Assembly: GCF_900156505.1 (NCBI RefSeq)
Contig: NZ_FTPR01000001.1
Coordinates: 1,736,001 to 1,800,000, forward strand
Length of the DNA: 64,000 nt
Source of the DNA: Yoonia rosea
GTDB lineage: Bacteria; Pseudomonadota; Alphaproteobacteria; Rhodobacterales; Rhodobacteraceae
Direction of reading: 5' to 3'
Each line of letters starts with the position of its first letter. The stretch's first letter is position 1. Under the pieces are notes generated by a model, which saw only the letters and a program-made list of their open reading frames with translations, had not been told where the DNA came from and made no database searches. Shown here piece after piece: positions 1-64,000 of the stretch. A program made the translations under genes and the position numbers.

Positions 1-648
1 GACCTTGCAATCAAGGCGGCGCACAAATTCCATATCATGCTCCACCACGACAACCGCCCGCGTCTTGGCCGCTTCTTTGAGGATGTCGGTTGTCTTTTCA
101 CGCTCTTCGGGCGTCATACCTGCCGCGGGTTCATCGACCAGCATCAAGCGCGGTTCCTGCGCCAGCAACATCCCGATTTCGAGCCACTGTTTCTGGCCAT
201 GGCTCAGCTCGCCTGCCACACGCGTCAGGCTGTCAGACAGGCCGACCTGTCCCGCGATAGCCTCAATCCGTTCCGCGTTGGACTTTGTTTTCTTGTGCAT
301 CAGCACGGCAAAGGGCCCACGCGGATTTTTCAGCGCCATGGCAAGGTTCTGACGGACGGTCTGCGCCTCGAATACGGTCGGTTTCTGGAACTTCCGCCCG
401 ATCCCTTCGCGGGCAATCTGGCTTTCGGACATGCCAAGAAGCGAAATATTCCGGTCCCCCCAGATCACATGCCCCGTGTCCGGCTTTGTCTTGCCGGTCA
501 CGATATCCATGAAGGTCGTTTTCCCGGCACCGTTGGGGCCAATGATCGCACGCAGCTCGGTCGGGGCGAAATTGATCGACAGGTTATTGATCGCACGGAA
601 CCCGTCAAAGGTGACAGTGACGCCCGAGACTTCCAAAAGCATGCTCAT
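1..648 (-). CDS. urtD: Urea ABC transporter ATP-binding protein UrtD (partial, C-terminus outside window)
   Basis: ATPase subunit that powers urea import through the UrtB/UrtC channel on the cytoplasmic face. Translating leftward from 648 gives 216 codons and no stop, so the C-terminus lies beyond the window edge. Walker A GPNGAGKTT is at residues 37-45, the ABC signature LSHGQ at 148-152 and Walker B LMLVDEP at 168-174. The H-loop stretch VVVEHDMEF is near residue 204. The ATG overlaps the urtC stop (ATGA), so the two genes are translationally coupled. Order urtA-B-C then this gene, plus the RKFQKPTVFE stretch before the helical domain, favours UrtD over UrtE. Confidence 0.93.
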   Translation of the reverse strand, partial: MSMLLEVSGVTVTFDGFRAINNLSINFAPTELRAIIGPNGAGKTTFMDIVTGKTKPDTGHVIWGDRNISLLGMSESQIAREGIGRKFQKPTVFEAQTVRQNLAMALKNPRGPFAVLMHKKTKSNAERIEAIAGQVGLSDSLTRVAGELSHGQKQWLEIGMLLAQEPRLMLVDEPAAGMTPEEREKTTDILKEAAKTRAVVVVEHDMEFVRRLDCKV

Positions 649-1811
649 GGTTGCTTCCTCACCAGCAGGTCAAAGAGGCCGCCAATCCCTTTGGGGAAAA
701 ACAATGTGACGGCGACAAAGGAGAAGCCCAAGAGCACCAGCCACCAATCGGTCCATTGGATGACGTAGAAGCCAAGGTTGATGTCGGGCGCTCCGCCGCC
801 GGTAAACCAGCTCGACAACAGCGACACAAAGGCCGCACCGATCACCGCGCCATACAGTCGCCCGCGCCCGCCGATGGCGACCCAGACCGCCAGATAGATC
901 GACGCGATCGGCGCGATTTCACCGGGGTTGATGATACCTGCCTGCGGATAATACAGCGCCCCTGCGATGCCTGCGACGACAGCCGTGGTCGTAAAGACAA
1001 AGAGTTTGTAGCTTTCGACATGGTAGCCCAGAAAGCGCACCCGCGCTTCGTTATCGCGGATCCCTTTGATCACGCTGCCCATCTTGCCCGACACGATCCA
1101 CGCAAAGAACACATATCCGGCGGCCAGTGCGACAGCCGAGGCGATGAAGAAAACAATCGAGATACTTGCCTGCGACGCATCCTCGAACCCAGGGATATTC
1201 TGCAGGCCTGACAGGCCGTTGTTGCCGCGCAAGCCGCTATCGTTCTGGAAAAGATAAAGCGCGAGGGCCAACGTCATCGCTTGGGTGAGGATCGACAGAT
1301 ACACACCCGTCACCCGTGACCGGAACGCCAGCCAGCCAAAGACCAGCGCCAGCAGACCCGGGACAAGTACGACCATCAGCAATTGCAAGAACAGACTATC
1401 CGCAAAGCCCCAGATCAGCGGGAATTCGGAACTGCCCACAACTCCGAAAATCTGGTTTCCGATGGCGTCGGACACTTCCTGCGGGGTCGGCGGGATCGGC
1501 TGGCCTGCGAAGCTGTCGATCACGATCCCTTCGGTGCGGGCGTACATCAACCACATGCCGACGGCATAGCCGCCGATGCCGAAGAATGCGAAATGACCCA
1601 ATGACAGGATACCGCAATAGCCCCAAACCACATCCATCGCGATGGCAACAAGACAAAGGCAAAGCGTCTTGCCCAGTGTTTTGACAAATGAGGTCGAGAT
1701 CAGATCAACGCCCGTGACCTCGGAAAGAAGTGTCACGACGATGGTGAATACCGCAAGGATCGCGATGAACCACAAGACCGACGGGTTTTCGGCAAGGAAT
1801 GATTTCCGCAT
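645..1811 (-). CDS. urtC: Urea ABC transporter permease UrtC
   Basis: Second membrane subunit of the urea importer, LivM-type permease family. 388 residues, almost entirely hydrophobic helices. The first membrane segment is at about residues 12-32, and a soluble insert (about 105-135, with the GQPIPPTPQEV stretch) separates the early helices. The conserved cytoplasmic coupling loop with IKGIRDNEARVRFLGY is near residue 250. The start at 1811 lies 3 nt downstream of the urtB stop, and the stop overlaps the urtD start. Length and position match UrtC of other proteobacteria. Confidence 0.94.
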   Translation of the reverse strand: MRKSFLAENPSVLWFIAILAVFTIVVTLLSEVTGVDLISTSFVKTLGKTLCLCLVAIAMDVVWGYCGILSLGHFAFFGIGGYAVGMWLMYARTEGIVIDSFAGQPIPPTPQEVSDAIGNQIFGVVGSSEFPLIWGFADSLFLQLLMVVLVPGLLALVFGWLAFRSRVTGVYLSILTQAMTLALALYLFQNDSGLRGNNGLSGLQNIPGFEDASQASISIVFFIASAVALAAGYVFFAWIVSGKMGSVIKGIRDNEARVRFLGYHVESYKLFVFTTTAVVAGIAGALYYPQAGIINPGEIAPIASIYLAVWVAIGGRGRLYGAVIGAAFVSLLSSWFTGGGAPDINLGFYVIQWTDWWLVLLGFSFVAVTLFFPKGIGGLFDLLVRKQP

Positions 1812-1814
1812 AAC

Positions 1815-3758
1815 TTAATCCGCCGCCGCGCGGCCCTTGAGGGCGACGATGCCCTTTGGCCGGAATTGAATGAAGAGGATGATGAAGAGGATCATATAGG
1901 TCTGTGCGGCCAGTGTGTTGGACGGGTTCAACCACTCGATCCCTTTTTGCAGGAACCCGATCAGCGACGCGCCAGCCAGCGTACCCCAGACGTTGCCCAC
2001 ACCGCCCACAACCACGGTCATAAAGCTTTGCACGATGTAATCGGCCCCCATCTCGGAGGTGACTTTGGCGTAAAGCCCGATGGCAACACCGGCGATGCCG
2101 GCGATGCCAGAGCCAAGACCAAAGGTCAGCATATTGATCTTGTCAGGGTTAATCCCCATCGAGGCCGCCATGCCGGGGTTTTGCGTCACAGCACGCACTT
2201 CCAGCCCCAGCCGCGTGCGTTTGAGGACAAACAGGATCAAGCCCAGAAACAGCAGCGCCAGCACGAAAATCGCAATGCGGATATAGCTGATCGCGATGAC
2301 ATCGTTGAACACGAGCGCCCCGTCCAGCCACTCCGGCGAGGTTAGTGGACGTGCTTGGGTGCCGAAGATATTCTTGGCCAACTGCTGCAACGCAATCGAG
2401 ATGCCGAAAGTGGCCAGCAGCGTTTCCAGTGGACGGTGATAGAGATGCCGGATCACCAGACGCTCCATCGCGACACCAGCACCAAAGGTAATCGCAAAAG
2501 CCAAAGGCAGCGCGATGATGATCGACAGCGTATAGTCCGGCACAAACTGTTGCACGACGAAGCCGGTGTAGGCCCCCATCATGATAAATTCGCCATGGGC
2601 CATATTGATCACGCCCATGACGCCGAAAGTGATGGCGAGGCCAATAGCCGCGAGAAAATAGATCGAGGCGAGTGACAGCGCATCCAGCCCCAGATCAATG
2701 CCCTGGCTGACGGCAACGCGGGTTTCAACGGCTGCGAGCGCCTTTTCGGCGGCATCGGTGATGACTGGATCAGGTTCGTCATATTGTAGATAAAAGACAT
2801 GTCCCGCGATCGAAGCCTCTTGTGCCTCGGGCGTTACGCGCGGGGCCACCAGACCCTCGGCCGCGAGGGCATCATAGGCGGTCGCGCGTGCCGCATCAGT
2901 GTTCAGGGAGCGGACTGCGACCCCACCGACCATGCCACCCACGATATTAGCGACGAGCGCTTCGCGGATTTGGGGACTGGTCACAAGCGGAGGTGCAAGC
3001 TCTGCTGCGACCAGTCGGTCATAGGCGTCCTGCGCAGTCAGGTCGGCACCAATGGTCAGCACCTGTGCGACATTGGCATCATCGGGAAGGGCTACGGCCA
3101 CCTTCGGTTGGGTCGACAAGACGGTGTTCAGTACCGCACGGACATCAACCGAAAGGTCGTCAGCCATGCCTGCGATGGCGGCAATCCGCGCCTCTTGCGT
3201 ATCGCCAAACAGGACCGCAAGCATTCCGGCAAGACGCTCTTTGGTTTCTTTGAGGGTTGGATCAGGCTCTCCTGCGATCGAAGCCTGCAACGGGCCAAGC
3301 TGGCTGGCATCCATACTGCGGGCGATGGCATCAACCGCGGCTTGGCGTTTGGTGATGTCGGGATCGGACAGCTGGAACTGCACGAGTGCATCGCCGATGG
3401 CACGGCGCACACCGCCATTGGGGCGGGCCTCGCTCAGGCCATCGTCATTCGCAACTGTGATTGTCGTGTTCGTATCAAGATCGACAAGTGTGATCGCGTC
3501 ATCTTCTTCAACAGCACGGAAGAACAAACCGTCACTGTCACGCTGTACGATTTCGCGGTCGCGCCATGCCTCAAGAAATGGCAGCGCCTGTGGCAGACCG
3601 CTTGCAACCAGATCATCGAGCACCACACCGACACTTTGGCGACCGGGGCTCAACACCTCGCCCTGATGGGTTTGCAGGATGTCTTGCAGGGTTTGTGCCT
3701 GCAAAGATGCAGGCAAAATCAGGCACAAGGACAGCGCCAATGAGAGCAATCGCAGCAT
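1815..3758 (-). CDS. urtB: Urea ABC transporter permease UrtB (with long extracytoplasmic N-terminal domain)
   Basis: First permease of the urea importer. The 647-residue protein begins with a clear signal peptide (MLRLLSLALSLCLILPASLQA), then about 330 residues of soluble helical sequence predicted to lie in the periplasm. A LivH-type permease with roughly eight membrane segments follows from about residue 355. The LivH hallmark GVINMAHGEFIMMGAY is near residue 380, and the coupling loop with LGLEVRAVTQNPGMAASMG is near 520. The soluble front half is typical of UrtB and distinguishes it from amino-acid LivH, which is about 300 residues. urtC follows after 3 nt. The 71-nt gap to urtA holds a strong hairpin. 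Confidence 0.94.
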   Translation of the reverse strand: MLRLLSLALSLCLILPASLQAQTLQDILQTHQGEVLSPGRQSVGVVLDDLVASGLPQALPFLEAWRDREIVQRDSDGLFFRAVEEDDAITLVDLDTNTTITVANDDGLSEARPNGGVRRAIGDALVQFQLSDPDITKRQAAVDAIARSMDASQLGPLQASIAGEPDPTLKETKERLAGMLAVLFGDTQEARIAAIAGMADDLSVDVRAVLNTVLSTQPKVAVALPDDANVAQVLTIGADLTAQDAYDRLVAAELAPPLVTSPQIREALVANIVGGMVGGVAVRSLNTDAARATAYDALAAEGLVAPRVTPEAQEASIAGHVFYLQYDEPDPVITDAAEKALAAVETRVAVSQGIDLGLDALSLASIYFLAAIGLAITFGVMGVINMAHGEFIMMGAYTGFVVQQFVPDYTLSIIIALPLAFAITFGAGVAMERLVIRHLYHRPLETLLATFGISIALQQLAKNIFGTQARPLTSPEWLDGALVFNDVIAISYIRIAIFVLALLFLGLILFVLKRTRLGLEVRAVTQNPGMAASMGINPDKINMLTFGLGSGIAGIAGVAIGLYAKVTSEMGADYIVQSFMTVVVGGVGNVWGTLAGASLIGFLQKGIEWLNPSNTLAAQTYMILFIILFIQFRPKGIVALKGRAAAD

Positions 3759-3790
3759 GTGGATTCAAGCCGATATTGTGAGGGAGGGGT

Positions 3791-3820
3791 TCAGGGACGC
3801 ATTGGATTATGCGTCCCTGA
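3791..3820 (-). other. Intercistronic hairpin between urtA and urtB
   Basis: A perfect 12-bp inverted repeat (TCAGGGACGCAT and its complement) with a 6-nt loop sits between the urtA stop and the urtB start. No T-run follows it on the transcribed strand, so it is unlikely to be a full intrinsic terminator. In ABC importer operons such a hairpin usually protects the 3' end of the binding-protein message, or gives partial read-through, so that the binding protein outnumbers the permease. That role here is inferred. Confidence 0.75.
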
Positions 3821-3829
3821 TCGGCTGCT

Positions 3830-5110
3830 TTAGTAGTTGGAAGTCAACTGCACACAGGTTTCGGTTTCGGTGTTGTACATCCCGCAACCCAGTGTTTGCC
3901 AATCCGACACCAGCACCGCAGATTCCGGCAGATAATCGGTCCATGCATCACCTGGCACCTCAGAGGTCTGGCTGATGATATCGAACTGGCCGTCAGCGGT
4001 GATCTCACCGATCAGCACTGGCTTGGCGAGGTGGTGGTTTGGCAGCATGACCGCCGTACCGCCTGTCAGGTTCGGGAATTCCTGCCCGTACATGGCTTCG
4101 CGCACTGCATCGACATCTGTCGTGCCCGCTTCGGTCACTGCGTTCACCCACATGTTGAAGCCGATATAGTGGGCTTCCATCGGGTCGTTGGTGACACGGT
4201 CTTCGCCCATTTTGGCTTTCCATGCCGCGACCCATTCGTCGTTCAGTTCGGATTCAGCGGACTGGAAATAGTTCCACGCGGCCAAGTGACCGACAAGGTC
4301 GGATGTATCCAGACCCGACAGCTCTTCCTCACCCACCGAGAAGGCCACAACAGGCAGGTCATCGGCAGAGACACCCGCCGCCGCCAGCTCTTTGTAGAAC
4401 CCGATGTTCGCATCACCGTTGATGGTTGAAATGACGCCAACCTGCTTGCCGTCTGCACCCAGTGCGACAACGTCAGCAACGATTGTGGCCCAGTCGGAAT
4501 GACCGAAAGGCGTGTAGTTCACAAAGATATCCTCGGCAGGGATGCCTTTGGACTGCAAATAGGCCTCAAGGATGTTGTTGGTTGTCCGTGGATAGACATA
4601 GTCTGTGCCCAAGAGCGCGAATTTCTCGACACCCAATTCTTCAAGGAAGTAATCCGTCGCAGGGATTGCCTGCTGATTTGGCGCGGCACCTGTGTAGAAC
4701 ACATTGCGCGAGCTTTCCTCGCCCTCATATTGCACAGGATAGAACATCAGCCCGTTCAGCTCTTCCAGTACCGGCAAAGCGGATTTGCGGCTGACCGAAG
4801 TCCAGCTGCCAAAGATCACGTCGACTTCGCTGACGGTCAGCAGTTCGCGCGCTTTTTCCGCGAACAGTGGCCAGTCAGATGCCGGATCGACGACAACTGC
4901 TTCAATCTCACACCCGAGCAGGCCGCCAGCGGCGTTCTGGTTCTCGATCAGCAATTCCATTGTGTCTTTAAGCGTGGTTTCGGAAATCGCCATCGTGCCA
5001 GAGAGCGAGTGAAGCACGCCCACTTTGATTGGATCGGCGCATTGTGCAGCAGCGATAGATGTCGTGCCAAGCAAGGCAGTCAATGCAAGTGCAGAAGTTC
5101 TAAAGGTCAT
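3830..5110 (-). CDS. urtA: Urea ABC transporter substrate-binding protein UrtA
   Basis: Periplasmic urea-binding receptor, 426 residues from the start at 5110. The start was chosen because MTFRTSALALTALLGTTSIA begins a normal signal peptide cleaved near AAA-QC, giving the mature start ADPIKVGVLHSLSGTMAIS that is typical of the type I binding-protein fold (Peripla_BP_5). An upstream in-frame extension to 5287 is GC-rich filler without signal-peptide character. The stretch MFYPVQYEGEESSRNVFYTG is characteristic of the UrtA/AmiC branch. First gene of the urtABCD operon. A 399-nt regulatory gap lies upstream. Confidence 0.95.
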   Translation of the reverse strand: MTFRTSALALTALLGTTSIAAAQCADPIKVGVLHSLSGTMAISETTLKDTMELLIENQNAAGGLLGCEIEAVVVDPASDWPLFAEKARELLTVSEVDVIFGSWTSVSRKSALPVLEELNGLMFYPVQYEGEESSRNVFYTGAAPNQQAIPATDYFLEELGVEKFALLGTDYVYPRTTNNILEAYLQSKGIPAEDIFVNYTPFGHSDWATIVADVVALGADGKQVGVISTINGDANIGFYKELAAAGVSADDLPVVAFSVGEEELSGLDTSDLVGHLAAWNYFQSAESELNDEWVAAWKAKMGEDRVTNDPMEAHYIGFNMWVNAVTEAGTTDVDAVREAMYGQEFPNLTGGTAVMLPNHHLAKPVLIGEITADGQFDIISQTSEVPGDAWTDYLPESAVLVSDWQTLGCGMYNTETETCVQLTSNY

Positions 5111-5509
5111 AGTCTTTTGGTCCCCGTTGTCGTTGCGGGATGCTGCGTCAGGAAACCAATTCCCTTTGCAACCCTGGACCAACCCAATAGGAAGGACCCG
5201 CAACAGTGATGTTGTAGTCGCGTGAAGGGAGCGATCTTGCAGGATAGCCCTTTGCGCGACGCCGAAGTTTTTCTTCGGACGCCTCAAAATGGTGCTGCAC
5301 TGCAGAAATATGCTAGCGATTTCGCATTGAACCTATCGCCTCACGCCTCAGCGCCTATAAAAATAGCGGCGACCGGCTTTTCGCCTAATTTTTTATCAGT
5401 TTTTGCGCCTTAAGGTGAACATGAAATGAATCTGGCCGCCCAACTTCGAGATGATTCCAATGAATTTGTCGCAGTTCTGTCGAAAAGGATCATATGCAGA
5501 CAGCGCTGG
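5111..5509. promoter_or_regulatory. urtA upstream region with NtrC-like half-palindrome
   Basis: No gene is seen between urtA (leftward) and the nagA stop. The stretch is AT-richer than its surroundings, with T-runs near 5390, and presumably carries the urt promoter. On the urtA-sense strand, 5296-5280 reads AGCACCATTTTGAGGCG. By eye this matches 10 of 14 specified positions of the enterobacterial NtrC consensus TGCACCANNNTGGTGCA, about 170 nt before the urtA ATG. Nitrogen control of urea uptake is expected from other proteobacteria; this particular site is a weak inference. Confidence 0.35.
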
Positions 5510-6634
5510 CTAGGCTTTTGCCGGCGTCAAAGACTGCGTCATCGTCCCCAGAACCCTGCTCGCGGTATCCAGCAGCAACAGGTCATCGGTACACCGTTCT
5601 AACACATGCGCCAACCGGGGGTGTCCAATCAGCGTGGCAGGTGTCGTCACGACCATACGCAACGCATCCGCAAGCGGGATCCCTATATGATGGACCATCC
5701 GCCGCATGCCTTCGGCTTGGGTAAGATGCGCGCCCGCCAGATTGCCTCCGGCATTGACCAACCGCCCCTCTTGCAGGCGGATTGTCTGACCGTAGAGCGT
5801 GAATTGCGGCTCGCCGCCGACTGTTGCCATCGCATCCGACACCAGAAACGGCGCGGAGCCTGCGGCACAGGCCCGCAATGCAAGGCGCAGCATACGGTCA
5901 TCCACATGCACCCCGTCACAGATCATGCCAAAGGCAATCCCGGCGTTCAAAATCGCACCCACGGCGCCCGGCGCGCGGCTTGTCATCGATGACATGGCGT
6001 TGAACAGATGCGTTCCGCAGCGGGCGCCCGCCTTGATCGCCGCTTCGACCTCTTCGGCGGTGGCATCCGTATGCCCGAGCGAGACAATTGCGCCCATTTC
6101 GGCCAGTAAGGCGATTTGCGCAGGCGTCGCGGCCTCTGGTGCGAGGGTAATCATCACGGCAACCCCTGCCTTGCGCAGATCGGACACGATGGTCAGCGTG
6201 TCCTGATCTAATGGACGGATACACTCCGCGCGATGCGTCCCCCGCTTTGCGACACTGATATGCGGGCCTTCAATGTGCAGCCCCAGAATATCCGGGGCAT
6301 CTTTTGCGGCAATCGCGGCGGCTGCCGCTTGTGCAAGCACAGCCGGATGGTCAGTGATGACCGTTGGTAAAATCGCGGCCGTCCCGAAGCGGCGGTGCGC
6401 GGCCGCAATCTGTGCAATGCCGTCAACTGTGGGGGTATTGTTCAGAAGGACGCCACCACCGCCGTTGACCTGCAAGTCAACAAAGCCGGGTGTCAAAAGC
6501 CCGGAAAGTGCGGTGGCCGGAACCGACGCGCGCGATGTCTCGACGATCATACCGTCTGCTACGCGCACAGCCATGTCGTCCACGATGTCCTGGCCATCAA
6601 AGAAACGGTCAGGTTTGAACCAGCCGTCCGTCAT
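5510..6634 (-). CDS. nagA: N-acetylglucosamine-6-phosphate deacetylase
   Basis: Hydrolyses GlcNAc-6-phosphate to glucosamine-6-phosphate and acetate in chitin or peptidoglycan amino-sugar catabolism (cytoplasmic, amidohydrolase superfamily). 374 residues from MTDGWFKPDRFFDG. The metal and substrate motifs appear in family order: TPGFVDLQVNGGGG (about 50), HIEGPH (about 121), VSLGHTDA (about 184), GTHLFNAMSSM (about 204), CDGVHVDD (about 237) and the catalytic Asp in LVSDAMATVGGE (about 261). The ATG overlaps the stop of the upstream kinase (ATGA), so the pair is coupled. The start 12 codons further up is less likely because it lies inside the kinase gene. No nagB deaminase is seen in the window. 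Confidence 0.93.
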   Translation of the reverse strand: MTDGWFKPDRFFDGQDIVDDMAVRVADGMIVETSRASVPATALSGLLTPGFVDLQVNGGGGVLLNNTPTVDGIAQIAAAHRRFGTAAILPTVITDHPAVLAQAAAAAIAAKDAPDILGLHIEGPHISVAKRGTHRAECIRPLDQDTLTIVSDLRKAGVAVMITLAPEAATPAQIALLAEMGAIVSLGHTDATAEEVEAAIKAGARCGTHLFNAMSSMTSRAPGAVGAILNAGIAFGMICDGVHVDDRMLRLALRACAAGSAPFLVSDAMATVGGEPQFTLYGQTIRLQEGRLVNAGGNLAGAHLTQAEGMRRMVHHIGIPLADALRMVVTTPATLIGHPRLAHVLERCTDDLLLLDTASRVLGTMTQSLTPAKA

Positions 6635-7551
6635 ACCGTGAGCCCCGTAGCATCGCGATGATCCATCCACGCCGCATAGGCGGCACCACGCGCACCACTG
6701 GCGTCACCCCCTTGCGCCAAGGCAAGCGGGGCGGCAGCGAAACCGTCAATCTGCGCGTTTTTGCCGGCAACCCGCAAATCGGCAATCACATCAGGGATAG
6801 CCGTGAGCCCGCCGCCCAGAACGATCACATCAGGATCAATTGTGAGCGTGAGGTGATGCAGCACCTCAGCCACAAGCGCGCACCAAATCGCCCAGACCTG
6901 CGCCATATCCGTCGTGCGCCGCGCAGCAATCTCATGCGTGCTCAGGTCCATTCCCGTGACGAATGCGGCCAGACGTTGCAAACCGGGCCCCGAGATATAC
7001 CCCTCGATACATCCTTTCCGCCCGCAACCGCAGTCATAAATCGGCAGGCCATGTGCGGCGATAATCTGCGCAGGCGCCGCGATATGGCCAATTTCGCCAC
7101 CTGTCGCCGTCGGCCCTGTGCGCCATTTTTGGTCGATGACCAGACCCCCGCTCACACCTGTTCCGAGGATCAGCGCCATCACCACCGATTTCCCCTGCCC
7201 CGCACCGAACACGGCCTCGGACAAAGCCAGCGCGCGGCAATCATTCAGAAAAGTAATCCGGCGCCCCGCCCGCTGTTCTATGTCGGCGGGAAAAGGCCGC
7301 CCAGTGGCCGGCAGGTTATTCGCAAGCGCAAGGCCTGTCTGTGGGTTCACAAGACCCGCAGCACCGACGCCCACCGCAGCAACCGCGCCGGCAGCGTCCG
7401 AGGCCCACACGATCTGATCAACGACTGCATTTACGAGTTGGTCGTAATCTTCGGGGGTCGGAATCCGGTGGCGGGCAATCTCTTGCCACGCGGCATCAAA
7501 GACACGCGCCTCTATCTTTGTCCCGCCAAGATCAATGCCAAGGGTGTTCAT
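6631..7551 (-). CDS. ROK-family sugar kinase, probable N-acetylglucosamine kinase
   Basis: ATP-dependent hexose kinase of the ROK family, 306 residues from MNTLGIDLGGTKIEA. The phosphate-binding motif DLGGTK is at the N-terminus and a second glycine motif GTGVSGGLVI is near residue 118. The ROK zinc site CGCGRKGC is near 164-171, followed by the signature IEGYISGPGL. Its coupling to nagA makes GlcNAc the most likely substrate: the kinase would produce the GlcNAc-6-phosphate that NagA deacetylates. Glucokinase or mannokinase activity cannot be excluded from sequence. A start 7 codons upstream exists but precedes the conserved beginning. Confidence 0.85.
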   Translation of the reverse strand: MNTLGIDLGGTKIEARVFDAAWQEIARHRIPTPEDYDQLVNAVVDQIVWASDAAGAVAAVGVGAAGLVNPQTGLALANNLPATGRPFPADIEQRAGRRITFLNDCRALALSEAVFGAGQGKSVVMALILGTGVSGGLVIDQKWRTGPTATGGEIGHIAAPAQIIAAHGLPIYDCGCGRKGCIEGYISGPGLQRLAAFVTGMDLSTHEIAARRTTDMAQVWAIWCALVAEVLHHLTLTIDPDVIVLGGGLTAIPDVIADLRVAGKNAQIDGFAAAPLALAQGGDASGARGAAYAAWMDHRDATGLTV

Positions 7552-7654
7552 TACAGGGGTCCATCGGATCAAAGGGGCAGGATCGTCTTGTCACTGCCAG
7601 TTATCGTCGCGGTTTTCGTCAGGCAAGACAATGACAGGTTTTCCCATCGTCGCG

Positions 7655-9109
7655 TTAATGATGCAGTGCCGCGACGGTCTTGAGCACCGAGAAGCCGTAA
7701 AGCGCCTCGAACCCCTTTTCGCGCCCGTGACCGGAAAGGCCGCGACCGCCAAAGGGCAGCTCGACCCCGCCACCAGCGCCATAATTGTTGATAAACACCT
7801 GCCCCGCCCGCAGGGCACGCGCCACGCGCATCTGCCGCGCTCCGTTTTCGGACCAACAAGACGCGACAAGGCCAAACGCGGTGCCATTGGCGATGGCGAT
7901 TGCCTCTGCCTCATCCTCGAAGGGAATAATGACCTGTACGGGCCCGAAGATTTCATCCTGCGCCAGCGTGTGAGCAGGCGCGACATCTGCAAAGAGCGTT
8001 GGGGCAACATAGGCCCCACCTGCCGGGGCGTCCTCAACAATCTGTCCGCGTGCTGCTACCTCCAGATCGCTACCCTGCGCCAGAAAGCCCTCAACGATAT
8101 CTTTTTGCCGCAGCGACACCAAAGGCCCCACATCCAGATCCGCCATTGCGGGACCTGCCCGCAGCTGTGCGTAGCGGGCGGCCATTTCGGTGACCACCTG
8201 GTCATAAACACCGCGTTGCACCAATATCCGCGATGCAGCGGAACAGGTCTGTCCTGCATTCTGGATGCCTGCATTCACCAAGAACGGTAAAGCAGCCGCG
8301 ATATCCGCATCGTCAAACACCACCTGCGGTGATTTTCCCCCGAGTTCCAGCGTCACCGGCACAACATTTGCGCCGGCACTTTGCTGGATCAGTTTTCCCA
8401 CGCCGACCGAGCCAGTGAACGAAATGTGGTGCACGCCCTTATGCGCAGACAAAGCAGCCCCCGCCTCGGCACCCAATCCCGGCACGACATTCAGCGCGCC
8501 ATCAGGCAGCCCCGCCGCGCGGGCGATTTCGGCAAAGGCCAAGGCGGTCAGGCAGGCTTCTTCGGCGGGCTTGAGAACACAGGCATTGCCCATCGCCAAC
8601 GCAGCCCCCACCGAGCGCCCGATGATCTGCATCGGATAGTTCCAAGGGATGATATGGCCAGTCACACCATGCGGTTCGCGTAGGGTATAGACGGTATAGC
8701 CGTCCAGATAAGGGATCGTCTCGCCATGGACCTTGTCGGCAGCACCACCATAGAATTCCAGATAGCGTGCAAGCGCCAATACGTCGGCGCGCGCCTGTTT
8801 CAAGGGCTTGCCTACATCCATCGCTTCCAGTTGCGCCAACTCATCCACATGCGCCAGCACTGCCTGACCAATCTTGGCCAGCATCCGCCCGCGTTCCGCC
8901 GCCGTCGCTTTGCCCCATGCGCCCGAGAGCGCCGCTTCTGCCGCCGCGACCGCCGCCGCGATATCATCGGCCCCGCCACGGGCGATCTCGCACAGGGTGC
9001 TGCCATCAGAGGGGTTGATCAGCGCAAGGGTCTCGCCTGAGAGCGCGTCAACCCACTTGCCTGCAATGAAACACTTACGGGGGTCGATGTTGCGTGGTCG
9101 TAGCGTCAT
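7655..9109 (-). CDS. NAD(P)-dependent aldehyde dehydrogenase
   Basis: ALDH-superfamily oxidoreductase, 484 residues, full family length, cytoplasmic. The N-terminal CFIAGKWVDALSGETLALINP is followed by the cofactor-binding PWNYPMQ segment, the general-base Glu in TLELGGKSPQVVF and the catalytic Cys in NAGQTCSAASRI, near residue 290. Sequence style is closest to the betaine-aldehyde/gamma-aminobutyraldehyde branch, but the substrate cannot be assigned. It lies 103 nt upstream of the amino-sugar kinase on the same strand and may share its transcript. A functional link to GlcNAc catabolism is not obvious. Confidence 0.88.
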   Translation of the reverse strand: MTLRPRNIDPRKCFIAGKWVDALSGETLALINPSDGSTLCEIARGGADDIAAAVAAAEAALSGAWGKATAAERGRMLAKIGQAVLAHVDELAQLEAMDVGKPLKQARADVLALARYLEFYGGAADKVHGETIPYLDGYTVYTLREPHGVTGHIIPWNYPMQIIGRSVGAALAMGNACVLKPAEEACLTALAFAEIARAAGLPDGALNVVPGLGAEAGAALSAHKGVHHISFTGSVGVGKLIQQSAGANVVPVTLELGGKSPQVVFDDADIAAALPFLVNAGIQNAGQTCSAASRILVQRGVYDQVVTEMAARYAQLRAGPAMADLDVGPLVSLRQKDIVEGFLAQGSDLEVAARGQIVEDAPAGGAYVAPTLFADVAPAHTLAQDEIFGPVQVIIPFEDEAEAIAIANGTAFGLVASCWSENGARQMRVARALRAGQVFINNYGAGGGVELPFGGRGLSGHGREKGFEALYGFSVLKTVAALHH

Positions 9110-9630
9110 GGCATTCAGTCCCTGCAGGCTTGCACTTCAGCCAAGGATTACCACGTGCCCGCTGACAACGGCAATCATCACGATCAACGCGTATCATTTG
9201 CGATCTTGATCTCAGGAAATGATGCCCGTGGCCGGCGCCAACCCATGGCTTTTCGTTTCTTTGTGCGTCCAACCCTGCGCGCAATGCATAGGCTCTCAAC
9301 GTCATTCATGAAAACCGCCGCAGTTGGCAAACACTGCGACGGGTCCGGGCTCTGGCTGGTGAAGCGGGATGATGGCGGGGTGCAATGTGTCAGCGCTTGG
9401 AGACAGCTGATCCGCGACGCCGGTCCATATCGGGGCTGGTGTAGACGGGATCTTGGCCTGTTTGCGAAAACGTTGGGCGGATACTGCGAGGTTGCATTGT
9501 ATCTTGGCGGCTTTGAATGCGCGCCGCGTCGTCATTTGCAAGACGCCACCGTTTGCGTGAGCTCCTGTGGCCTGACCTTTTCAGACCTAAGTCGGTATTC
9601 CGTAGGGAAAATATGGATTAGCTTGACCCG
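9110..9630. other. 521-nt interval without an intact gene
   Basis: Lies between the aldehyde dehydrogenase start (leftward) and the histidine kinase start (rightward). Its middle third carries the decayed integrase-like sequence listed separately. The rest shows no coding signal that I can defend, although the promoters of both flanking genes must lie here. Confidence 0.6.
9284..9545 (+). pseudogene. Decayed N-terminal fragment of a tyrosine integrase (P4-type, DUF4102 region)
   Basis: From the ATG at 9284 the reading MHRLSTSFMKTAAVGKHCDG, continuing SGLWLVKRDDGGVQ, closely resembles the arm-binding N-terminus of alphaproteobacterial phage/island integrases (LT..FVKT...GKHCDG.GLWL.KR.DGG.QWV). 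After Q34 the family pattern continues only in another frame: from 9388 it reads QRLETADPRRRSISGLV, comparable to the usual RLTIHGRRREMGLG, and then stops at a TAG. The catalytic domain is absent. I read this as a frameshifted relic. The family match is from memory, not from a search. Confidence 0.5.
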
Positions 9631-11031
9631 ATGAAGAATCTTCGACCTCCGAGGCGCTGGCATAGCTTGACGCTGCCCGGCCAGTTTCTGTTAGCTGGTG
9701 CGGCTGTGATGGTTGTGGCAACGATTGCCGTGGAATTCTGGGTGTCGAAACGTATCGAAGATGCGGTTGTCAATAATTCGGCGTTCTCTGCGGCGCTGCT
9801 GATGGAAAACTTCATCTCGCCGCTCAGTCAGGAATTGGCTGACACCGATACCCTGTCGCAGCCCGCGCGGCAGGCCTTGGCCGAAGTGTTTAACGGGACG
9901 CCCATCGGTGAACGCGTTGTGTCCTACAAAATCTGGTCAACGGACGGGCTGGTGATCCACGCATCTGACCCGTCAATCATCGGGCAGGAATTCGAACCTT
10001 CCGAGGATTTCCTGCGCGCCGCATCGGGCTATGTCTCGGCCTCATTCGAGGATTTCGATGACATCGAGGATGCGACCGAGGCTGCTCTTGGTGTTCCCTT
10101 GTTGGAGGTCTACAGCCCGATCCGCCAGCTATGGAGCGGTGAAATAATCGGTGTCGCCGAATTCTACGAGGATGCCACAATCCTGCGGGAAGACATCCTG
10201 AGCGCACATCGCACCAGTTGGCTGGTTGTCGGTGGGGCCTTTCTGGCCAGCGGTGTGTTGTTGTTTGGCATTGTTCAGGCCGGGGGTCGCACCATTCGCC
10301 AACAGCAATCAGAACTGCGCCGGCAATTGGACAAGACACAGACAGTATCGACCCAAAACGCGGACCTGCGCCGGAAAGTGATCAAGGCGTCTACCAATGC
10401 CACGGCGCAGACAGAACGGGCGATCCGGCGCATCGGATCCGACCTGCATGACGGGCCGGCGCAGTATCTGTCCTTGGCGTCCTTACGCCTTGATAACGCG
10501 TTGAATGGCCAGCAGGGACCATCTGGCGATTCCGCACTGGTGCGCGAATCTCTGGACAAGGCCCTAGATGAATTGCGGATCATCTCGCGCGGGTTGGCGC
10601 TGCCCGACCTTGATAACCTTGATGTGCAGGCGCTGATCAATCGCGCGGTGAACGACCACATGCGCCAGACCGACCTGGAGATTGAGGTGCAGGCGCAGGG
10701 GGTGAGTGAGATTACGCTCAACTATGCCCAAAAGCTTTGTGTTTTCCGCTTCTTGCAAGAGACGCTGTCGAATGTACGCCGTCATGCAAAGGTTGATGAG
10801 GCGACCGTTTCCGTGCGCACGGACCCACAGTTCTTTTATGTCTCTGTGGTCGATCTCGGCACAGGATTTGAAACCACTGCGCCCCGCAATGTCCGCGATG
10901 ATGGCGGACAGGGCCTTTTTGGCCTCATAAACCGCGCAGAGAGCATTGGCGGGCAGTTGGACATAACATCGACAACCGCACGTGGAACGACCCTTACACT
11001 TACTCTGCCAATTGAAGAGGCAAACCTATGA
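9631..11031 (+). CDS. Membrane sensor histidine kinase (NarX/DegS-type, HisKA_3)
   Basis: Sensor kinase of 466 residues. Membrane segments at about 18-37 and 197-216 enclose a 160-residue periplasmic sensor region rich in acidic residues (FEDFDDIEDATE near 140). After the second helix comes a coiled coil (220-265), then the HisKA_3 phosphoacceptor box RRIGSDLHDGPAQ with His273, and a C-terminal HATPase_c domain with GGQGLFGLINRAE and GTTLTLTLP. The stop overlaps the ATG of the response regulator by 4 nt, so they form one two-component system. The signal is unknown. No convincing ribosome-binding site precedes the 9631 ATG. Confidence 0.9.
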   Translation: MKNLRPPRRWHSLTLPGQFLLAGAAVMVVATIAVEFWVSKRIEDAVVNNSAFSAALLMENFISPLSQELADTDTLSQPARQALAEVFNGTPIGERVVSYKIWSTDGLVIHASDPSIIGQEFEPSEDFLRAASGYVSASFEDFDDIEDATEAALGVPLLEVYSPIRQLWSGEIIGVAEFYEDATILREDILSAHRTSWLVVGGAFLASGVLLFGIVQAGGRTIRQQQSELRRQLDKTQTVSTQNADLRRKVIKASTNATAQTERAIRRIGSDLHDGPAQYLSLASLRLDNALNGQQGPSGDSALVRESLDKALDELRIISRGLALPDLDNLDVQALINRAVNDHMRQTDLEIEVQAQGVSEITLNYAQKLCVFRFLQETLSNVRRHAKVDEATVSVRTDPQFFYVSVVDLGTGFETTAPRNVRDDGGQGLFGLINRAESIGGQLDITSTTARGTTLTLTLPIEEANL

Positions 11032-11672
11032 CTATTCGTATTATTCTTGCCGATGATCATCCCATTTTTCGCGATGGGCTTGTCCATAGTATCGAAGAAA
11101 CCGGAGAGTTCGAGGTCGTTGGTGTGGGTGGGTCCGCCGATGAGGCAGTCGCGCTCGCGTTTCAGCACAAGCCCGATATTGCCTTGCTGGATTTATCGAT
11201 GCCCGGCAACGGGATAAATGCCGCCAAGCAGATCCGCGATGGGGACACAGCCGGCGCAATCGCCATGCTGACCGTGTCCGAGGATAGCGAGGATGTGACA
11301 GCGGCAATCGGTGCAGGGGCATCGGGATATCTGCTCAAGGGGGTTTCTGCCCATGAATTGCGGGAAGTCCTGACCAAGCTGGCCGCAGGTGAGGCCCATG
11401 TCTCCCCGGGTTTGGCGGCACAAATGCTGCGGGTCATGCAAACCCGCAAGACGGAAGAGCCCCAACCAATTGACGATCTGACGAAGCGCGAAGAGGATAT
11501 TCTGAAGGGTGTCGCTGCGGGCAAAAGCAACAAGGAAATCGGCCTGGACCTGAAAATTCAGGAAAAGACCGTGAAACACTATATGACAATTATTCTGAGC
11601 AAATTGCAGGCGCGCAACCGTGTCGAGGCCGCGTTGATTGCCCAGAAGGCATGGGGCCGCAAACACAGCTAA
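11028..11672 (+). CDS. NarL/FixJ-family response regulator
   Basis: DNA-binding response regulator, 214 residues. Receiver domain (1-120) with the acidic pair DD at 9-10, phosphoacceptor Asp55 in IALLDLSMPG and the conserved Lys in SGYLLKGVS. The C-terminal LuxR-type helix-turn-helix starts with LTKREEDILKGVAAGKSNKE and includes the recognition segment KTVKHYMTIILSKL. Coupled to the sensor kinase upstream (ATGA overlap). Its 3' end overlaps the convergent poly-aspartate gene by 4 nt. Targets are unknown; the exported-protein/polyphosphate locus next door is the obvious candidate. Confidence 0.92.
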   Translation: MTIRIILADDHPIFRDGLVHSIEETGEFEVVGVGGSADEAVALAFQHKPDIALLDLSMPGNGINAAKQIRDGDTAGAIAMLTVSEDSEDVTAAIGAGASGYLLKGVSAHELREVLTKLAAGEAHVSPGLAAQMLRVMQTRKTEEPQPIDDLTKREEDILKGVAAGKSNKEIGLDLKIQEKTVKHYMTIILSKLQARNRVEAALIAQKAWGRKHS

Positions 11673-12223
11673 AGGCCAGCGGCCTCGCGCATGCGGTCAA
11701 GATCAGCAAAGGTGGCGGCCCGGTCGGTGACGGTCCGTCCTGCGGGGTCGATCAGGATATAGCGGCCGTCGCGGATTTTCTCGTCCCAGCCGTTCGGGTA
11801 CCGCAAATAGAGATTTTCGGGACGATTGCGGCTTTGGTCTGAAGGGCGCTCAGTTGTAGCGCTGGGCGTGTTTGCGTCGGGATTGTCGTCGTCGCGGCCA
11901 TCCGCGTCGTTGCTATCGTCATAATCATCGTCTTCGTCGCCGTCATCATCATCATCGTCATCGTCATCGTCGTCGTCATCGTCGTCATCGTCATCACCGT
12001 CATCGTCGTCGTCATCATCATCATCGTCGTCGTCATCATCATCGTCGTCGTCATCATCATCGTCGTCGTCATCATCGTCATCATCATCATCATCGTCGTC
12101 GTCGCTGTCCGCACGCGCAGTGCCAACGCCAAAAAACCAGTTTCCGTCCTGATCGTATGATCCGGTGATGGGAAACGGGATCAAAAGAAATGCTGCTAGC
12201 AGCAGCTTGATCAGTTTGCTCAT
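11669..12223 (-). CDS. Exported or membrane-anchored poly-aspartate protein
   Basis: 184 residues from MSKLIKLLLAAFLLIPFPIT, a hydrophobic signal or anchor segment. The start at 12223 is preferred because the 44-codon upstream extension lacks this pattern. Residues 41-94 are 53 Asp and a single Gly, encoded by a mix of GAT and GAC triplets. A looser acidic stretch (GDEDDDYDDSNDADGRDDD) follows. The last 50 residues look like a small folded domain (LYLRYPNGWDEKIRDGRYIL, then DPAGRTVTDRAATFADLDRM). No function is known to me. Such a tract should bind Ca2+ or other cations strongly. It lies upstream-convergent to the response regulator and next to the exported protein and polyphosphate polymerase. 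Confidence 0.8.
   Translation of the reverse strand: MSKLIKLLLAAFLLIPFPITGSYDQDGNWFFGVGTARADSDDDDDDDDDDDDDDDDDDDDDDDDDDDDDDDDDDDGDDDDDDDDDDDDDDDDDDGDEDDDYDDSNDADGRDDDNPDANTPSATTERPSDQSRNRPENLYLRYPNGWDEKIRDGRYILIDPAGRTVTDRAATFADLDRMREAAGL
11942..12103. repeat. Imperfect GAY trinucleotide repeat (54 codons)
   Basis: 162 nt made of GAC and GAT triplets on the minus strand with one GGT interruption. The two synonymous codons are mixed rather than uniform, so the tract is not a fresh slippage microsatellite and the Asp sequence appears to be maintained. Length variation between strains would still be expected. Confidence 0.95.
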
Positions 12224-12383
12224 GTCAAACGTCCAGCCAGTGTGTTCATCTTTCGACGGAAAGTATCGCAAGCTTAGCACCATTTCACATGGCGGGCATT
12301 GGACGAAGGTCTGACGTGAAACACCCACTGCACTAATTTTGCGCAGCGGGGTCATTTTAGTCTCAGATCTCGGGGGTGTCGGG

Positions 12384-12929
12384 CTAGCGTGATGTTGTCA
12401 GGAAACCCGCGGGGACCTCTCGGAAGTTGGTTCCAGAGAAGTCGATTGAGCGGTACACACCATCCGTGATGTAAACAAGATTGATCGCCTGTGCGCCGCT
12501 GTTTTTCTGCCGGACCAGAACAAACCCATGCGTCGCCTGCGAGGCTGCTTGCAAGAAGCTGCGCGGGTCAAACCCTGCCGGATTTGTACTGACCGGGACA
12601 GGCAACCGCCCTAGTCGGTTCAGCCAATATGTCGCCACATCCAGATGGCGCGTTGTCAGTGGCTGCATAGAATCATAGGACCGTGACCGCTGCTCTGCGT
12701 TTATCACGAAGGTTGCATTGCCATTGGATGTGTTCACGCGGCAACCCGAAATCTCGTCCGTGCGAAATCCGTTGCGCCCGTCGTTGGACGCAATGACACA
12801 ATTTGTCGTTTCGGCCTGCGCCGCAGATCCGGCAGTGGTGAGGACCACCAACAGAGCCATCAGGATTGGCCCGCATTTGCGAAATGCAGGTGCAAACAAA
12901 CGGGTTAGGTTTTGATAAAAATGGGTCAT
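12384..12929 (-). CDS. Exported protein of unknown function
   Basis: 181 residues from MTHFYQNLTRLF, preceded by an AGGAAAGAGAAA ribosome-binding site. A long signal peptide with hydrophobic core PILMALLVVLTTAGSAAQA is followed by a predicted cleavage before ETTNC. The mature part has two early cysteines (CVIASNDGRNGF and ISGCRVNTSNG), which may form a disulfide, and ends with LVYITDGVYRSIDFSGTNF. I do not recognise the family. It is co-oriented with, and 34 nt downstream of, the VTC-domain gene, so it is probably the third gene of that operon. Confidence 0.75.
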   Translation of the reverse strand: MTHFYQNLTRLFAPAFRKCGPILMALLVVLTTAGSAAQAETTNCVIASNDGRNGFRTDEISGCRVNTSNGNATFVINAEQRSRSYDSMQPLTTRHLDVATYWLNRLGRLPVPVSTNPAGFDPRSFLQAASQATHGFVLVRQKNSGAQAINLVYITDGVYRSIDFSGTNFREVPAGFLTTSR

Positions 12930-12963
12930 TTTCTCTTTCCTTTCAGTAGGAAAATGGTCGGAT

Positions 12964-13821
12964 TCATGCGGCAATGGTATGGGGGCCGAAAGATCGACCG
13001 CGCACGTCGGTGCAAAGCTGCGCCCAATTGCCAATTTGCGGCGTCGGTACGGTCAGCCCCAGTTTGCGCAAGGTGGGCAAGAACCGGTTGTAGCGCGTCA
13101 CCTGACCGGTCGCGGCCATCCCGATGCAATACTTCGAACACCGCTTCGTGGGGCGTTCCCCCTTGGTGCGCAGCAGGCGGTCGGCCAACCCGCGGCCATT
13201 CGCGGATTTGGTCTCGACGATGAACACGCCGGTGCCTGACCCGAAGGTCCGGTTCTGCGATTGAAAACACAGGTCGGTATCGATCGTCATCCGCTCCCCC
13301 CCGGCACGCGCCACGAGGGTCATGCGTTGATAGCGCACATCGAGTGCGGGGCGCAGGGCGTAGTCAAACGCCTTGTCATACTGGCGGCCATAGGTGTCCT
13401 GCGCAAAGGCGGCGGCATCCGGCGTGAGCTGTGCCAATTGCGCCAGATCATAGGGCATTCGGTACTTTTCCGTCATGCCGCGTTGGCCTTTGACCTTCAC
13501 CTCCAGAAAGCACAAGCCCGCATCCACATAGTTGCGCACACGCACTTTGAACCCACGGCGCTTGCCTTGATGATGCTCATAATAGGCACTGCGTTCGGCA
13601 TCATCAAAATATCGCGTATCATAGGTAAATGCGCGTTGTTGCTTGATTTCGAGGATATCAAACGCCTCGCTGAGATCAGGAACAAGCGACAACAGATCAT
13701 CGCTTTGCACGACGTATTTGTTGTCGATGCGCGCCATCATCTCGGCCTTTGCGTTCAGGTCTTCGAGTGAGACGGGAGAGAAGGAAGCAGTGAATTGGTC
13801 AATATTGGACAGGTCGTTCAT
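12964..13821 (-). CDS. VTC-domain polyphosphate polymerase family protein
   Basis: 285 residues with the VTC fold (triphosphate tunnel metalloenzyme type). Basic and acidic tunnel residues are visible in EMMARIDNKYVVQ (about 28-40), DTRYFDD, GFKVRVRNYVDAGLCFLEVKVKG (start about 95) and the late VETKSANGRG motif. The yeast homologue Vtc4 makes polyphosphate from ATP, and bacterial members are often paired with DUF4956 membrane proteins. That pairing is present here: the ATG overlaps the stop of the DUF4956 gene by 4 nt. No membrane segment is seen, so it is probably a cytoplasmic partner of that protein. Catalytic activity is inferred. Confidence 0.85.
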   Translation of the reverse strand: MNDLSNIDQFTASFSPVSLEDLNAKAEMMARIDNKYVVQSDDLLSLVPDLSEAFDILEIKQQRAFTYDTRYFDDAERSAYYEHHQGKRRGFKVRVRNYVDAGLCFLEVKVKGQRGMTEKYRMPYDLAQLAQLTPDAAAFAQDTYGRQYDKAFDYALRPALDVRYQRMTLVARAGGERMTIDTDLCFQSQNRTFGSGTGVFIVETKSANGRGLADRLLRTKGERPTKRCSKYCIGMAATGQVTRYNRFLPTLRKLGLTVPTPQIGNWAQLCTDVRGRSFGPHTIAA

Positions 13822-14405
13822 TTGGTCGTTCCTTCGGTACGGTAAAAGACATTGAGACGGGCGAGGTCATTGACGTAGTTCAGTTCGATGACCTGAAAGT
13901 TCATCACTTCAACGCCAAGGCGCTTGGACAGATCAGCGCGCATCTGGACTGGATCGGCCAGCATATGGGCCTCAATCCGATCCAGGGTGAGCTTGGCGCT
14001 GTCGGCGGATTCCAGAATGTTCGGATGGTCCAAAAGCCACGCGGCAACCAGCACAAAAGCCACGATCATCGCAACAAGACCCAGTCCCGTTCCAAGCACC
14101 GAACAGATCACGGCAATCGCGATGGAGCCAAAGAAATAGCTAATCTCGATCTTGGATATTGTCTCTGAGCGCAGGCTAAACAACGCGAGAATGGCAAACA
14201 GACCAAAGCCTGCCGCGATGCTGAACTCGACACTGGACAGGATCGTCAGGACCGAGAACGCGAAGATGTTGAACATCGCCGCCGTTGTCGCCAGTTCTTT
14301 GTCGCGGTAACGGCGATAAAACATCCCGAACATAAGACAGAGCATAGCTGTCGCGTTGATTGCAAACCTGATGGCAAGCTCGATTAACGGGTCAGTGGGG
14401 GTCAT
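13818..14405 (-). CDS. DUF4956 membrane protein
   Basis: 195 residues from MTPTDPLIELAIRFAINATA. The start at 14405 follows AAGGACTGCTAC, a good ribosome-binding site. Four to five membrane helices occupy residues 12-130, with the family motif region GLFAILALFSLRSETISKIEISYFFG split around residue 85. A C-terminal cytoplasmic domain of about 65 residues begins with VEVMNFQVIELNYVNDLARL. Members of this family are regularly found beside VTC-domain polyphosphate polymerases and are thought to form the membrane half of the complex. First gene of a likely operon DUF4956-VTC-exported protein. Confidence 0.85.
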   Translation of the reverse strand: MTPTDPLIELAIRFAINATAMLCLMFGMFYRRYRDKELATTAAMFNIFAFSVLTILSSVEFSIAAGFGLFAILALFSLRSETISKIEISYFFGSIAIAVICSVLGTGLGLVAMIVAFVLVAAWLLDHPNILESADSAKLTLDRIEAHMLADPVQMRADLSKRLGVEVMNFQVIELNYVNDLARLNVFYRTEGTTK

Positions 14406-14935
14406 GTAGCAGTCCTTTGCGCTCAACAGCCCGTCTTGGGCCGCGTCATATTCCTGTTACAAAACTGTCATGTCCAAGGGAGGCAGGGCACTGTCAGACG
14501 TCCGGTCGAAATTCAGACCTTAGGCCGAATACGCTTCCGACCGTTTGACGATGAGCCGCGGTACAAAGTGGCCATACCGACACGCCAATAGCGCTTTTGC
14601 GCGAAACAGATCATGCCCTTGGTTGCATGAAAGGCAGCTTGGTCCACCTCGGTTGCATCCATGCGGCGCGCTGCGAAAGATCAGTGCGAGATCCTGCGCA
14701 GTTGACCAGTTTGCACGACCAGAGCCGCGCCGCGACTTTCGCGAAGCGGTCTTTTGGGGCGGCTCACAACAGCTTCCGCAACGCTGACATCCGTGGCGCT
14801 GCAGACGCCGTGCATTTTGCGGCGATCTCAAGGGACGCTTATCCGAAACGGTGAAAGAGCGGCCAAGATTACTTGGCCGCTCTCGTTTGATTGACTTCTC
14901 GAATGGCAGGCGCCGCGAAACGGATCAGGTGCGGG
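14406..14935. other. 530-nt interval without a convincing gene; possible dispersed-repeat remnant
   Basis: The left part must hold the DUF4956 promoter. From about 14640 to 14850 the plus strand can be read as a short protein (HDQSRAATFAKRSFGAAHNS, then RNADIRGAADAVHFA) that has the look of intergenic repeat sequence I associate with marine Rhodobacteraceae. There is no good ribosome-binding site and no family match. The right end carries a terminator-like hairpin belonging to the MBL gene. Confidence 0.4.
14856..14883 (-). terminator. Intrinsic terminator-like hairpin downstream of the MBL-fold gene
   Basis: Perfect 12-bp stem (AGAGCGGCCAAG and complement) with a 4-nt loop, about 50 nt past the stop of the leftward MBL gene. 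The following T-run on the minus strand is short (CTCTTTC), so termination may be incomplete. Confidence 0.6.
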
Positions 14936-15832
14936 TCAACCCCATTGCATCTCGCCGGTCAGAACCTTGGCGCCGACATTCAAGGCCACGTCCATTCCCA
15001 GATCGGGATAGCGGGCGGTCATTGCTGCGATCAAGGCTTCCGAACCCTCTGCCTCGGCGAGCTCTTCCTCAATGGCCAAAAGATAACCTTTCGTGAACTC
15101 TACCGCATCGAGACCCATCGGCGCATCCAGCGTCATGTGACCGGGCACGACAACCAGCGGATTGCGGGCGATGATCGCGTCAAGATTGGCGATCCATGCG
15201 GCGCGCTGTTCCTGGGTCGGGGTGTCTGCGGTCCAGACATGCGTGCCGGAAAAGACCATCACGCCGCCGAACACGGCCTTCAGATCCTCGACCCACAGAT
15301 AGCGGCGGTTGGCCAGCCCCTCGGCTGCGACGATTTCGATGACGCGGCCGTCTACCGTCAGGGTGGTGCCGTCATCGGCTTGGGGAATGATCACCTCTGC
15401 CACCGTCGCGGGGCCGTTCTCGCCCAGTTGCGGCCCCCATGTTTCGACTTTTTTCGCCACGTTGGCATTGATCGCCGCGACGGTTTCGCTGGCTGCGATG
15501 ACGCGGGCCTCGGGGAAGGTTTCGACAATCGGGCGCAGGCTGAAGTAGAAATCAGGGTCGCTCTGGCTGATATAGATCGTGGTCAGGGTCTTGCCTGTCG
15601 CCTTGATCTTTTCGGCCAATATGCGGCCATCGGAGAGTGTGAAGCCGCCGTCAATCAGCACGGCCTCGGTTTCGCCCTCGATCAGAACGGGCGCGCGGAA
15701 AAAGCCGTTCTCGCCCGCGGGAAAATAGGTCCAGGTCAAGCCCTCCGCATCCGCAAACGAGACGCCGGGTGCGATCAGGGCGGCTGCGCCCGCTGCGGTG
15801 GATAGTTTCAGAAGATCTCTGCGGTTCATCAT
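14936..15832 (-). CDS. Tat-signal MBL-fold protein lacking the zinc-binding histidine motif
   Basis: 298 residues from MMNRRDLLKLSTAAG, a twin-arginine export signal cleaved near SFA-DAEG, so it is periplasmic. The body follows the metallo-beta-lactamase fold (EAVLIDGGFTLSDGR, TIYISQSDPDFYFS, ADDGTTLTVDGR, VVVPGHM). Where active enzymes carry HxHxDH this protein has Gln90, Asp92, Asp94 and Phe95, so the first metal site is missing; one late His (PGHM) remains. It may be a catalytically altered or binding member. The DsbA-like gene lies 23 nt upstream on the same strand, and a divergent LysR regulator probably controls both. Confidence 0.85.
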   Translation of the reverse strand: MMNRRDLLKLSTAAGAAALIAPGVSFADAEGLTWTYFPAGENGFFRAPVLIEGETEAVLIDGGFTLSDGRILAEKIKATGKTLTTIYISQSDPDFYFSLRPIVETFPEARVIAASETVAAINANVAKKVETWGPQLGENGPATVAEVIIPQADDGTTLTVDGRVIEIVAAEGLANRRYLWVEDLKAVFGGVMVFSGTHVWTADTPTQEQRAAWIANLDAIIARNPLVVVPGHMTLDAPMGLDAVEFTKGYLLAIEEELAEAEGSEALIAAMTARYPDLGMDVALNVGAKVLTGEMQWG

Positions 15833-15855
15833 TTTGTCCTTTTGACAGGGTAGGA

Positions 15856-16509
15856 TCACGCGCGCCCGAGGGCGGCCAGTATTGCGTCAGGTCCGGAATA
15901 GATCGCGCTGGCATCCAGCCCGAACTGTCTGCCGTTGACATCGGCAATCAGGGCGGGAACGCCTTGTACGTTTTGGGCCGCCATCAGATCGCGCGCCTGT
16001 GCGGTGCGTGCGCGCACCAGATCCGCGAGGGCGGTATCGGGCGCCAGAACACGCGCTGCCGCCGCGGCATGGCCAAGGTCCGTCAGCAGATTTGCGACAA
16101 TCGCGGGGGAGGTCACATCCTTGCCGTCAACATAGCGCGCCGCCTGAATGGCAGCGAGGGCCTCGATCACCCGAGCGGGCGGCGCGGCAGGGGGTGTATC
16201 GGCCACGGCCGCTAGGGCCAGCGTCGCCACGGTGGAATCCAAAAACGCATCGTCGGCACCCAGAACATCGCGGCGATAGGCTTCGCTGAACTGCCGGCCG
16301 CTCAGCGCGGCAATGCGCTGGTCATTCGCCCAAGCCTGCGCGGCAAAGCTTTTCATCGGCCGCGCGCCATTGCCTGCGAACAGGCCGGTGGCCCGTGGTT
16401 GCAGGTCGATATCGGGGTGGTTCGCAAGCGTGGCGATGGTTTCCGAAGCGCCGTAGCACCAACCACAGAGCGGATCGAAAAGGTAATGTAGTGTCACTGT
16501 TTGTGTCAT
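15856..16509 (-). CDS. DsbA-family thioredoxin-fold protein
   Basis: 217 residues with a CGWC redox motif at about residues 15-18 (HYLFDPLCGWCYGASE) and the cis-Pro loop NVQGVPALI near residue 180. The helical insertion between them is typical of the DsbA/FrnE group. There is no signal peptide, so the protein is cytoplasmic, like FrnE and 2-hydroxychromene-2-carboxylate isomerase relatives. First gene of the pair with the MBL-fold protein and divergent from the LysR gene (96 nt between starts). The substrate is unknown. Confidence 0.85.
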   Translation of the reverse strand: MTQTVTLHYLFDPLCGWCYGASETIATLANHPDIDLQPRATGLFAGNGARPMKSFAAQAWANDQRIAALSGRQFSEAYRRDVLGADDAFLDSTVATLALAAVADTPPAAPPARVIEALAAIQAARYVDGKDVTSPAIVANLLTDLGHAAAAARVLAPDTALADLVRARTAQARDLMAAQNVQGVPALIADVNGRQFGLDASAIYSGPDAILAALGRA

Positions 16510-16605
16510 GATCTGTCTCCTTGGGGAGGCACATAGGCGCTTTCATTGCCCCTGATAAGACAAACTATTTTGACAGACCGTATGCCAAAAGCTAACACTC
16601 AAGGC

Positions 16606-17514
16606 ATGGCCAAATCACATAATCTCAACCGGCTGGCGTATTTCGCCGCAGTTGTCGAAACCGGATCCTTTACCAATGCCGCTGACTACCTTGGCGTGAC
16701 CAAAGCCGTGGTCAGCAGTCAGGTGACGCAGTTGGAAGATGAGCTGAAGGCAACGCTTTTGGTGCGTAACACGCGCAAGGTCAGCACCACCGCGGCAGGG
16801 CGGCTTTTCTATATGCGCTGCAGATCAATCCTGAACGAAGCGGAAGAGGCCTTCAGCGAGTTGTCGCACCTCTCGGAGCAGCCCGTGGGCCTGTTGCGCC
16901 TGACCGCCCCGAATGACTACGGCACGGCGGTCGTGGCCCCGCTGGTTGCGGCGTTTCGACACCAATACCCCGCATGTCAGGTAGAATTACAGCTCGGGGA
17001 TGATCACAGCGATCTTATGGCGGGCGCGCTAGATCTCGCCATTCGGGTCGGGTGGCTACGCGATTCCACCCTCTCGGCGCGCAAACTGGGCGGGTTCCAG
17101 CAGTTTCTCGTCGGCGCAGGCGACATGTCCGGCCGGTTCGATCATATTCAACACCCCAGCGATCTCGCCACGGCGCCCTTTGTAGCCAATAAGGCGCTGT
17201 TTGACCCACTACACTGGCTGTTCGAAAGCTCCGCTGGCGAAACGGTCTCCGTCACCATGCAAAGTGATCTTTCAATCGACAGCGCACCCGCGATCATGGC
17301 CGCTGTGGAGCAAGGAGCAGGTTTGGCGATCCTGCCTGACTATCTGGTGCGTGATCGTCTGACCTCTGGCGCCCTGACGCAGGTATTGCCCGCGTGGCAA
17401 CTCCCCGAAGGGGGGATCTTCGTGGTGCTGCCGGCGGCAAAATTCCGCGCCGCAAAAGTATCTGTCTTTACGGAAATGCTGCGGCAAGCGGAAAAGATAA
17501 GGGGCCGGGGTTGA
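16606..17514 (+). CDS. LysR-family transcriptional regulator
   Basis: 302 residues from MAKSHNLNRLAYFAAV. The winged helix-turn-helix (FTNAADYLGVTKAVVSSQVT) occupies residues 15-60, followed by the usual effector-binding domain (LRLTAPNDYGTAVVAPLVAA onward). The 20-codon in-frame extension upstream to 16546 precedes the conserved start and is rejected. It is divergent from the DsbA/MBL operon, the classic LysR arrangement, so it most likely regulates that operon. The inducer is unknown. Confidence 0.9.
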   Translation: MAKSHNLNRLAYFAAVVETGSFTNAADYLGVTKAVVSSQVTQLEDELKATLLVRNTRKVSTTAAGRLFYMRCRSILNEAEEAFSELSHLSEQPVGLLRLTAPNDYGTAVVAPLVAAFRHQYPACQVELQLGDDHSDLMAGALDLAIRVGWLRDSTLSARKLGGFQQFLVGAGDMSGRFDHIQHPSDLATAPFVANKALFDPLHWLFESSAGETVSVTMQSDLSIDSAPAIMAAVEQGAGLAILPDYLVRDRLTSGALTQVLPAWQLPEGGIFVVLPAAKFRAAKVSVFTEMLRQAEKIRGRG

Positions 17515-17776
17515 GCACCACAGGCCTGCGCCTAAGGGGTTTTGTCTCGCACTATTGCTGGATATCCGTGACTGTCCGCTATCATCGTTGGGGTGCCATA
17601 TGTGCAAATGCAGCTACCGGCAGCGCTTTGCTTGCTTCACGCGCGCGTATTGGTCGCATCAGTTTTCGGGCACCACAATATAGAGCGTTCGCGGACCCTC
17701 AGGCGAAAGTGAGGGGGATACACCAACACGCCCCGCCAATACTTACCCTTCAAATCAATGATTTATAATTTTTCAA

Positions 17777-17862
17777 TGGTGCCCGCGGCCGGACTCGAAC
17801 CGGCACGGCCTTACGGCCAAGAGATTTTAAGTCTCCGATGTCTACCATTCCACCACGCGGGC
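17777..17862 (-). tRNA. tRNA-Leu (anticodon UAA)
   Basis: Minus-strand cloverleaf of 86 nt including an encoded CCA. The acceptor stem GCCCGCG pairs with CGCGGGC and the D-arm is TGGTGGAATGGTAGACA. The anticodon loop CTTAAAA in the stem GAGA..TCTC places UAA. A long variable arm (TTGGCCGTAAGGCCGT) marks a class II tRNA, and GGTTCGAGTCC forms the T-arm. No duplicated 3' end that would suggest an attachment site was seen nearby. Confidence 0.97.
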
Positions 17863-17907
17863 ACGGCGCTATTCCTATGACGCTCTGCCGCGCTGGGCAA
17901 GCCATGA

Positions 17908-18447
17908 TCAGAGTTCTGTGCCCAAGGGGGGATCAAGAAGCGCACGTTCCGATAGCCACGGGTTCAGTGCAACCGCCGCGCGCAAAGCCGCCTGCCCTTC
18001 CTCGTTGCGCCCCATGGCAATCAGGGTCAGCGCTTTGCCAGACAACGCACCTACATGGTTGGGAATAATCGCAAGCGTGCGGTCAAGGTCGGCCAATGCG
18101 CTTTCATAATCCTCGCTGAGGAAACTGGCGAAGGCCCGTTGATTGTAGCCTTCCGCATAATCGGGGCAGTATGCGATCAAACGCGAAAAGACAGTGCGCG
18201 CGCCCAGAAAATCAGAAACGCCGCGCCGTGACATGCCCTCGTCCAGCATCGCTTGTGCTGTGGCGTCCGGCGCGTCGGTCCAAAGCTCCCAAAGACTATT
18301 TGAAAGCGCGCGGCCTGCCATTTCAGTCTGCGCATTTCCGAGTTCGGACAAAATCTCGGACATGCGTGCGCTGTGGTCTGGCGCCTCAGGGCAGGTTTGT
18401 GCCAGCGCAGGCGCGGCCAGCAGGCAAAAGGGGATCCACCATTTCAT
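17908..18447 (-). CDS. Exported tetratricopeptide-repeat protein
   Basis: 179 residues from MKWWIPFCLLAAPALAQ, a compact signal peptide cleaved before TCPEAP. Two to three TPR-like helical pairs follow: DFLGARTVFSRLIAYCPDYAEGY split around residue 85, then SEDYESALADLDRTLAIIPN and GRNEEGQAALRAAVALNP. Predicted periplasmic adaptor of unknown partner. It lies between the tRNA and putR on the minus strand, with a 32-nt gap from the putR stop; a shared transcript is possible. The start 12 codons upstream lacks signal-peptide character. Confidence 0.8.
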   Translation of the reverse strand: MKWWIPFCLLAAPALAQTCPEAPDHSARMSEILSELGNAQTEMAGRALSNSLWELWTDAPDATAQAMLDEGMSRRGVSDFLGARTVFSRLIAYCPDYAEGYNQRAFASFLSEDYESALADLDRTLAIIPNHVGALSGKALTLIAMGRNEEGQAALRAAVALNPWLSERALLDPPLGTEL

Positions 18448-18479
18448 AGATGAATTATCTGCGCCACAACGTGGTTCCG

Positions 18480-18977
18480 TCAAGCACCACCACCCGTGCC
18501 GGGGGCGACAGGTGACAGCCCTTCTTCCTTGACCGCCTGCATCGCCACATAGGTCGAAGTACTCGCGACATGCGGCAAGGTCGATATTTTCTCAGCGAGA
18601 ACAGCGCGGTAGCCTGTCATGCCTGCGGTGCGGACTTTCAGCAGATAATCGAATGCCCCTGCGATCAAATGACACTGCTCGACTTCGGGCACCAACATCA
18701 CGGCACTATTGAACGCGGCCAATGCGCGTTCGCGCGTATCCGACAGCTTGACCTCAACAAAGGCAACATGATCGCGGCGCAGCCGGATCGGATCATAGAG
18801 TGCGCGGTAGCCGCGAATAATACCGTGATCTTCCAGTCTTTTCAGCCGCGCCTGCGTGGGCGATTTCGACAAACCGATACGGCGGGCAAGCTCGGTGACG
18901 CTGATCCGCCCTTCAACCGTGAGAATATCAAGTATCTTGAGATCAAACCGATCCAGCCCAGCAGGCGTTTCAGCCAT
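18480..18977 (-). CDS. putR: Lrp/AsnC-family regulator of proline catabolism (PutR)
   Basis: 165 residues with an N-terminal Lrp helix-turn-helix (FDLKILDILTVEGRISVTEL, then ARRIGLSKSPTQARLKRLED). The C-terminal RAM effector domain carries the typical VEVKLSDTRERALAAF and AGAFDYLLKVRTAGMTGYR stretches. It is divergently transcribed from putA with 106 nt between starts. In Rhodobacteraceae and Agrobacterium the putA neighbour of this family (PutR) activates putA in response to proline, so the name follows from context as well as sequence. Confidence 0.9.
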   Translation of the reverse strand: MAETPAGLDRFDLKILDILTVEGRISVTELARRIGLSKSPTQARLKRLEDHGIIRGYRALYDPIRLRRDHVAFVEVKLSDTRERALAAFNSAVMLVPEVEQCHLIAGAFDYLLKVRTAGMTGYRAVLAEKISTLPHVASTSTYVAMQAVKEEGLSPVAPGTGGGA

Positions 18978-19083
18978 GATTCATCCAGTTAATAAGTTAA
19001 ACCGCCCGCGAGATTGGCACATTGCAGTGAGAATGGCCATGTATTTCTTGCTAGAGTAGGACAAATTCAGAAAGGAGCCTGCC

Positions 19084-22000
19084 ATGCCGCGCGATCATTC
19101 AACAGATGTCCGTCACCAGATTGACTTGTCCATGTATCAGGATGAAGACAGCGCCGTTGAAGCGCTTGTTGCGTCAGCCCAGCTGACACCGCAAGACCGC
19201 GCGCGGATTTCCAAACGCGCGGCAGAGCTTGTCACCCAAATTCGCAACAGCTCTGATCCCGGCCTGATGGAGGTCTTTCTGGCTGAATACGGCCTGTCCA
19301 CCGATGAAGGCATCGCGCTCATGTGTCTGGCCGAGGCGCTCTTGCGCGTGCCGGACGCCGATACGATGGACGAGTTGATCGAGGATAAGATCGCCCCCTC
19401 TGACTGGGGCAAGCATCTGGGCCATTCCGCCTCATCACTGGTCAATGCCTCGACCTGGGCCTTGATGCTGACAGGGCGCGTGCTGGATGATGAAAAGCCT
19501 GGCATGACCCGCCATCTGCGCAGTGCCATGAAACGTCTGGGCGAACCTGTCATCCGCACAGCAGTTGCCCGCGCGATGCGCGAAATGGGCCGGCAGTTTG
19601 TGCTGGGCGAAGATATCGGCAAAGCGATGAAACGCGCACAAGGCATGCAGGAAAAGGGCTTTACCTATAGCTATGACATGCTGGGCGAAGCCGCGCGGAC
19701 GGATGCCGACGCCAAGGGTTATCACCTGTCCTACTCGCGTGCGATCAGTGCGATTGCCGACCACTGCAAGTATGACAGCGTTGCGGAAAACCCCGGTATT
19801 TCGGTGAAACTCTCGGCCCTGCACCCGCGTTATGAGGTGGCCCAAGAGGCCCGCGTCATGGAAGAGCTGGTGCCGCGTGTCCGTGCACTGGCGCTTCTTG
19901 CGAAATCGGCCGGTATGGGCTTCAACATTGATGCGGAAGAGGCCGACCGCCTCTCGCTCTCGCTTGATGTGATCTCTGCCGTGTTGTCCGAGCCCGCTTT
20001 GGCCGGTTGGGATGGTTTCGGCGTTGTGGTGCAGGCCTACGGCCAGCGCGCGCCTCTGGTGATTGACTGCCTGTACGAGATGGCCACACGGCTTGACCGC
20101 AAGATCATGGTCCGGCTGGTCAAAGGCGCCTATTGGGACGCCGAGATCAAGCGTGCACAGGTCGAAGGCATAGAAGGCTTTCCTGTCTTCACCGCAAAAC
20201 AGCACACCGACATCAGCTACATCAGCAACGCCCGCAAACTGCTGCGCATGACGGACCGGATCTATCCGCAGTTCGCCACGCATAACGCGCACACTGTCGC
20301 CGCCATTCTGGACCTTGCCCAGCAATTGGAGCGCAGCAGCAACGACTACGAATTCCAGCGCCTGCATGGCATGGGCGAGACACTGCATTCCATCGTGCTG
20401 AACGCCGAAAAGACCCGCTGCCGCATTTACGCGCCCGTCGGCGCGCATGAGGACCTGCTGGCCTATCTGGTCCGCCGCTTGCTTGAGAACGGTGCCAATT
20501 CGAGCTTTGTGAACCAGATCGTCGATGAAGACGTCCCTGCCGAAGTCGTCGCGGCCTGCCCGTTCGACTATGCAGGACAGCGGCCTGCGTTAAAGACCGG
20601 CCCGGAGCTCTATGAACCCGAGCGTGTGAACTCGAAGGGATGGGATCTGACCCATACGCCTACGCTTGCAGAGATTTTCAACAGCCGGACCGTTTTGCAA
20701 AATGCCAAATTCAAAGGCCACGCTTTGACCACGGCCGCCCATAAATACCCCAAGGCGAAACTGCAGAACGCGCAACCGGTCAAAAACCCCGCGATGCCCG
20801 GAGATGTGGTTGGACAGGTTCAGGTCGCGACCGAGAAAGAGATTGCCACCGCCCTTGATACCGCCACCCCTTGGCAAGCGGATGTCGCAACGCGCGCTGA
20901 GATCCTGAACGCCGCCGCAGATGCCTTTGAAGCCAATGCAGGCGAGCTTTTCGCCATTCTGACGCGCGAGGCGGGCAAGTCTTTGCCTGATGCGGTGGCA
21001 GAATTGCGTGAAGCGGTGGATTTCCTGCGCTACTACGCGGCACAAGCCACCAGCCAGCAACAGGCACGCGGTATCTGGACCTGCATCAGCCCTTGGAACT
21101 TTCCGCTGGCGATTTTTACCGGCCAGATCGCAGCAGCACTTGCTGCGGGCAACGCTGTACTGGCAAAACCGGCCGAGCAAACCCCGCTGATTGCGACCCG
21201 CGCAACAGCCTTGCTCCATGACGCAGGTGTACCGCCCAGCGCGTTGCAACTGTTGCCCGGTGGGGGTGACGTCGGCGCGGCGCTGACAGCGGATGCGCGC
21301 ATCAATGGTGTGGCCTTCACCGGCTCGACCGCGACAGCGATGAAGATCCGCAGCACGATGGCGGCCAATTGCGCCCCGGGCACACCGCTGATTGCAGAAA
21401 CAGGTGGTTTGAACGCGATGATCGTGGATAGCACCGCCTTGCCCGAACACGCCGTGCGCGACATTATCAATGGGGCGTTCCAATCCGCCGGTCAGCGGTG
21501 TTCGGCGCTGCGTTGCCTTTATGTGCAAGAGGATATCGCCGATAACCTGCTGAAAATGCTCAAAGGTGCAATGAACGAACTCAATGTAGGCGACCCCTGG
21601 CATCTGTCCACAGATGTGGGCCCCGTCATTGATGAGGCCGCCTATACCGGCATCGCAAACCACATCGCGCAAGCCGCCAGCGAAGGCCGCATCCTGCATC
21701 AGATCAAGGTGCCCTCTACAGGCTATTTCATTGCCCCCACGGCAATACGGATTGACGGTATTGCGGACATGACCAAAGAGATCTTCGGTCCGGTTCTGCA
21801 TGTGGCAACCTTCAAGTCATCCGAACTGGATGACGTCATCAATGCCATCAATGCCACGGGCTATGGTCTGACGTTTGGTCTACACACACGCATCGACGAC
21901 CGCGTGCAGACGATTGTCGAAAAGGTTCACGCCGGCAACATCTATGTCAACCGTGACCAGATCGGTGCAATTGTGGGCAGTCAGCCCTTTGGCGGCGAGG

Positions 22001-22566
22001 GCCTTTCAGGGACGGGTCCAAAGGCAGGTGGCCCCCACTATCTGCCCCGCTTTGCCGCACGGCCTGCACCACAGACAGAAACGACCTGGTCCGCAGCTGC
22101 CGACATGAAGGCGCTGAAAAAACGTCTGGCAGAGGCAATGGCCCCCGCACCGGCCAAACCTTCCGATCTGCCCGGCCCAACCGGCGAATCCAACCGCCTC
22201 AGCACGACGGCCCGTGGCCCGATCCTTTGCATGGGGCCGGGTGCGGATGTCGCGCAAGAGCAGGTGGCCGCCGTGAAGGCGCTGGGTGGCATCGGGATCA
22301 GCACCGAGGGCGCTTTGACGGCCTCGCAACTGAGCGAGATTGCAGAGCTGGGTGCCGTGATCTGGTGGGGCGACGCCCAGACCGGGCGGGCGCTTGAGAC
22401 AGCTCTGAGCACGCGTCAGGGCCCGATCACCGCGTTGATTACAGGAATGCCCGATGCCGCGCATGTGCTGCATGAACGCCATGTCTGCATTGATACGACC
22501 GCAGCGGGCGGAAATGCCGCACTTCTGGCCGAAGTTGCGGAGGTCGCCACCCCAGCTTTCTCTTGA
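19084..22566 (+). CDS. putA: Bifunctional proline dehydrogenase / L-glutamate gamma-semialdehyde dehydrogenase
   Basis: Oxidises proline to glutamate in two steps at the membrane face. 1160 residues. The N-terminal arm (about 1-130) has no ribbon-helix-helix DNA-binding domain, so this PutA is not its own repressor. The FAD barrel carries MVRLVKGAYWDAEIKRAQ, VFTAKQHTDISY and ATHNAHTV. The aldehyde dehydrogenase domain has TCISPWNFPLAIFTGQ, base Glu in LIAETGGLNAM and catalytic Cys in SAGQRCSALRC. A C-terminal tail of about 140 residues follows. The ATG is 8 nt after AAAGGAG. putR is divergent upstream. Confidence 0.97.
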   Translation: MPRDHSTDVRHQIDLSMYQDEDSAVEALVASAQLTPQDRARISKRAAELVTQIRNSSDPGLMEVFLAEYGLSTDEGIALMCLAEALLRVPDADTMDELIEDKIAPSDWGKHLGHSASSLVNASTWALMLTGRVLDDEKPGMTRHLRSAMKRLGEPVIRTAVARAMREMGRQFVLGEDIGKAMKRAQGMQEKGFTYSYDMLGEAARTDADAKGYHLSYSRAISAIADHCKYDSVAENPGISVKLSALHPRYEVAQEARVMEELVPRVRALALLAKSAGMGFNIDAEEADRLSLSLDVISAVLSEPALAGWDGFGVVVQAYGQRAPLVIDCLYEMATRLDRKIMVRLVKGAYWDAEIKRAQVEGIEGFPVFTAKQHTDISYISNARKLLRMTDRIYPQFATHNAHTVAAILDLAQQLERSSNDYEFQRLHGMGETLHSIVLNAEKTRCRIYAPVGAHEDLLAYLVRRLLENGANSSFVNQIVDEDVPAEVVAACPFDYAGQRPALKTGPELYEPERVNSKGWDLTHTPTLAEIFNSRTVLQNAKFKGHALTTAAHKYPKAKLQNAQPVKNPAMPGDVVGQVQVATEKEIATALDTATPWQADVATRAEILNAAADAFEANAGELFAILTREAGKSLPDAVAELREAVDFLRYYAAQATSQQQARGIWTCISPWNFPLAIFTGQIAAALAAGNAVLAKPAEQTPLIATRATALLHDAGVPPSALQLLPGGGDVGAALTADARINGVAFTGSTATAMKIRSTMAANCAPGTPLIAETGGLNAMIVDSTALPEHAVRDIINGAFQSAGQRCSALRCLYVQEDIADNLLKMLKGAMNELNVGDPWHLSTDVGPVIDEAAYTGIANHIAQAASEGRILHQIKVPSTGYFIAPTAIRIDGIADMTKEIFGPVLHVATFKSSELDDVINAINATGYGLTFGLHTRIDDRVQTIVEKVHAGNIYVNRDQIGAIVGSQPFGGEGLSGTGPKAGGPHYLPRFAARPAPQTETTWSAAADMKALKKRLAEAMAPAPAKPSDLPGPTGESNRLSTTARGPILCMGPGADVAQEQVAAVKALGGIGISTEGALTASQLSEIAELGAVIWWGDAQTGRALETALSTRQGPITALITGMPDAAHVLHERHVCIDTTAAGGNAALLAEVAEVATPAFS

Positions 22567-22597
22567 CCGCTGGGGCGGCTTCGGGGACGGTCGCGCT

Positions 22598-23332
22598 ATG
22601 TTTCCAATTCGCGACCACAACCCATCCGAGCGCACGCCTTATGTGACCCTTGTATTGATCGCGGCGAATGTCGCGATCTTTCTGGCGGGGCTTGTTCTAT
22701 TTCAGGATCAGCGGGCCTTGTCGCAGCTTTACTATGACTATGCCTTGCTGCCGATCCGCCTCTCGAACGGGGAGAATTACACCGCACTGGTGACGTCGAT
22801 TTTCCTGCACGGCGGCTTTATGCACCTTGCAGGAAATATGCTGTTTCTGTGGATATTCGGCGATAACCTCGAAGACGAAATGGGGCATATCCCGTTCCTG
22901 ATCTTCTATCTTGTCTGCGGCATCGCCGCATCACTGGCGCAGTACGGGGCAGACCCTTATTCTACCATTCCCACAGTCGGCGCATCAGGCGCGATTGCAG
23001 GGGTCATGGGCGGCTATCTGCTGCTGTTCCCGAAAGCACGGGTCGATATCTTTATCTTCTTTATCGTGTTCTTCCGCATCTTGCCGATCCCCGCGTGGAT
23101 CATGCTGGGGCTCTGGTTCGTCATCCAGCTGTTCAGTGGCATCAATGTTGATACGTCAAACGGCGGCGTGGCCTATTGGGCGCATGCGGGTGGGTTTGTG
23201 ATCGGAGCCATCCTCACGGTCCCGCTTTGGATCAAGCGAGGGGCCACCCTGTTTTGGCGCCAAACACACGGGCACCCACCCCACCCCGAGGCGGAATATA
23301 CCCGCAGCAATATTCCGATTGTGCGGCGTTAG
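22598..23332 (+). CDS. Rhomboid-family intramembrane serine protease
   Basis: 244 residues from MFPIRDHNPSERTPY. Six or so membrane helices. The nucleophile Ser is in the GxSG motif of TVGASGAIAGVMGGY (about residue 132) and the partner His is in YWAHAGGFVIGA (about 198). The conserved N-side motif HGGFMHLAGNMLFLWIFGDN is present near residue 70. Starts further upstream fall inside putA and are rejected. The stop overlaps the convergent inositol-monophosphatase gene by 4 nt. Substrates are unknown. Confidence 0.93.
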   Translation: MFPIRDHNPSERTPYVTLVLIAANVAIFLAGLVLFQDQRALSQLYYDYALLPIRLSNGENYTALVTSIFLHGGFMHLAGNMLFLWIFGDNLEDEMGHIPFLIFYLVCGIAASLAQYGADPYSTIPTVGASGAIAGVMGGYLLLFPKARVDIFIFFIVFFRILPIPAWIMLGLWFVIQLFSGINVDTSNGGVAYWAHAGGFVIGAILTVPLWIKRGATLFWRQTHGHPPHPEAEYTRSNIPIVRR

Positions 23333-24117
23333 GCCTTGCGAATGACTTTCGCGAAAGTCTCGAAAATAGGCTCGTTAGCACAGATCAACTGACCATCGGC
23401 GATCACATCACCTTCGGGGTTGATGGGCTCAAGAATACCGCCCGCTTCACGAACAATGATGATCCCGGCGGCAATATCCCACGCATTCAACCCACGTTCC
23501 CAAAATCCTTCGTAGCGGCCGGCGGCTACATAAGCCAAATCCAGCGCCGCAGCGCCAAAGCGACGGACACCCGCACAAGCCGGCAGAATGCGCGCAAGAT
23601 CCTGGATCGTTTCCGGCAGATCGGCACGGCCTGCAAAAGGCAGGCCTGTGGCGAAAATGCTTTCAATCATCCGATGGCGGCCGGACACGCGCATCCGGCT
23701 TTCGTTCATCCAGGCACCGCCGCCTTTTTCAGCATAGAACATTTCATCCTTGACCGGGTCGTAGATCACGCCGGCCACAATCTGGCCCTTATGCTCAAGC
23801 GCAATGGACACGGCCCAATGCGGTAATCCGTGCAGAAAATTCGTCGTCCCGTCCAGCGGATCAACGATCCAGCGGCGGGTGGGATCTTCCCCCTCGATTT
23901 CTTTGCCCTCTTCGCCCAGAAAACCGTAGGAAGGGCGGGCGTGCATCAGCTCTTCCATGATCATCGCTTCTGCGGCCTTGTCGGCACGGCTGACAAAATC
24001 GCCGGGGCCTTTTGTGCTCACTTGCAGGTTCTCGACTTCGCCAAAATCCTTCAGCAAACCGCGGCCTGCTTTGCGGGCGGTTTTCATCATCACGTTTAGG
24101 TTTGCGCTGCCAGCCAT
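23329..24117 (-). CDS. Inositol monophosphatase family protein (SuhB-like)
   Basis: Li+-sensitive Mg-dependent phosphatase fold, 262 residues. Metal ligands are in GFLGEEGKE (about 66) and WIVDPLDGTTNFLHG (about 82-96), with the late motif LNAWDIAAGIIIVREAGG (about 210). Length and motifs match SuhB/IMPase. It starts after an AAGGACC ribosome-binding site at 24117. The physiological substrate could be inositol phosphate, or the role could be the SuhB function in rRNA transcription; sequence does not decide. Confidence 0.92.
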   Translation of the reverse strand: MAGSANLNVMMKTARKAGRGLLKDFGEVENLQVSTKGPGDFVSRADKAAEAMIMEELMHARPSYGFLGEEGKEIEGEDPTRRWIVDPLDGTTNFLHGLPHWAVSIALEHKGQIVAGVIYDPVKDEMFYAEKGGGAWMNESRMRVSGRHRMIESIFATGLPFAGRADLPETIQDLARILPACAGVRRFGAAALDLAYVAAGRYEGFWERGLNAWDIAAGIIIVREAGGILEPINPEGDVIADGQLICANEPIFETFAKVIRKA

Positions 24118-24277
24118 CTGCGAGGTCCTTCATAGGGGATCAAGCGCGGCGTATAGGCCGTCGGGCTAGGCGGAACAAGAGGCAAGAGGCTTTCCGCTGT
24201 ATTCACGTAATCTGGATATTTTAACGGCTTGTTTGCCGATTGCTTGCATAAACGCCCGCAGTGACGAGTGGGACAGC

Positions 24278-26230
24278 ATGCAACCGCACCTGATTAATCA
24301 TTTCCTGCATCAAACGCAGATCGTTGGCCATATTTCTGGTCGCGACTGCATAAAACGCGCCGGTGTGGCCGTGTTGATGACTGGCATCTGCATCAATGCT
24401 GGATTCTGGATGCAGGCGGTCATCTTGTTGTCCTTCACCGCCGTTTTAGAGCTTATCTCCTACCCGCTGAACAAACGGGCCTCAAAAATCGACTCCCCTT
24501 TACGGCTGCGTTCGGGCCTCGCTGTGTTCTTCGTTAATTGGCTGGCAATGTTGCCGTATTCGGCTTTCGGGTTGATTCTGTCACAAAGCGACAGCGTACC
24601 CTACGTCGTCACCGGATATGTGTGGGTTTTCGGGGTCAGTGTTCACGTCAGCAACACCTTCGGCTTGCTTCCATTTTATAATTGGAGCCAGATGCTCGTC
24701 GCCTTTGGCGCTATGTTTCTGATGCACCTGAACCTGCTGGACAATCCTGCCTTCGCGCAAGACGCGACCGCATGGTTGCTGACCTCAATTCTGACAATCG
24801 TGTATATCTCGAACACCCTCGATACGATGAACCTGCAAAAAGACACGAATCAAGCACTTGAGCGGGCGCGACAAGAAGCCAATGCGCGCCTTGCCGATCT
24901 TGAGAAGCTTTCGCGCAGCGACAGTCTCACCGGCTTAATGAATCGGCGCGCCTTTGATGAAGTCGTGCAAAGCATGATGACCCAGCATGCCAATAAACAG
25001 GGTGTGACCGTCTTTTTGATTGATTTGGACGGCTTTAAACCCATCAACGACAGCTATGGACACAAAGCTGGTGACGCCGTGCTTCTTGCGATCGCGTCAA
25101 GGCTCAACTCGCTGGCTGTGCGCGGCGATCGTGTCGCGCGTGTGGGGGGTGACGAATTCGCCTTAATATCAGCGAATATTACGTCCTTGAAACAGGCTAA
25201 GGCCTTCGCGGACAAACTTGTGAACACGTTACGCGAGACTATTCCTTTCGAGCAAAAACAGCTTGATGTGGGCGTTAGTATCGGTATCGCGCGTCAGGGA
25301 CCGGCAGCAACGACGCCGCCGGAGCTGCTCTCGGGTGCGGATCAGGCCATGTATCGTGCCAAGCAGGATTCAAACAAGAATGTCATGATCTATGACAAGA
25401 ACGCGTTTCCTGTACGCCCCACGTTGAAGGACCGTGAGATTCTGATAGCCGCGATGCACAACGGAGAGATCGTGCCGTACTATCAACCCAAAGTGCGGAT
25501 CGACACCGGTGAAATCATAGGGTTTGAGGCATTGTCACGCTGGGAACATCCGCAGCGCGGTCTCCTTGCCCCATCCCATTTTTTGCCCATGATCAACGAG
25601 TTGGCGTTGCAAGGCAGCTTTATGGCAAGTACCGCTGAACGCGTGCTTCAGGACCTTGCCCAGATGAAGCAAGAGGGGCTTGATCCCGGACAGGTTTCAA
25701 TCAACATGTCCGAGGTCACGCTTGCCACCCTGCTGGGCCGTAAAGAACTTTTTGCGATAATCGACCGTTATCCCGAACTGCGCCATCATCTGACATTCGA
25801 GATCACCGAAGACATCTTTCTTGCGCGTGCGGGTGAAATCATGCGTCGGTCGATCCAGCTCTTTCGCAATGCAGGTGTCCGTATTTCGCTGGATGATTTT
25901 GGGACCGGCTACGCCTCGCTTCAGCACCTCAAGGAAATGGAGTTCGATGAACTCAAACTCGACACCGGCTTTGTGCGCGATTTGGGAATTGATCCCGCCG
26001 CAAGAGTGCTGATTGAAGGGCTGCTGACGATCAGCAGGGGACTCAAGGTCGACCTGATCGCGGAAGGTGTCGAGACCGAACAACAACGCAACATGCTGCG
26101 CGATATGGGCTGCAAATACGTGCAAGGATATTTCTATGGCGCTGCAATGCCGTTTCGCGAAACCTGTTTGCGCCTGGATGCACGCGGGCAAGATCTGATC
26201 GCACCCAAGGGCGTCACATCAGCGGCCTAG
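24278..26230 (+). CDS. Membrane GGDEF-EAL protein (cyclic-di-GMP turnover)
   Basis: 650 residues from MQPHLINHFLHQTQ. Five to six membrane helices (about 25-190) form a MASE-like sensor, followed by a short coiled coil. The GGDEF domain has an intact active motif ARVGGDEFALIS. The inhibitory RxxD site is replaced by VRGD, so product feedback is probably lost. The EAL domain keeps GFEALSRWEHP, FEITEDIF, SLDDFGTGYASL, ELKLD and AEGVET, consistent with active phosphodiesterase. Both activities therefore look possible. Its stop overlaps the convergent metR by 4 nt. Confidence 0.92.
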   Translation: MQPHLINHFLHQTQIVGHISGRDCIKRAGVAVLMTGICINAGFWMQAVILLSFTAVLELISYPLNKRASKIDSPLRLRSGLAVFFVNWLAMLPYSAFGLILSQSDSVPYVVTGYVWVFGVSVHVSNTFGLLPFYNWSQMLVAFGAMFLMHLNLLDNPAFAQDATAWLLTSILTIVYISNTLDTMNLQKDTNQALERARQEANARLADLEKLSRSDSLTGLMNRRAFDEVVQSMMTQHANKQGVTVFLIDLDGFKPINDSYGHKAGDAVLLAIASRLNSLAVRGDRVARVGGDEFALISANITSLKQAKAFADKLVNTLRETIPFEQKQLDVGVSIGIARQGPAATTPPELLSGADQAMYRAKQDSNKNVMIYDKNAFPVRPTLKDREILIAAMHNGEIVPYYQPKVRIDTGEIIGFEALSRWEHPQRGLLAPSHFLPMINELALQGSFMASTAERVLQDLAQMKQEGLDPGQVSINMSEVTLATLLGRKELFAIIDRYPELRHHLTFEITEDIFLARAGEIMRRSIQLFRNAGVRISLDDFGTGYASLQHLKEMEFDELKLDTGFVRDLGIDPAARVLIEGLLTISRGLKVDLIAEGVETEQQRNMLRDMGCKYVQGYFYGAAMPFRETCLRLDARGQDLIAPKGVTSAA

Positions 26231-27132
26231 GCGCGCTGCATTTTCACGGCTTCCTGTCGGGCAAGACGGATCAAATGGGCCATGAAAGGACGGCTCGTGT
26301 CCTCTGCACGCGTTGCCGCGTAAAGACGGCGCGTGATGCCCTGTTGCGTCAAAGGCCGCGTGACGTAATCCGAATTAAAACGCACCTGCCTGACAACCCA
26401 ATCCGGCAGAACCGCAACACCGCGGTTAGAGGCCACCAAAAGCAAGATGACGGCGGTCAGTTCGACCTGCCGCACTGCTGCGGGTTCGACTTTGGCGGGT
26501 GTCAAAAGCTGCGAAAAAATATCAAGCCGCGCGCGATCAACAGGATAGGTAATCAAGGTCTCACCGCGAAAATCCTCGGCTTCGATCACGTCCTTTTGCG
26601 CCAAAGGATGATTGGCAGCGGCCACGAACACGGGCTCGTAATCAAATAGCGGTGTGAAATCCGTCTCTGGCAAATCCTCGGGATCGGAAGAGACAACCAG
26701 ATCAACCTCTTCCTTGCGCAAGGCAGGCAAAGCATCAAACGCGAGGCCGGGGCGAATATCGACATCAACCTCTGGCCAGGCTTTGCGGAACTGCTCCAAC
26801 ACAGGGAACAGCCATTCGAAACAGGCGTGGCACTCGATCGCGATATGCAATCTGCCTGCACTGCCCGCCACCAGACCAGAGAATTCGGCCTCCAAGGCCG
26901 CCACTTGTGGCAGGATCTGCTCGGCTGCGGCGAGCATCTTCATCCCTGCGGCAGATAGTTTCAACGGCTTTGATCGCCGCACGAAAAGTTCGACACCCGC
27001 CTGATCCTCGATCCCCTTGATTTGATGCGACAGAGCCGATTGGGTAATGTTCAACTGGTCCGCCGCCCGCGCAAGCCCGCCGGTGTCATGGATGGCCTTG
27101 ATTGTCCGCAGGTGTCGAAACTCGATATGCAT
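26227..27132 (-). CDS. metR: LysR-family regulator, probable MetR
   Basis: 301 residues from MHIEFRHLRTIKAIHDTGGL. The N-terminal helix-turn-helix (GLARAADQLNITQSALSHQI) and substrate domain beginning AGRLHIAIECHACFEWLFPV are characteristic of MetR, the homocysteine-responsive activator of methionine genes. Divergent from metF with 92 nt between starts, where candidate MetR boxes are visible. The 18-codon upstream extension would run through those boxes and is not favoured. Confidence 0.88.
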   Translation of the reverse strand: MHIEFRHLRTIKAIHDTGGLARAADQLNITQSALSHQIKGIEDQAGVELFVRRSKPLKLSAAGMKMLAAAEQILPQVAALEAEFSGLVAGSAGRLHIAIECHACFEWLFPVLEQFRKAWPEVDVDIRPGLAFDALPALRKEEVDLVVSSDPEDLPETDFTPLFDYEPVFVAAANHPLAQKDVIEAEDFRGETLITYPVDRARLDIFSQLLTPAKVEPAAVRQVELTAVILLLVASNRGVAVLPDWVVRQVRFNSDYVTRPLTQQGITRRLYAATRAEDTSRPFMAHLIRLARQEAVKMQRA

Positions 27133-27135
27133 ATA

Positions 27136-27148
27136 TGAGGCGTCCTCA
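27136..27148. promoter_or_regulatory. Candidate MetR box 1 (TGAGGCGTCCTCA)
   Basis: 13-bp inverted repeat just upstream of the metR start, keeping the TGA/TCA ends and dyad symmetry of the enterobacterial MetR box TGAANNTNNTTCA but differing at three specified positions. Its position suggests autoregulation. Confidence 0.45.
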
Positions 27149-27166
27149 TGACCTTGGTGAAGTTTA

Positions 27167-27179
27167 TGAAATTGCGTCA
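27167..27179. promoter_or_regulatory. Candidate MetR box 2 (TGAAATTGCGTCA)
   Basis: Matches TGAANNTNNTTCA at all but one specified position. It is nested inside a longer inverted repeat (TGAAGTT at 27158-27164 and AACTTCA at 27179-27185) midway between metR and metF. Likely the activator site for metF. Confidence 0.55.
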
Positions 27180-27224
27180 ACTTCATACTGATGACAAAAG
27201 ATCATGGCAAGCAAGAGGTGCATC

Positions 27225-28091
27225 ATGTCCAAGCCGAACGTTTCCTTCGAATTCTTCCCCCCCAAATCCCTTGAGGGGTCTTTTCGTCTGTGGGATTGCG
27301 TCAATACGCTTGCCCCCCTGGACCCCACTTTTGTTTCCGTGACCTATGGTGCCGGCGGTACGACCCGCAAACTGACGCACGAGGCCGTCACGACAATCCA
27401 CAAAACCAGCGGTTTGAACGTTGCGGCGCACCTGACATGCGTGGACGCGACACGCGCCGAGACCTTGCAGATCGCAGAAGACTACGCCGCGGCAGGTGTG
27501 CGCGAAATCGTGGCGCTGCGCGGCGACGCCCCTAAAGGTGCTGCGAAATTCACTGCCCATCCCGAAGGTTTTGACAGCTCGGTCGCGCTGATCGAGGCAT
27601 TGGCCAACACCGGCCAGTTCACCATCCGCGTGGGCGCCTATCCCGAAAAGCACCCCGAAGCGACCGACCACGCCGCCGATATTGCCTTCCTCAAGCGCAA
27701 GTTTGACGCTGGCGCGACCTCTGCCATCACGCAATTCTTCTTTGAGGCCGAGACGTTTTTCCGGTTCCGTGACGCCTGCGTTAAGGCAGGCATTGATGGC
27801 CAGATTATCCCCGGGATCCTGCCGGTTGAAAATTGGAATGGCACCCAGCGCTTTGCAAAACAGTGCGGCACGCATATCCCGCAGGTGATCCATGACGCGT
27901 TCGAGAATGCCACCCGTGATGGCAGCACCGAACTCTTGGCAACCGCCGTCGCAACAGAGCTGTGTGATGACCTGCTGCAAGGTGGCGTTGATCATCTGCA
28001 CTTTTACACACTGAACCGTCCCGAATTGTCACGTGACGTGTGCCATGCGCTTGGGGTGACGCCAAAAGTCCGGTTGCAAAACGTAGCCTGA
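27225..28091 (+). CDS. metF: Methylenetetrahydrofolate reductase
   Basis: FAD-dependent reduction of 5,10-methylene-THF to 5-methyl-THF, supplying the methyl group for methionine synthesis. 288 residues from MSKPNVSFEFFPPKSLEGS, where the conserved SFEFFPPK is at the N-terminus. TYGAGGTTRKLT (about 42), HLTCVD (about 71), ALRGDAPKG (about 99) and AITQFFFEAETFFRFRDAC (start about 166) complete the family pattern. The start 7 codons upstream precedes the conserved beginning. Divergent from metR. Confidence 0.96.
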   Translation: MSKPNVSFEFFPPKSLEGSFRLWDCVNTLAPLDPTFVSVTYGAGGTTRKLTHEAVTTIHKTSGLNVAAHLTCVDATRAETLQIAEDYAAAGVREIVALRGDAPKGAAKFTAHPEGFDSSVALIEALANTGQFTIRVGAYPEKHPEATDHAADIAFLKRKFDAGATSAITQFFFEAETFFRFRDACVKAGIDGQIIPGILPVENWNGTQRFAKQCGTHIPQVIHDAFENATRDGSTELLATAVATELCDDLLQGGVDHLHFYTLNRPELSRDVCHALGVTPKVRLQNVA

Positions 28092-28128
28092 CGCGCCAGC
28101 TTCGGGCGAAAAATTGTCCGGAGCGCCA

Positions 28129-28614
28129 ATGTTTACTGCCACCACACCTGAAGAAATGCCCGATCTTGAGACAACCCTGTCCATGTCGGGCCTTGAATTC
28201 ATGCAAGCAATGCAGGACGGCCGCATCTCGCGGCCACCGATCTCGGCTTTAATGGGGTATTCATTGGAAGCCGTGGAGAAAGGCCAAGTCACCTTCCGCG
28301 GCAAGCCCGAATTCCAGCACAGTAACCCCGCGGGCGGTGTGCATGGCGGGTGGTACGGGACGTTGCTTGACAGCTGCATGTCCTGCGCCGTGATGACGAT
28401 GACGCCCAAGGGCTCTGTCTATACCACCTTGGAGTATAAGGTTAATCTGGTCGGCGCTATTCCGATAGGGGCCGAAATACTCGCCACGGGGATCATCGAA
28501 CATGCCGGGCGCTCTACCGGGGTGGCGCGGGGCGAGATCCGCGATGCGACAACAGGTAAGCTTTATGCCACCGGCTCAGCCACTTGTCTGATCATGAAGC
28601 TGCGGGGCGACTGA
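28129..28614 (+). CDS. PaaI-family hotdog thioesterase
   Basis: 161 residues from MFTATTPEEMPDLETT, 5 nt after a GGAG. Hotdog-fold acyl-CoA thioesterase: the catalytic-loop region is HSNPAGGVHGGWYGTLLDSC, followed by YTTLEYKVNLVGAIPIG and IRDATTGKLYATGSATCL. Substrate unknown. It sits 37 nt after metF on the same strand. Its 3' end overlaps the convergent DUF2235 gene by 39 nt. Confidence 0.88.
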   Translation: MFTATTPEEMPDLETTLSMSGLEFMQAMQDGRISRPPISALMGYSLEAVEKGQVTFRGKPEFQHSNPAGGVHGGWYGTLLDSCMSCAVMTMTPKGSVYTTLEYKVNLVGAIPIGAEILATGIIEHAGRSTGVARGEIRDATTGKLYATGSATCLIMKLRGD

Positions 28615-29649
28615 CACAGACGCTCCGGCATCGCTGATGGTTTCATGCAGGCGTTCCGAGCGATCCTGTCCCACAATACGCCTGCGCCGCGACAGAAACA
28701 CTTTGGCCCAGGCCCGCCAATTTCCGATAGACGGGGCAGCCGGATCTTGCGCGAAGCGCCCGCGCCAGCCTTCGGGAAAAGGCACCCCGCACTCTGACAA
28801 ACGCTCCAGCATCCACACCAAGGGGATGTTGGCCAAAGGCCGCGATGCGGGGTGCTGCCAGACCTGCCCACCCACGTCACCATGATTGCCGCGAAACCAG
28901 ACTTGCTCCACATGGCCGGACCAGCCGTCGGGAAACTCCCACATCACAGGGGCATAGGCCTGGCGGGTCTCATCAATCGCCAAGGCGTGAAAGCCGTTGC
29001 GAATATGCGGGCCAAGCGCGTGGTTGTGGAAACTGTGCTGTGCTTCCGCCCAGCGCCAGATGATCGGCAACCGCAGGCCCAGCGCTTTGACCGTATCCCA
29101 GACGGCGACCGCTTCAACTTCGATGGACGGATGGCAATAAAGTGACCGGAACGCATCTACCGTCTGGCTTTGTTCACCGCTGCGGTAGTGACGGTAGGCT
29201 TGGCGGATCGTCCTGACGGTGGCATGTTCGGACCGGACCAGCCCAACCATATCAATGACGCCAGCCAGCGAGCGCACGGCATATGCCCCCCTTGAATAAC
29301 CGACAAGAACGATCCGGTCACCGGGGCGATACCGCGAGGCAACGACGCCATAGGCGCGCTCGATCTGCCGATTAATCCCTTTGCCGGTCATCACGTCCCA
29401 GGTTCCTGCCCAGTCACGCCATTGGATCCCGGCCTCGTAATGGACAGTCACATTGGCGGTGCGTCCGACCTCACACAAGAGTTTGAACGTCAGCCCCGCG
29501 TTCGTTTCGCAGCCCTCGGCAAGTGACGACATTGTCCCGTCAAGGATAACAACATGAATAGCAGGCCCACGCTTGCGCACGGCCCCTTCTTCGCTGCGTG
29601 GGCCCCTGTCAAAAAGCCCGAAGAACCAATCACGCAGCTGCACGCGCAT
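28576..29649 (-). CDS. DUF2235-domain alpha/beta hydrolase
   Basis: 357 residues from MRVQLRDWFFGLFDRG. The DUF2235 signature is present: AIHVVILDGTMSSLAEG near residue 30, the nucleophile elbow LVGYSRGAYAVRSLAGVID with GxSxG near 123, a Trp-Asp motif in VAVWDTVKALGL, and the late WFRGNHGDVGGQ carrying the catalytic His/Asp region. The family includes type VI secretion phospholipase effectors (Tle1), but no secretion genes are nearby, so a housekeeping or unknown role is as likely. The start overlaps the end of the upstream molybdenum hydroxylase gene by 20 nt. Confidence 0.85.
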   Translation of the reverse strand: MRVQLRDWFFGLFDRGPRSEEGAVRKRGPAIHVVILDGTMSSLAEGCETNAGLTFKLLCEVGRTANVTVHYEAGIQWRDWAGTWDVMTGKGINRQIERAYGVVASRYRPGDRIVLVGYSRGAYAVRSLAGVIDMVGLVRSEHATVRTIRQAYRHYRSGEQSQTVDAFRSLYCHPSIEVEAVAVWDTVKALGLRLPIIWRWAEAQHSFHNHALGPHIRNGFHALAIDETRQAYAPVMWEFPDGWSGHVEQVWFRGNHGDVGGQVWQHPASRPLANIPLVWMLERLSECGVPFPEGWRGRFAQDPAAPSIGNWRAWAKVFLSRRRRIVGQDRSERLHETISDAGASVSVAPQLHDQTSG

Positions 29650-31930
29650 CCTTTGCTTTCCGGATCGTTTCCCAGACACGGTGCGGGGTGAACGGCATTT
29701 CCACCTCGCGCACACCTATATCCCACAGCGCATCCAGCACAGCATTCGCCATTGCGGCAAGCGCGCCAACAGTGCCGGCTTCACCGCAGCCTTTCATCCC
29801 CATGGGGTTATAGGTTGACGGCACGCATTCAGTTGAAAACCTGATCATAGGCAGATCATCCGCGCGCGGCATCCCGTAGTCCATAAAACTTGCTGTGAGC
29901 AGCTGGCCATCCGCATCAAATACCACCCGTTCGGTCAGCGCCTGACCAATGCCCTGCGCCACACCACCATGCACCTGTCCTTCGGCCAGCATCGGGTTGA
30001 TCAGATTGCCGAAGTCATCAACAACGGTATAGCGGTCGACAGTGACAACGCCGGTTTCAGGATCAATCTCGAGCTCGACCACATGTGCCCCGTTCGGAAA
30101 ACTGCGGTTGTCGAGTTTGATCGTCGCCGAATGGCGCAACAGATCATCGCGCCCAGCAGCCCGCGCCAAATCCGCCACCTCAAGCATTGTCGGCGTCAGG
30201 TTCGAGCCTGCGATCCGGAAGCGTTCATCATCAAAGCTGACGGCACCGGCATCGACACCTTCGGCATCTGCAAGAAAAGCGGTAAAACCCTCAAGTATCA
30301 CATCAACCGCTGCCAGTGTTGCCGTATTCTGCACGGTGACCGAACGCGACCCGCCCGTCCCTCCGCCTGTGGCGATACGGTCGCTATCGCCCTGTACGAC
30401 AGTAATCTGGCCCGCAGGAATACCGGTCTGGTCCGACAGGAATTGCGCATAGACTGTTTCATGGCCCTGCCCGTTGGACTGGGTGCCGACATAGATTGTG
30501 GCACCCTCGGGCGTAAATTCGACGGCAGTTGTCTCGGACGGATTTCCAAGGATACTTTCGATATAATAGCAAAGCCCCAGCCCACGCAGTTTGCCAGACT
30601 TGGCCGATGCTGCCTTACGCATAGCATAGCCTGCGCGGTCGGCCTCGCGGCCTGCACTGGCCAGAACCATCGCGAAATCACCCACGTCATAGGTGACCCC
30701 TGACACGGTCGTGTAGGGAAATTTGTCAGGTGCGATGAAGTTCTTTTCGCGCAAGACCCATGGATCAACACCCAGCTGCCGTGCCGCCTCATCCACAGTC
30801 CGTTCCAGCACGAAAATCGCCTCGGGCCGTCCGGCACCGCGATAGGCATCAACGGGTGTTGTATTGGTATAGACCCCCCGCGTGCGCATGTAGGCGGTCT
30901 GTACGTCATAGGTGCCCATCAGGACCTTGGAAAAGAGCTCGGTCTGGATGTTTTGCGCAAATTGCGAATTATACGCACCCATATTTGCAATCGTATCAAG
31001 CTGATACGCGGTGATGCGATAGTTATCATCAAAGGCAAGTGTCGCCGTCGAGATCAGATCACGGCCGGCATTGTCCGACAACATCGCCTCGCCCCGGTCC
31101 GACATCCAGCGCACAGGGCGGCCGAGGACGCGGGCGGCATGGGCGACACAGAACGGCTCGGGATAGCGCATGGCCTTCATCCCGAAACCGCCGCCCACAT
31201 CGGGCGTTGTCACACGGATATCGGCAGGATCAAGATTGAAGTGCCGCGCCAGATCGCCCTTAGGCACCCAAACCCCCTGCCCGTTCAGCGCCACATGCAA
31301 ACGCCCGTCCGCAACCTCGGCATAGCATCCGCGCGGCTCGAGCGCGTTGGCAATAATGCGGTTGTCCATCACGTCGACGGTGACGACATGCGCGGCCTCT
31401 TGGATGCGCGCCTGTGTGGCGGCTGCATCGCCAAGCTCCCAGTCAAACGCCAGATTTTCGGGCGCCTCCGCATGGATGGCGTCACCCCCAACCGCCAAAG
31501 CGACATGCACCGGCAGATCATCAATTTCCATGAGGATCACCTCGGCGGCGTCTTTGGCGGCCGATAAGGTGTCAGCGACGATCATAACAATGGCCTCACC
31601 CACATGCCGCACACGGCCCCGCGCAAGCAGAGGGCGCTCGGGTGCGGCACCCCGCGATCCATCACGGTTCTTCACAGTTGATCCGGCCAATCCCAAAACC
31701 ACACCGGCCGCCGCAAGGTCATCGGCCGTTACAACGAGATGGACGCCAGGCATCGCGCGCGCCTCATCGACATCAAGCGTCGTGATCTCGCCATGGGCGG
31801 TGGTAGCCCGCAGGAAATATGCGCAGAGCGCGTCCGGCGGCGCAACGTCATCAACATAGCGGCCCTGACCGGTCAAAAACCGCTGGTCTTCAACCCGTGT
31901 CACCGATTGGCTCTTGCCGAATTTTTCCAT
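29630..31930 (-). CDS. Molybdenum hydroxylase large subunit (CoxL/xanthine-dehydrogenase family, form II type), without partner subunits
   Basis: 766 residues from MEKFGKSQSVTRVEDQRFL. Molybdopterin-binding large subunit: the N-terminal a/b-hammerhead (TGQGRYVDDVAPPDALCAYF), the GGGFGMKA Mo-cofactor motif and the active-site loop DAYRGAGRPEAIF are visible. The AYRGAGR loop matches form II CoxL, not the AYRCSFR loop of true CO dehydrogenase, so carbon monoxide is unlikely to be the main substrate. The C-terminal GMKGCGEAGTVGA carries the catalytic Glu region. Neither the FAD subunit (CoxM) nor the iron-sulfur subunit (CoxS) is adjacent, which is unusual. Confidence 0.88.
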   Translation of the reverse strand: MEKFGKSQSVTRVEDQRFLTGQGRYVDDVAPPDALCAYFLRATTAHGEITTLDVDEARAMPGVHLVVTADDLAAAGVVLGLAGSTVKNRDGSRGAAPERPLLARGRVRHVGEAIVMIVADTLSAAKDAAEVILMEIDDLPVHVALAVGGDAIHAEAPENLAFDWELGDAAATQARIQEAAHVVTVDVMDNRIIANALEPRGCYAEVADGRLHVALNGQGVWVPKGDLARHFNLDPADIRVTTPDVGGGFGMKAMRYPEPFCVAHAARVLGRPVRWMSDRGEAMLSDNAGRDLISTATLAFDDNYRITAYQLDTIANMGAYNSQFAQNIQTELFSKVLMGTYDVQTAYMRTRGVYTNTTPVDAYRGAGRPEAIFVLERTVDEAARQLGVDPWVLREKNFIAPDKFPYTTVSGVTYDVGDFAMVLASAGREADRAGYAMRKAASAKSGKLRGLGLCYYIESILGNPSETTAVEFTPEGATIYVGTQSNGQGHETVYAQFLSDQTGIPAGQITVVQGDSDRIATGGGTGGSRSVTVQNTATLAAVDVILEGFTAFLADAEGVDAGAVSFDDERFRIAGSNLTPTMLEVADLARAAGRDDLLRHSATIKLDNRSFPNGAHVVELEIDPETGVVTVDRYTVVDDFGNLINPMLAEGQVHGGVAQGIGQALTERVVFDADGQLLTASFMDYGMPRADDLPMIRFSTECVPSTYNPMGMKGCGEAGTVGALAAMANAVLDALWDIGVREVEMPFTPHRVWETIRKAKDARAAA

Positions 31931-32015
31931 TGCTGCACCTCGCTTGCTTGATGCAAACCCTAGCGGTCGATCGGTCCAAGTCCAGCGACAACCGCGAAAA
32001 GCCACTTTTCAGCGG

Positions 32016-32041
32016 GTAAGGTGGGTTTCAACCCACCTTAC
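32016..32041. repeat. 26-bp palindrome, copy 1 of a dispersed repeat
   Basis: Perfect 12-bp arms (GTAAGGTGGGTT and its complement) around a 2-nt centre, followed by TCTTCCCC, in the gap between the molybdenum hydroxylase and valS. A second copy with the same outer nine bases and the same CTTCCCC flank is at 57911. Confidence 0.9.
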
Positions 32042-32100
32042 TCTTCCCCTCACCCCATCAGCGGGTTATTTGCGCAGCAAACACAGCAAGGACCAAACCG

Positions 32101-35100
32101 ATGCCGATGGAAAAGACATTCGACGCCAAGACAGCAGAACCCCGCCTTTACAAAATGTGGGAAGATGCAGGCGCTTTCAAAGCAGGCGCCAATGCCAGCC
32201 GGGACGAGACCTTTTGCATCATGCTGCCACCCCCCAATGTGACAGGGCACCTGCATGTCGGCCACGCCTTCAACCATACCATCATGGACATGCTGACCCG
32301 CTGGAAGCGGATGCAGGGGTATGACACGTTGTGGCAGCCGGGGCTGGATCATGCGGGTATTGCCACGCAATTGATGGTGGAAAAAGACCTCGCCGCCAAA
32401 GGCCTGCCAAAGCGTACCGAGATGGGGCGCGAGAAATTCCTCGAGAAAGTCTGGGAATGGAAGGCCGCCAACGGTGGGCAGATCGAACAACAGGCGCGGC
32501 GCTTGGGCGACAGTATGGATTGGTCCCGCTCGGCCTTTACCATGTCGGGCGCCGAAAGCGCGCCTGCGTCCGAGAAACCCGGCAATTTCCATGACGCTGT
32601 GCTGAAAGTCTTTGTCGAGATGTACAACAAGGGCCTGATCTACCGCGGCAAGCGGTTGGTTAACTGGGACCCGCATTTCGAAACTGCGATTTCCGACCTT
32701 GAGGTCGAGAACATCGAAGTCGACGGCCACATGTGGCACTTCAAATACCCGCTGGCCGGTGGCGAGACATATGAATACGTCGAGAAGGACGAAGACGGCA
32801 ACGTGACCCTGCGTGAAACGCGGGATTACATTTCCATCGCCACGACCCGCCCCGAAACCATGCTCGGCGACGGCGCTGTGGCCGTGCACAAGGATGACGA
32901 ACGCTATGCGCCCATCGTTGGCAAGCTCTGCGAAATCCCTGTTGGGCCGAAGGAACAGCGCCGCCTGATCCCGATCATCACTGACCCCTACCCTGACCCC
33001 GATTTCGGCTCCGGTGCCGTGAAAATCACCGGCGCGCATGACTTCAACGACTATGAGGTCGCCAAACGCGGTAATATCCCGATGTATTCGCTGATGGACA
33101 CCAAGGGGAACATGCGCGCAGACGGCAAGCCCTACGCCGAAGAGGCCGCGATTGCCCAAGCCATCGCCAATGGCGAACAGGATTTCGACGAGGCGATGAT
33201 CGCCGCGATGAACATGGTGCCTGAGGAATACCGCGGGCTCGACCGGTTCGAGGCACGCAAACGTGTGGTTGCGGATATCACGGCAGAGGGTAACGCGGTG
33301 ATGACCACGGAGATGGTCAAGAATGACGATGGCGAAGAGGTTGAAACAATCGTGCCTTACGTCGAGGCGAAGAAAATCATGCAGCCCTTCGGCGACCGCT
33401 CAAAAGTTGTGATCGAGCCGATGCTCACCGACCAATGGTTCGTCGACACAGCCAAGATCGTCGGTCCCGCGCTTGATGCGGTGAAGGAAGGCCGCACCAA
33501 GATCATGCCCGAAAGCGGCGAAAAGGTGTATTACCACTGGCTGGAGAACATCGAGCCTTGGTGCATCTCGCGCCAGTTGTGGTGGGGGCATCAGATTCCG
33601 GTTTGGTTTGATCTGCAAGGAAATCAGTTCTGCGCGCCCAATGAAGCTGAAGCGATTAAGAAAGCCGAAGAATTCTACTCAGACAAATATCCTGGGCAGT
33701 CAGTAGATGTCCGAGTCGAAAATGTTGGGGATCAGCGCCTAAGTCCAGATGAAGCTGGTCGTCGGCTACAGGCAATTACTAATGTCGAAACAGGTTGGGT
33801 CGCGGATAAGATCGAAGGCAGACCCGGAACTCTTTCTGTCGAGCTAAGACGTGATGAAGACGTCCTCGACACATGGTTCTCCTCCGGCCTCTGGCCCTTC
33901 GGCACCCTCGGCTGGCCTGCCGAAGATGAGGCGATGAAATACTTCCCCGGCGACGTTCTTGTCACCGGCCAGGACATCCTGTTCTTCTGGGTCGCCCGCA
34001 TGATGATGATGTCCGAGGCGGTCTTGGGGCAGGAACCCTTCCACACGGTCTATCTGCACCAACTCGTCCGCGACGCGAAGGGCGAGAAGATGTCCAAGAC
34101 CAAGGGCAACGTGATCGACCCGCTGGATATGATCGACGCCTACGGCGCCGACGCCCTGCGCTTTTCCAACGCTCAGATGGCGGCCTTGGGTGGCGTGCTG
34201 AAAATCAGCGAAGACCGGATCAAAGGCTATCGCAACTTCGGTACCAAACTGTGGAACGCCTTCAGCTTTGCCGAACACTACGAAATCGCCTACCCCGGCG
34301 ATGCGGCGCGGCCTGCGGCGACACAGACCCTGAACAAATGGATCATCGGCGAGACCGGCAAGGTGCGCGAAACCGTGGACGCCGCGATGGAGGCCTACCG
34401 CTTCAACGACGCTGCGGATGCGCTTTATGCCTTCACATGGGGCAAGGTCTGCGACTGGTATCTGGAGTTTTCCAAACCCATCCTGCAAGGCGATGATGCG
34501 GCGGCAAAGGCGGAAACCGAGCAGACGCTGCGCTGGGTGCTGGACCAATGCCTGATCATGCTGCACCCGATCATGCCGTTCATCACAGAAGAGTTGTGGC
34601 AGCAGGCGGACAACCGCGCCAAGATGCTGGTGCATGCCGAATGGCCGACCTACACCGCCGCTGATCTGGTGGATGCAGACGCCGATCGCGAAATGAACTG
34701 GGTGATTGATCTGATTGACAATGTGCGCTCTGCCCGCGCGCAGGTGCATGTCCCTGCCGGGGCAAAGGTGCCCCTTCTGGTGACGGGGCTAGACGACAAG
34801 GGCCAATCCGCATGGGACAACAACCATGTGCTGATCCAGCGCCTTGCCCGCATCGAGAGCCTGTCACATGTGGATGACTTTCCCAAAGGTTGCGTCACCA
34901 TCCCAATGGCAGGTGGCACCTTCGGAATCCCGCTGGCCGATCTGATCGACGTCGGCGAAGAAATCGCGCGTCTGGAAAAGACGATGCAGAAACTGGGCAA
35001 AGAGCTCGGTGGTCTGCGCGGCCGTCTGAACAACCCCAAATTTGTCGAATCCGCCCCGGATGAAGTTGTCGCTGAGGCGAAAGCCAACCTCGCCCTGCGC

Positions 35101-35157
35101 GAAAACGAAGAAGCCCAACTCAAGGCGGCCATCGCGCGCCTACAAGAGATCGGCTAG
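32101..35157 (+). CDS. valS: Valyl-tRNA synthetase
   Basis: Charges tRNA-Val; class I synthetase with editing domain. 1018 residues, longer than the usual 870-950. The HIGH motif lies in PPNVTGHLHVGHAF (about 43-56) and KMSKS in GEKMSKTKGNV (about 661-671). The tail coiled coil EEIARLEKTMQKLGKELGGL is at the C-terminus. Between WGHQIPVWF and DEDVLDTWFSSGLWPF there are about 80 residues instead of the roughly 30 I expect. Codons there (33661-33840, 89 of 180 GC by hand count) are poorer in GC than the next line (37 of 60). The start is the first ATG of the conserved region. Confidence 0.96.
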   Translation: MPMEKTFDAKTAEPRLYKMWEDAGAFKAGANASRDETFCIMLPPPNVTGHLHVGHAFNHTIMDMLTRWKRMQGYDTLWQPGLDHAGIATQLMVEKDLAAKGLPKRTEMGREKFLEKVWEWKAANGGQIEQQARRLGDSMDWSRSAFTMSGAESAPASEKPGNFHDAVLKVFVEMYNKGLIYRGKRLVNWDPHFETAISDLEVENIEVDGHMWHFKYPLAGGETYEYVEKDEDGNVTLRETRDYISIATTRPETMLGDGAVAVHKDDERYAPIVGKLCEIPVGPKEQRRLIPIITDPYPDPDFGSGAVKITGAHDFNDYEVAKRGNIPMYSLMDTKGNMRADGKPYAEEAAIAQAIANGEQDFDEAMIAAMNMVPEEYRGLDRFEARKRVVADITAEGNAVMTTEMVKNDDGEEVETIVPYVEAKKIMQPFGDRSKVVIEPMLTDQWFVDTAKIVGPALDAVKEGRTKIMPESGEKVYYHWLENIEPWCISRQLWWGHQIPVWFDLQGNQFCAPNEAEAIKKAEEFYSDKYPGQSVDVRVENVGDQRLSPDEAGRRLQAITNVETGWVADKIEGRPGTLSVELRRDEDVLDTWFSSGLWPFGTLGWPAEDEAMKYFPGDVLVTGQDILFFWVARMMMMSEAVLGQEPFHTVYLHQLVRDAKGEKMSKTKGNVIDPLDMIDAYGADALRFSNAQMAALGGVLKISEDRIKGYRNFGTKLWNAFSFAEHYEIAYPGDAARPAATQTLNKWIIGETGKVRETVDAAMEAYRFNDAADALYAFTWGKVCDWYLEFSKPILQGDDAAAKAETEQTLRWVLDQCLIMLHPIMPFITEELWQQADNRAKMLVHAEWPTYTAADLVDADADREMNWVIDLIDNVRSARAQVHVPAGAKVPLLVTGLDDKGQSAWDNNHVLIQRLARIESLSHVDDFPKGCVTIPMAGGTFGIPLADLIDVGEEIARLEKTMQKLGKELGGLRGRLNNPKFVESAPDEVVAEAKANLALRENEEAQLKAAIARLQEIG

Positions 35158-35163
35158 GCCAAA

Positions 35164-35191
35164 CAGGGGGCGGCCGTGTCACTGCCCCCTG
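35164..35191. terminator. Possible bidirectional hairpin after valS
   Basis: 8-bp stem (CAGGGGGC and complement) with a 12-nt loop between the convergent ends of valS and the small Tat-signal gene. Only short T-runs follow on either strand, so terminator function is uncertain. Confidence 0.35.
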
Positions 35192-35230
35192 ACTTTCCAT
35201 GTCTCTTCAAACTTCCGCCGGAGGCAATCC

Positions 35231-35392
35231 TCAGGGCACCACACGCTCAACAGCGCGCATCATTCCCAAGGCCTTGTCATAAACCAGCGTTAAGATCCGC
35301 CGCCCGCCGGCCTTGCCTGCGACCTGCGGGACAGTGCGCACCGCAAGAGCGGCCCCGGTACTTGCCAAAAATCCGCGTCTACTCATTTTCAT
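35231..35392 (-). CDS. Small Tat-signal protein (53 residues)
   Basis: MKMSRRGFLASTGAALAVRT is a textbook twin-arginine signal (SRRGFLAS), preceded at 8 nt by AAGGAG, which fixes the start at 35392. Only about 30 residues follow (VAGKAGGRRILTLVYDKALG, then MMRAVERVVP). Either it is a genuine small exported protein or the surviving front of a longer one. No function is recognisable. Divergent from the aminotransferase gene. Confidence 0.65.
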   Translation of the reverse strand: MKMSRRGFLASTGAALAVRTVPQVAGKAGGRRILTLVYDKALGMMRAVERVVP

Positions 35393-35469
35393 CGGGGTCA
35401 CTCCTTTTTGCGAACCATTCTCATATATGAACGCTTGCGCAGAATTCAAGCAAACGATTATCTGGCCCC

Positions 35470-36585
35470 ATGACAAAACCTGCCCTTACCCCCCTCGCAG
35501 AAAGCCTGCCGGCCTCGGTCCCATTCGTCGGACCCGAAGCGCAAGAGCGCCAGATGGGCCGCACTTTTACAGCGCGCCTTGGCGCAAATGAAAGCGCCTT
35601 TGGCCCCTCGCCCAAAGCCATCGCAGCCATGCAAAAAGCCGCAGGCGAGGCGTGGATGTATGGCGATCCCGAAAGCAATGACCTGCGCCATGCGCTGGCC
35701 GCACATCACGGGGTTCAGCCTGAAAACATCATGGTCGGCGAAGGCATTGATGCGCTCTTGGGGCTTCTGGTCCGGCTTTATGTTGGCGCAGGCGACGCCG
35801 TCGTCACCTCGGCAGGGGCCTATCCAACCTTCAATTACCATGTCGCGGGTTTCGGCGGGAGGCTGCACACGGTGCCTTACAACGGCGATCATGAAGATCC
35901 CGACGCGCTTATTGCCAAGGCAACCGAAGTATCGGCGAAACTGATCTACATTGCCAATCCCGACAATCCGATGGGCAGTTGGCACAGGGCAGAGGTAATC
36001 CAGCATATGATCGACCGCCTGCCCTCTGGCTGTCTGCTGGTTCTGGACGAAGCCTATATTGATCTTGCCCCTGACGGCACAGCACCTGCGATTGATCCGG
36101 ATGCGGCAAACGTCATCCGTATGCGCACCTTCTCAAAGGCGCATGGTATGGCCGGTGCGCGTGTCGGCTATGCGATTGGGTCGGCAGAGGTGATCAACGG
36201 CTTCAACAAAGTGCGCAACCATTTTGGCATGTGCCGGATCAGTCAGGAAGGCGCGTTGGCCGCATTGCAAGATACCGGTTGGCTCTCGCACGTCCGCCAA
36301 GAAGTTGCACAAGCCCGCGACAGAATTGGCGCGATTGCCCAAGCGCATGGTTTACATCCACTGCCCTCAGCCACCAATTTTGTCACGATTGATTGTGGTC
36401 ATGACGGCGATTTTGCCCGCGCCGTTTTGGCCGCTCTTGTTGCAGAGGGCATCTTTGTGCGGATGCCTTTTGTCCCCCCGCAGGACCGCTGCATCCGTGT
36501 CAGTTGTGGCACTGAAGCACAGCTCGATGCCTTTGCGCAGGCCCTCCCAAAGGCGCTGGCGCAAGCACACGAAAAATTAAGGTGA
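35470..36585 (+). CDS. PLP-dependent aminotransferase, histidinol-phosphate aminotransferase-like
   Basis: 371-residue fold-type I aminotransferase. Conserved parts: RLGANESAFGPSPKAI (substrate Asn), the cofactor loop AYPTFNYHVAGF, NPDNPMGSW, the Asp-Tyr pair DEAYIDLAP, and the Schiff-base Lys in RTFSKAHGMAGARVGYA. The C-terminal Arg is in IRVSCGT. HisC-like, but not placed with other his genes, so it may act on another amino acid (aromatic or phosphonate-type). Transcribed away from the small Tat-signal gene. Confidence 0.88.
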   Translation: MTKPALTPLAESLPASVPFVGPEAQERQMGRTFTARLGANESAFGPSPKAIAAMQKAAGEAWMYGDPESNDLRHALAAHHGVQPENIMVGEGIDALLGLLVRLYVGAGDAVVTSAGAYPTFNYHVAGFGGRLHTVPYNGDHEDPDALIAKATEVSAKLIYIANPDNPMGSWHRAEVIQHMIDRLPSGCLLVLDEAYIDLAPDGTAPAIDPDAANVIRMRTFSKAHGMAGARVGYAIGSAEVINGFNKVRNHFGMCRISQEGALAALQDTGWLSHVRQEVAQARDRIGAIAQAHGLHPLPSATNFVTIDCGHDGDFARAVLAALVAEGIFVRMPFVPPQDRCIRVSCGTEAQLDAFAQALPKALAQAHEKLR

Positions 36586-36633
36586 TTTTTATTTTGGGCT
36601 GATTATTCTTCCGCAATCACAGAAGGATAAATC

Positions 36634-36819
36634 ATGTCGCAACACCGCCCAATCCAAGCCGTCGAAGACTATACCGATGCGTTTCTGGGGACGCTTTGGG
36701 TTTTCTTGTTCATGGGCTTTTGGGTGATCGCGGCCGCCGTAGGTTACCTTTGGGTCGCCGCCACCGCCTACGCCCTTCTTCAGTTCGTCAAATGGATCGA
36801 CCGCATCAAAAACGGCTAG
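36634..36819 (+). CDS. Small membrane protein (61 residues)
   Basis: MSQHRPIQAVEDYTDAFLGT followed by one long or two short hydrophobic helices (LWVFLFMGFWVIAAAVGYLW, then VAATAYALLQFV) and a basic tail WIDRIKNG. An AGAAGGAT ribosome-binding site 6-8 nt before the ATG supports translation. It follows the aminotransferase by 48 nt on the same strand and ends with a 4-nt overlap with the convergent class V aminotransferase gene. Function unknown. Confidence 0.75.
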   Translation: MSQHRPIQAVEDYTDAFLGTLWVFLFMGFWVIAAAVGYLWVAATAYALLQFVKWIDRIKNG

Positions 36820-37994
36820 GCACGCGCCGCAATGGCCTGTGCGGCGGCAGACAAGGCACCTTGCCCGTGCGGAATATTCAAGGCGTTTAACCCGGCCTCA
36901 ATCGTGCCCAGCGCGCCCATGATCATATGGGCGTTCACATGACCCATGTGCCCCACCCGGAAATAGGCATCAGCCGGCGACCGCCCCAAACCGATCCCCA
37001 GCGTCAGACCACATTTATGTTCACACCAGTGGCGCAGCGCATCCCCGTGGGGCGCGCCGATACTGACAGATGTCACCGCATGTGAGCGATGTGCAGGGTC
37101 CGCGATATTCAGGTGCATCGGCCCCTCGGTCGCCCAATGGTCAAAAGCAGTCCAGATGACTTGCGCGAGCTTTTCATGCCGCGCGAAAACGTTGTCCAAA
37201 CCCTCAGCCTTGATCATGTCAAGCGCTGTGCGCAAACCATAGAGGTGGTGCGTCGGAGCCGTGCCATCGAAATACTGAAAGTAGAACTCGGGGTTCGTGC
37301 GCGGCCGCCAGTCCCAATAGGTTGTCACACGGTCACCACGCGCTGCATCGGCTTTGGCATTGAACCAGACAAAACTGATGCCTGCTGGCGTCATCAAACC
37401 TTTTTGGCACCCCGCGACCATGACATCCACGCCCCATGCGTCCATTTCAAACCGGTCACACCCTAAAGACGCGATACAATCTGCCATCAGCAGCGCCGGA
37501 TGCCCGACGCGATCCATGACATCCCGCAGGGACGCAATATCGTTTTTGACGCTGGTGGATGTGTCGACATGGACAGCAAGAACCGCCTTGATCCGGCCCT
37601 CTTTGTCCTTGGCCAAAACCTCTTCTACCTGTGCAAGGCCAATCGGTGATTGCGCGCCATAGTCGATGGTCTCGACCTTTGCGCCCAGCCCCGCCGCCAT
37701 TTCCCCCCAACCGATGCAAAACCGCCCTGTCGCCAGCACCAGCACGGTGTCGCCAGCCGAGATCGTATTGGCAAGGGCCGCTTCCCAAGCGGCGTGGCCG
37801 TTGCCGATGTAGATCGCCACATCGCTGTCTGTCATCGCAATCTCTTTGAGATCGGGCACGAGACTGGCGGTCAACTCATGCAATTCACCCTCATAGATAT
37901 TGGGCGAGGCGCGGTGCATTGCGCGCAGGACTTGATCAGGAATGACGGACGGACCGGGGATGGCCAGATAGGCACGGCCTTGGGATAGCGACAT
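36816..37994 (-). CDS. Class V aminotransferase (alanine/serine-glyoxylate aminotransferase family)
   Basis: 392-residue PLP enzyme. IPGPSVIPDQVLRAM is the family N-terminus, then YIGNGHAAWEAALAN, VHVDTSTSVKNDI, the cofactor Asp in LMADCIASLGCDRFEMD, the Schiff-base Lys in AGCQKGLMTPAGI, and HHLYGLRTALDMI. Members move amino groups from serine or alanine to glyoxylate, in the serine cycle or photorespiration-like salvage. No other glyoxylate genes are adjacent, so the substrate remains open. Confidence 0.9.
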   Translation of the reverse strand: MSLSQGRAYLAIPGPSVIPDQVLRAMHRASPNIYEGELHELTASLVPDLKEIAMTDSDVAIYIGNGHAAWEAALANTISAGDTVLVLATGRFCIGWGEMAAGLGAKVETIDYGAQSPIGLAQVEEVLAKDKEGRIKAVLAVHVDTSTSVKNDIASLRDVMDRVGHPALLMADCIASLGCDRFEMDAWGVDVMVAGCQKGLMTPAGISFVWFNAKADAARGDRVTTYWDWRPRTNPEFYFQYFDGTAPTHHLYGLRTALDMIKAEGLDNVFARHEKLAQVIWTAFDHWATEGPMHLNIADPAHRSHAVTSVSIGAPHGDALRHWCEHKCGLTLGIGLGRSPADAYFRVGHMGHVNAHMIMGALGTIEAGLNALNIPHGQGALSAAAQAIAARA

Positions 37995-38123
37995 GTTCGG
38001 GGGCTTTCTATATTTCTGGGCAGGACCTTAATACGGCGCAGTGCAACGTCAACCTTGCCTTGCTTGCTCTATAGCCCCATTTGCGCGTAGACGAGAGACA
38101 GCAGAGTTCGCAAAAGGCCCGTG

Positions 38124-39914
38124 ATGCCCCCTCCTACCCCAAAATCCGGCTCCGAAAAGCAGCAGTCTGCCACCAAACTTTTTCATTGGCTCTGGCGCGA
38201 TTATTTGCGCAAGCATAAATGGCTTCTGGCCGCGGCCGTTGCGTTGATGATGATCGAAGGGTCAATGCTGGCACTGATCAGCCGCATGATCCAACCGATG
38301 TTTGACGATGTCTTCGCCCAAGGCGACCGGAACGCGCTCTACTTTGTCGGCTTCGGGATCATGACGATCTTTTTCGTTCGCGCGCTCACATCCTCCTGCC
38401 AGCGCATCTTGTTGCAATGGATCAAAGAACTCGCGTCGGCTGCCATGCGCAAACACCTGCTGCGGCACATGATGTCACTCGACAGCGGCTTTTTTCAAAT
38501 TCACCCGCCCGGGCAATTGATCGAACGCGTGCAAGGCGACGTATCTGTCATCAACTCGGTCTGGAGCAGTTTGCTGACGGCCGTCGCGCGCGATCTGGTG
38601 TCACTGATCGGTTTGCTTGCTGTCGCGATCTGGATCGACTGGAAATGGACCTTGATTGCCATCGTCGGCATCCCGCTTTTGATCCTGCCATCCATTCTTG
38701 TGCAGGCCTATATTCGTCGCCGTTCACGCAGTGCACGCGAAATTGCAGGCAATGTCTCGACCCGCCTCGATGAGGTGTTTCATGGCATCAACCCGATCAA
38801 GCTCAATGCCCTCGAAACCTATCAGGCGAAACGGTATGACGCGCTGATCCAGAAGGGTGTTACGGCAAGGATGCGCACGACAGCGGGCCAAGCGGCGGTG
38901 CCTGCCTTGATTGATATCATGACAGGGATCGGGTTTCTGGCCGTCCTGCTTTATGGCGGGTCCGAGATTATCGACGGCGAAAAGACCAACGGTGAATTCA
39001 TGGCGTTCTTTACGGCCATGTCGCTTGCTTTCGATCCGTTGCGCCGCCTTGGCCTCATGAGCGGGCAATGGCAGATGGCTGCTGCGAGTGTCGAGCGTCT
39101 GCAATACGTGCTGAACTTGCAGCCGACGATCCTGTCACCGGCCCAAGCCAAAACGGTTCCACACAGCGCCCCGGCGGTCGCTTTGGACAATGTATCCATG
39201 AACTATGGCGATCTGCCTGTCTTGCGCGGGGCCAGCTTTACCGCTGAAGCGGGCAAAACCACCGCACTTGTCGGCGCATCGGGGGCCGGCAAAAGCACCG
39301 TCTTTAATGTACTGACCCGTCTGGTCGAACCACGCGAGGGGGCCGCGATGGTCGCGGGCATTCCGATCGGCGACTATGATCTGGCCGACCTGCGTAGCCT
39401 GTTCTCTGTCGTCACCCAAGATGCCGCCCTTTTTGACGAAACCCTGCGCGATAACATCCTGCTCGGCCGCGAAGGCGTGGACGAGGCGCATTTGAAATCT
39501 GTTCTTGATGCAGCCCACGTCAGTGACTTCCTGCCGTCCTTGCCCAACGGCCTCGATAGCCCCGCCGGACCACGCGGATCAAATCTTTCGGGTGGTCAAC
39601 GGCAGCGTGTGGCCATTGCGCGCGCGCTCTTGCGTGACACGCCCATCCTGCTGCTGGACGAGGCGACAAGCGCGCTGGATACAAAATCCGAAGCAATCGT
39701 GCAGCAAGCGCTTGAAAGGCTTTCGACGGGGCGAACAACCCTGGTCATCGCGCATAGGCTCTCGACGATCCGCAACGCGGATTCAATCGTGGTCATGGAC
39801 CACGGCCGCGTTGTTGATCAGGGCGACCACGAAACGCTTTTGGCACGAGGCGGCATTTACGCAGACCTGCACCGCCTTCAATTTTCGCAAGAGGAGAGCA
39901 CAGAAGATGTCTGA
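38124..39914 (+). CDS. ABC exporter, MsbA/lipid-type (fused permease-ATPase)
   Basis: 596 residues. Six membrane helices in residues 25-320, then an ATPase with Walker A LVGASGAGKST, Q-loop SVVTQDAALFDET, signature NLSGGQRQRVAIA and Walker B ILLLDEATSALD. The half-transporter works as a homodimer. Resembles MsbA-like lipid or drug exporters; the substrate cannot be named. The ATG at 38124 is 6 nt after AAAAGG; a GTG directly before it is less likely. The stop overlaps the ygfZ start by 8 nt, an odd but tight coupling. Confidence 0.92.
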   Translation: MPPPTPKSGSEKQQSATKLFHWLWRDYLRKHKWLLAAAVALMMIEGSMLALISRMIQPMFDDVFAQGDRNALYFVGFGIMTIFFVRALTSSCQRILLQWIKELASAAMRKHLLRHMMSLDSGFFQIHPPGQLIERVQGDVSVINSVWSSLLTAVARDLVSLIGLLAVAIWIDWKWTLIAIVGIPLLILPSILVQAYIRRRSRSAREIAGNVSTRLDEVFHGINPIKLNALETYQAKRYDALIQKGVTARMRTTAGQAAVPALIDIMTGIGFLAVLLYGGSEIIDGEKTNGEFMAFFTAMSLAFDPLRRLGLMSGQWQMAAASVERLQYVLNLQPTILSPAQAKTVPHSAPAVALDNVSMNYGDLPVLRGASFTAEAGKTTALVGASGAGKSTVFNVLTRLVEPREGAAMVAGIPIGDYDLADLRSLFSVVTQDAALFDETLRDNILLGREGVDEAHLKSVLDAAHVSDFLPSLPNGLDSPAGPRGSNLSGGQRQRVAIARALLRDTPILLLDEATSALDTKSEAIVQQALERLSTGRTTLVIAHRLSTIRNADSIVVMDHGRVVDQGDHETLLARGGIYADLHRLQFSQEESTEDV

Positions 39915-40641
39915 CCGGACCGTCCTTTCGATTGGTGGCGATGATCGCGTTTCTTTTTTGCAAGGTTTGGTGACGAACGATGTGAAACGTGCCGATGGTG
40001 CCATTATCTACACGGCACTGCTCACACCGCAGGGTAAATTCATTGCCGATTTTTTTGTGATCGGACAGCAGGACCGCCTGCTGATTGATGTTGCCACATC
40101 CCACGCGCAGAAACTCGGTCAGCGGCTTATGATGTACCGGTTGCGCGCGGCGGTGACGGTTGAGCAGACTGATCTGGTTGTGTCACGCGGCACGGGCACC
40201 GCACCCGAGGGCGCTTATACCGACCCACGCCATGACGCACTTGGGTGGCGCGCCTATGGCGATACAGATATCAGCGACGAAACCGATTGGAACGCGCTCC
40301 GCGTCGCAAACATGATCCCCGAGACCGGCATCGAACTCGACGATGAGACCTATGTCCTGGAAGCTGGCTTTGAGCGTCTGCACGGCGTGGACTTCAAAAA
40401 AGGCTGTTTTGTCGGGCAGGAAATTGTTGCGCGGATGAAACACAAAACGACGCTGAAGAAGGGTTTGGCGCTCGTTTCTGTCACCGGCAAAGCCGCCCCG
40501 GGTGATCCGATCACGTCTGACGGAAAACCGGTGGGTACATTGCATACGATTGATGGCGATAAGGCGATCGCATTTCTGCGCTTTGACCGGGCCGAAGGCC
40601 TGATGCAGGCAGGCGAGGCAACCCTCACCCGCCTGAAGTAG
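39907..40641 (+). CDS. ygfZ: Folate-binding protein YgfZ (Fe-S cluster repair/assembly)
   Basis: 244 residues from MSDRTVLSIGGDDRVSFLQG. The GcvT-like fold is shown by LQGLVTNDVKRADGAI and TPQGKFIADFFV. The diagnostic YgfZ motif KGCFVGQEIVARMKHKT with its essential Cys is near residue 163. It uses tetrahydrofolate in maintaining certain iron-sulfur enzymes (MiaB, for example). The start lies inside the last codons of the ABC exporter gene. The end is 2 nt from the convergent efp stop. Confidence 0.94.
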   Translation: MSDRTVLSIGGDDRVSFLQGLVTNDVKRADGAIIYTALLTPQGKFIADFFVIGQQDRLLIDVATSHAQKLGQRLMMYRLRAAVTVEQTDLVVSRGTGTAPEGAYTDPRHDALGWRAYGDTDISDETDWNALRVANMIPETGIELDDETYVLEAGFERLHGVDFKKGCFVGQEIVARMKHKTTLKKGLALVSVTGKAAPGDPITSDGKPVGTLHTIDGDKAIAFLRFDRAEGLMQAGEATLTRLK

Positions 40642-40643
40642 TT

Positions 40644-41207
40644 TTAGGCGCGTTCGGCGTATTCGAACGTTTCAGTGTTCACCACGATATCTTCGTCCTG
40701 ACCGACGAAAGGCGGGATCATGACGCGCACACCATTGTCGAGGACCGCAGGCTTGAAGCTGTTGGCGGCTGTCTGGCCCTTCACGACAGGCTCGGTCTCA
40801 ACGACTTTGCAGACAACTTTCTGTGGCAGGCTGACGTTCAGCGCCTCTTCGCCATAGTATTCGATCTTGACCATCATACCGTCCTGCAAGAACGGGCGGC
40901 GGTCGCCCAGGATATCGGATGGTAATGCAATTTGTTCATAGGTGTCGCTGTCCATAAATGTCAGCATATCGCCTTCTTCAAACAGGAACTGCTGGTCCTT
41001 CTGGTCCAAGCGTACACGTTCGACCTTGTCGGCGGACCGGAAACGTTCGTTCAGCTTGCGCCCGTCGCGCAGGTTCTTCAGTTCTACCTGTGCAAAGGCA
41101 CCGCCCTTGCCGGGCTTGACGTGATCTACTTTTACAGCGCCCCAGAGACCGCCCTCGTGTTCAAGGACATTGCCGGGACGAATTTCATTACCGTTGATTT
41201 TAGGCAT
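40644..41207 (-). CDS. efp: Translation elongation factor P
   Basis: 187 residues, the exact family length. The modified-residue loop is [12 protein letters not shown], with the candidate Lys near residue 34, followed by the KOW-like N-domain and two OB domains ending [10 protein letters not shown]. Relieves ribosome stalling at polyproline. The gene is divergent from the DUF6280 gene with a 222-nt control region between them. Confidence 0.97.
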
Positions 41208-41429
41208 GGGTCTAGGGCTCTTTAGATTGTTAACAAAGGTTGAAAGGTGTCAGCCACAGCCTATATCCAGCCTGTGGGGACCTGGCAAGTTGATCCAAAC
41301 GTGTTCTCTTTTTGGGGCGCAAGCCATGCACTTATTGCATACCTGCCATTCCAAAAGAGAACCCCCGAATCGGATCAAAACGGGCATAAGGGCCCCTACG
41401 CGGGAACTACAAGAGCAAAAAAAGGAAAT

Positions 41430-41756
41430 ATGATGAGAGATTTCGTCGACGGTACAGCCTTTAATAACGAACAAGGTAACCGTGCCCGCAAACTCTTTGC
41501 TGCCGTGGTACTGGCAGCTCTCGACGATGCTATTGCAGATGACAAGAAATATGGAAATGGTCCAGAGCAGATTGCACGCTGGGCGCGGTCACGTGATGGC
41601 CGTGAAGTATTGTCATGTGCGGGGATCGACCCGAACGAGCGGGTTGTAAGCGGTTTGATGGAATTCGTGGGTAAAGGTGTGCGGACATCCGTGGCACTGT
41701 CACGCGAAGAAAGCGAACGCCGCAATGCAGCCGAGCAAGAGGCACGTGCTGCCTAG
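41430..41756 (+). CDS. DUF6280 family protein
   Basis: 108 residues from MMRDFVDGTAFNNEQGNRAR, 5 nt after AAAGGAA. All-helical, no signal or membrane segment. ARKLFAAVVLAALDDAIADD and a C-terminal charged tail (REESERRNAAEQEARAA) are typical of a conserved Rhodobacteraceae family of unknown function. A strong intrinsic terminator follows, so it is probably monocistronic. Longer starts upstream to 41247 read through likely promoter sequence and are rejected. Confidence 0.82.
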   Translation: MMRDFVDGTAFNNEQGNRARKLFAAVVLAALDDAIADDKKYGNGPEQIARWARSRDGREVLSCAGIDPNERVVSGLMEFVGKGVRTSVALSREESERRNAAEQEARAA

Positions 41757-41784
41757 GTTTAGAGCAGCAGTTTTGCGTTAAAGA

Positions 41785-41809
41785 CGCGGCCCAATGGGCC
41801 GCGTTTTTT
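41785..41809 (+). terminator. Strong intrinsic terminator of the DUF6280 gene
   Basis: Perfect 8-bp stem (CGCGGCCC and complement) with an AAT loop, immediately followed by TTTTTT. It sits 29 nt after the stop and just before the end of the convergent YdjM-like gene. Confidence 0.92.
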
Positions 41810-41812
41810 GTT

Positions 41813-42391
41813 TCACGGCCCTGCAAACATGATCGCGAAGAGAACAAAGGGGGCGAATTCACTCAGCCCCAGCAACGCAATCAACCCGCGCATCCAAGGG
41901 CCCCGATAGCGTCGCCAAAGAATACCGCAACACAACAGCGACAAGGCCACCTCGACCGCACCGGCGATATTGCCGTAGTGCTGTGGATCCCAATAGCTGA
42001 CGGGACTCTGAAAGACCCAATTGCTCACGGGCCAGAAATGCGCGCGCGCGTCATCGTTGTGCAGCAAAAAATCAAACCCGAGATGCAGCAGCGCAGCGCC
42101 ACAGAGCGCGATCAACACCGGTGCGCGGTAGAGCCCCGCAAGCGCGAGTGCGATCCCCCAGATGATAAAGGAATTGTCGATCCGAAAGATGCTTTGCCAC
42201 GCGGCCGAATAGTAAAGCTGGCCAAAAACGATATCGGGCGACGTACCCAAAAGCAGCAGGTGCCAACCCGCCAGCACGTAAAGCGACAGGTCAGGGATCA
42301 AGGCGCCAGCAAAAGCCGCCCCTGTGATTGCAGGCCGCCCTGCCTTGCCAAAGGCGGTTAGTCCGAAAATCAGATGCGCTGGTGTGTTCAT
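41813..42391 (-). CDS. YdjM-like membrane-bound hydrolase family protein
   Basis: 192 residues from [19 protein letters not shown] His at residue 6 and Asp in [15 protein letters not shown] recall the metal-binding pattern of the inner-membrane YdjM/LexA-controlled hydrolase family. About five membrane helices, with a loop [20 protein letters not shown] whose His/Asp residues may complete a metal site. Divergent from cobQ with 52 nt between starts. The longer reading to 42736 is antisense to cobQ and rejected. Activity not established. Confidence 0.75.
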
Positions 42392-42443
42392 GCTCTTTCC
42401 CCGCGCCCCTTGCGCCCCTATGAAGTTAGCTAAAGGAGCACCG

Positions 42444-43889
42444 ATGACCAGAGCGATCATGATCCAGGGGGCTGGCTCGAACGTGGGCAAATCCATGCTT
42501 GTGGCGGGCATTGCGCGGGCCTGTGTCAAACGCGGCATATCTGTCGCCCCATTCAAACCGCAGAATATGTCCAACAACGCAGCCGTCACCGCAGATGGCG
42601 GCGAGATCGGGCGCGCGCAGGCGTTGCAGGCCTTGGCCTGCGGGCTGGAACCGATGGTTGATATGAACCCGGTGCTTTTGAAACCCGAAACCGATATCGG
42701 CGCGCAGGTGATCGTGCAAGGCAAGCGCTTTGCCACGATGAAAGCACGCGACTATGGCAAGCAAAAAGCGAAACTGCTACCGCCTGTGTTGGAGAGTTTC
42801 CAACGGATTGGCTTGGGCCGTGATCTGGTCATTGTCGAGGGCGCGGGCAGCCCCGCCGAAGTGAACCTGCGCGCGGGCGATATCGCCAACATGGGCTTTG
42901 CCTGTGCTGCCAATGTGCCTGTCGTGCTGGTAGGCGACATTGATCGAGGCGGCGTGATTGCACAACTCGTCGGCACCCATGCGATCCTGCCACCAGAGGA
43001 CCTCGCCCTCATCAAAGGTTTTGCCATCAACAAATTCCGCGGTGATCCGACGCTCTTTGCCGCAGGCATGGATATCATCGCCGAACGCACGGACTGGGCC
43101 CGGCTGGGGATCGTACCTTGGTTCGCAGATGCGTGGAAACTGCCTGCCGAAGACGTGATGGACATTGCCAGCCGCAAGGGCGGTGCGATCAAAATTGCCG
43201 TACCCCGCCTGAACCGTATCGCGAATTTTGATGACCTTGACCCGCTGACCGCGACGCCTGATGTGACCGTCGAGATCATCGAGGCAGGCCGCCCGCTTCC
43301 CGGTGATGCAGATCTTGTCATCATTCCTGGGTCCAAATCCACGATTGCCGATCTCGCGCATTTCCGCGCGCAAGGGTGGGACATTGACCTGCGGGCGCAT
43401 GTGCGGCGCGGCGGCCATGTCTTGGGCATCTGTGGCGGCTATCAGATGCTGGGCAAAGAGATCATCGACGACGACGGGATCGAAGGTGCGCCTGCGCGGG
43501 TCAAAGGACTGGGCCTTTTAGATGTCCGCACAGTCATGGCCCCGCAAAAGCGGCTGGCACTGTCAAACGCGTCCTATCTGCCCAGTGGGGACAAGGTGAG
43601 CGGCTATGAGATCCACATCGGCCAGACGGACGGCCCTGACTGCGCACGCGCATGGCTGTCACTGGATGGGCGCGGTGAAGGGGCGGCATCCCCTGACGGG
43701 CGGGTGATGGGCTGCTATCTGCACGGGTTGTTCGCGGCTGATGCATTCCGCGCGGCATTCCTGGCCGATATCGGGAAACCCGTCACGCATCATGATTATG
43801 CGCAAAGCGTGACCGACACGCTTGATGCGCTGGCCGACCATCTTGAAACCCACATGGATATCAACGCGCTACTCGACTTGGCGCATTAG
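42444..43889 (+). CDS. cobQ: Cobyric acid synthase (adenosylcobyrinic acid a,c-diamide amidase)
   Basis: Glutamine- and ATP-dependent amidation of four side chains of the corrin ring in cobalamin biosynthesis. 481 residues from [20 protein letters not shown], after TAAAGGAG. The N-terminal dethiobiotin-synthetase-like ATPase carries the P-loop GAGSNVGKS and [18 protein letters not shown]. The C-terminal class I-type amidotransferase has its Cys in [15 protein letters not shown] and His in GCYLHGLF. No other cob genes are in the window. It ends in a 4-nt overlap with the convergent gene. Confidence 0.95.
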
Positions 43890-44554
43890 CCTTGGTCCAT
43901 TTCACGGCTGGTCAGTACGCGGTTAATCTCGCGACGGACCAGCTTGCGCACATTGCGGGTGATCCGTTCACCAAGCTCTCCGCCCAGTTCCTCATGGACA
44001 ATTTCGGCCACAAGGCGACGCAGCGCCTTATCATCAAGGCCGGACAACACAGAGGCAACCACCGCATCTTTTGTCGCTTCAACTGCGGCTTCCGAAGTCA
44101 TTGCCGGCTGCGAAGACTGTGGCGCAACCGCATCAGTTTGCCGTTCTGAATGTACAAAAGGCGGCTCTGGATCGGTCACTTGCAACGAATCATTCTGAGG
44201 CTTCTGGAAGGCGCTGGCCGCCCATGCCGCCTTGGCAAAGCATTCGCCCTCGTCGGCCTCCCAGTCATCGAACTGGGCCGTGACTGCGGCCTCCAGTTCT
44301 GCAATCGTGGCTTCCAGACCCGCCTTGTCATAGGTCTTGACCGGCGGCAGGTTCCTGACCCCCACGTGCGATGTTGCACCATTCCGGGCCGCATTTGTTG
44401 GGCTTTCCGGCAGATTGCCACCATCAACCCGCAGGTCTGGCGTTAGGATAAGACGGTCCAACAGGATGCGTGAGCGCGACCGTTGCGGCTCTTTATGCGA
44501 GACGAAATCACGCACTGACGATACGAGGTCATCAATGTCTTCATCATGCGCCAT
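43886..44554 (-). CDS. Hypothetical acidic protein with PopZ-like C-terminus
   Basis: 222 residues from [20 protein letters not shown] (MSRMA, three codons earlier, is an alternative start). Acidic, Pro/Ser-rich, low-complexity middle. The C-terminal helical segment [20 protein letters not shown] followed by [14 protein letters not shown] recalls the oligomerisation helices of PopZ (DUF2497). In alphaproteobacteria the order pcm-tolC-DUF2497 is common, and here this gene is directly downstream of pcm and tolC. Identity as a polar-organising protein is an inference; the similarity is limited to a pattern of charged and hydrophobic residues. Confidence 0.6.
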
Positions 44555-44632
44555 TCTTGACATCCAGCTCATCCCAAACTTGCCCCGATTTCAGGATTTT
44601 AGCGAAGGCAGATGCCCCTAACAACTCTGTGA

Positions 44633-45997
44633 TTATTCTTTTCCAATCGCCTGCAAAACACGGTCCAGAGCGGCACCCTGTGAAGACAGGGCCGATGGCG
44701 CATCTTTGACCAGGTTATAATAGGCCGAAGGATCATATTGCTGCACCGGCAGGTTCAGATGATCAGCTGTCAAAAGCCCCATTGCGGACAAAAGCGCATA
44801 AGAGGCAATCACTTCGTTTGACTGGGCCGCGATCCGGTTCGCCCGCGCATCAAGCAGTTCCTGCTCCGCGTTCAACACATCCAATGTGGTCCGCGATCCA
44901 AGGGTCGCTTCCTCGCGTACACCCTCAAACGCGACGCTGGCCGCGCGGATCTGCTGTTCAGATGCCTGACGTGATGCCTGCGCGACCTGCAGCGAAGCAA
45001 AAGCATTGCCCACCTCTTGTTCGACAGCCATGACACGCAGGTGCAGACCGGAACGTGCAGCATCACGGTTGGCCTGCACTTGGCGGAACTGGCTCAGAAT
45101 CTGGCCGCCGCGATAGATCGGGCCACCAATGCTCAGGCCCACTTGGGCCGAGGTGTTCGATTCCTCGTCAGAGCCGACTGAACCACTCAAAGAAACCGAA
45201 GGCCGCGTGGCAGCTTCGGCGCGACGGATGTTAATCTCTGCCGCAGCAACGGAATGCTGTGCTTCAAGCACGCTGGGGTGGTTGCGCACGGCAAAGGCCT
45301 TGGCATCGTCAAGCGTACGCGACACCGGCGCCGGGCTGACCGACCGCACACCGGCGGGCGTCCGTCCGATCGCCGCCTGATATTCTTCGGCGGCACGCGC
45401 CAGATCACCCTGCGCTGCTGCCAACAGGCTGCGTGCGGCGGCAAGACGTGCCTCGGCAAGGGCGACATCTGTCCGTGTCACTTCGCCAACCTCGAACCGG
45501 TCCTGCGCGGCGCGGAATTCCTGCGTGATCAGGCGCACGTTATTCTGGCGCAACTGGACAAATTCGCCTGCACTCAGGACATTCATATAGGCCTGCACTG
45601 CACGCAGCAGCACATCCTGCTCAACGCCGCGCAGTGACTGCCGTGTTCCGAGCACCACTTCTTTCTGGGCCTCGACCCCAAACCGTCCGACACCAAAGTC
45701 GAACAGTGTCACATCACCTGAAATCTGCGCCAGAACTGAGTCGGTTGTCGTCACCACCGGCACTTCAACGCGCCTTCTGGTCGCCGAAACCGACCAGTTG
45801 ATGACTGGCAAAGTTGCCGCAACAGATTGCGCGACACCTTCGTCCGCAGCACGAAGCAACGCGCGGTTTTGTTCAAGCAGGCCCGAGTTGTTATATGCCG
45901 CAGCCAAGGCGTCAGCCAGAGTATCAGCCTTCAATGCGGGTGCGCCGATAAATGTCAGTGCAATTGCGACAACGGCTAGTCCCTTACGTCTCATCAT
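44633..45997 (-). CDS. tolC: TolC-family outer-membrane export channel
   Basis: 454 residues from MMRRKGLAVVAIALTFIGAP, a signal peptide cleaved near ALKA-DTL. Two repeated outer-membrane-efflux domains: ADALAAAYNNSGLLEQNRAL near the mature N-terminus, LRAVQAYMNVLSAGEFVQL, VGEVTRTDVALAEARLAAA, and in the second half LEAQHSVAAAEINIRRAEA and EEATLGSRTTLDVLNAEQEL. Trimeric channel for type I secretion and multidrug efflux. Lies 56 nt after pcm on the same strand. Confidence 0.94.
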   Translation of the reverse strand: MMRRKGLAVVAIALTFIGAPALKADTLADALAAAYNNSGLLEQNRALLRAADEGVAQSVAATLPVINWSVSATRRRVEVPVVTTTDSVLAQISGDVTLFDFGVGRFGVEAQKEVVLGTRQSLRGVEQDVLLRAVQAYMNVLSAGEFVQLRQNNVRLITQEFRAAQDRFEVGEVTRTDVALAEARLAAARSLLAAAQGDLARAAEEYQAAIGRTPAGVRSVSPAPVSRTLDDAKAFAVRNHPSVLEAQHSVAAAEINIRRAEAATRPSVSLSGSVGSDEESNTSAQVGLSIGGPIYRGGQILSQFRQVQANRDAARSGLHLRVMAVEQEVGNAFASLQVAQASRQASEQQIRAASVAFEGVREEATLGSRTTLDVLNAEQELLDARANRIAAQSNEVIASYALLSAMGLLTADHLNLPVQQYDPSAYYNLVKDAPSALSSQGAALDRVLQAIGKE

Positions 45998-46053
45998 GCG
46001 AAACTCCAAAGCTTTCAATTAATTACGTCATGGCCTACGCGACCGATCACTCA

Positions 46054-46707
46054 TCAGAGTGCAAAAGCGCGGTCTTTCTCAAAACCCGTCAACACCGGCG
46101 CGCTGGCATTGAACGCAAAGCGCCAGTTCACGTTGCCATCGATCTTATGACCGATGCGCACGACGCCGAGCGTCCCTTCCGCAAAGACAGCGGCAATCCG
46201 GCCACCTTCGCGCAGCTGCTCCAACAACGCGGCAGGCACCTGCTCTGCACCACCTTGCAGAATAATGACGTCATAGGGTCCGGATTTGGCGGCACCGTCA
46301 GCCAATGCGCCAAACATCACCGCCGCATTGTCAACGCCCTGCCCCGACAGAAGCGACTGCGCCTCTTCGGCGCGCGCCTCGTCATCCTCGATCGCCACGA
46401 CAAAGTCGCACATATGCGACAGGACAGCCGTCGAATATCCGAGACCACATGCGATATCGAGTATGACGTGGCTTGGCTGGATATCCAGCGCATCAATCAT
46501 TTTCGCCAAAGTGCGCGGTTCAAGCAGCACACGGCCACCACCAATTTCAAGGTTCTCACCGACATAGGCCGCTTCGCGCTTGCCATCCGGTACAAAGGCT
46601 TCGCGCGGAACAGACAGCATTGCATCAATAATTGGGAACTTCGTTACATCAGAAGGTCGCACCTGCGTATCGACCATCATTGTACGGCGGGAGGTATAGT
46701 CAGTCAC
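46054..46707 (-). CDS. pcm: Protein-L-isoaspartate O-methyltransferase family protein
   Basis: 217 residues. SAM-dependent methyltransferase: MVDTQVRPSDVTKFPIIDAM and VPREAFVP are the family front, VGENLEIGGGRVLLEPRTLA the substrate region, and ILDIACGLGYSTAVLSHM the SAM motif I. Repairs or marks isoaspartyl residues in the canonical family; alphaproteobacterial members next to tolC are shorter variants whose activity is less clear. Upstream of tolC, forming the conserved pcm-tolC pair. Confidence 0.88.
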   Translation of the reverse strand: MTDYTSRRTMMVDTQVRPSDVTKFPIIDAMLSVPREAFVPDGKREAAYVGENLEIGGGRVLLEPRTLAKMIDALDIQPSHVILDIACGLGYSTAVLSHMCDFVVAIEDDEARAEEAQSLLSGQGVDNAAVMFGALADGAAKSGPYDVIILQGGAEQVPAALLEQLREGGRIAAVFAEGTLGVVRIGHKIDGNVNWRFAFNASAPVLTGFEKDRAFAL

Positions 46708-46875
46708 GATCTAAACTCTTTCGTTCAGTTTGTTTGATGTCTCATGCCATAGATGTCACGACACGGCAACATTGAAGATGACACAAACCAGCACTCCATG
46801 ACAAAGCGCGCCGCATGCGCTGCATCTTTGTCGCCCCTTTGCGCACATCGTTTACGAATGCCTGCCTTGGCAGCA

Positions 46876-48483
46876 TTAGTTGGATTGTCGCGCGCTCCGG
46901 CTCACAACATCATAGCGGCCACCTGCCCCGTTGATTTCACGGCTATCGAGAAGCTCAAAACCCATCAAATCAAGTTCGTCCAGATGGCGCTTGCGCCCTG
47001 CAATGACAATCGCGCTGTCTGATGCAATCAGTGCCGCCAGGTCATTTCGGTTATCAATCTGTACGACATCGCGACCGGCATAATATGAAAAGATGCCAGG
47101 ATAGGTCCGATAAGCCACAGGTGTATAGCCGTTCTCGGCAAGCCGGCCAAGATGCTCTGCCGTGATACGGGTCGATGCGCTCTCATTCAAACCCGGCAGC
47201 AGGACAGCCGCAAGCAAGAGACTCCACCCAACCATTACGGCCGATTGCACCAATAAGGCCGCATGCCCCGCTTTGCGCAACCAGACCAGCAACGCCGCGA
47301 GGACAACCAGAAGCCCGCCACAGAGCAGTGCGCCAAGTTGATAGGCCGCAGCTTCCTCGCTGAAGGAAAATGCCATCAATGCCGCCCCGAAGACTGCCAT
47401 CATCGCCGCGACACCCACCCACGCGCGGGGCACAAAGCCCGAGGCGAGGAGCGCACCAATCAGCAAGGACACCTGCACCAAGATGGGCAGGACATAGACA
47501 CCGACTTTGCCATCAAGCAGCGACAACGTCATGAAATGCGCAAAAGCACCGATTGCGAGGATGCCAACAGGGCTCAGCTGACGGCGGGTTTTCCACATGG
47601 CAGCCGGCCACTGCAAAACGCGGGCCCAAGGCAGCGCCAGCGCAAAGCCGGTCCAAGGCAAAAGCAGAACGGGCAGCACGATAAAGTAATAGATGAACGG
47701 TTCGCTGTGGTGGAACGTATCTGTGGCCCGTGCAACAACCTGCTGGCCAATGATCTGTTCGCTAAAGAACGCCCACCCCTCGACCATGATGATCCCAACG
47801 GCCCAGCTCGCCATGACCAGTACGGACAACAACAAGCCCAAGACTGTCGTGAACCGCAGGATCGCCGCGCCGCGCCCGGCCCAAAGTGCAGCACCCCAGA
47901 CAGCGACCAGCGGCAACAGCAGCCCAAGCGGGCCTTTGACCAGCACGGCAAGACCGCAAAGCGCAAAGCCGAGGTAGGCATGTTTCGCCGCTTCGCCGTT
48001 ATAGTAGTGTCGGTGCAGATAGGCCTGCCCACCCATCATCAGGGCCACAAAAAGCAAATCCATGCGCACGTAATGCAGCAAGAGCACCATGCCAAAGATG
48101 CTGAGTTGCACAAGCATTCCGGCAGCAAACCCCGCGCGGCCAATGCCGACGGCATTTGCCAGCGCACGCATCGCAAAAAGCAGGAAAATCGCCGACACGG
48201 CAGAGCCAAGCCACATCAGCCCCGGCATCTCGACGCCCGGAATCAGATCAAGCGCTGCGAGCAGCAGGAAATAAACAGGGGGCTTGTCTGGATAGGCCTC
48301 ACCATTGAGGTTCAGGACAATCCAGTGGCCATCACGCACAAGGTTGGAATAAACCTCAGCATAGCGGACTTCGTCAGAAAACCACAGCCACCGTGCATCG
48401 AGCACAGGCAGCGTTTGCGTCAAAATCATCGCGATTCCGATCATGATCGGAAAACGCACCACAAAATCCCATAGTTTTGTCAT
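46876..48483 (-). CDS. GT39/ArnT-like membrane glycosyltransferase
   Basis: 535 residues, about twelve membrane helices. The first periplasmic loop carries the catalytic acidic residues and substrate motif WFSDEVRYAEVYSNLVRDGH and YPDKPPVYFLLLAAL, as in ArnT and rhizobial RgtA-D. A C-terminal periplasmic part (YRTYPGIFSYYAGRDVVQID) follows. Transfers a sugar from a polyprenyl-phosphate carrier to lipid A or LPS core in its relatives. It is third in the operon GT2 - LAB_N - GT39, with 1 nt to the LAB_N stop. Confidence 0.88.
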   Translation of the reverse strand: MTKLWDFVVRFPIMIGIAMILTQTLPVLDARWLWFSDEVRYAEVYSNLVRDGHWIVLNLNGEAYPDKPPVYFLLLAALDLIPGVEMPGLMWLGSAVSAIFLLFAMRALANAVGIGRAGFAAGMLVQLSIFGMVLLLHYVRMDLLFVALMMGGQAYLHRHYYNGEAAKHAYLGFALCGLAVLVKGPLGLLLPLVAVWGAALWAGRGAAILRFTTVLGLLLSVLVMASWAVGIIMVEGWAFFSEQIIGQQVVARATDTFHHSEPFIYYFIVLPVLLLPWTGFALALPWARVLQWPAAMWKTRRQLSPVGILAIGAFAHFMTLSLLDGKVGVYVLPILVQVSLLIGALLASGFVPRAWVGVAAMMAVFGAALMAFSFSEEAAAYQLGALLCGGLLVVLAALLVWLRKAGHAALLVQSAVMVGWSLLLAAVLLPGLNESASTRITAEHLGRLAENGYTPVAYRTYPGIFSYYAGRDVVQIDNRNDLAALIASDSAIVIAGRKRHLDELDLMGFELLDSREINGAGGRYDVVSRSARQSN

Positions 48484-48484
48484 T

Positions 48485-48775
48485 TCATCCCAAACGTTCG
48501 CGACGGATCAGCCAGAGATTGCGGGAATAAATAATCACGCCCATGGACTGCCCCAGAATAAAAACCGGATCGCCTCGGTAGATGGCGTAAGACAGCAATA
48601 CCGTCCCCCCAACGATCGAAAAATACCAAAAGGCGACAGGCACAGTTGAGCGCCCCGCCTTTTCAGAGGCGATCCACTGCACCAAAAACCGCGCGGTAAA
48701 AGCCATCTGCCCGCCAAGGCCGATCATGACCCACGTAAATTCAGCCCAACTGTCGACATTCAGAAACTCAAACAT
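48485..48775 (-). CDS. LAB_N-domain membrane protein (lipid-A-disaccharide-synthase N-terminal-like)
   Basis: 96 residues with three membrane helices. LGGQMAFTARFLVQWIASEK, then STVPVAFWYFSIVGGTVLL and DPVFILGQSMGVIIYSRNLW, is the full LAB_N signature. In Rhizobium the equivalent RgtF works with the GT2 RgtE to make dodecaprenyl-phosphate-galacturonate. The gene overlaps the end of the GT2 gene by 8 nt and precedes the GT39 by 1 nt, the same partnership. Confidence 0.9.
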   Translation of the reverse strand: MFEFLNVDSWAEFTWVMIGLGGQMAFTARFLVQWIASEKAGRSTVPVAFWYFSIVGGTVLLSYAIYRGDPVFILGQSMGVIIYSRNLWLIRRERLG

Positions 48776-49523
48776 GGGGCAAATTTCCTGTATTGTGCCG
48801 CAGCACTTCCGACATCTTATTGACGCGCTTGCGCCGGCGGATCAGCCAGCTGACCCCGATCAGATCAAAGATCCCGACGAGCCCGCGCTGGAAGTTATTG
48901 TATTTTGAACGGCCTGCACCGCGTTCACGGTGACTGACGTCAACATGTGTAATGTCCCATCCGTCGCGGATGAACAAAGCGGGCAAATACCGGTGCATGT
49001 GGTTAAAGACCGGCAGGACCAAAAACGCGTCACGGCGAAATGCCTTGAGCCCGCAGCCGGTGTCGCGGGTGCCGTCCTTCAAAAGCGCCGAGCGCAGCTT
49101 GTTGGCAAATTGAGATGCAAGCCGTTTCGAAAGCGTATCGCGCCGCCCCACACGCTGGCCTGCGACCAACGCCAGATTGCCGGACGTATCGGCCAGCAAA
49201 GGCGCAACCAGCTTTGGCAGCTCGAACGGCGGGTTCTGGCCATCGCCATCAAGCATGGCAATAATTGTCCCCGTTGCGCGCAAGACCCCGCTATGGATCG
49301 CCGCACTCTGTCCGCCCACGTGAGGGTGCGTCACGACAACAATGCGCGGCTCTTGCGCTTCCAGAGTGTTGAGAACATCTTGTGTGTGGTCAGTTGAAGC
49401 ATCATCGACAAAAATGATTTCATGCAGCGGATAGGCCGCGCCCGTTTCCAGTATCTCGGCCACCAATGTGGCGATGTTGTCCGCCTCGTTATGCACGGGG
49501 ACCACGATTGAAACGTTTTGCAT
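48768..49523 (-). CDS. GT2 polyprenyl-phosphate glycosyltransferase
   Basis: 251 residues from MQNVSIVVPVHNEADNIATL, the DPM1/ArnC-type N-terminus. Nucleotide-sugar motif EIIFVDDASTDHTQ (about 37), metal-binding DGDGQNPP (about 90-97) and RDTGCGLKAFRRDAFLVLP (about 160) are in place. HRERGAGRSKYNN is the acceptor-loop motif. It charges a polyprenyl-phosphate carrier with a sugar; no C-terminal membrane helices, as expected when a LAB_N partner is present. First gene of the operon; upstream start codons to 49682 are unsupported. Confidence 0.92.
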   Translation of the reverse strand: MQNVSIVVPVHNEADNIATLVAEILETGAAYPLHEIIFVDDASTDHTQDVLNTLEAQEPRIVVVTHPHVGGQSAAIHSGVLRATGTIIAMLDGDGQNPPFELPKLVAPLLADTSGNLALVAGQRVGRRDTLSKRLASQFANKLRSALLKDGTRDTGCGLKAFRRDAFLVLPVFNHMHRYLPALFIRDGWDITHVDVSHRERGAGRSKYNNFQRGLVGIFDLIGVSWLIRRRKRVNKMSEVLRHNTGNLPHV

Positions 49524-50036
49524 GTGTCGCTCGAACTCTCGTTTTGCGGCCGTCCGTGAAGAATTGACCCATCTTGCAAGAGCTGTGATGCTCAAAGTCA
49601 ATGCGCCAGACCCAAACCCCACCGGTCGCGCAGGGGCCGTTTCGCGTGCATGTCGGCTAGCGAAGGGTACAAAAGAAGTCAATCTTGATCAGGGTAAAGT
49701 CACTTGTGCGACCGGTTTGTTCGTTGCGCATATGTCGCTTTGAAGCTTGAGACACCTGCGCCCACAGGCAAACTTCCGCTCAAGAGCCGGCGGACCGGCA
49801 CACAACACACCGATCAGAACGCGCACCAGCCCGCCAGCGCCACGCTTGAGGGCGGCACGGCCATTTACCTTGCCTCCGATGCCGGGCGCCTGCACCACGG
49901 GCCAGATCATTCGCATCGCTAGTGGCTATGGAACCATTGCTGGTTGTAACGTCGCCTGAATTTGTTTTGATGACATTCGTCGGACCTCCCGTATCATGAA
50001 GGCAGGTTCTCACGATAAGGAGGGAACACAGGAAAC
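49524..50036. other. 513-nt interval with a dehydrogenase remnant
   Basis: Between the GT2 operon (leftward) and the orphan secreted protein (rightward). The centre holds the frameshifted short-chain dehydrogenase tail listed separately. The last 60 nt contain the ribosome-binding AAGGAGGG before the next gene. Nothing else is recognisable. Confidence 0.6.
49780..49959 (+). pseudogene. Frameshifted C-terminal remnant of a short-chain dehydrogenase (SDR)
   Basis: 49851-49886 reads GGTAIYLASDAG, the classic SDR segment before the last strand. The following family sequence continues one base out of frame from 49888 as ACTTGQIIRIASGYGTIAG and reaches a stop at 49957. Together they rebuild a typical SDR tail (GTAIYLASDAG-A-TTGQIIRVDGGYG). 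The upstream Rossmann part is absent. Clearly a relic, not a working gene. Confidence 0.75.
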
Positions 50037-51101
50037 ATGCCTCTTGCACGAATATTTGGAGCGATCATGACAGCATCAGCATCTGCACTGGTTGCGGAAA
50101 CATCCGTTTTTGTAGAGGCGACCGCACCTTATTCGCTTGAACTACGAATTGATCGAAATGGCGAGACACTCTGTGATGTCAGCATGGACGTCACAGAGTT
50201 TGACGACATGCCGATTGACACGGGTTGCTCCCTTTCGACCTCGGGCAACGCGCCCATGACGGTGTCGGGGCGTGTCTCTGGGGCGGATATGCGTGGGAGA
50301 TTCAACCATACGTTTCAAGCTTTTGACATGGCACCAGTCACGCAAGCCTTGCGTGACACGTCAATGGATATTGGCGCCCGCATAGATGCCTATCATCAGG
50401 CAGTTCTGGCAATTGATCCAGATATCGGTGACCGGTTCTTGATGCGATCAGTTGACCTTCCGCATGATCTATCGCTTGAAGGCGTCATCGCTGACGCAGC
50501 CGTCAGCGCAGGCGCACCAATGCCCGACGCAATGGCCGCTTTTGTGACACGCAAGATATCGCTCGGAGACAGCAACTACATTGGACCGATGAACCTAAGA
50601 TCCAAGGGCACAGCGCCTCTTGACTGGCCGAGTTTGTCTGAACACCTTGTGTACGAAACGCTTTCACCAGAGGATTTACCGCCCCCCGGAACAGAACTGC
50701 GTGCGTGGTATGATCGCGTGCGTGTGGTGTTCTTCTATCTTGCAGGCAACCATGCAATGATTGTGTGGGATCCGGTGGCTGAAGCGGGCGCTGCGTCGTT
50801 CTACAGTGTTTCAATGGACAACTACCAAGAACCAAGACCTTTCTTATATGCCGACGGCACACCGGTTGTTGCAGTAGACGCTTTATTGGCGCCCCTTGTA
50901 CCAAAGGACTGGCAGGACTGGTTTGACCTCTATTTTGAAGACATGGGCATCGATCCCGAGAGTTCGGATCAGTTGATCTATGACAGCAGCGCTCCTCAAG
51001 GCCGGTTCGTATTGCAGTTTGAGCGGACCAGAGGCACCTTCATGCGCACAAAAGTCTTGCCAGCGATGCAGTTTCAGAACCAAGCTTGGTGGGTTCGGTA
51101 A
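50037..51101 (+). CDS. Orphan secreted protein of unknown function
   Basis: 354 residues from MPLARIFGAIMTASASALVA, a signal peptide cleaved near VA-ETS. The mature protein is acidic with two early cysteines (TLCDVSMDV and TGCSLSTS), no membrane segment and no motif I recognise. Its second half contains LRAWYDRVRVVFFYLAGNHA and a C-terminal FVLQFERTRGTFMRTK. AAGGAGGG stands upstream of the ATG. Codon use appears AT-richer than in flanking operons, and it lies between a pseudogene and a 522-nt gap, which suggests accessory DNA. Confidence 0.7.
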   Translation: MPLARIFGAIMTASASALVAETSVFVEATAPYSLELRIDRNGETLCDVSMDVTEFDDMPIDTGCSLSTSGNAPMTVSGRVSGADMRGRFNHTFQAFDMAPVTQALRDTSMDIGARIDAYHQAVLAIDPDIGDRFLMRSVDLPHDLSLEGVIADAAVSAGAPMPDAMAAFVTRKISLGDSNYIGPMNLRSKGTAPLDWPSLSEHLVYETLSPEDLPPPGTELRAWYDRVRVVFFYLAGNHAMIVWDPVAEAGAASFYSVSMDNYQEPRPFLYADGTPVVAVDALLAPLVPKDWQDWFDLYFEDMGIDPESSDQLIYDSSAPQGRFVLQFERTRGTFMRTKVLPAMQFQNQAWWVR

Positions 51102-51623
51102 AGCGGAAATGCAAATCCACCGAACCGACAATTATTGAACAAGCAGTCTTTTGGCGCGTCGCAGATAAGTTGTGACATTGCGCTGTAAGCAGACACGTGC
51201 TGCAACCTGCACAAATGTCCGCGCCACTATTGCAAGCACTTGAACACTCCAAAACCAAAAAGCGCCCCGTGTTGAAGTCACCTACTTGCAGGCGCTTTGC
51301 GCCTTCGGGCGGGACGCTTGGGGGCGGCAATCTGAACGTATGGGGTGGCTGTCCGCGTTGCAGGACGCAAGCTGCCGTTGGGCAGAAGCTTTTTAAACTC
51401 TGCTTTGACACTCGAAAACCTTCAACGCATTGGTGTCGCCGCCGCAACTCGTAGATACTTCAGTATCGTCTTAAACACTAAGAAGAAGACTTGGGCGCTA
51501 AGCCGATGGTCACTGCGACCTGAATACGTGTCTGTTACGAACTTGCATGCAATGAATACTGCAAAATCAAAAACGCGCACCCCGTTTTCACAGAGTGCGC
51601 TTTGCCTTGAAAGATCGGCGTGC
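51102..51623. other. 522-nt interval without a recognisable gene
   Basis: Several short overlapping readings exist, none with a ribosome-binding site or family resemblance. Composition is mixed, with AT-rich patches near 51460-51500. The right end carries the FKBP terminator. Confidence 0.6.
51563..51600 (-). terminator. Intrinsic terminator of the FKBP gene
   Basis: 8-bp stem (GCGCACTC with GGGTGCGC, one G-T wobble), 10-nt loop, then GTTTTTGATTTT on the minus strand, starting 24 nt past the FKBP stop. Confidence 0.7.
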
Positions 51624-52058
51624 TTAGGCGGCTTTGATCTCGACAACCTCGATATCGAAGTTCAGGTCCTGACCTGCCAGCGGGTGGTTGGCGTCCAGCG
51701 TCACTTCGGCCTCGGTGACTTCGGCAACAGTCACCGGAACAACCTGCCCCTGCGGTGTCTGCATCTGCAACTGCGTGCCGATCTCCAGCGGGATTTCAGC
51801 AGGGATCTGTTCGCGTGGCACGGCTTGCCGCGCGTCCGGGTTCGCATGACCATAGGCCTGATCACATGGCACGTTGACGGTCTTTTTGTCGCCCACGCTC
51901 ATGCCGGGGATCGCGCTATCGAGGCCCTTGATGATCTGACCGGAGCCGACAACAAATTCCAACGGGTCACGGCCTTCGGAACTGTCGAACATCTGCCCGT
52001 CGTTGAGTGTGCCGACATAGTTGATCTTTACGGTATCGCCTGTTTTTGCTTCGGTCAT
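51624..52058 (-). CDS. FKBP-type peptidyl-prolyl isomerase (SlyD-like)
   Basis: 144 residues. GDTVKINYVGTLNDGQMFDS opens the FKBP domain; VVGSGQIIKGLDSAIPGM and the insert-in-flap region (CDQAYGHANPDARQAVPREQ) identify the SlyD subgroup, which combines prolyl isomerase and chaperone activity. The His-rich metal-binding tail of E. coli SlyD is absent. No signal peptide, so cytoplasmic. Divergent from the HAD gene. Confidence 0.94.
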   Translation of the reverse strand: MTEAKTGDTVKINYVGTLNDGQMFDSSEGRDPLEFVVGSGQIIKGLDSAIPGMSVGDKKTVNVPCDQAYGHANPDARQAVPREQIPAEIPLEIGTQLQMQTPQGQVVPVTVAEVTEAEVTLDANHPLAGQDLNFDIEVVEIKAA

Positions 52059-52191
52059 AATCTCGCTTTCTCATCCTTTTCAAAATTTGAAGGCGCACCC
52101 TATGCAATCATAGGAGGGGATGCAAACGCATTGCCCCTTTTCGTGGGCGGACGGGCATGCCACGATGGATTTCACCCAAAGGGAGACCCCC

Positions 52192-52869
52192 ATGCCGATC
52201 ACCACTGCCGTCTTTGATGCCTATGGTACGCTCTTCGATGTCAACGCCGCCGCAATGCAAGCCGCGCAAGACCCCGCGCATGCGGGTCTCGCCGCTGTCT
52301 GGCCCGCATTGGCGCGCGATTGGCGGCGCAAGCAGCTCGAGTATTCATGGCTGCGCGCAGTGGCAGACCAGCATTGCGATTTCTGGAAAGTCACGCAGGA
52401 TGGACTGGACTGGGCGCTTGAGGCCCACGGCCTGGCCGATCCCGCCACGCGCACCCGCCTGTTGGAGCTTTACTGGGAACTCAGCCCCTATCCGGAAGTC
52501 CCCGCCATGTTGCGCAGCCTCAAGGAACACGGCATCGCCATGGCCATCCTGTCGAACGGATCCCCTGATATGTTGCAAGCAGCGGTCAATTCCGCCCAGA
52601 TCGGCGACCTGCTGGATGCGCTGCTGAGCGTCGAAAACGTCAGCGTCTTCAAACCCCATGCCCGCGTCTACGATATGATCGGCGCGCATTTCGGATGTCC
52701 CAAAGACGAGGTCCTCTTCGTGTCCTCCAACGGCTGGGACGCCGCCGGTGCCGCCGGATACGGGTTTCAGACCACTTGGGTGAACCGCGCAGGTGAGCCG
52801 GTCGACAGGCTTTATGCCACTCCGCACCACGTGCTTTCCGACCTCACCACAATACCGGAGCTTTTGTGA
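52192..52869 (+). CDS. Haloacid dehalogenase type II family protein
   Basis: 225 residues from MPITTAVFDAYGTLFDVNAA, after GGGAGACC. The nucleophile Asp lies in FDAYGTLFD (about residue 8), Ser/Thr loop in AILSNGSPDML, the Lys in SVFKPHARVY and the acidic pair region in FVSSNGWDAAGAAGYGF. This is the pattern of L-2-haloacid dehalogenases, which convert L-2-halo acids to D-2-hydroxy acids. The stop overlaps the next ATG by 1 nt. The true substrate is uncertain. Confidence 0.9.
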   Translation: MPITTAVFDAYGTLFDVNAAAMQAAQDPAHAGLAAVWPALARDWRRKQLEYSWLRAVADQHCDFWKVTQDGLDWALEAHGLADPATRTRLLELYWELSPYPEVPAMLRSLKEHGIAMAILSNGSPDMLQAAVNSAQIGDLLDALLSVENVSVFKPHARVYDMIGAHFGCPKDEVLFVSSNGWDAAGAAGYGFQTTWVNRAGEPVDRLYATPHHVLSDLTTIPELL

Positions 52870-53687
52870 TGCCCAGCTACACCTCTACCGACGGGCTGCG
52901 CCTGCATTATACGGACGAAGGCACCGGCTTGCCGGTCCTCGCGCTTGCGGGGCTGACGCGCAACGGCGCTGATTTCGACCATGTCGCGCCCCACCTGCCT
53001 GTCCGCCTGATCCGCCTCGATTATCGCGGGCGCGGCCAATCGGACTGGGCCGATCCCGCCACCTACACGATCCCGCAAGAGGCCGCAGATACGCTAGCGC
53101 TGATGGATCATCTGGGGCTGGAAAAAGCCGCAATCCTTGGCACTTCGCGCGGCGGGCTGATTGCGATGATTCTGGCAGCGACGGCCAAAGACAGGCTTAC
53201 CGGCGTCGCACTCAACGACATCGGGCCTGAAATTGCGCCAAAGGGCCTTGATGTCATCAAGGACTACATCGGGCGCAACCCTGCCCAAAAAACCTATGCC
53301 GAAGCCGCCGAGGCCCGCGCAAAGCTCTGGACCCATTTCACCGATGTGCCGATGGACCGCTGGCTGGCCGAAGTGCGGGCCCACTATCAGGAAACCCCTG
53401 ACGGCCTGATCATCCGCTACGACCCCAAGCTACGCGACGCAGTGCTGGCCAGCGGCGCGCAACCCACCCCTGATCTGTGGCCCCTGTTTGACGCGCTGGC
53501 GGGATTGCCGCTGGCCCTGATCCGCGGCGCAAACTCGGATTTGCTGACCCAAGCGACCGCAGACGAAATGCAACACCGCCGCCCCGATATGATCCGCGCC
53601 GATATTACAGGGCGCGGGCATGTACCCTTCCTTGACGAACCTGATGCCGTGGCTGCCCTGCACCGCTGGCTGGAGAAACTACAATGA
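52869..53687 (+). CDS. Alpha/beta hydrolase
   Basis: 272 residues from MPSYTSTDGLRLHYTDEGTG. The nucleophile elbow is LGTSRGGLIAM with Ser near residue 94; the oxyanion segment is LALAGLTRNGADF; the catalytic His is in ITGRGHVPFLDEP near the end. Esterase or lactonase-type fold without a definable substrate. Coupled on both sides: ATG overlaps the HAD stop by 1 nt, and the end overlaps the dehydratase start by 4 nt. Confidence 0.88.
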   Translation: MPSYTSTDGLRLHYTDEGTGLPVLALAGLTRNGADFDHVAPHLPVRLIRLDYRGRGQSDWADPATYTIPQEAADTLALMDHLGLEKAAILGTSRGGLIAMILAATAKDRLTGVALNDIGPEIAPKGLDVIKDYIGRNPAQKTYAEAAEARAKLWTHFTDVPMDRWLAEVRAHYQETPDGLIIRYDPKLRDAVLASGAQPTPDLWPLFDALAGLPLALIRGANSDLLTQATADEMQHRRPDMIRADITGRGHVPFLDEPDAVAALHRWLEKLQ

Positions 53688-54655
53688 ACATCGACATGAT
53701 CCGCGCCGCTGCCACCCGCATCAAAGGCCACGCAAGGCGCACCCCGATCCTGACCTCTCCCTTCTTGGACGACATCGCAGGCAGGCGGGTTTTCGTCAAA
53801 GCCGAGTGCCTGCAACACACCGGGTCTTTCAAGTTCCGTGGTGGCTGGGCGTCGGTCTCGGCCCTCTCGGACAACGCCCTGAAAACCGGTGTCATCGCCT
53901 TTTCCAGCGGCAACCATGCCCAAGGCGTCGCATTTGCCGCCCGTGAACACGGCGCACCAGCGGTCATCATCATGCCCGCCGATGCGCCCGTCGTGAAAAT
54001 CGAGAACACCCGCGCGCTCGGGGCCGAAGTGATCCTTTACGACCGCGAAACCGAGGACCGTGACGAAATCGGCGAACGGCTGTCGGCAGAACGCAACCTG
54101 ACCCTGATCAAGCCATTCGATGCGGAAATGACGATTGCAGGCCAAGGCACAGTCGGCCTCGAGATCGCAGAAGACATGACCGCCCTTGGCGTGACACAGG
54201 CCGATGTGATGGTCTGTTGCGGCGGTGGTGGGCTGACCTCGGGCATCGCCCTTGCATTAGCCGCAGACGCGCCCGGCCTGCGCGCGCGGCCCGCCGAACC
54301 GGAAGGTTTTGACGATGTCACGCGCTCGCTGCAAAGCGGCAAGATTGAACGCAACGCGCGCCAGAGCGGGTCGCTTTGCGATGCAATCATCACCCCGCAA
54401 CCGGGCAATCTGACGTTCCCGATCATGCAAAGGCTTTGCGGCCCCGGCGTTGTGGTGACCGAGCATGAATGCCTGCGCGCCATGGCGCTTGCCTTTGAAC
54501 GCCTGCGCATCGTCGTGGAACCGGGCGGTGCGGCGGCCCTTGCTGCGGCACTGTTTCATCCCGATGAATTCACCGGCGATGCGGTGATCGCTGTCGCCAC
54601 AGGCGGCAATGTGGATGCCGCAGTCTTTGCCAAAGCGCTGGAAACACTGGCCTGA
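53684..54655 (+). CDS. Threonine/serine dehydratase (PLP fold type II)
   Basis: 323 residues, without the C-terminal ACT regulatory domain of biosynthetic IlvA, so it is of the catabolic or serine-racemase type. The Schiff-base Lys is in LQHTGSFKFRGGW (about 48); the Asn/His cofactor site in AFSSGNHAQGVAFAA; the glycine-rich phosphate loop is VMVCCGGGGLTSGIALA; VEPGGAAALAA precedes the C-terminus. Deaminates Thr or Ser to keto acids in relatives. The start overlaps the hydrolase stop (ATGA). Confidence 0.92.
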   Translation: MNIDMIRAAATRIKGHARRTPILTSPFLDDIAGRRVFVKAECLQHTGSFKFRGGWASVSALSDNALKTGVIAFSSGNHAQGVAFAAREHGAPAVIIMPADAPVVKIENTRALGAEVILYDRETEDRDEIGERLSAERNLTLIKPFDAEMTIAGQGTVGLEIAEDMTALGVTQADVMVCCGGGGLTSGIALALAADAPGLRARPAEPEGFDDVTRSLQSGKIERNARQSGSLCDAIITPQPGNLTFPIMQRLCGPGVVVTEHECLRAMALAFERLRIVVEPGGAAALAAALFHPDEFTGDAVIAVATGGNVDAAVFAKALETLA

Positions 54656-54670
54656 CGGCAGAAAGACAAG

Positions 54671-55477
54671 ATGATGCAAGAGCAGATGATCACACGTCCC
54701 GATGGCACCCGCATTCATGCCCGGATCACAGGGCCGCAGGATGGCCCCGCCGTGGTCTTCTCAAACTCGCTTGGCACGACCCTGCACCTGTGGGATGCGA
54801 TCCTGCCTTTTCTGCCCGAAGGTCTGCGTATCCTGCGCTATGACATGCGTGGCCACGGGCGCTCCGACGCACCAGAGGGGCCTTACAGCATGGGCCAGCT
54901 GATCAGCGACGCCGAAGCTGTCTGCGATGCCTTTGATATCAAAGATGCGATGTTCGTCGGCCTGTCCGTCGGTGGCATGATCGCGCAAGGGCTCGCCGTG
55001 AAGCGGCCCGACCTGATCCGCGCGCTGGTGCTATCAAACACCGCCGCCAAAATCGGCAACCCCAAACTGTGGCAGGACAGGATCAGCTTTATCACTGCGA
55101 ACGGTCTGGCGGCTGCCTCGGACGAAATCATGCGCCGCTGGTTCGGGCGCGATTTTTACGGAACGCCAGACATGACCCCGTGGAAAGCGATGGTCGAGGC
55201 CACTTCGGTCGCAGGCTACACTGGCGTCTGTGCAGCCATCGCAGGCACTGATTTCTACACGCCGACCAGCGGGCTGCGCATCCCGGCTTTGGGCATTGCC
55301 GGAACCGAAGACGGCGCGACACCGCCCGATCTTGTGCGCGAAACAACCGACCTGATCCCCGGCTCGAAATTCGCGCTGATCCGTCGGGCCGGCCACCTGC
55401 CCTGTGTCGAACAACCGGCAGAGTTCGCGCAGCATCTTTGTGACTTTTTCTCAGCAACGGGGCATTTGCGCGCTTAG
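54671..55477 (+). CDS. Alpha/beta hydrolase, 3-oxoadipate enol-lactonase-like (PcaD)
   Basis: 268 residues. The PcaD layout is clear: VVFSNSLGTTLHLWDAILPF (oxyanion region), YDMRGHGRSDAPEGPYSM, nucleophile elbow GLSVGGMIAQGLA, VLSNTAAKIG and the catalytic His in RAGHLPCVEQP. PcaD hydrolyses 3-oxoadipate enol-lactone in protocatechuate degradation. No other pca genes are in the window, so the pathway assignment is only by similarity. Follows the dehydratase by 15 nt. Confidence 0.85.
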   Translation: MMQEQMITRPDGTRIHARITGPQDGPAVVFSNSLGTTLHLWDAILPFLPEGLRILRYDMRGHGRSDAPEGPYSMGQLISDAEAVCDAFDIKDAMFVGLSVGGMIAQGLAVKRPDLIRALVLSNTAAKIGNPKLWQDRISFITANGLAAASDEIMRRWFGRDFYGTPDMTPWKAMVEATSVAGYTGVCAAIAGTDFYTPTSGLRIPALGIAGTEDGATPPDLVRETTDLIPGSKFALIRRAGHLPCVEQPAEFAQHLCDFFSATGHLRA

Positions 55478-55526
55478 CTCATTGAACGCGCTTGCAAACC
55501 CGACCGCGCGCACTAATCCTGCGCGG

Positions 55527-56744
55527 ATGAACAAACGCTTTGCCGTCATCTTTATCTTCATCTCGGTCATGCTTGATAGTATGGGGATCGGTCTGATCAT
55601 GCCGGTGATGCCGGACCTGATCCAAGAGGTCGAAGGCCAAGGCATCGGCGGTGCGGCCGTTTGGGGCGGTATCCTTGCAACAATCTTTGCTGCAATGCAG
55701 TTCCTGTTCGGCCCGACCTTGGGCAGCCTGTCGGACCGCTATGGCCGCAGGCCTATCCTGATCATCTCACTGGTGATTATGGCCTTCAACTACGTTTTGA
55801 TGGCGCTGGCGTTCACCATCTGGCTATTGATCATCGCGCGGGTGATCGGCGGGATCACAGCGGCGACGCAATCAACCTCGGCGGCCTATATGGCCGATAT
55901 TTCCGCGCCAGAGGAGAAAGCCGCCAATTTCGGTCTGATCGGTGCCGCCTTTGGTGTGGGATTTGTGCTGGGCCCGCTGATGGGCGGGGCGCTGGCGGAA
56001 TTCGGCACGCGCGCGCCGTTCTGGGCCGCGGCGTTTCTGGCCATGACCAACGCCATCTTTGGCTACTACGTTCTGCCCGAGAGCGTGACCGACCGGATCC
56101 GCCGCCCCTTTGAATGGCGGCGCGCCAACCCGCTAGGCGCGTTCCAAAACATCGGTGGCCTGCCGGGGGTGAAGCGGCTGCTTCTGATCAGCTTTGTCTA
56201 CACCATCGCCTTTTTCGTCTACCCCGGCGTTTGGGCCTATTTCGGCGCGGAACGCTTTGGCTGGGGGCCGGGCATGATCGGCCTGTCACTGGGGATCTTC
56301 GGTATCGGCATCGCGGTTGTCCAAGGCCTGCTGATCCGGCCGATCCTGAATCGTATTGGCGAACGCAAGGCCGTCATCCTTGGGCTGTCGATTGACGTGC
56401 TGGCCTTTGTCGCGCTGGGTTTCGTGACGAACGGATGGGTCGCACTGGCACTGACACCGCTCACCGCATTGGGCTCGATCGCGGGACCTGCGCTGCAAGG
56501 GATCATGTCGCGCACTGCGGCAGATAACCAGCAAGGCGAATTGCAAGGCACCGTCAGTTCCATCAACGCGGTGGCCACCATTGTTGCTCCGCTGATGGTC
56601 ACGCAGACCTTCTGGTTCTTTACCGACGGCCACGGCCCCGTCTATGCGCCCGGAGCGCCTTTCATTCTATCGGCGATCCTGACCATCGGCTGTATTCTTG
56701 TCTTTGTCCAAACCCCCCGGCCAAAGCGCCCCCGCGGCACATAA
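55527..56744 (+). CDS. MFS exporter, TetA-like (TCR/Tet family)
   Basis: 405 residues from MNKRFAVIFIFISVMLDSMG. Twelve membrane helices. The family's motif A GSLSDRYGRRPILIISL is near residue 70 and ARVIGGITAATQSTSAAYM carries motif-C-like glycines. Helix 1 GIGLIMPVMPDLIQEV is typical of the TetA(A)/bicyclomycin-type drug:H+ antiporters. The substrate is unpredictable. The upstream reading to 55404 overlaps the PcaD-like gene and is rejected. Confidence 0.9.
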   Translation: MNKRFAVIFIFISVMLDSMGIGLIMPVMPDLIQEVEGQGIGGAAVWGGILATIFAAMQFLFGPTLGSLSDRYGRRPILIISLVIMAFNYVLMALAFTIWLLIIARVIGGITAATQSTSAAYMADISAPEEKAANFGLIGAAFGVGFVLGPLMGGALAEFGTRAPFWAAAFLAMTNAIFGYYVLPESVTDRIRRPFEWRRANPLGAFQNIGGLPGVKRLLLISFVYTIAFFVYPGVWAYFGAERFGWGPGMIGLSLGIFGIGIAVVQGLLIRPILNRIGERKAVILGLSIDVLAFVALGFVTNGWVALALTPLTALGSIAGPALQGIMSRTAADNQQGELQGTVSSINAVATIVAPLMVTQTFWFFTDGHGPVYAPGAPFILSAILTIGCILVFVQTPRPKRPRGT

Positions 56745-56817
56745 GGTCGCGATCAGACTTGCAAGACGCATCTGACCAAAGCAGGGTCAGGGCCAGACAG
56801 GTTCCAAGGATACAGCC

Positions 56818-57897
56818 ATGCCAGAGATCAAAGCCGCCGTTTGCCGCCAGTTCGGCGCCCCGCTCACCATTGAAACGGTCACACTTGCCGCCCCCGAAAT
56901 GGGCGAGGTTGAGGTCAAGCTCAAAGCCTGCGCGATCTGCCACTCCGACATCTCCTATATCGACGGCGGCTGGGGCGGCACCTTGCCCGCCGTCTACGGA
57001 CACGAGGCCGCTGGACACATCAGCGCTGTCGGCGCGGGCGTGCGCGGCGTAGCGGTCGGTGATCCTGTGGTGGTGACACTGATCCGCGCCTGTGGCACCT
57101 GCCCGGCCTGCGCGGGTGGCAAGCCGGTGGCCTGCGAAAGCGATATGGCCAGCGGCCCTCTGACGGACGCGACTGGCGCGCCACTGCATCAGGCAATGAA
57201 CACCGGCGGCTTTGCCGAACGGGTGGTCGTCGATCAAAGCCAAGTGGTGAAGCTCAGCGAAGGCATCGCGATGGAGGCCGCAGCACTGCTGGCCTGTGGC
57301 GTGATCACGGGCGTCGGCGCAGTTGTGAATGCAGCGGGGCTGCGTGCAGGCCAAGATGTCGTGGTGATTGGCGCAGGTGGCGTCGGGCTTAACGCGATCC
57401 AAGGTGCGCGCATTGCAGGCGCGCGTCGGATCATTGCGGTAGATATGTCCGACGAAAAGCTTGCCATTGCCAAAGAATTCGGAGCCACCGACGGGGTGCT
57501 TGCGACCTCTGAAAAACCGTGGCGCGCCGCGAAAAAGGCAATGGGGCGCGGTGCGGATGCGGTTTTTGTGACCGTGGGCGCGATACCGGCCTATGACACC
57601 GCGCCGCAATACCTTGCCAACGGCGGCAAGGTCATCATGGTCGGCATGCCCCATTCGGGTGCGATGTCCACCTATGAGCCGGTGATGCTGGCAGCGACCG
57701 GTCAGGGCATGGTGGGGTCCAAGATGGGGGATGTTGTTATCGCGCGGGATATCCCGTGGATGGTCGACCTTTACGAACAAGGACGGCTGAAGCTGGATGA
57801 GCTGATCTCGGGGCGCTGGACGCTGGAGCAGATCAACGGGGCAATTGCGGATACCAAGACAGGCTCCGCCAAGCGCAACGTCATTGTCTTTGACTGA
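56818..57897 (+). CDS. Zinc-dependent alcohol dehydrogenase (MDR superfamily)
   Basis: 359 residues. Catalytic zinc ligands in ICHSDISYIDGG (Cys, Asp) and YGHEAAGHISAVG (His, Glu). The structural-zinc lobe has RACGTCPACAGGKPVACES, where four cysteines are present. The NAD-binding motif is VVIGAGGVGLNAIQGARIAG. Closest in style to the class III / S-hydroxymethylglutathione-type dehydrogenases, but the substrate is open. Followed after 63 nt by an enolase-superfamily gene on the same strand. Confidence 0.9.
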   Translation: MPEIKAAVCRQFGAPLTIETVTLAAPEMGEVEVKLKACAICHSDISYIDGGWGGTLPAVYGHEAAGHISAVGAGVRGVAVGDPVVVTLIRACGTCPACAGGKPVACESDMASGPLTDATGAPLHQAMNTGGFAERVVVDQSQVVKLSEGIAMEAAALLACGVITGVGAVVNAAGLRAGQDVVVIGAGGVGLNAIQGARIAGARRIIAVDMSDEKLAIAKEFGATDGVLATSEKPWRAAKKAMGRGADAVFVTVGAIPAYDTAPQYLANGGKVIMVGMPHSGAMSTYEPVMLAATGQGMVGSKMGDVVIARDIPWMVDLYEQGRLKLDELISGRWTLEQINGAIADTKTGSAKRNVIVFD

Positions 57898-57910
57898 CGG
57901 AAGCCAACCC

Positions 57911-57936
57911 GTAAGGTGGATCAAGATCCACCTTAC
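57911..57936. repeat. 26-bp palindrome, copy 2 of a dispersed repeat
   Basis: Perfect 12-bp arms (GTAAGGTGGATC and complement) around a 2-nt centre, followed by CTTCCCC. Outer arms and downstream flank equal those of the copy at 32016; only the central bases differ, with compensating changes that keep pairing. Confidence 0.9.
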
Positions 57937-57960
57937 CTTCCCCGCAGGACGTAGACAGAC

Positions 57961-59190
57961 ATGAAACTCGCCGATCTAGATATCATCGTCACCGCACCGC
58001 CTGCGCCGGGCTGGGGTGGACGCTATTGGATCATCCCGAAGGTGACGACAGACACAGGGGTGGTGGGCTATGGCGAATGCTATGCCTCTTCCATCGGACC
58101 CGAGGCGATGAAGGCTGTGATCAAAGATGTTTTCGCGCGGCACATGGCGGGCGAGAACCCCGAAAACATCGAGCTGATGTTTCGCCGCGTCTATTCCGCA
58201 GGTTTCACCCAGCGCCCTGACCTGACCGTCATCGGTGCCTGGTCCGGCCTTGAAATCGCCTGCTGGGACATTTTGGGCAAAGACCGCGACCGCCCTGTGC
58301 ACGCATTGATCGGCGGGCGTATGAACGACCGCATCCGCGCCTATACCTATCTTTACCCCCGCCCCGACCACCCGCTGCCTGAATTCTGGTCCAGCCCAGA
58401 AATGGCTGCCGAAGTCGCGCTGGATATGGTCGAAAAGGGCTATACAGCCGTCAAATTCGACCCGGCCGGCCCCTACACGATCCGCGGCGGGCATATGCCG
58501 GCAATGTATGATCTTTCGCTCTCGGTGGCCTTTTGCAAAGCAATCCGCGAGGCTGTGGGCGACCGTGCTGATCTTTTGTTTGGTACACACGGCCAGTTCA
58601 GCACCGGCGGCGCAATCCGGCTGGCCAAAGCCATTGAACCCTATAGCCCCCTTTGGTACGAAGAGCCGATCCCCCCTGATAACGTCAACCAGATGGCGCG
58701 TGTCGCCAGCGCCACCAGCATCCCTGTCGCCACCGGCGAACGCCTGACAACCAAGGCTGAATTCGCCCCTGTTCTGCGGTCAGGGGCCGCAGCAATTTTG
58801 CAACCTGCTTTGGGCCGTTCGGGTGGCATTTGGGAAACCAAGAAAATCGCCGCAATGGCCGAGGTCTATAACGCGCAGATCGCGCCGCATCTTTATGCAG
58901 GCCCCGTCGAATGGGCCGCGAATATCCAACTGGCGGCCTCGATCCCCAACATTCTTATGGCCGAAACGATTGAGACACCGTTCCATAACGCGCTTATCAA
59001 AGGCAGTATCACGGTCGAGAACGGGTACATACCGGTCCCGACAGCGCCCGGCCTTGGGATCGACTTCGACGAAGAGCTCGCCCGCGCGCACGCCTATGAG
59101 GGCGACGGACTCCACCTGCAAATGCAGGAGGAGCCGATTGGATATCATGATGTGAACAGCTTTGCGGGTGGGGCGCCGGTGAAGACGTAG
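57961..59190 (+). CDS. Mandelate racemase/muconate lactonizing enzyme family protein (acid-sugar dehydratase-like)
   Basis: 409 residues, enolase superfamily: N-terminal capping domain, then a (beta/alpha)7 barrel. Barrel metal and acid/base positions: TAVKFDPAGPYTI, LLFGTHGQFSTGGAIRLA, WYEEPIPPDNVNQ and VATGERLTTK, with AGPVEWAANIQLAASIP late. The first metal-binding Asp of the galactonate-dehydratase pattern appears as Gly in FGTHG, though the His is kept. It may be a sugar-acid dehydratase; no transporter or aldolase genes are beside it to identify the sugar. Confidence 0.82.
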   Translation: MKLADLDIIVTAPPAPGWGGRYWIIPKVTTDTGVVGYGECYASSIGPEAMKAVIKDVFARHMAGENPENIELMFRRVYSAGFTQRPDLTVIGAWSGLEIACWDILGKDRDRPVHALIGGRMNDRIRAYTYLYPRPDHPLPEFWSSPEMAAEVALDMVEKGYTAVKFDPAGPYTIRGGHMPAMYDLSLSVAFCKAIREAVGDRADLLFGTHGQFSTGGAIRLAKAIEPYSPLWYEEPIPPDNVNQMARVASATSIPVATGERLTTKAEFAPVLRSGAAAILQPALGRSGGIWETKKIAAMAEVYNAQIAPHLYAGPVEWAANIQLAASIPNILMAETIETPFHNALIKGSITVENGYIPVPTAPGLGIDFDEELARAHAYEGDGLHLQMQEEPIGYHDVNSFAGGAPVKT

Positions 59191-59381
59191 GCAGGCGGTG
59201 CGGGGCTTGACCAGAACCGCCTGAAACAGACGGAAGGCAGGTTTGAGCCCAAACTGTATTATGCTGCAAGTTGCACGAATGGCGGCTAACTACAGGGCTG
59301 GATTTGTCATTTAAATTCATGAGTGCTTAGCTGAGATCAAGTGCGGCCATTCATTGCCAATACGTGGTGCGGAGGTTCCAT

Positions 59382-60377
59382 TTGTTTAAACGAACGTCAA
59401 TTTTGATAGCAATACTGCTCGTATTGTCCAATTTCACTGCTGCAACCGCCGAGCCAATCGAGTCGCTTGCCGGAACGCTGCCCGCGTCTGGTGACTATGG
59501 CGAAGTATTGATGGCAATTGATGAAATCGGGGCCATGGCAACCTCGCTGACGCTCTATTGGGATGATCTGCAGCGCGAGGGCGAATATGCCGCGGATCCC
59601 GATTGGCCTGTCATAGCTCAGGCGGTGTATCCGCCTCGACAGATCCGGATACAACTGACCTTTGCTGTAATCGACACGCTTGCCGACAGACGCCCTGCCG
59701 AGTTTCGCGATCTAGCTTGGGACGATCCGCGCGTGAGCGACGGATTTGCAGCTCTGGTCTTGGAAGTTTTTTCACGTATGCCTGATGTAGATCTCGTCTC
59801 GGTTGCGATTGGCAATGAAGTCGATGGGTACTTGGCAGATGCATCCCTTGATGAATATGGACGTTTCTTTGAACGGGCGCGCGAGGCCGTTCATTCCATT
59901 CGACCAAACGTTCCCGTGACGACCAAGGTGACTTGGTCAGGATTGCGAGATCGGCCCAACCTGCTTGAACTGACGGAACGCGGCGATGCCTTGTCGATCA
60001 CGTGGTACCCGATGGACGATAAATTCCATTTTTCAGACCCCGATGTCGCACTTCGCGAGCTGTCAGAAATGGCAGAGATGGCGAACGGTCCTTGGGAGTT
60101 AAGCGAGGTGGGGTATCCATCAAATGGGTGCGGGGCGTCTTCATCGGAGGCGCAAGCTCGCTTCCACCAAGGCCTTTCTGTGGCCGCGGGTATGCAACCG
60201 AATTTGCAGCTTGTGCAACGCGTCTGGTCTCATGACATCTCTGCCACTGAAGTTGCGGGCTATGCGAACTATTATCAAACCAACTCAATTTGCTTCTCGT
60301 CGTTTCTAAGCAGCCTCGGCCTTCGTACGGCCAGCGACGAGCACAAGCCAGCGTTTGAAACACTGACTGAGCGATAG
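59382..60377 (+). CDS. Secreted glycoside-hydrolase-like protein (TIM barrel, GH53/clan A pattern)
   Basis: 331 residues. Start chosen at the TTG at 59382: GGAGG stands 6 nt before it and MFKRTSILIAILLVLSNFTA then forms a clean signal peptide cleaved at TAEP. A GTG at 59364 is the alternative. The acid/base-like VAIGNEVDGYLAD (about 145) and nucleophile-like WELSEVGYPSNGC (about 236) are spaced as in clan GH-A enzymes, with ALSITWYPMDDKFHF between them. Probably cleaves an extracellular polysaccharide. Its codons look AT-richer than its neighbours. Confidence 0.75.
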   Translation: MFKRTSILIAILLVLSNFTAATAEPIESLAGTLPASGDYGEVLMAIDEIGAMATSLTLYWDDLQREGEYAADPDWPVIAQAVYPPRQIRIQLTFAVIDTLADRRPAEFRDLAWDDPRVSDGFAALVLEVFSRMPDVDLVSVAIGNEVDGYLADASLDEYGRFFERAREAVHSIRPNVPVTTKVTWSGLRDRPNLLELTERGDALSITWYPMDDKFHFSDPDVALRELSEMAEMANGPWELSEVGYPSNGCGASSSEAQARFHQGLSVAAGMQPNLQLVQRVWSHDISATEVAGYANYYQTNSICFSSFLSSLGLRTASDEHKPAFETLTER

Positions 60378-60592
60378 GTCTAATTAGTAGCCGATCATCG
60401 CTCATCTGAGAATTGGCGCATCCTGCAACAACCAAAAAAATGCGATCCAGGCACAAGCCCGCAACGCCAAAGCAGTCATTGGCGATGTCGCAGCGAATGC
60501 TCATTCTGTCCCGCAAACCAGCCAATCACCTGCCCCACTTTTTCGTCACCCATCCCAAACACCTTTCCAATCCTGCCAAGCTATTCTATCAT

Positions 60593-60605
60593 TGAACTGC
60601 GTTCA
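60593..60605. promoter_or_regulatory. Operator for the TetR regulator, site 1 (TGAACTGCGTTCA)
   Basis: 13-bp inverted repeat TGAAC-N3-GTTCA, 16 nt upstream of the tetR ATG. The same palindrome type occurs twice in front of the PspA gene, so this copy points to autoregulation. Confidence 0.75.
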
Positions 60606-60621
60606 TTGAGATGAGGCCCCC

Positions 60622-61221
60622 ATGGCAACGAAAACCGAAATCCGCAGACAGGAACTCCGCGACAAGCTGATCCTCATTGCCGAACGGACCATCGCGCAAA
60701 ATGGCCTGTCCGCCCTGCGTGCCCGTGATCTCGCGGCCGAAGCAGGCTGCGCTGTGGGGGCGATCTACAACGTCTTTGGTGACCTCACGGACCTGACACT
60801 CGCCGTCAATGCCCGCACCTTTCACCGCCTTGGTGCGGATGTGGCCGAAGCCTTGGCCGCGGCCCCCGAGGACCCTGTCGAGCAACTGGTCGTCATGGCG
60901 CAGGCCTATCACCACTTTGCAGCAAGCAATCACTTAAGCTGGCGCGCGCTCTTTGATGTCGAACGCCCTGCGGGTGAAGCAGCACCCGATTGGTACCTTT
61001 CCGAAATGGGGCAGCTTTTCACCTATATCTCTGATCCGCTTGCTGTGATCTTTCCCGAACGGGGGGCTGAGGAACTTGGGCTCTTGACCCGCGCGCTCTT
61101 CTCCTCGGTCCATGGGATCGTGCTCTTGGGGCTGGACGAGGCAAGCGCAGGTGTGTCGACCGACAAAATCGACCACATGATCGCCCTTGTTCTACGGCAA
61201 TTCACAGCGTCCCGAAAATAA
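60622..61221 (+). CDS. TetR/AcrR-family transcriptional regulator
   Basis: 199 residues. The N-terminal helix-turn-helix (ALRARDLAAEAGCAVGAIYN followed by VFGDLTDLTLAV) is typical. The C-terminal ligand domain carries WRALFDVERPAGEAAPDWY, the TetR_C_33-like (WHG) pattern. It is immediately upstream of the PspA/YiaA/PlsC/CdsA cluster. Three copies of TGAACN3GTTCA flank the tetR start and the pspA promoter, so it most likely represses both. The ligand might be a lipid or acyl-CoA, given the downstream genes. Confidence 0.9.
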   Translation: MATKTEIRRQELRDKLILIAERTIAQNGLSALRARDLAAEAGCAVGAIYNVFGDLTDLTLAVNARTFHRLGADVAEALAAAPEDPVEQLVVMAQAYHHFAASNHLSWRALFDVERPAGEAAPDWYLSEMGQLFTYISDPLAVIFPERGAEELGLLTRALFSSVHGIVLLGLDEASAGVSTDKIDHMIALVLRQFTASRK

Positions 61222-61223
61222 TT

Positions 61224-61236
61224 TGAACAATGTTCA
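61224..61236. promoter_or_regulatory. Operator for the TetR regulator, site 2 (TGAACAATGTTCA)
   Basis: Perfect 13-bp inverted repeat 9 nt before a candidate -35 element of the pspA promoter, directly after the tetR stop. Confidence 0.82.
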
Positions 61237-61244
61237 TTTTTATC

Positions 61245-61273
61245 TTGCAACCACAGGACCGACTCGCTATCTC
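61245..61273 (+). promoter_or_regulatory. Candidate sigma-70 promoter of the PspA operon
   Basis: TTGCAA (61245-61250), 17-nt spacer, TATCTC (61268-61273), flanked on both sides by TetR-type operators, a geometry suited to repression. Assignment is by eye. Confidence 0.5.
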
Positions 61274-61280
61274 TATTTCA

Positions 61281-61293
61281 TGAACAGTGTTCA
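61281..61293. promoter_or_regulatory. Operator for the TetR regulator, site 3 (TGAACAGTGTTCA)
   Basis: Perfect 13-bp inverted repeat just downstream of the candidate -10 element and 27 nt before the pspA start. Centre-to-centre distance to site 2 is 57 bp. Confidence 0.82.
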
Positions 61294-61319
61294 CGCACTG
61301 AAACGAAACGGAGAGACAG

Positions 61320-62000
61320 ATGTTCAAGACACTTGCCACACTCATCAACGGCCAGAACGCCCGCGCCGAGGATCGCGTCCGTGATGCCTTTGCGATCGAG
61401 CTGATCGACCAGAAAATTCGCGAAAGCGAGGCCAGCCTGCGCGCAGCCAAAGCGACGCTTGCAAGCCTGATCCAGCGCCAGCGATCCGAGGAAAAGCAAC
61501 ACGCCGGCCTGAAAAACCGCATCAATGACCTGACCAAACGCGCCAAGGAAGCATTGGACAATGACCGCGAAGATCTGGCCACCGAGGCCGCCCGCGCGAT
61601 TGCCAATATGGAAAACGAATTGGCCGTGCGCAGCGAAACCCTTGATCGTCTGGATCAAAAGGTGGTCCGCCTGCGCACCTCGATCGAAAGCGGGCACCGC
61701 CGGATCATCGACCTCAAGCAAGGGGCTATTCAGGCCCGCGCGGTCCGCCGCGAGCAAAACATCCAGATGCAGATGACGAAAACAGGCGTGCAGAATGGCA
61801 GCGTGGAAGAGGCCGAAGAACTGATCGCCCGCGTTTTGGGCCGCGACGACCCCTTCGAGCGCAGCGAAATCCTTGCCGACATCAACCGCGACCTTGAAGG
61901 CGGCAATCTGACGGACCGCATGGCCGACGCAGGTTTCGGCAATGCCACCCGCGCCACAGCCGATGATGTGCTCGCGCGCCTCAAATCATCCAAGAAGTAA
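61320..62000 (+). CDS. PspA/IM30-family membrane-stress protein
   Basis: 226 residues, nearly all coiled coil: amphipathic start MFKTLATLINGQNARAEDRV, long helical hairpin (about 30-160) and a helical C-terminus NRDLEGGNLTDRMADAGF. ESCRT-III-like proteins of this family bind stressed inner membrane. A GGAGAG ribosome-binding site precedes the ATG. First gene of the cluster pspA-yiaA-plsC-cdsA under TetR-type operators. Unlike enterobacterial psp operons there is no PspF, PspB or PspC nearby. Confidence 0.88.
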   Translation: MFKTLATLINGQNARAEDRVRDAFAIELIDQKIRESEASLRAAKATLASLIQRQRSEEKQHAGLKNRINDLTKRAKEALDNDREDLATEAARAIANMENELAVRSETLDRLDQKVVRLRTSIESGHRRIIDLKQGAIQARAVRREQNIQMQMTKTGVQNGSVEEAEELIARVLGRDDPFERSEILADINRDLEGGNLTDRMADAGFGNATRATADDVLARLKSSKK

Positions 62001-62035
62001 ATCAAACCCCTCAATTCACGAAAAAGGACAGACAA

Positions 62036-62314
62036 ATGCTTAAGAACAACTCTGACAACGGCCTGATCATGACAGTCAACCTGCTGGGCGTAGTGATCGC
62101 CTACGGCATGCTCGGGATTTCGCTGTGGCTTTCAACCGATGTGCCGCTATCGACCAAAGGTTTCTGGGCCATCTCGGTCATGATGCTGACACTCTCACTC
62201 GTGAACTTCGTTAAGTACCGCTTCGACGAACGCATGGCCGAAGACCGCATCCAGCGCATCGAAGACGCCCGCAACGAAAAGCTGCTGGAAGATTACGTTG
62301 GCGAAAACCGCTAA
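62036..62314 (+). CDS. YiaA/YiaB-family inner-membrane protein
   Basis: 92 residues, start after AAAAGGAC. Two membrane helices (about 10-28 and 41-59) as in the YiaAB domain: LIMTVNLLGVVIAYGMLGIS and GFWAISVMMLTLSLVNFVKY. A charged cytoplasmic tail RMAEDRIQRIEDARNEKLLE follows. Family members are small stress-linked membrane proteins; here it lies 35 nt after pspA. A terminator-like hairpin follows it. Confidence 0.85.
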   Translation: MLKNNSDNGLIMTVNLLGVVIAYGMLGISLWLSTDVPLSTKGFWAISVMMLTLSLVNFVKYRFDERMAEDRIQRIEDARNEKLLEDYVGENR

Positions 62315-62324
62315 GCCCCTCGCA

Positions 62325-62358
62325 CCCTGCCCCATTCGGGGCAGGGCTTTCCTCTTTT
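62325..62358 (+). terminator. Terminator-like hairpin between yiaA-type gene and plsC-type gene
   Basis: Perfect 9-bp stem (CCCTGCCCC and complement) with an ATTC loop, then CTTTCCTCTTTT. The tail is a broken T-run, so termination may be partial, letting some transcripts continue into the acyltransferase gene. Confidence 0.6.
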
Positions 62359-62390
62359 CAAAACGCAAGCCCTGCGCCAAAGTCAAATCC

Positions 62391-63032
62391 ATGAAATTCT
62401 TACGCCAGTTCGCAGCACGTATCGTTGGCCAGTCCATCCGCATCTTCGCCCGCGCGATCACTGCCGTGCGGGCCGAGTGGAAGGGCATCGAACCCGTCCC
62501 GCGCCAGCGCGTCTATTTCGCCAACCACACCAGCAATGCCGACATGCCGATGATCTGGTCGGTGCTGCCGCCCGCAATGCGCCGCACGGTGCGCCCCGTT
62601 GCTGCCGCCGATTACTGGCTGAAAAACAAATTGCGCGCCTTTGTCGGCCCGGAAGTCTTCAACTGCGTCCTCGTGGATCGCCGCCCCGAGGTGCAGGACA
62701 AACCGATGGACAAGATCATCGCGGCGCTTGACGAAGGATCATCCCTGATCATCTTTCCCGAAGGCAACCGCAACATGACCGAAGACCCGTTGCTGCCCTT
62801 CAAGGCGGGGCTTTACAACATGGGCGTCGCGCGACCGGATGTCGATCTGGTGCCCACCTGGGTCGCCAACCTGACCGAAATCATGCCCAAAGGCGAGGTG
62901 ATCCCCCTGCCCCTGATCTGCACCGTCACCTTTGGTGAACCGATCCATGTGCGTGAGGGCGAGAGTAAGGACGACTTCCTGAAACGTGCCTCCGAGGCGC
63001 TCTTGGCCCAACGTCCCGAGGCCCGCCAATGA
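62391..63032 (+). CDS. 1-acyl-sn-glycerol-3-phosphate acyltransferase (PlsC family)
   Basis: 213 residues from MKFLRQFAARIVGQSIRIFA. The acyltransferase HX4D motif is in YFANHTSNADMPM (about 45), and the glycerol-phosphate binding motif IIFPEGNRNMTED is near residue 122. Adds the second acyl chain in phospholipid synthesis. Its product, phosphatidic acid, is the substrate of the CdsA-like enzyme encoded by the next gene, whose start overlaps this stop by 4 nt. Confidence 0.9.
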   Translation: MKFLRQFAARIVGQSIRIFARAITAVRAEWKGIEPVPRQRVYFANHTSNADMPMIWSVLPPAMRRTVRPVAAADYWLKNKLRAFVGPEVFNCVLVDRRPEVQDKPMDKIIAALDEGSSLIIFPEGNRNMTEDPLLPFKAGLYNMGVARPDVDLVPTWVANLTEIMPKGEVIPLPLICTVTFGEPIHVREGESKDDFLKRASEALLAQRPEARQ

Positions 63033-63970
63033 CCAGCACAACAGCGGATATCCTTCTCTTGGCCTTTGGCAGTTTTGGCATCCTGATTGCCCTCACGGTG
63101 CTGGGTGAAATCCTGCGCGCACGCCAGCCTGTCCATGACGCCAACCCGATGCTCGACACCTATATGACCCGCGTTCAAAGCTGGTGGGGCATGGTCGCAT
63201 TCATTGGTGCTGCACTCTTGCTGGGCAAACCGGGGATCATGACGCTGTTTGCCTTCGCCTCATTTGCCGCCCTGCGCGAATTTCTGACGCTGACAACCAA
63301 AACACAGGCCGATCACCTGTCGCTGGCGCTGGCCTTCTTTGCGGTTCTGCCCCTGCAATATATCTTTGTCGGCTTCGGCTGGACCGGCCTTTATACTGTG
63401 TTCATCCCCGTCTACGCCTTTCTTTTCCTGCCCATGATCTCGGCCTTGCGGGGCAATCCGCAACGCTTTCTTGTGCGCGTCGCGGAAACCCAATGGGCAC
63501 TGATGATCGCGGTCTTTTGTGTGAGCCACGTGCCCGCGCTGATGTCACTCGACATTGCCGGATATGGCGACCGCTCTGTGCTGCTGATCGCTTTCCTCGT
63601 GATGGTCGTACAATTCGGAGACCTGCTGGATTTCTTCTTTGGTCGCCGGATCGGCCGCACCAAGATCGCCCCCGGCCTGTCACCCAAAACATGGGAAGGG
63701 CTGGTCTGCGGTGTGCTCAGCGCCATGGTCATCGGCGCAATGCTCAGCTGGATCACACCTTTCGGCCTGTGGGGCGCGGCACTTATGGCGGGCATTGCGT
63801 CGCTTGTCGGCATGTTCGGCAACCTCGTGGTCACCGCAATCAAGCGCGACCGCGGTGTGAAAGACTGGTCGCACCTGATCCCCGGACAAGGCGGATTTGT
63901 CGATCAACTCGACAGCGTGATCTTCGCGGCGCCGATTTTCTATCAGCTGACCAAGTTTTTCTACACCTGA
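63029..63970 (+). CDS. Phosphatidate cytidylyltransferase (CdsA family)
   Basis: 313 residues, about eight membrane helices. Makes CDP-diacylglycerol from phosphatidic acid and CTP. The CdsA signature is in FGDLLDFFFGRRIGRTKIAP and LSPKTWEGLVCGV, and the C-terminal RDRGVKDWSHLIPGQGGF, then VDQLDSVIFAAP, is the diagnostic end. Coupled to the upstream acyltransferase gene (ATGA overlap). Being in a regulated stress cluster suggests a second, conditional copy besides the housekeeping cdsA near the uppS/dxr region elsewhere. Confidence 0.93.
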   Translation: MTSTTADILLLAFGSFGILIALTVLGEILRARQPVHDANPMLDTYMTRVQSWWGMVAFIGAALLLGKPGIMTLFAFASFAALREFLTLTTKTQADHLSLALAFFAVLPLQYIFVGFGWTGLYTVFIPVYAFLFLPMISALRGNPQRFLVRVAETQWALMIAVFCVSHVPALMSLDIAGYGDRSVLLIAFLVMVVQFGDLLDFFFGRRIGRTKIAPGLSPKTWEGLVCGVLSAMVIGAMLSWITPFGLWGAALMAGIASLVGMFGNLVVTAIKRDRGVKDWSHLIPGQGGFVDQLDSVIFAAPIFYQLTKFFYT

Positions 63971-64000
63971 CCCCGACTGATGAACTGCGGCAGCTTGGAC

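Follow-up and report, generated by a model that had tools for sequence, protein, structure and literature searches.

A predicted two-component regulon coupling VTC-type polyphosphate synthesis to an acidic exported protein in Yoonia rosea

Introduction

Why should a two-component system lie against the genes for a predicted polyphosphate polymerase and an exported protein rich in aspartate? This question is raised by a locus of the alphaproteobacterium Yoonia rosea, located within a 64,000-nucleotide stretch of DNA (hereafter, the window; coordinates count from its first letter). An earlier note, made from the letters of this DNA, had listed a sensor histidine kinase (HK), a response regulator (RR), a poly-Asp protein, a second exported protein, a VTC polymerase and a DUF4956 protein, and the open reading frames and Pfam searches agree with that gene set. 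The features are as follows.

9581..9596, + strand: palindrome TCAGACCTAAGTCGGT, 10/12 to TCAGACNNNNGTCTGA, 50 bp 5′ of the kinase start
9631..11031, + strand: sensor histidine kinase, HisKA_3-like/HATPase_c (Pfam)
11028..11672, + strand: NarL/LuxR-type response regulator (Pfam Response_reg, GerE)
11669..12223, − strand: exported poly-Asp protein, 184 aa, with a signal segment (by eye), the Asp tract and a C-terminal NGW domain
11672..11818, − strand: NGW domain, the C-terminal 49 residues of the poly-Asp protein, predicted to fold as bbbb-alpha
11942..12103, − strand: Asp tract, residues 41-94 of the poly-Asp protein (53 Asp, 1 Gly)
12299..12314, − strand: palindrome 5′ of the poly-Asp gene, 10/12, TCAGACCTTCGTCCAA on the − strand
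12384..12929, − strand: second exported protein, its mature portion with two cysteines (by eye)
12964..13821, − strand: VTC-domain polyphosphate polymerase (PF09359)
13818..14405, − strand: DUF4956 membrane protein (PF16316)
14513..14528, − strand: palindrome 5′ of the DUF4956-VTC operon, 10/12, TCGGCCTAAGGTCTGA on the − strand

Results

The VTC domain (111 bits against a cut-off of 23) and DUF4956 (151.9 bits against 30.6) are both matched with confidence. The DUF4956 gene overlaps the VTC start by 4 nt, and the poly-Asp gene overlaps the stop of the RR gene by the same length. VTC is present in 78 of the 80 named DUF4956 loci, and such gene pairs are spread across Proteobacteria. The motifs RxR, YxR, ExK and SK, which may correspond to the active-site residues of yeast VTC4, are invariant in all 10 aligned rows; on the window polymerase, Pfam shows the VTC domain alone, with no SPX domain, and sequence searches of the PDB set returned no VTC relatives. 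The literature searched offers no role for DUF4956-VTC pairs, mentioning DUF4956 seldom and never together with ‘VTC domain’. Given that the Y. rosea genome also encodes PPK1 and two PPK2, a specialised role for the VTC locus would fit.

The RR combines a receiver (Response_reg, 73.6 bits) with GerE (66.7 bits), the NarL-type arrangement, and the HK passes the HATPase_c cut-off (30.0 against 26.4 bits) and falls just under that of HisKA_3 (23.9 against 24.0). In Pfam domains, predicted sensor fold and palindromic site, the system matches NarL-type systems with Cache sensors but, unlike these, reaches no NCBIfam equivalog cut-off. The outer domain of the HK is flanked by two hydrophobic segments (by eye), and its model has a mean pLDDT of 84.7. 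In a structural comparison of two models, with the PDB as the sole target set, Foldseek matched the HK model to the sensor domains of WalK, CitA, DcuS and DctB (E from 7e-7 to 1e-4), with TM scores of 0.35-0.50 by query and, taken by the domain chains of WalK, CitA and DcuS, of 0.52-0.68. Judging from the model, the sensor thus looks like a Cache/PDC fold. Such folds take many kinds of ligand, so that the acidic loop FEDFDDIEDATE, which is moderately conserved among relatives and in which the earlier note saw a possible ion sensor, does not identify an ion.

The Cache folds of CitA, DcuS and DctB bind organic acids (for CitA and DctB, this also follows from PDB titles), and the resemblance of the HK sensor to them would suit a phosphate-storage module, in which the kinase would respond to phosphate or organic-acid levels and induce polyphosphate storage, with the acidic protein a bystander or a nutrient scavenger. 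A PiT-like transporter in 12 and a phytase-like protein in 30 of the 80 DUF4956 loci (seed search; the scanned ones confirmed by Pfam) point in the same direction. We nevertheless consider this explanation unlikely: the genes that carry the palindrome in the clade of the window are those for VTC and the acidic protein, and the PiT transporter is found in a single one of the 13 NGW loci (L113; also in the relative L013).

The earlier note had made its proposal depend on a conserved neighbourhood, and this expectation was borne out: in all 5 close relatives, i.e., loci with DUF4956 at least 70% identical, HK-RR and a protein of the poly-Asp type adjoin DUF4956-VTC, as against HK, RR and NGW beside DUF4956-VTC in none of 10 more distant loci, a part of which lie on short contigs (locus L041, a 27-residue fragment, was excluded from this comparison). 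Across the 80 named DUF4956 loci, the HK occurs in 13 of 13 NGW loci versus 3 of 67 loci that lack NGW, and the contigs of these 3 end close by. In 43 of the 80 loci, the flanks lack two-component genes of the types used as seeds; many of these contigs are short, and the neighbour table, built with seeds and E-value limits, misses unseeded neighbours. The second exported protein has relatives in 4 of the 80 loci, all four with the same HK.

Within this linkage, the attachment of the poly-Asp family is primarily to the kinase. An HK-NGW unit occurs without DUF4956 in 4 genomes of the family and, in Marimonas arenosa, the poly-Asp family lies beside the HK and away from DUF4956-VTC; the NGW domain went undetected in 5 of 15 HK genomes. 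The family-wide HK and domain searches tie poly-Asp to the kinase first, and we therefore dropped the idea that it belongs to VTC.

By sequence comparison, the conserved part of the poly-Asp family is the C-terminal domain of about 48 residues, which we name NGW, and the tract is a variable linker. In the window, the linker consists of Asp runs of 35 and 18 within residues 41-94 (75 Asp in the 184 residues of the protein) and is more than a simple repeat of one DNA triplet, since residues 41-99 use 28 GAC and 28 GAT codons. Elsewhere in the family, it is made of poly-Asp, DDR repeats, GDGEGG repeats or SGSGSN/SGSGSSN-rich sequence, and 7 of the 15 NGW proteins of the 80 loci are not D-rich (Gly/Ser/Asn-rich linkers in L092 and L113, Gly/His-rich in L111). 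The pure-Asp exported protein that had attracted attention is thus real in the window, but the purity is a detail of the lineage.

This free variation of linker composition and length within one family invites the reading that the tract is a flexible, soluble spacer, with runs of Asp, Gly, Ser and Asn interchangeable and NGW the working part, e.g., an accessory that reports to the kinase; the metal idea would then be wrong and the regulon still right. Against it stand the partners of DUF4956-VTC at large. Next to DUF4956-VTC, Asp tracts occur on proteins of three unrelated kinds (NGW, EF-hand and subtilase). The 9 EF-hand partners were picked out by their EF-hand pattern, with no regard to Asp content, and every one of them reaches 11 or more Asp in 25 residues. 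Furthermore, in 3 of the 13 NGW genomes, NGW domains form one protein with RTX calcium-binding repeats. On this evidence, we regard the spacer as a possibility, albeit one that is probably not correct.

Asp-rich reading frames, defined by at least 12 D in 25, number 24 in the 1.22 Mb of the DUF4956-VTC loci versus 0 in 0.8 Mb of background, the latter (800 kb) sampled from other parts of ten VTC-bearing family genomes and thus confined to Rhodobacteraceae-type genomes, whereas the 80 loci include other groups. The window holds no other such frame, which, together with the empty background, makes the tract more than a chance feature, and a protein search of the whole genome found one further poly-Asp frame, about 60 kb off, in a protein otherwise unrelated. 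On the DUF4956 tree, the D-rich partner label forces at least 7 changes.

The existence of partner versions with EF-hands or RTX repeats lends indirect support to the cation idea of the earlier note; the window protein itself matches neither the EF-hand nor the RTX families of Pfam, which are confined to its relatives and analogues. These versions suggest Ca2+. Exported proteins rich in His, Gly and Asp at some loci (L015, 7191-7883; L111) could instead indicate that the partner handles transition metals and not Ca2+/Mg2+, but the window protein has no His at all, and we find this very doubtful.

A sign of common control comes from the promoters. The palindrome TCAGAC-N4-GTCTGA lies 5′ of the DUF4956-VTC operon, the poly-Asp gene and the HK gene, with an extra 9/12 copy at 14494-14509 in the promoter of the operon. 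Sites of at least 10/12 were found in 35 of 56 upstream regions (21 loci) compared to 1.05% of 2000 background windows, the palindrome having been discovered in the same promoters on which it was scored, except for 8 further HK loci. Of these 8 loci outside the motif-finding set, 5 reach at least 9/12 (8.9% expected; P 2e-4), three of them with sites at −47 to −52. Distances are mostly fixed, at about −50 for the HK, a position seen again in relatives, −88 to −106 for NGW, and −105 to −135 for DUF4956. The palindrome columns carry 1.42-1.52 bits versus 0.23-0.52 in the flanks, a difference inflated on the motif side by the choice of sites within distance bands. Twelve of the 56 upstream regions, including five of HK genes, four of NGW genes and that of the second exported gene of the window, have no site of at least 9/12.

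The palindrome also follows the kinase, occurring in the DUF4956 promoters of 13 of 15 HK loci versus 2 of 65 others. Of these two, L095 has a cut HK, and L091 groups with HK rows on the tree (the placement of L091, L107 and L118 was taken from a DUF4956 tree other than that used to count label changes). Because the palindrome is common to all three promoters, the HK, the poly-Asp gene and the DUF4956-VTC operon are likely to form one regulon. The earlier note had named, as a finding that would speak against it, a regulator that binds only elsewhere in the genome; the palindromes found here point the other way and place putative RR sites in the locus itself. At a background density of about 35 sites of at least 10/12 per Mb, targets called from a single genome would be unreliable.

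Could the genes be chance neighbours, inherited together without a common function? The few origins of the linkage on the DUF4956 tree (17 HK rows, 2 changes, on a label tree built from the matched reading frame) would allow it. Yet the linkage of HK, NGW and DUF4956-VTC is kept through three gene orders, and the palindrome persists while its flanks diverge. Even with the genes dispersed, as in M. arenosa, a 9/12 site is kept in the promoter of DUF4956, a level reached by 8.9% of background windows of that length; the unlinked HK of this bacterium has no site of at least 9/12 upstream. Mere co-inheritance thus appears highly improbable.

Discussion

The gene content, the conserved linkage, the common palindrome and the recurring acidic exported partners computed here suggest a two-component regulon in which HK and RR control VTC polyphosphate synthesis together with a cation-binding exported partner in the envelope, a proposal to which we give an even chance of being right. 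The HK would read an extracytoplasmic signal through its Cache-like domain, and the NarL-type RR would bind TCAGAC-N4-GTCTGA at three promoters, namely its own and those of the Asp-tract/NGW gene and the DUF4956-VTC operon. Synthesis of polyphosphate by the VTC protein would then take place on the inner side of the membrane, with DUF4956 as the anchor of this protein and, perhaps, as the mover of the chain outward. Outside, the NGW domain may attach to the kinase, to the polymer or to the wall (docking), and the acidic tract may hold divalent cations, as a Ca2+/Mg2+ buffer or as a reporter to the kinase. Binding of the RR to the palindrome, polyphosphate as the product, export, cation binding and docking are all steps that we infer.

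The locus provides a handle on DUF4956-VTC through a candidate regulator site, a putative regulon of three promoters and an acidic exported partner that recurs. It also brings to light NGW, a small unclassified domain that travels with a two-component system. The model of this domain is confident, bbbb-alpha, and searches of Pfam, NCBIfam and PDB profiles with the NGW domain of the window gave no family; a homologous-protein search with the poly-Asp C-terminus found 4 close relatives only. A kinship with the TCP10/CPAP G-box was considered too weak: the best Foldseek match has an E of 0.07 and a TM of 0.61, the profile search gave CPAP at E 0.004 below a top row (0.002) that is another protein matched over 16 residues, and Pfam Tcp10_C reached 0.016 in 1 of 14 members and stayed under its cut-off in L065. 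Likeness to the Rib domain (PF08428) was likewise too weak to claim: the multi-copy relative L065 scores 41.2 against 27 as a whole protein with no single stretch passing, L083 is under the cut-off, and there is no match among the 14 aligned NGW domains.

Several known systems share parts of this design. The Pseudomonas aeruginosa calcium system CarSR/CarP/EfhP comprises a two-component system, an exported EF-hand protein and a phytase-like protein, types that recur around DUF4956-VTC loci. CarP is the phytase-like member, and no VTC-DUF4956 is known in the CarSR regulon. RTX proteins carry calcium-binding nonapeptide repeats (PMC3034196); these repeats (Pfam HemolysinCabind) are fused to NGW in three genomes of the family, whereas the window protein has the Asp tract instead.

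The eukaryotic VTC complex (VTC4) resides in vacuoles and acidocalcisomes, and the latter both store the polymer and contain Ca2+ (PMC7332688, PMC10657179). As in the window, a VTC polymerase domain is coupled there to membrane helices. By contrast, the window system has no SPX domain, its polymerase and membrane proteins are separate, and its probable place is the plasma membrane, not an organelle. A bolder version of the proposal, which we offer as speculation that is unlikely to hold, is an envelope counterpart of the acidocalcisome: VTC-DUF4956 would make and export polyphosphate, dedicated exported acidic proteins would hold the accompanying Ca2+, and the two-component system would read the result and set both through one palindrome. 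Under this version the acidic partners might, just as tentatively, have been assembled repeatedly, from an Asp tract with NGW, an EF-hand or a protease module. The locus makes bacterial co-export of polyphosphate and calcium a testable question.

In Gram-positive bacteria, pel clusters include CotH, polyphosphate polymerase and DUF4956 as accessory genes (PMC7112168). There, as in the window, the polymerase adjoins DUF4956 near envelope genes, and the excerpt of that paper used here gives no role for either. The company differs: CotH kinase, DUF4832 and Pel genes in the pel clusters, as opposed to a two-component system, an Asp-tract/NGW protein and a common palindrome in the window.

The kinase-linked locus and its conservation

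All six genes that the earlier note had read from the sequence are present in the window:

9631–11031, +, sensor histidine kinase (HK)
11028–11672, +, NarL/LuxR-type response regulator (RR)
11669–12223, −, exported poly-Asp protein, residues 41–94 being made up of 53 Asp and one Gly
12384–12929, −, second exported protein
12964–13821, −, VTC protein, predicted polyphosphate polymerase (PF09359, 111 bits)
13818–14405, −, DUF4956 membrane protein (PF16316, 151.9 bits)

There is a 4-nt overlap between the VTC and DUF4956 genes and another between HK and RR; the convergent RR and poly-Asp genes likewise share 4 nt. Asp codons at residues 41–99 of the poly-Asp protein are evenly split (GAC:GAT = 28:28).

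DUF4956 occurs in 5 of 149 genomes of the family sample and in 12 of 56 genomes of the genus, Yoonia rosea being counted in both, with one genus member (G175) carrying a 27-residue fragment only. The six window proteins served as queries against the DNA around all these genes, and the fragment locus L041 was set aside in the comparison. DUF4956 is accompanied by HK, RR and an exported poly-Asp relative at all five loci where it is 70–91% identical (L013, L014, L015, L030, L031), so that the recurrence of poly-Asp-type proteins near DUF4956/VTC in other genomes, for which a gene-neighbourhood search had been proposed, is borne out. The trio is absent from the ten loci with 63–68% identity, 3 of which lie on contigs shorter than 11 kb.

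A single contig scan yielded 134 DUF4956 relatives, the best 80 of which were named as loci. Among these best 80 of 134, VTC is found in 78, HK in 16 and the poly-Asp family in 13, never without HK; the contigs of the three HK loci lacking the family (L095, L101, L115) all end close by. The genes come in three orders, namely, VTC-NGW facing RR-HK (NGW being the conserved C-terminal domain of the poly-Asp family); VTC, HK, RR and then a reversed NGW gene (L094, L103, L106); and a unidirectional HK-RR-DUF4956-VTC array (L095, L101). The 17 HK rows require 2 changes on the corrected DUF4956 tree, where the smallest larger starred set holding the window consists of these 17 rows and 3 others. The three non-HK rows grouped with HK rows in the drawn tree are L118, L107 and L091, the last a 5.4-kb contig; in L107 (Marimonas arenosa), HK-RR and an NGW protein (recognized by eye) reside elsewhere in the genome, apart from the DUF4956 locus. 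Kinase-linked DUF4956-VTC pairs were also seen in bins labelled as other orders (L101, a Gammaproteobacteria MAG; L113, a Hyphomicrobiales MAG), reflecting either transfer or misbinning.

The NGW domain and the sensor kinase

Aligned poly-Asp relatives have in common a signal segment and the NGW domain, with the pattern [VL]xYxNGWxExIxxGRYxLxDPxGRxVxxRxAT..D..RL, whereas the linker between them varies by lineage (Asp runs, DDR, GDGEGG, SGSGSSN); several relatives contain NGW twice. The domain is confidently modelled (pLDDT 93) as four strands and one helix; no Pfam family was detected among 14 aligned copies, and comparison with the PDB gave no significant match. The signal segment (window 12104–12223 and relatives) looks unusual in that its hydrophobic core is separated from the AxA site by some 17 residues (consensus DGxWxFGVxYAxA).

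In the family sample, NGW is present in 13 of 149 genomes and HK (E ≤ 1e-80) in 15, with both in 10 (Fisher p 7e-10, for genomes taken without tree correction). The two stand together at one locus in 8 of these 10 genomes, including four that lack DUF4956 (G024, G043, G137, G141). NGW is fused to RTX Ca2+-binding repeats in G137, G008 and a second locus of G070, and all four RTX-NGW proteins scanned contain Pfam HemolysinCabind (87.6–136.5 bits; cut-off 23). RTX-fused NGW domains stand in tandem at L065, L083, L080 and L053, in genomes of the same family; a score for the Rib domain, known from Gram-positives, was obtained at L065 as well. Another exported family bears the motif GSGCDDPhDLiEHPEC (L015 7191–7883, L030 12354–12698, L111 11183–11755, L132 4217–4699), joined to NGW in L111 and L132.

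The outer domain of HK (model pLDDT 84.7) matches the Cache/PDC domains of WalK, CitA, DcuS and DctB (E 7e-7 to 1e-4; TM 0.35–0.50 by query). Its acidic loop lies in a lower-confidence stretch of the model (residues 141–150, mean 65) and is variable across 25 relatives.

A shared promoter palindrome

A count of spaced word pairs in the upstream regions of 21 loci (the window and relatives; 56 regions) brought out a single palindrome, seen in as many as 8 loci, compared with at most 3 in four shuffles. TCAGAC-N4-GTCTGA is matched at 10 or more of 12 positions in 35 of the 56 regions vs 1.05% of 2000 background windows (DUF4956 16/18, NGW 11/18, HK 8/19, the window's second exported gene 0/1), and at 9 or more in 44 vs 6.05% (16, 14, 14 and 0, respectively). 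Its distance to the start codon is mostly set, at about −50 for HK. Among sites of at least 8/12 in set distance bands (DUF4956 16/18, NGW 10/18, HK 13/19), motif columns hold 1.42–1.52 bits, a value raised by the picking itself, vs 0.23–0.52 in the flanks.

Among the best 80 of 134 loci, DUF4956 promoters reach at least 10/12 in 13 of 15 HK loci vs 2 of 65 others; of these two, L095 has an HK that is cut, and L091 clusters with HK rows. A site of at least 9/12 was present in five of eight HK loci outside the discovery set (P 2e-4, with 8.9% expected); three of these sites lie at −47 to −52, the other two at −114 and −145. The window contains 7 matches with at most 2 mismatches (1.75 expected), 3 of them promoter sites. 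In Marimonas arenosa, the palindrome scores 9/12 at the DUF4956 promoter and 10/12 at the NGW promoter, with no site of at least 9/12 at the HK promoter. In our judgement, these genes are likely to form a regulon. Given this co-occurrence and the palindrome before the RR's own operon, we infer that the window RR would be its binder.

Polyphosphate and published contexts

Judging from family knowledge, polyphosphate is probably the product of the VTC protein, and DUF4956 is, tentatively, a candidate exporter. With one PPK1 and two PPK2 matches in the Yoonia rosea genome as well, VTC is one of several candidate polyphosphate routes. In seed searches of the best 80 of 134 loci, 12 proved to have a PiT-like phosphate transporter and 30 a phytase-like protein; for those scanned, Pfam bore out PHO4 at both L037 and L013, and Phytase-like at L037. 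A phytase-like gene also accompanies the DUF4956-VTC pair of Pseudomonas aeruginosa PA7 (L152).

A literature search, with most subscription journals outside its scope, found no paper joining a VTC domain with DUF4956, none on periplasmic poly-aspartate with a two-component system, none on VTC polyphosphate in Roseobacter and, to judge from titles or the opening of abstracts, none dealing with a locus of this kind. Among the published contexts found, the nearest is the CotH-PPP-DUF4956 gene set described for Gram-positive pel clusters (PMC7112168).

Recurrence of Asp tracts

Defining D-rich ORFs by at least 12 Asp in 25 residues, we found 24 across 23 of the best 80 of 134 loci (1.219 Mb) and none in 40 background stretches (800 kb) from ten VTC-bearing genomes (p 5.5e-6, neither tree- nor taxon-corrected). 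On the DUF4956 tree, the D-rich label needs 16 changes, at least 7 of them forced. HK/NGW loci contribute nine of these ORFs, of which 8 encode NGW proteins and one a different Asp/Arg-rich protein (L087). Another 8 encode exported EF-hand proteins bearing an Asp tail. The remaining 7 are subtilases: the tract directly follows the signal segment in four (L123, L150, L151, L165) and is internal in L126, a protein cut by the contig end; the other two are L145 and L162. Pfam confirmed EF-hand in both D-rich ORFs scanned of the 8 (a ninth EF-hand protein, L105, was also scanned) and Peptidase_S8 in 5 of 5 scanned of the 7. EF-hand partners picked by motif alone have at least 11 Asp in 25 residues in 9 of 9 cases, and seeded subtilases at least 10 in 7 of 11; among the best 80 of 134 loci, 7 of 15 NGW proteins fall below 12. 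It is plausible, at somewhat less than even odds in our judgement, that the tract binds cations.

The exported EF-hand proteins with Asp-rich tails lie near a second DUF4956-VTC group (L122 8190–8591, L138 8250–8690, L148, L157, L108 and others); in 7 of 9 cases, the flanks examined encode a kinase or regulator of the OmpR type. Subtilases with the tract directly behind the signal segment were also seen near DUF4956-VTC at L009 and L016; at these two loci and L123, L150, L151 and L165, an ECF sigma/anti-sigma pair is often present. Finally, Yoonia rosea encodes a second exported poly-Asp protein outside the window (G000:C1:1687235-1687697; L017 9233–9697, −), which lacks a match in a Pfam scan. 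Its N-terminal domain is short and by eye resembles PepSY, and a stretch of about 50 Asp forms its C-terminal part; its gene adjoins one for a LuxR-type HTH membrane protein, likewise recognized by eye.
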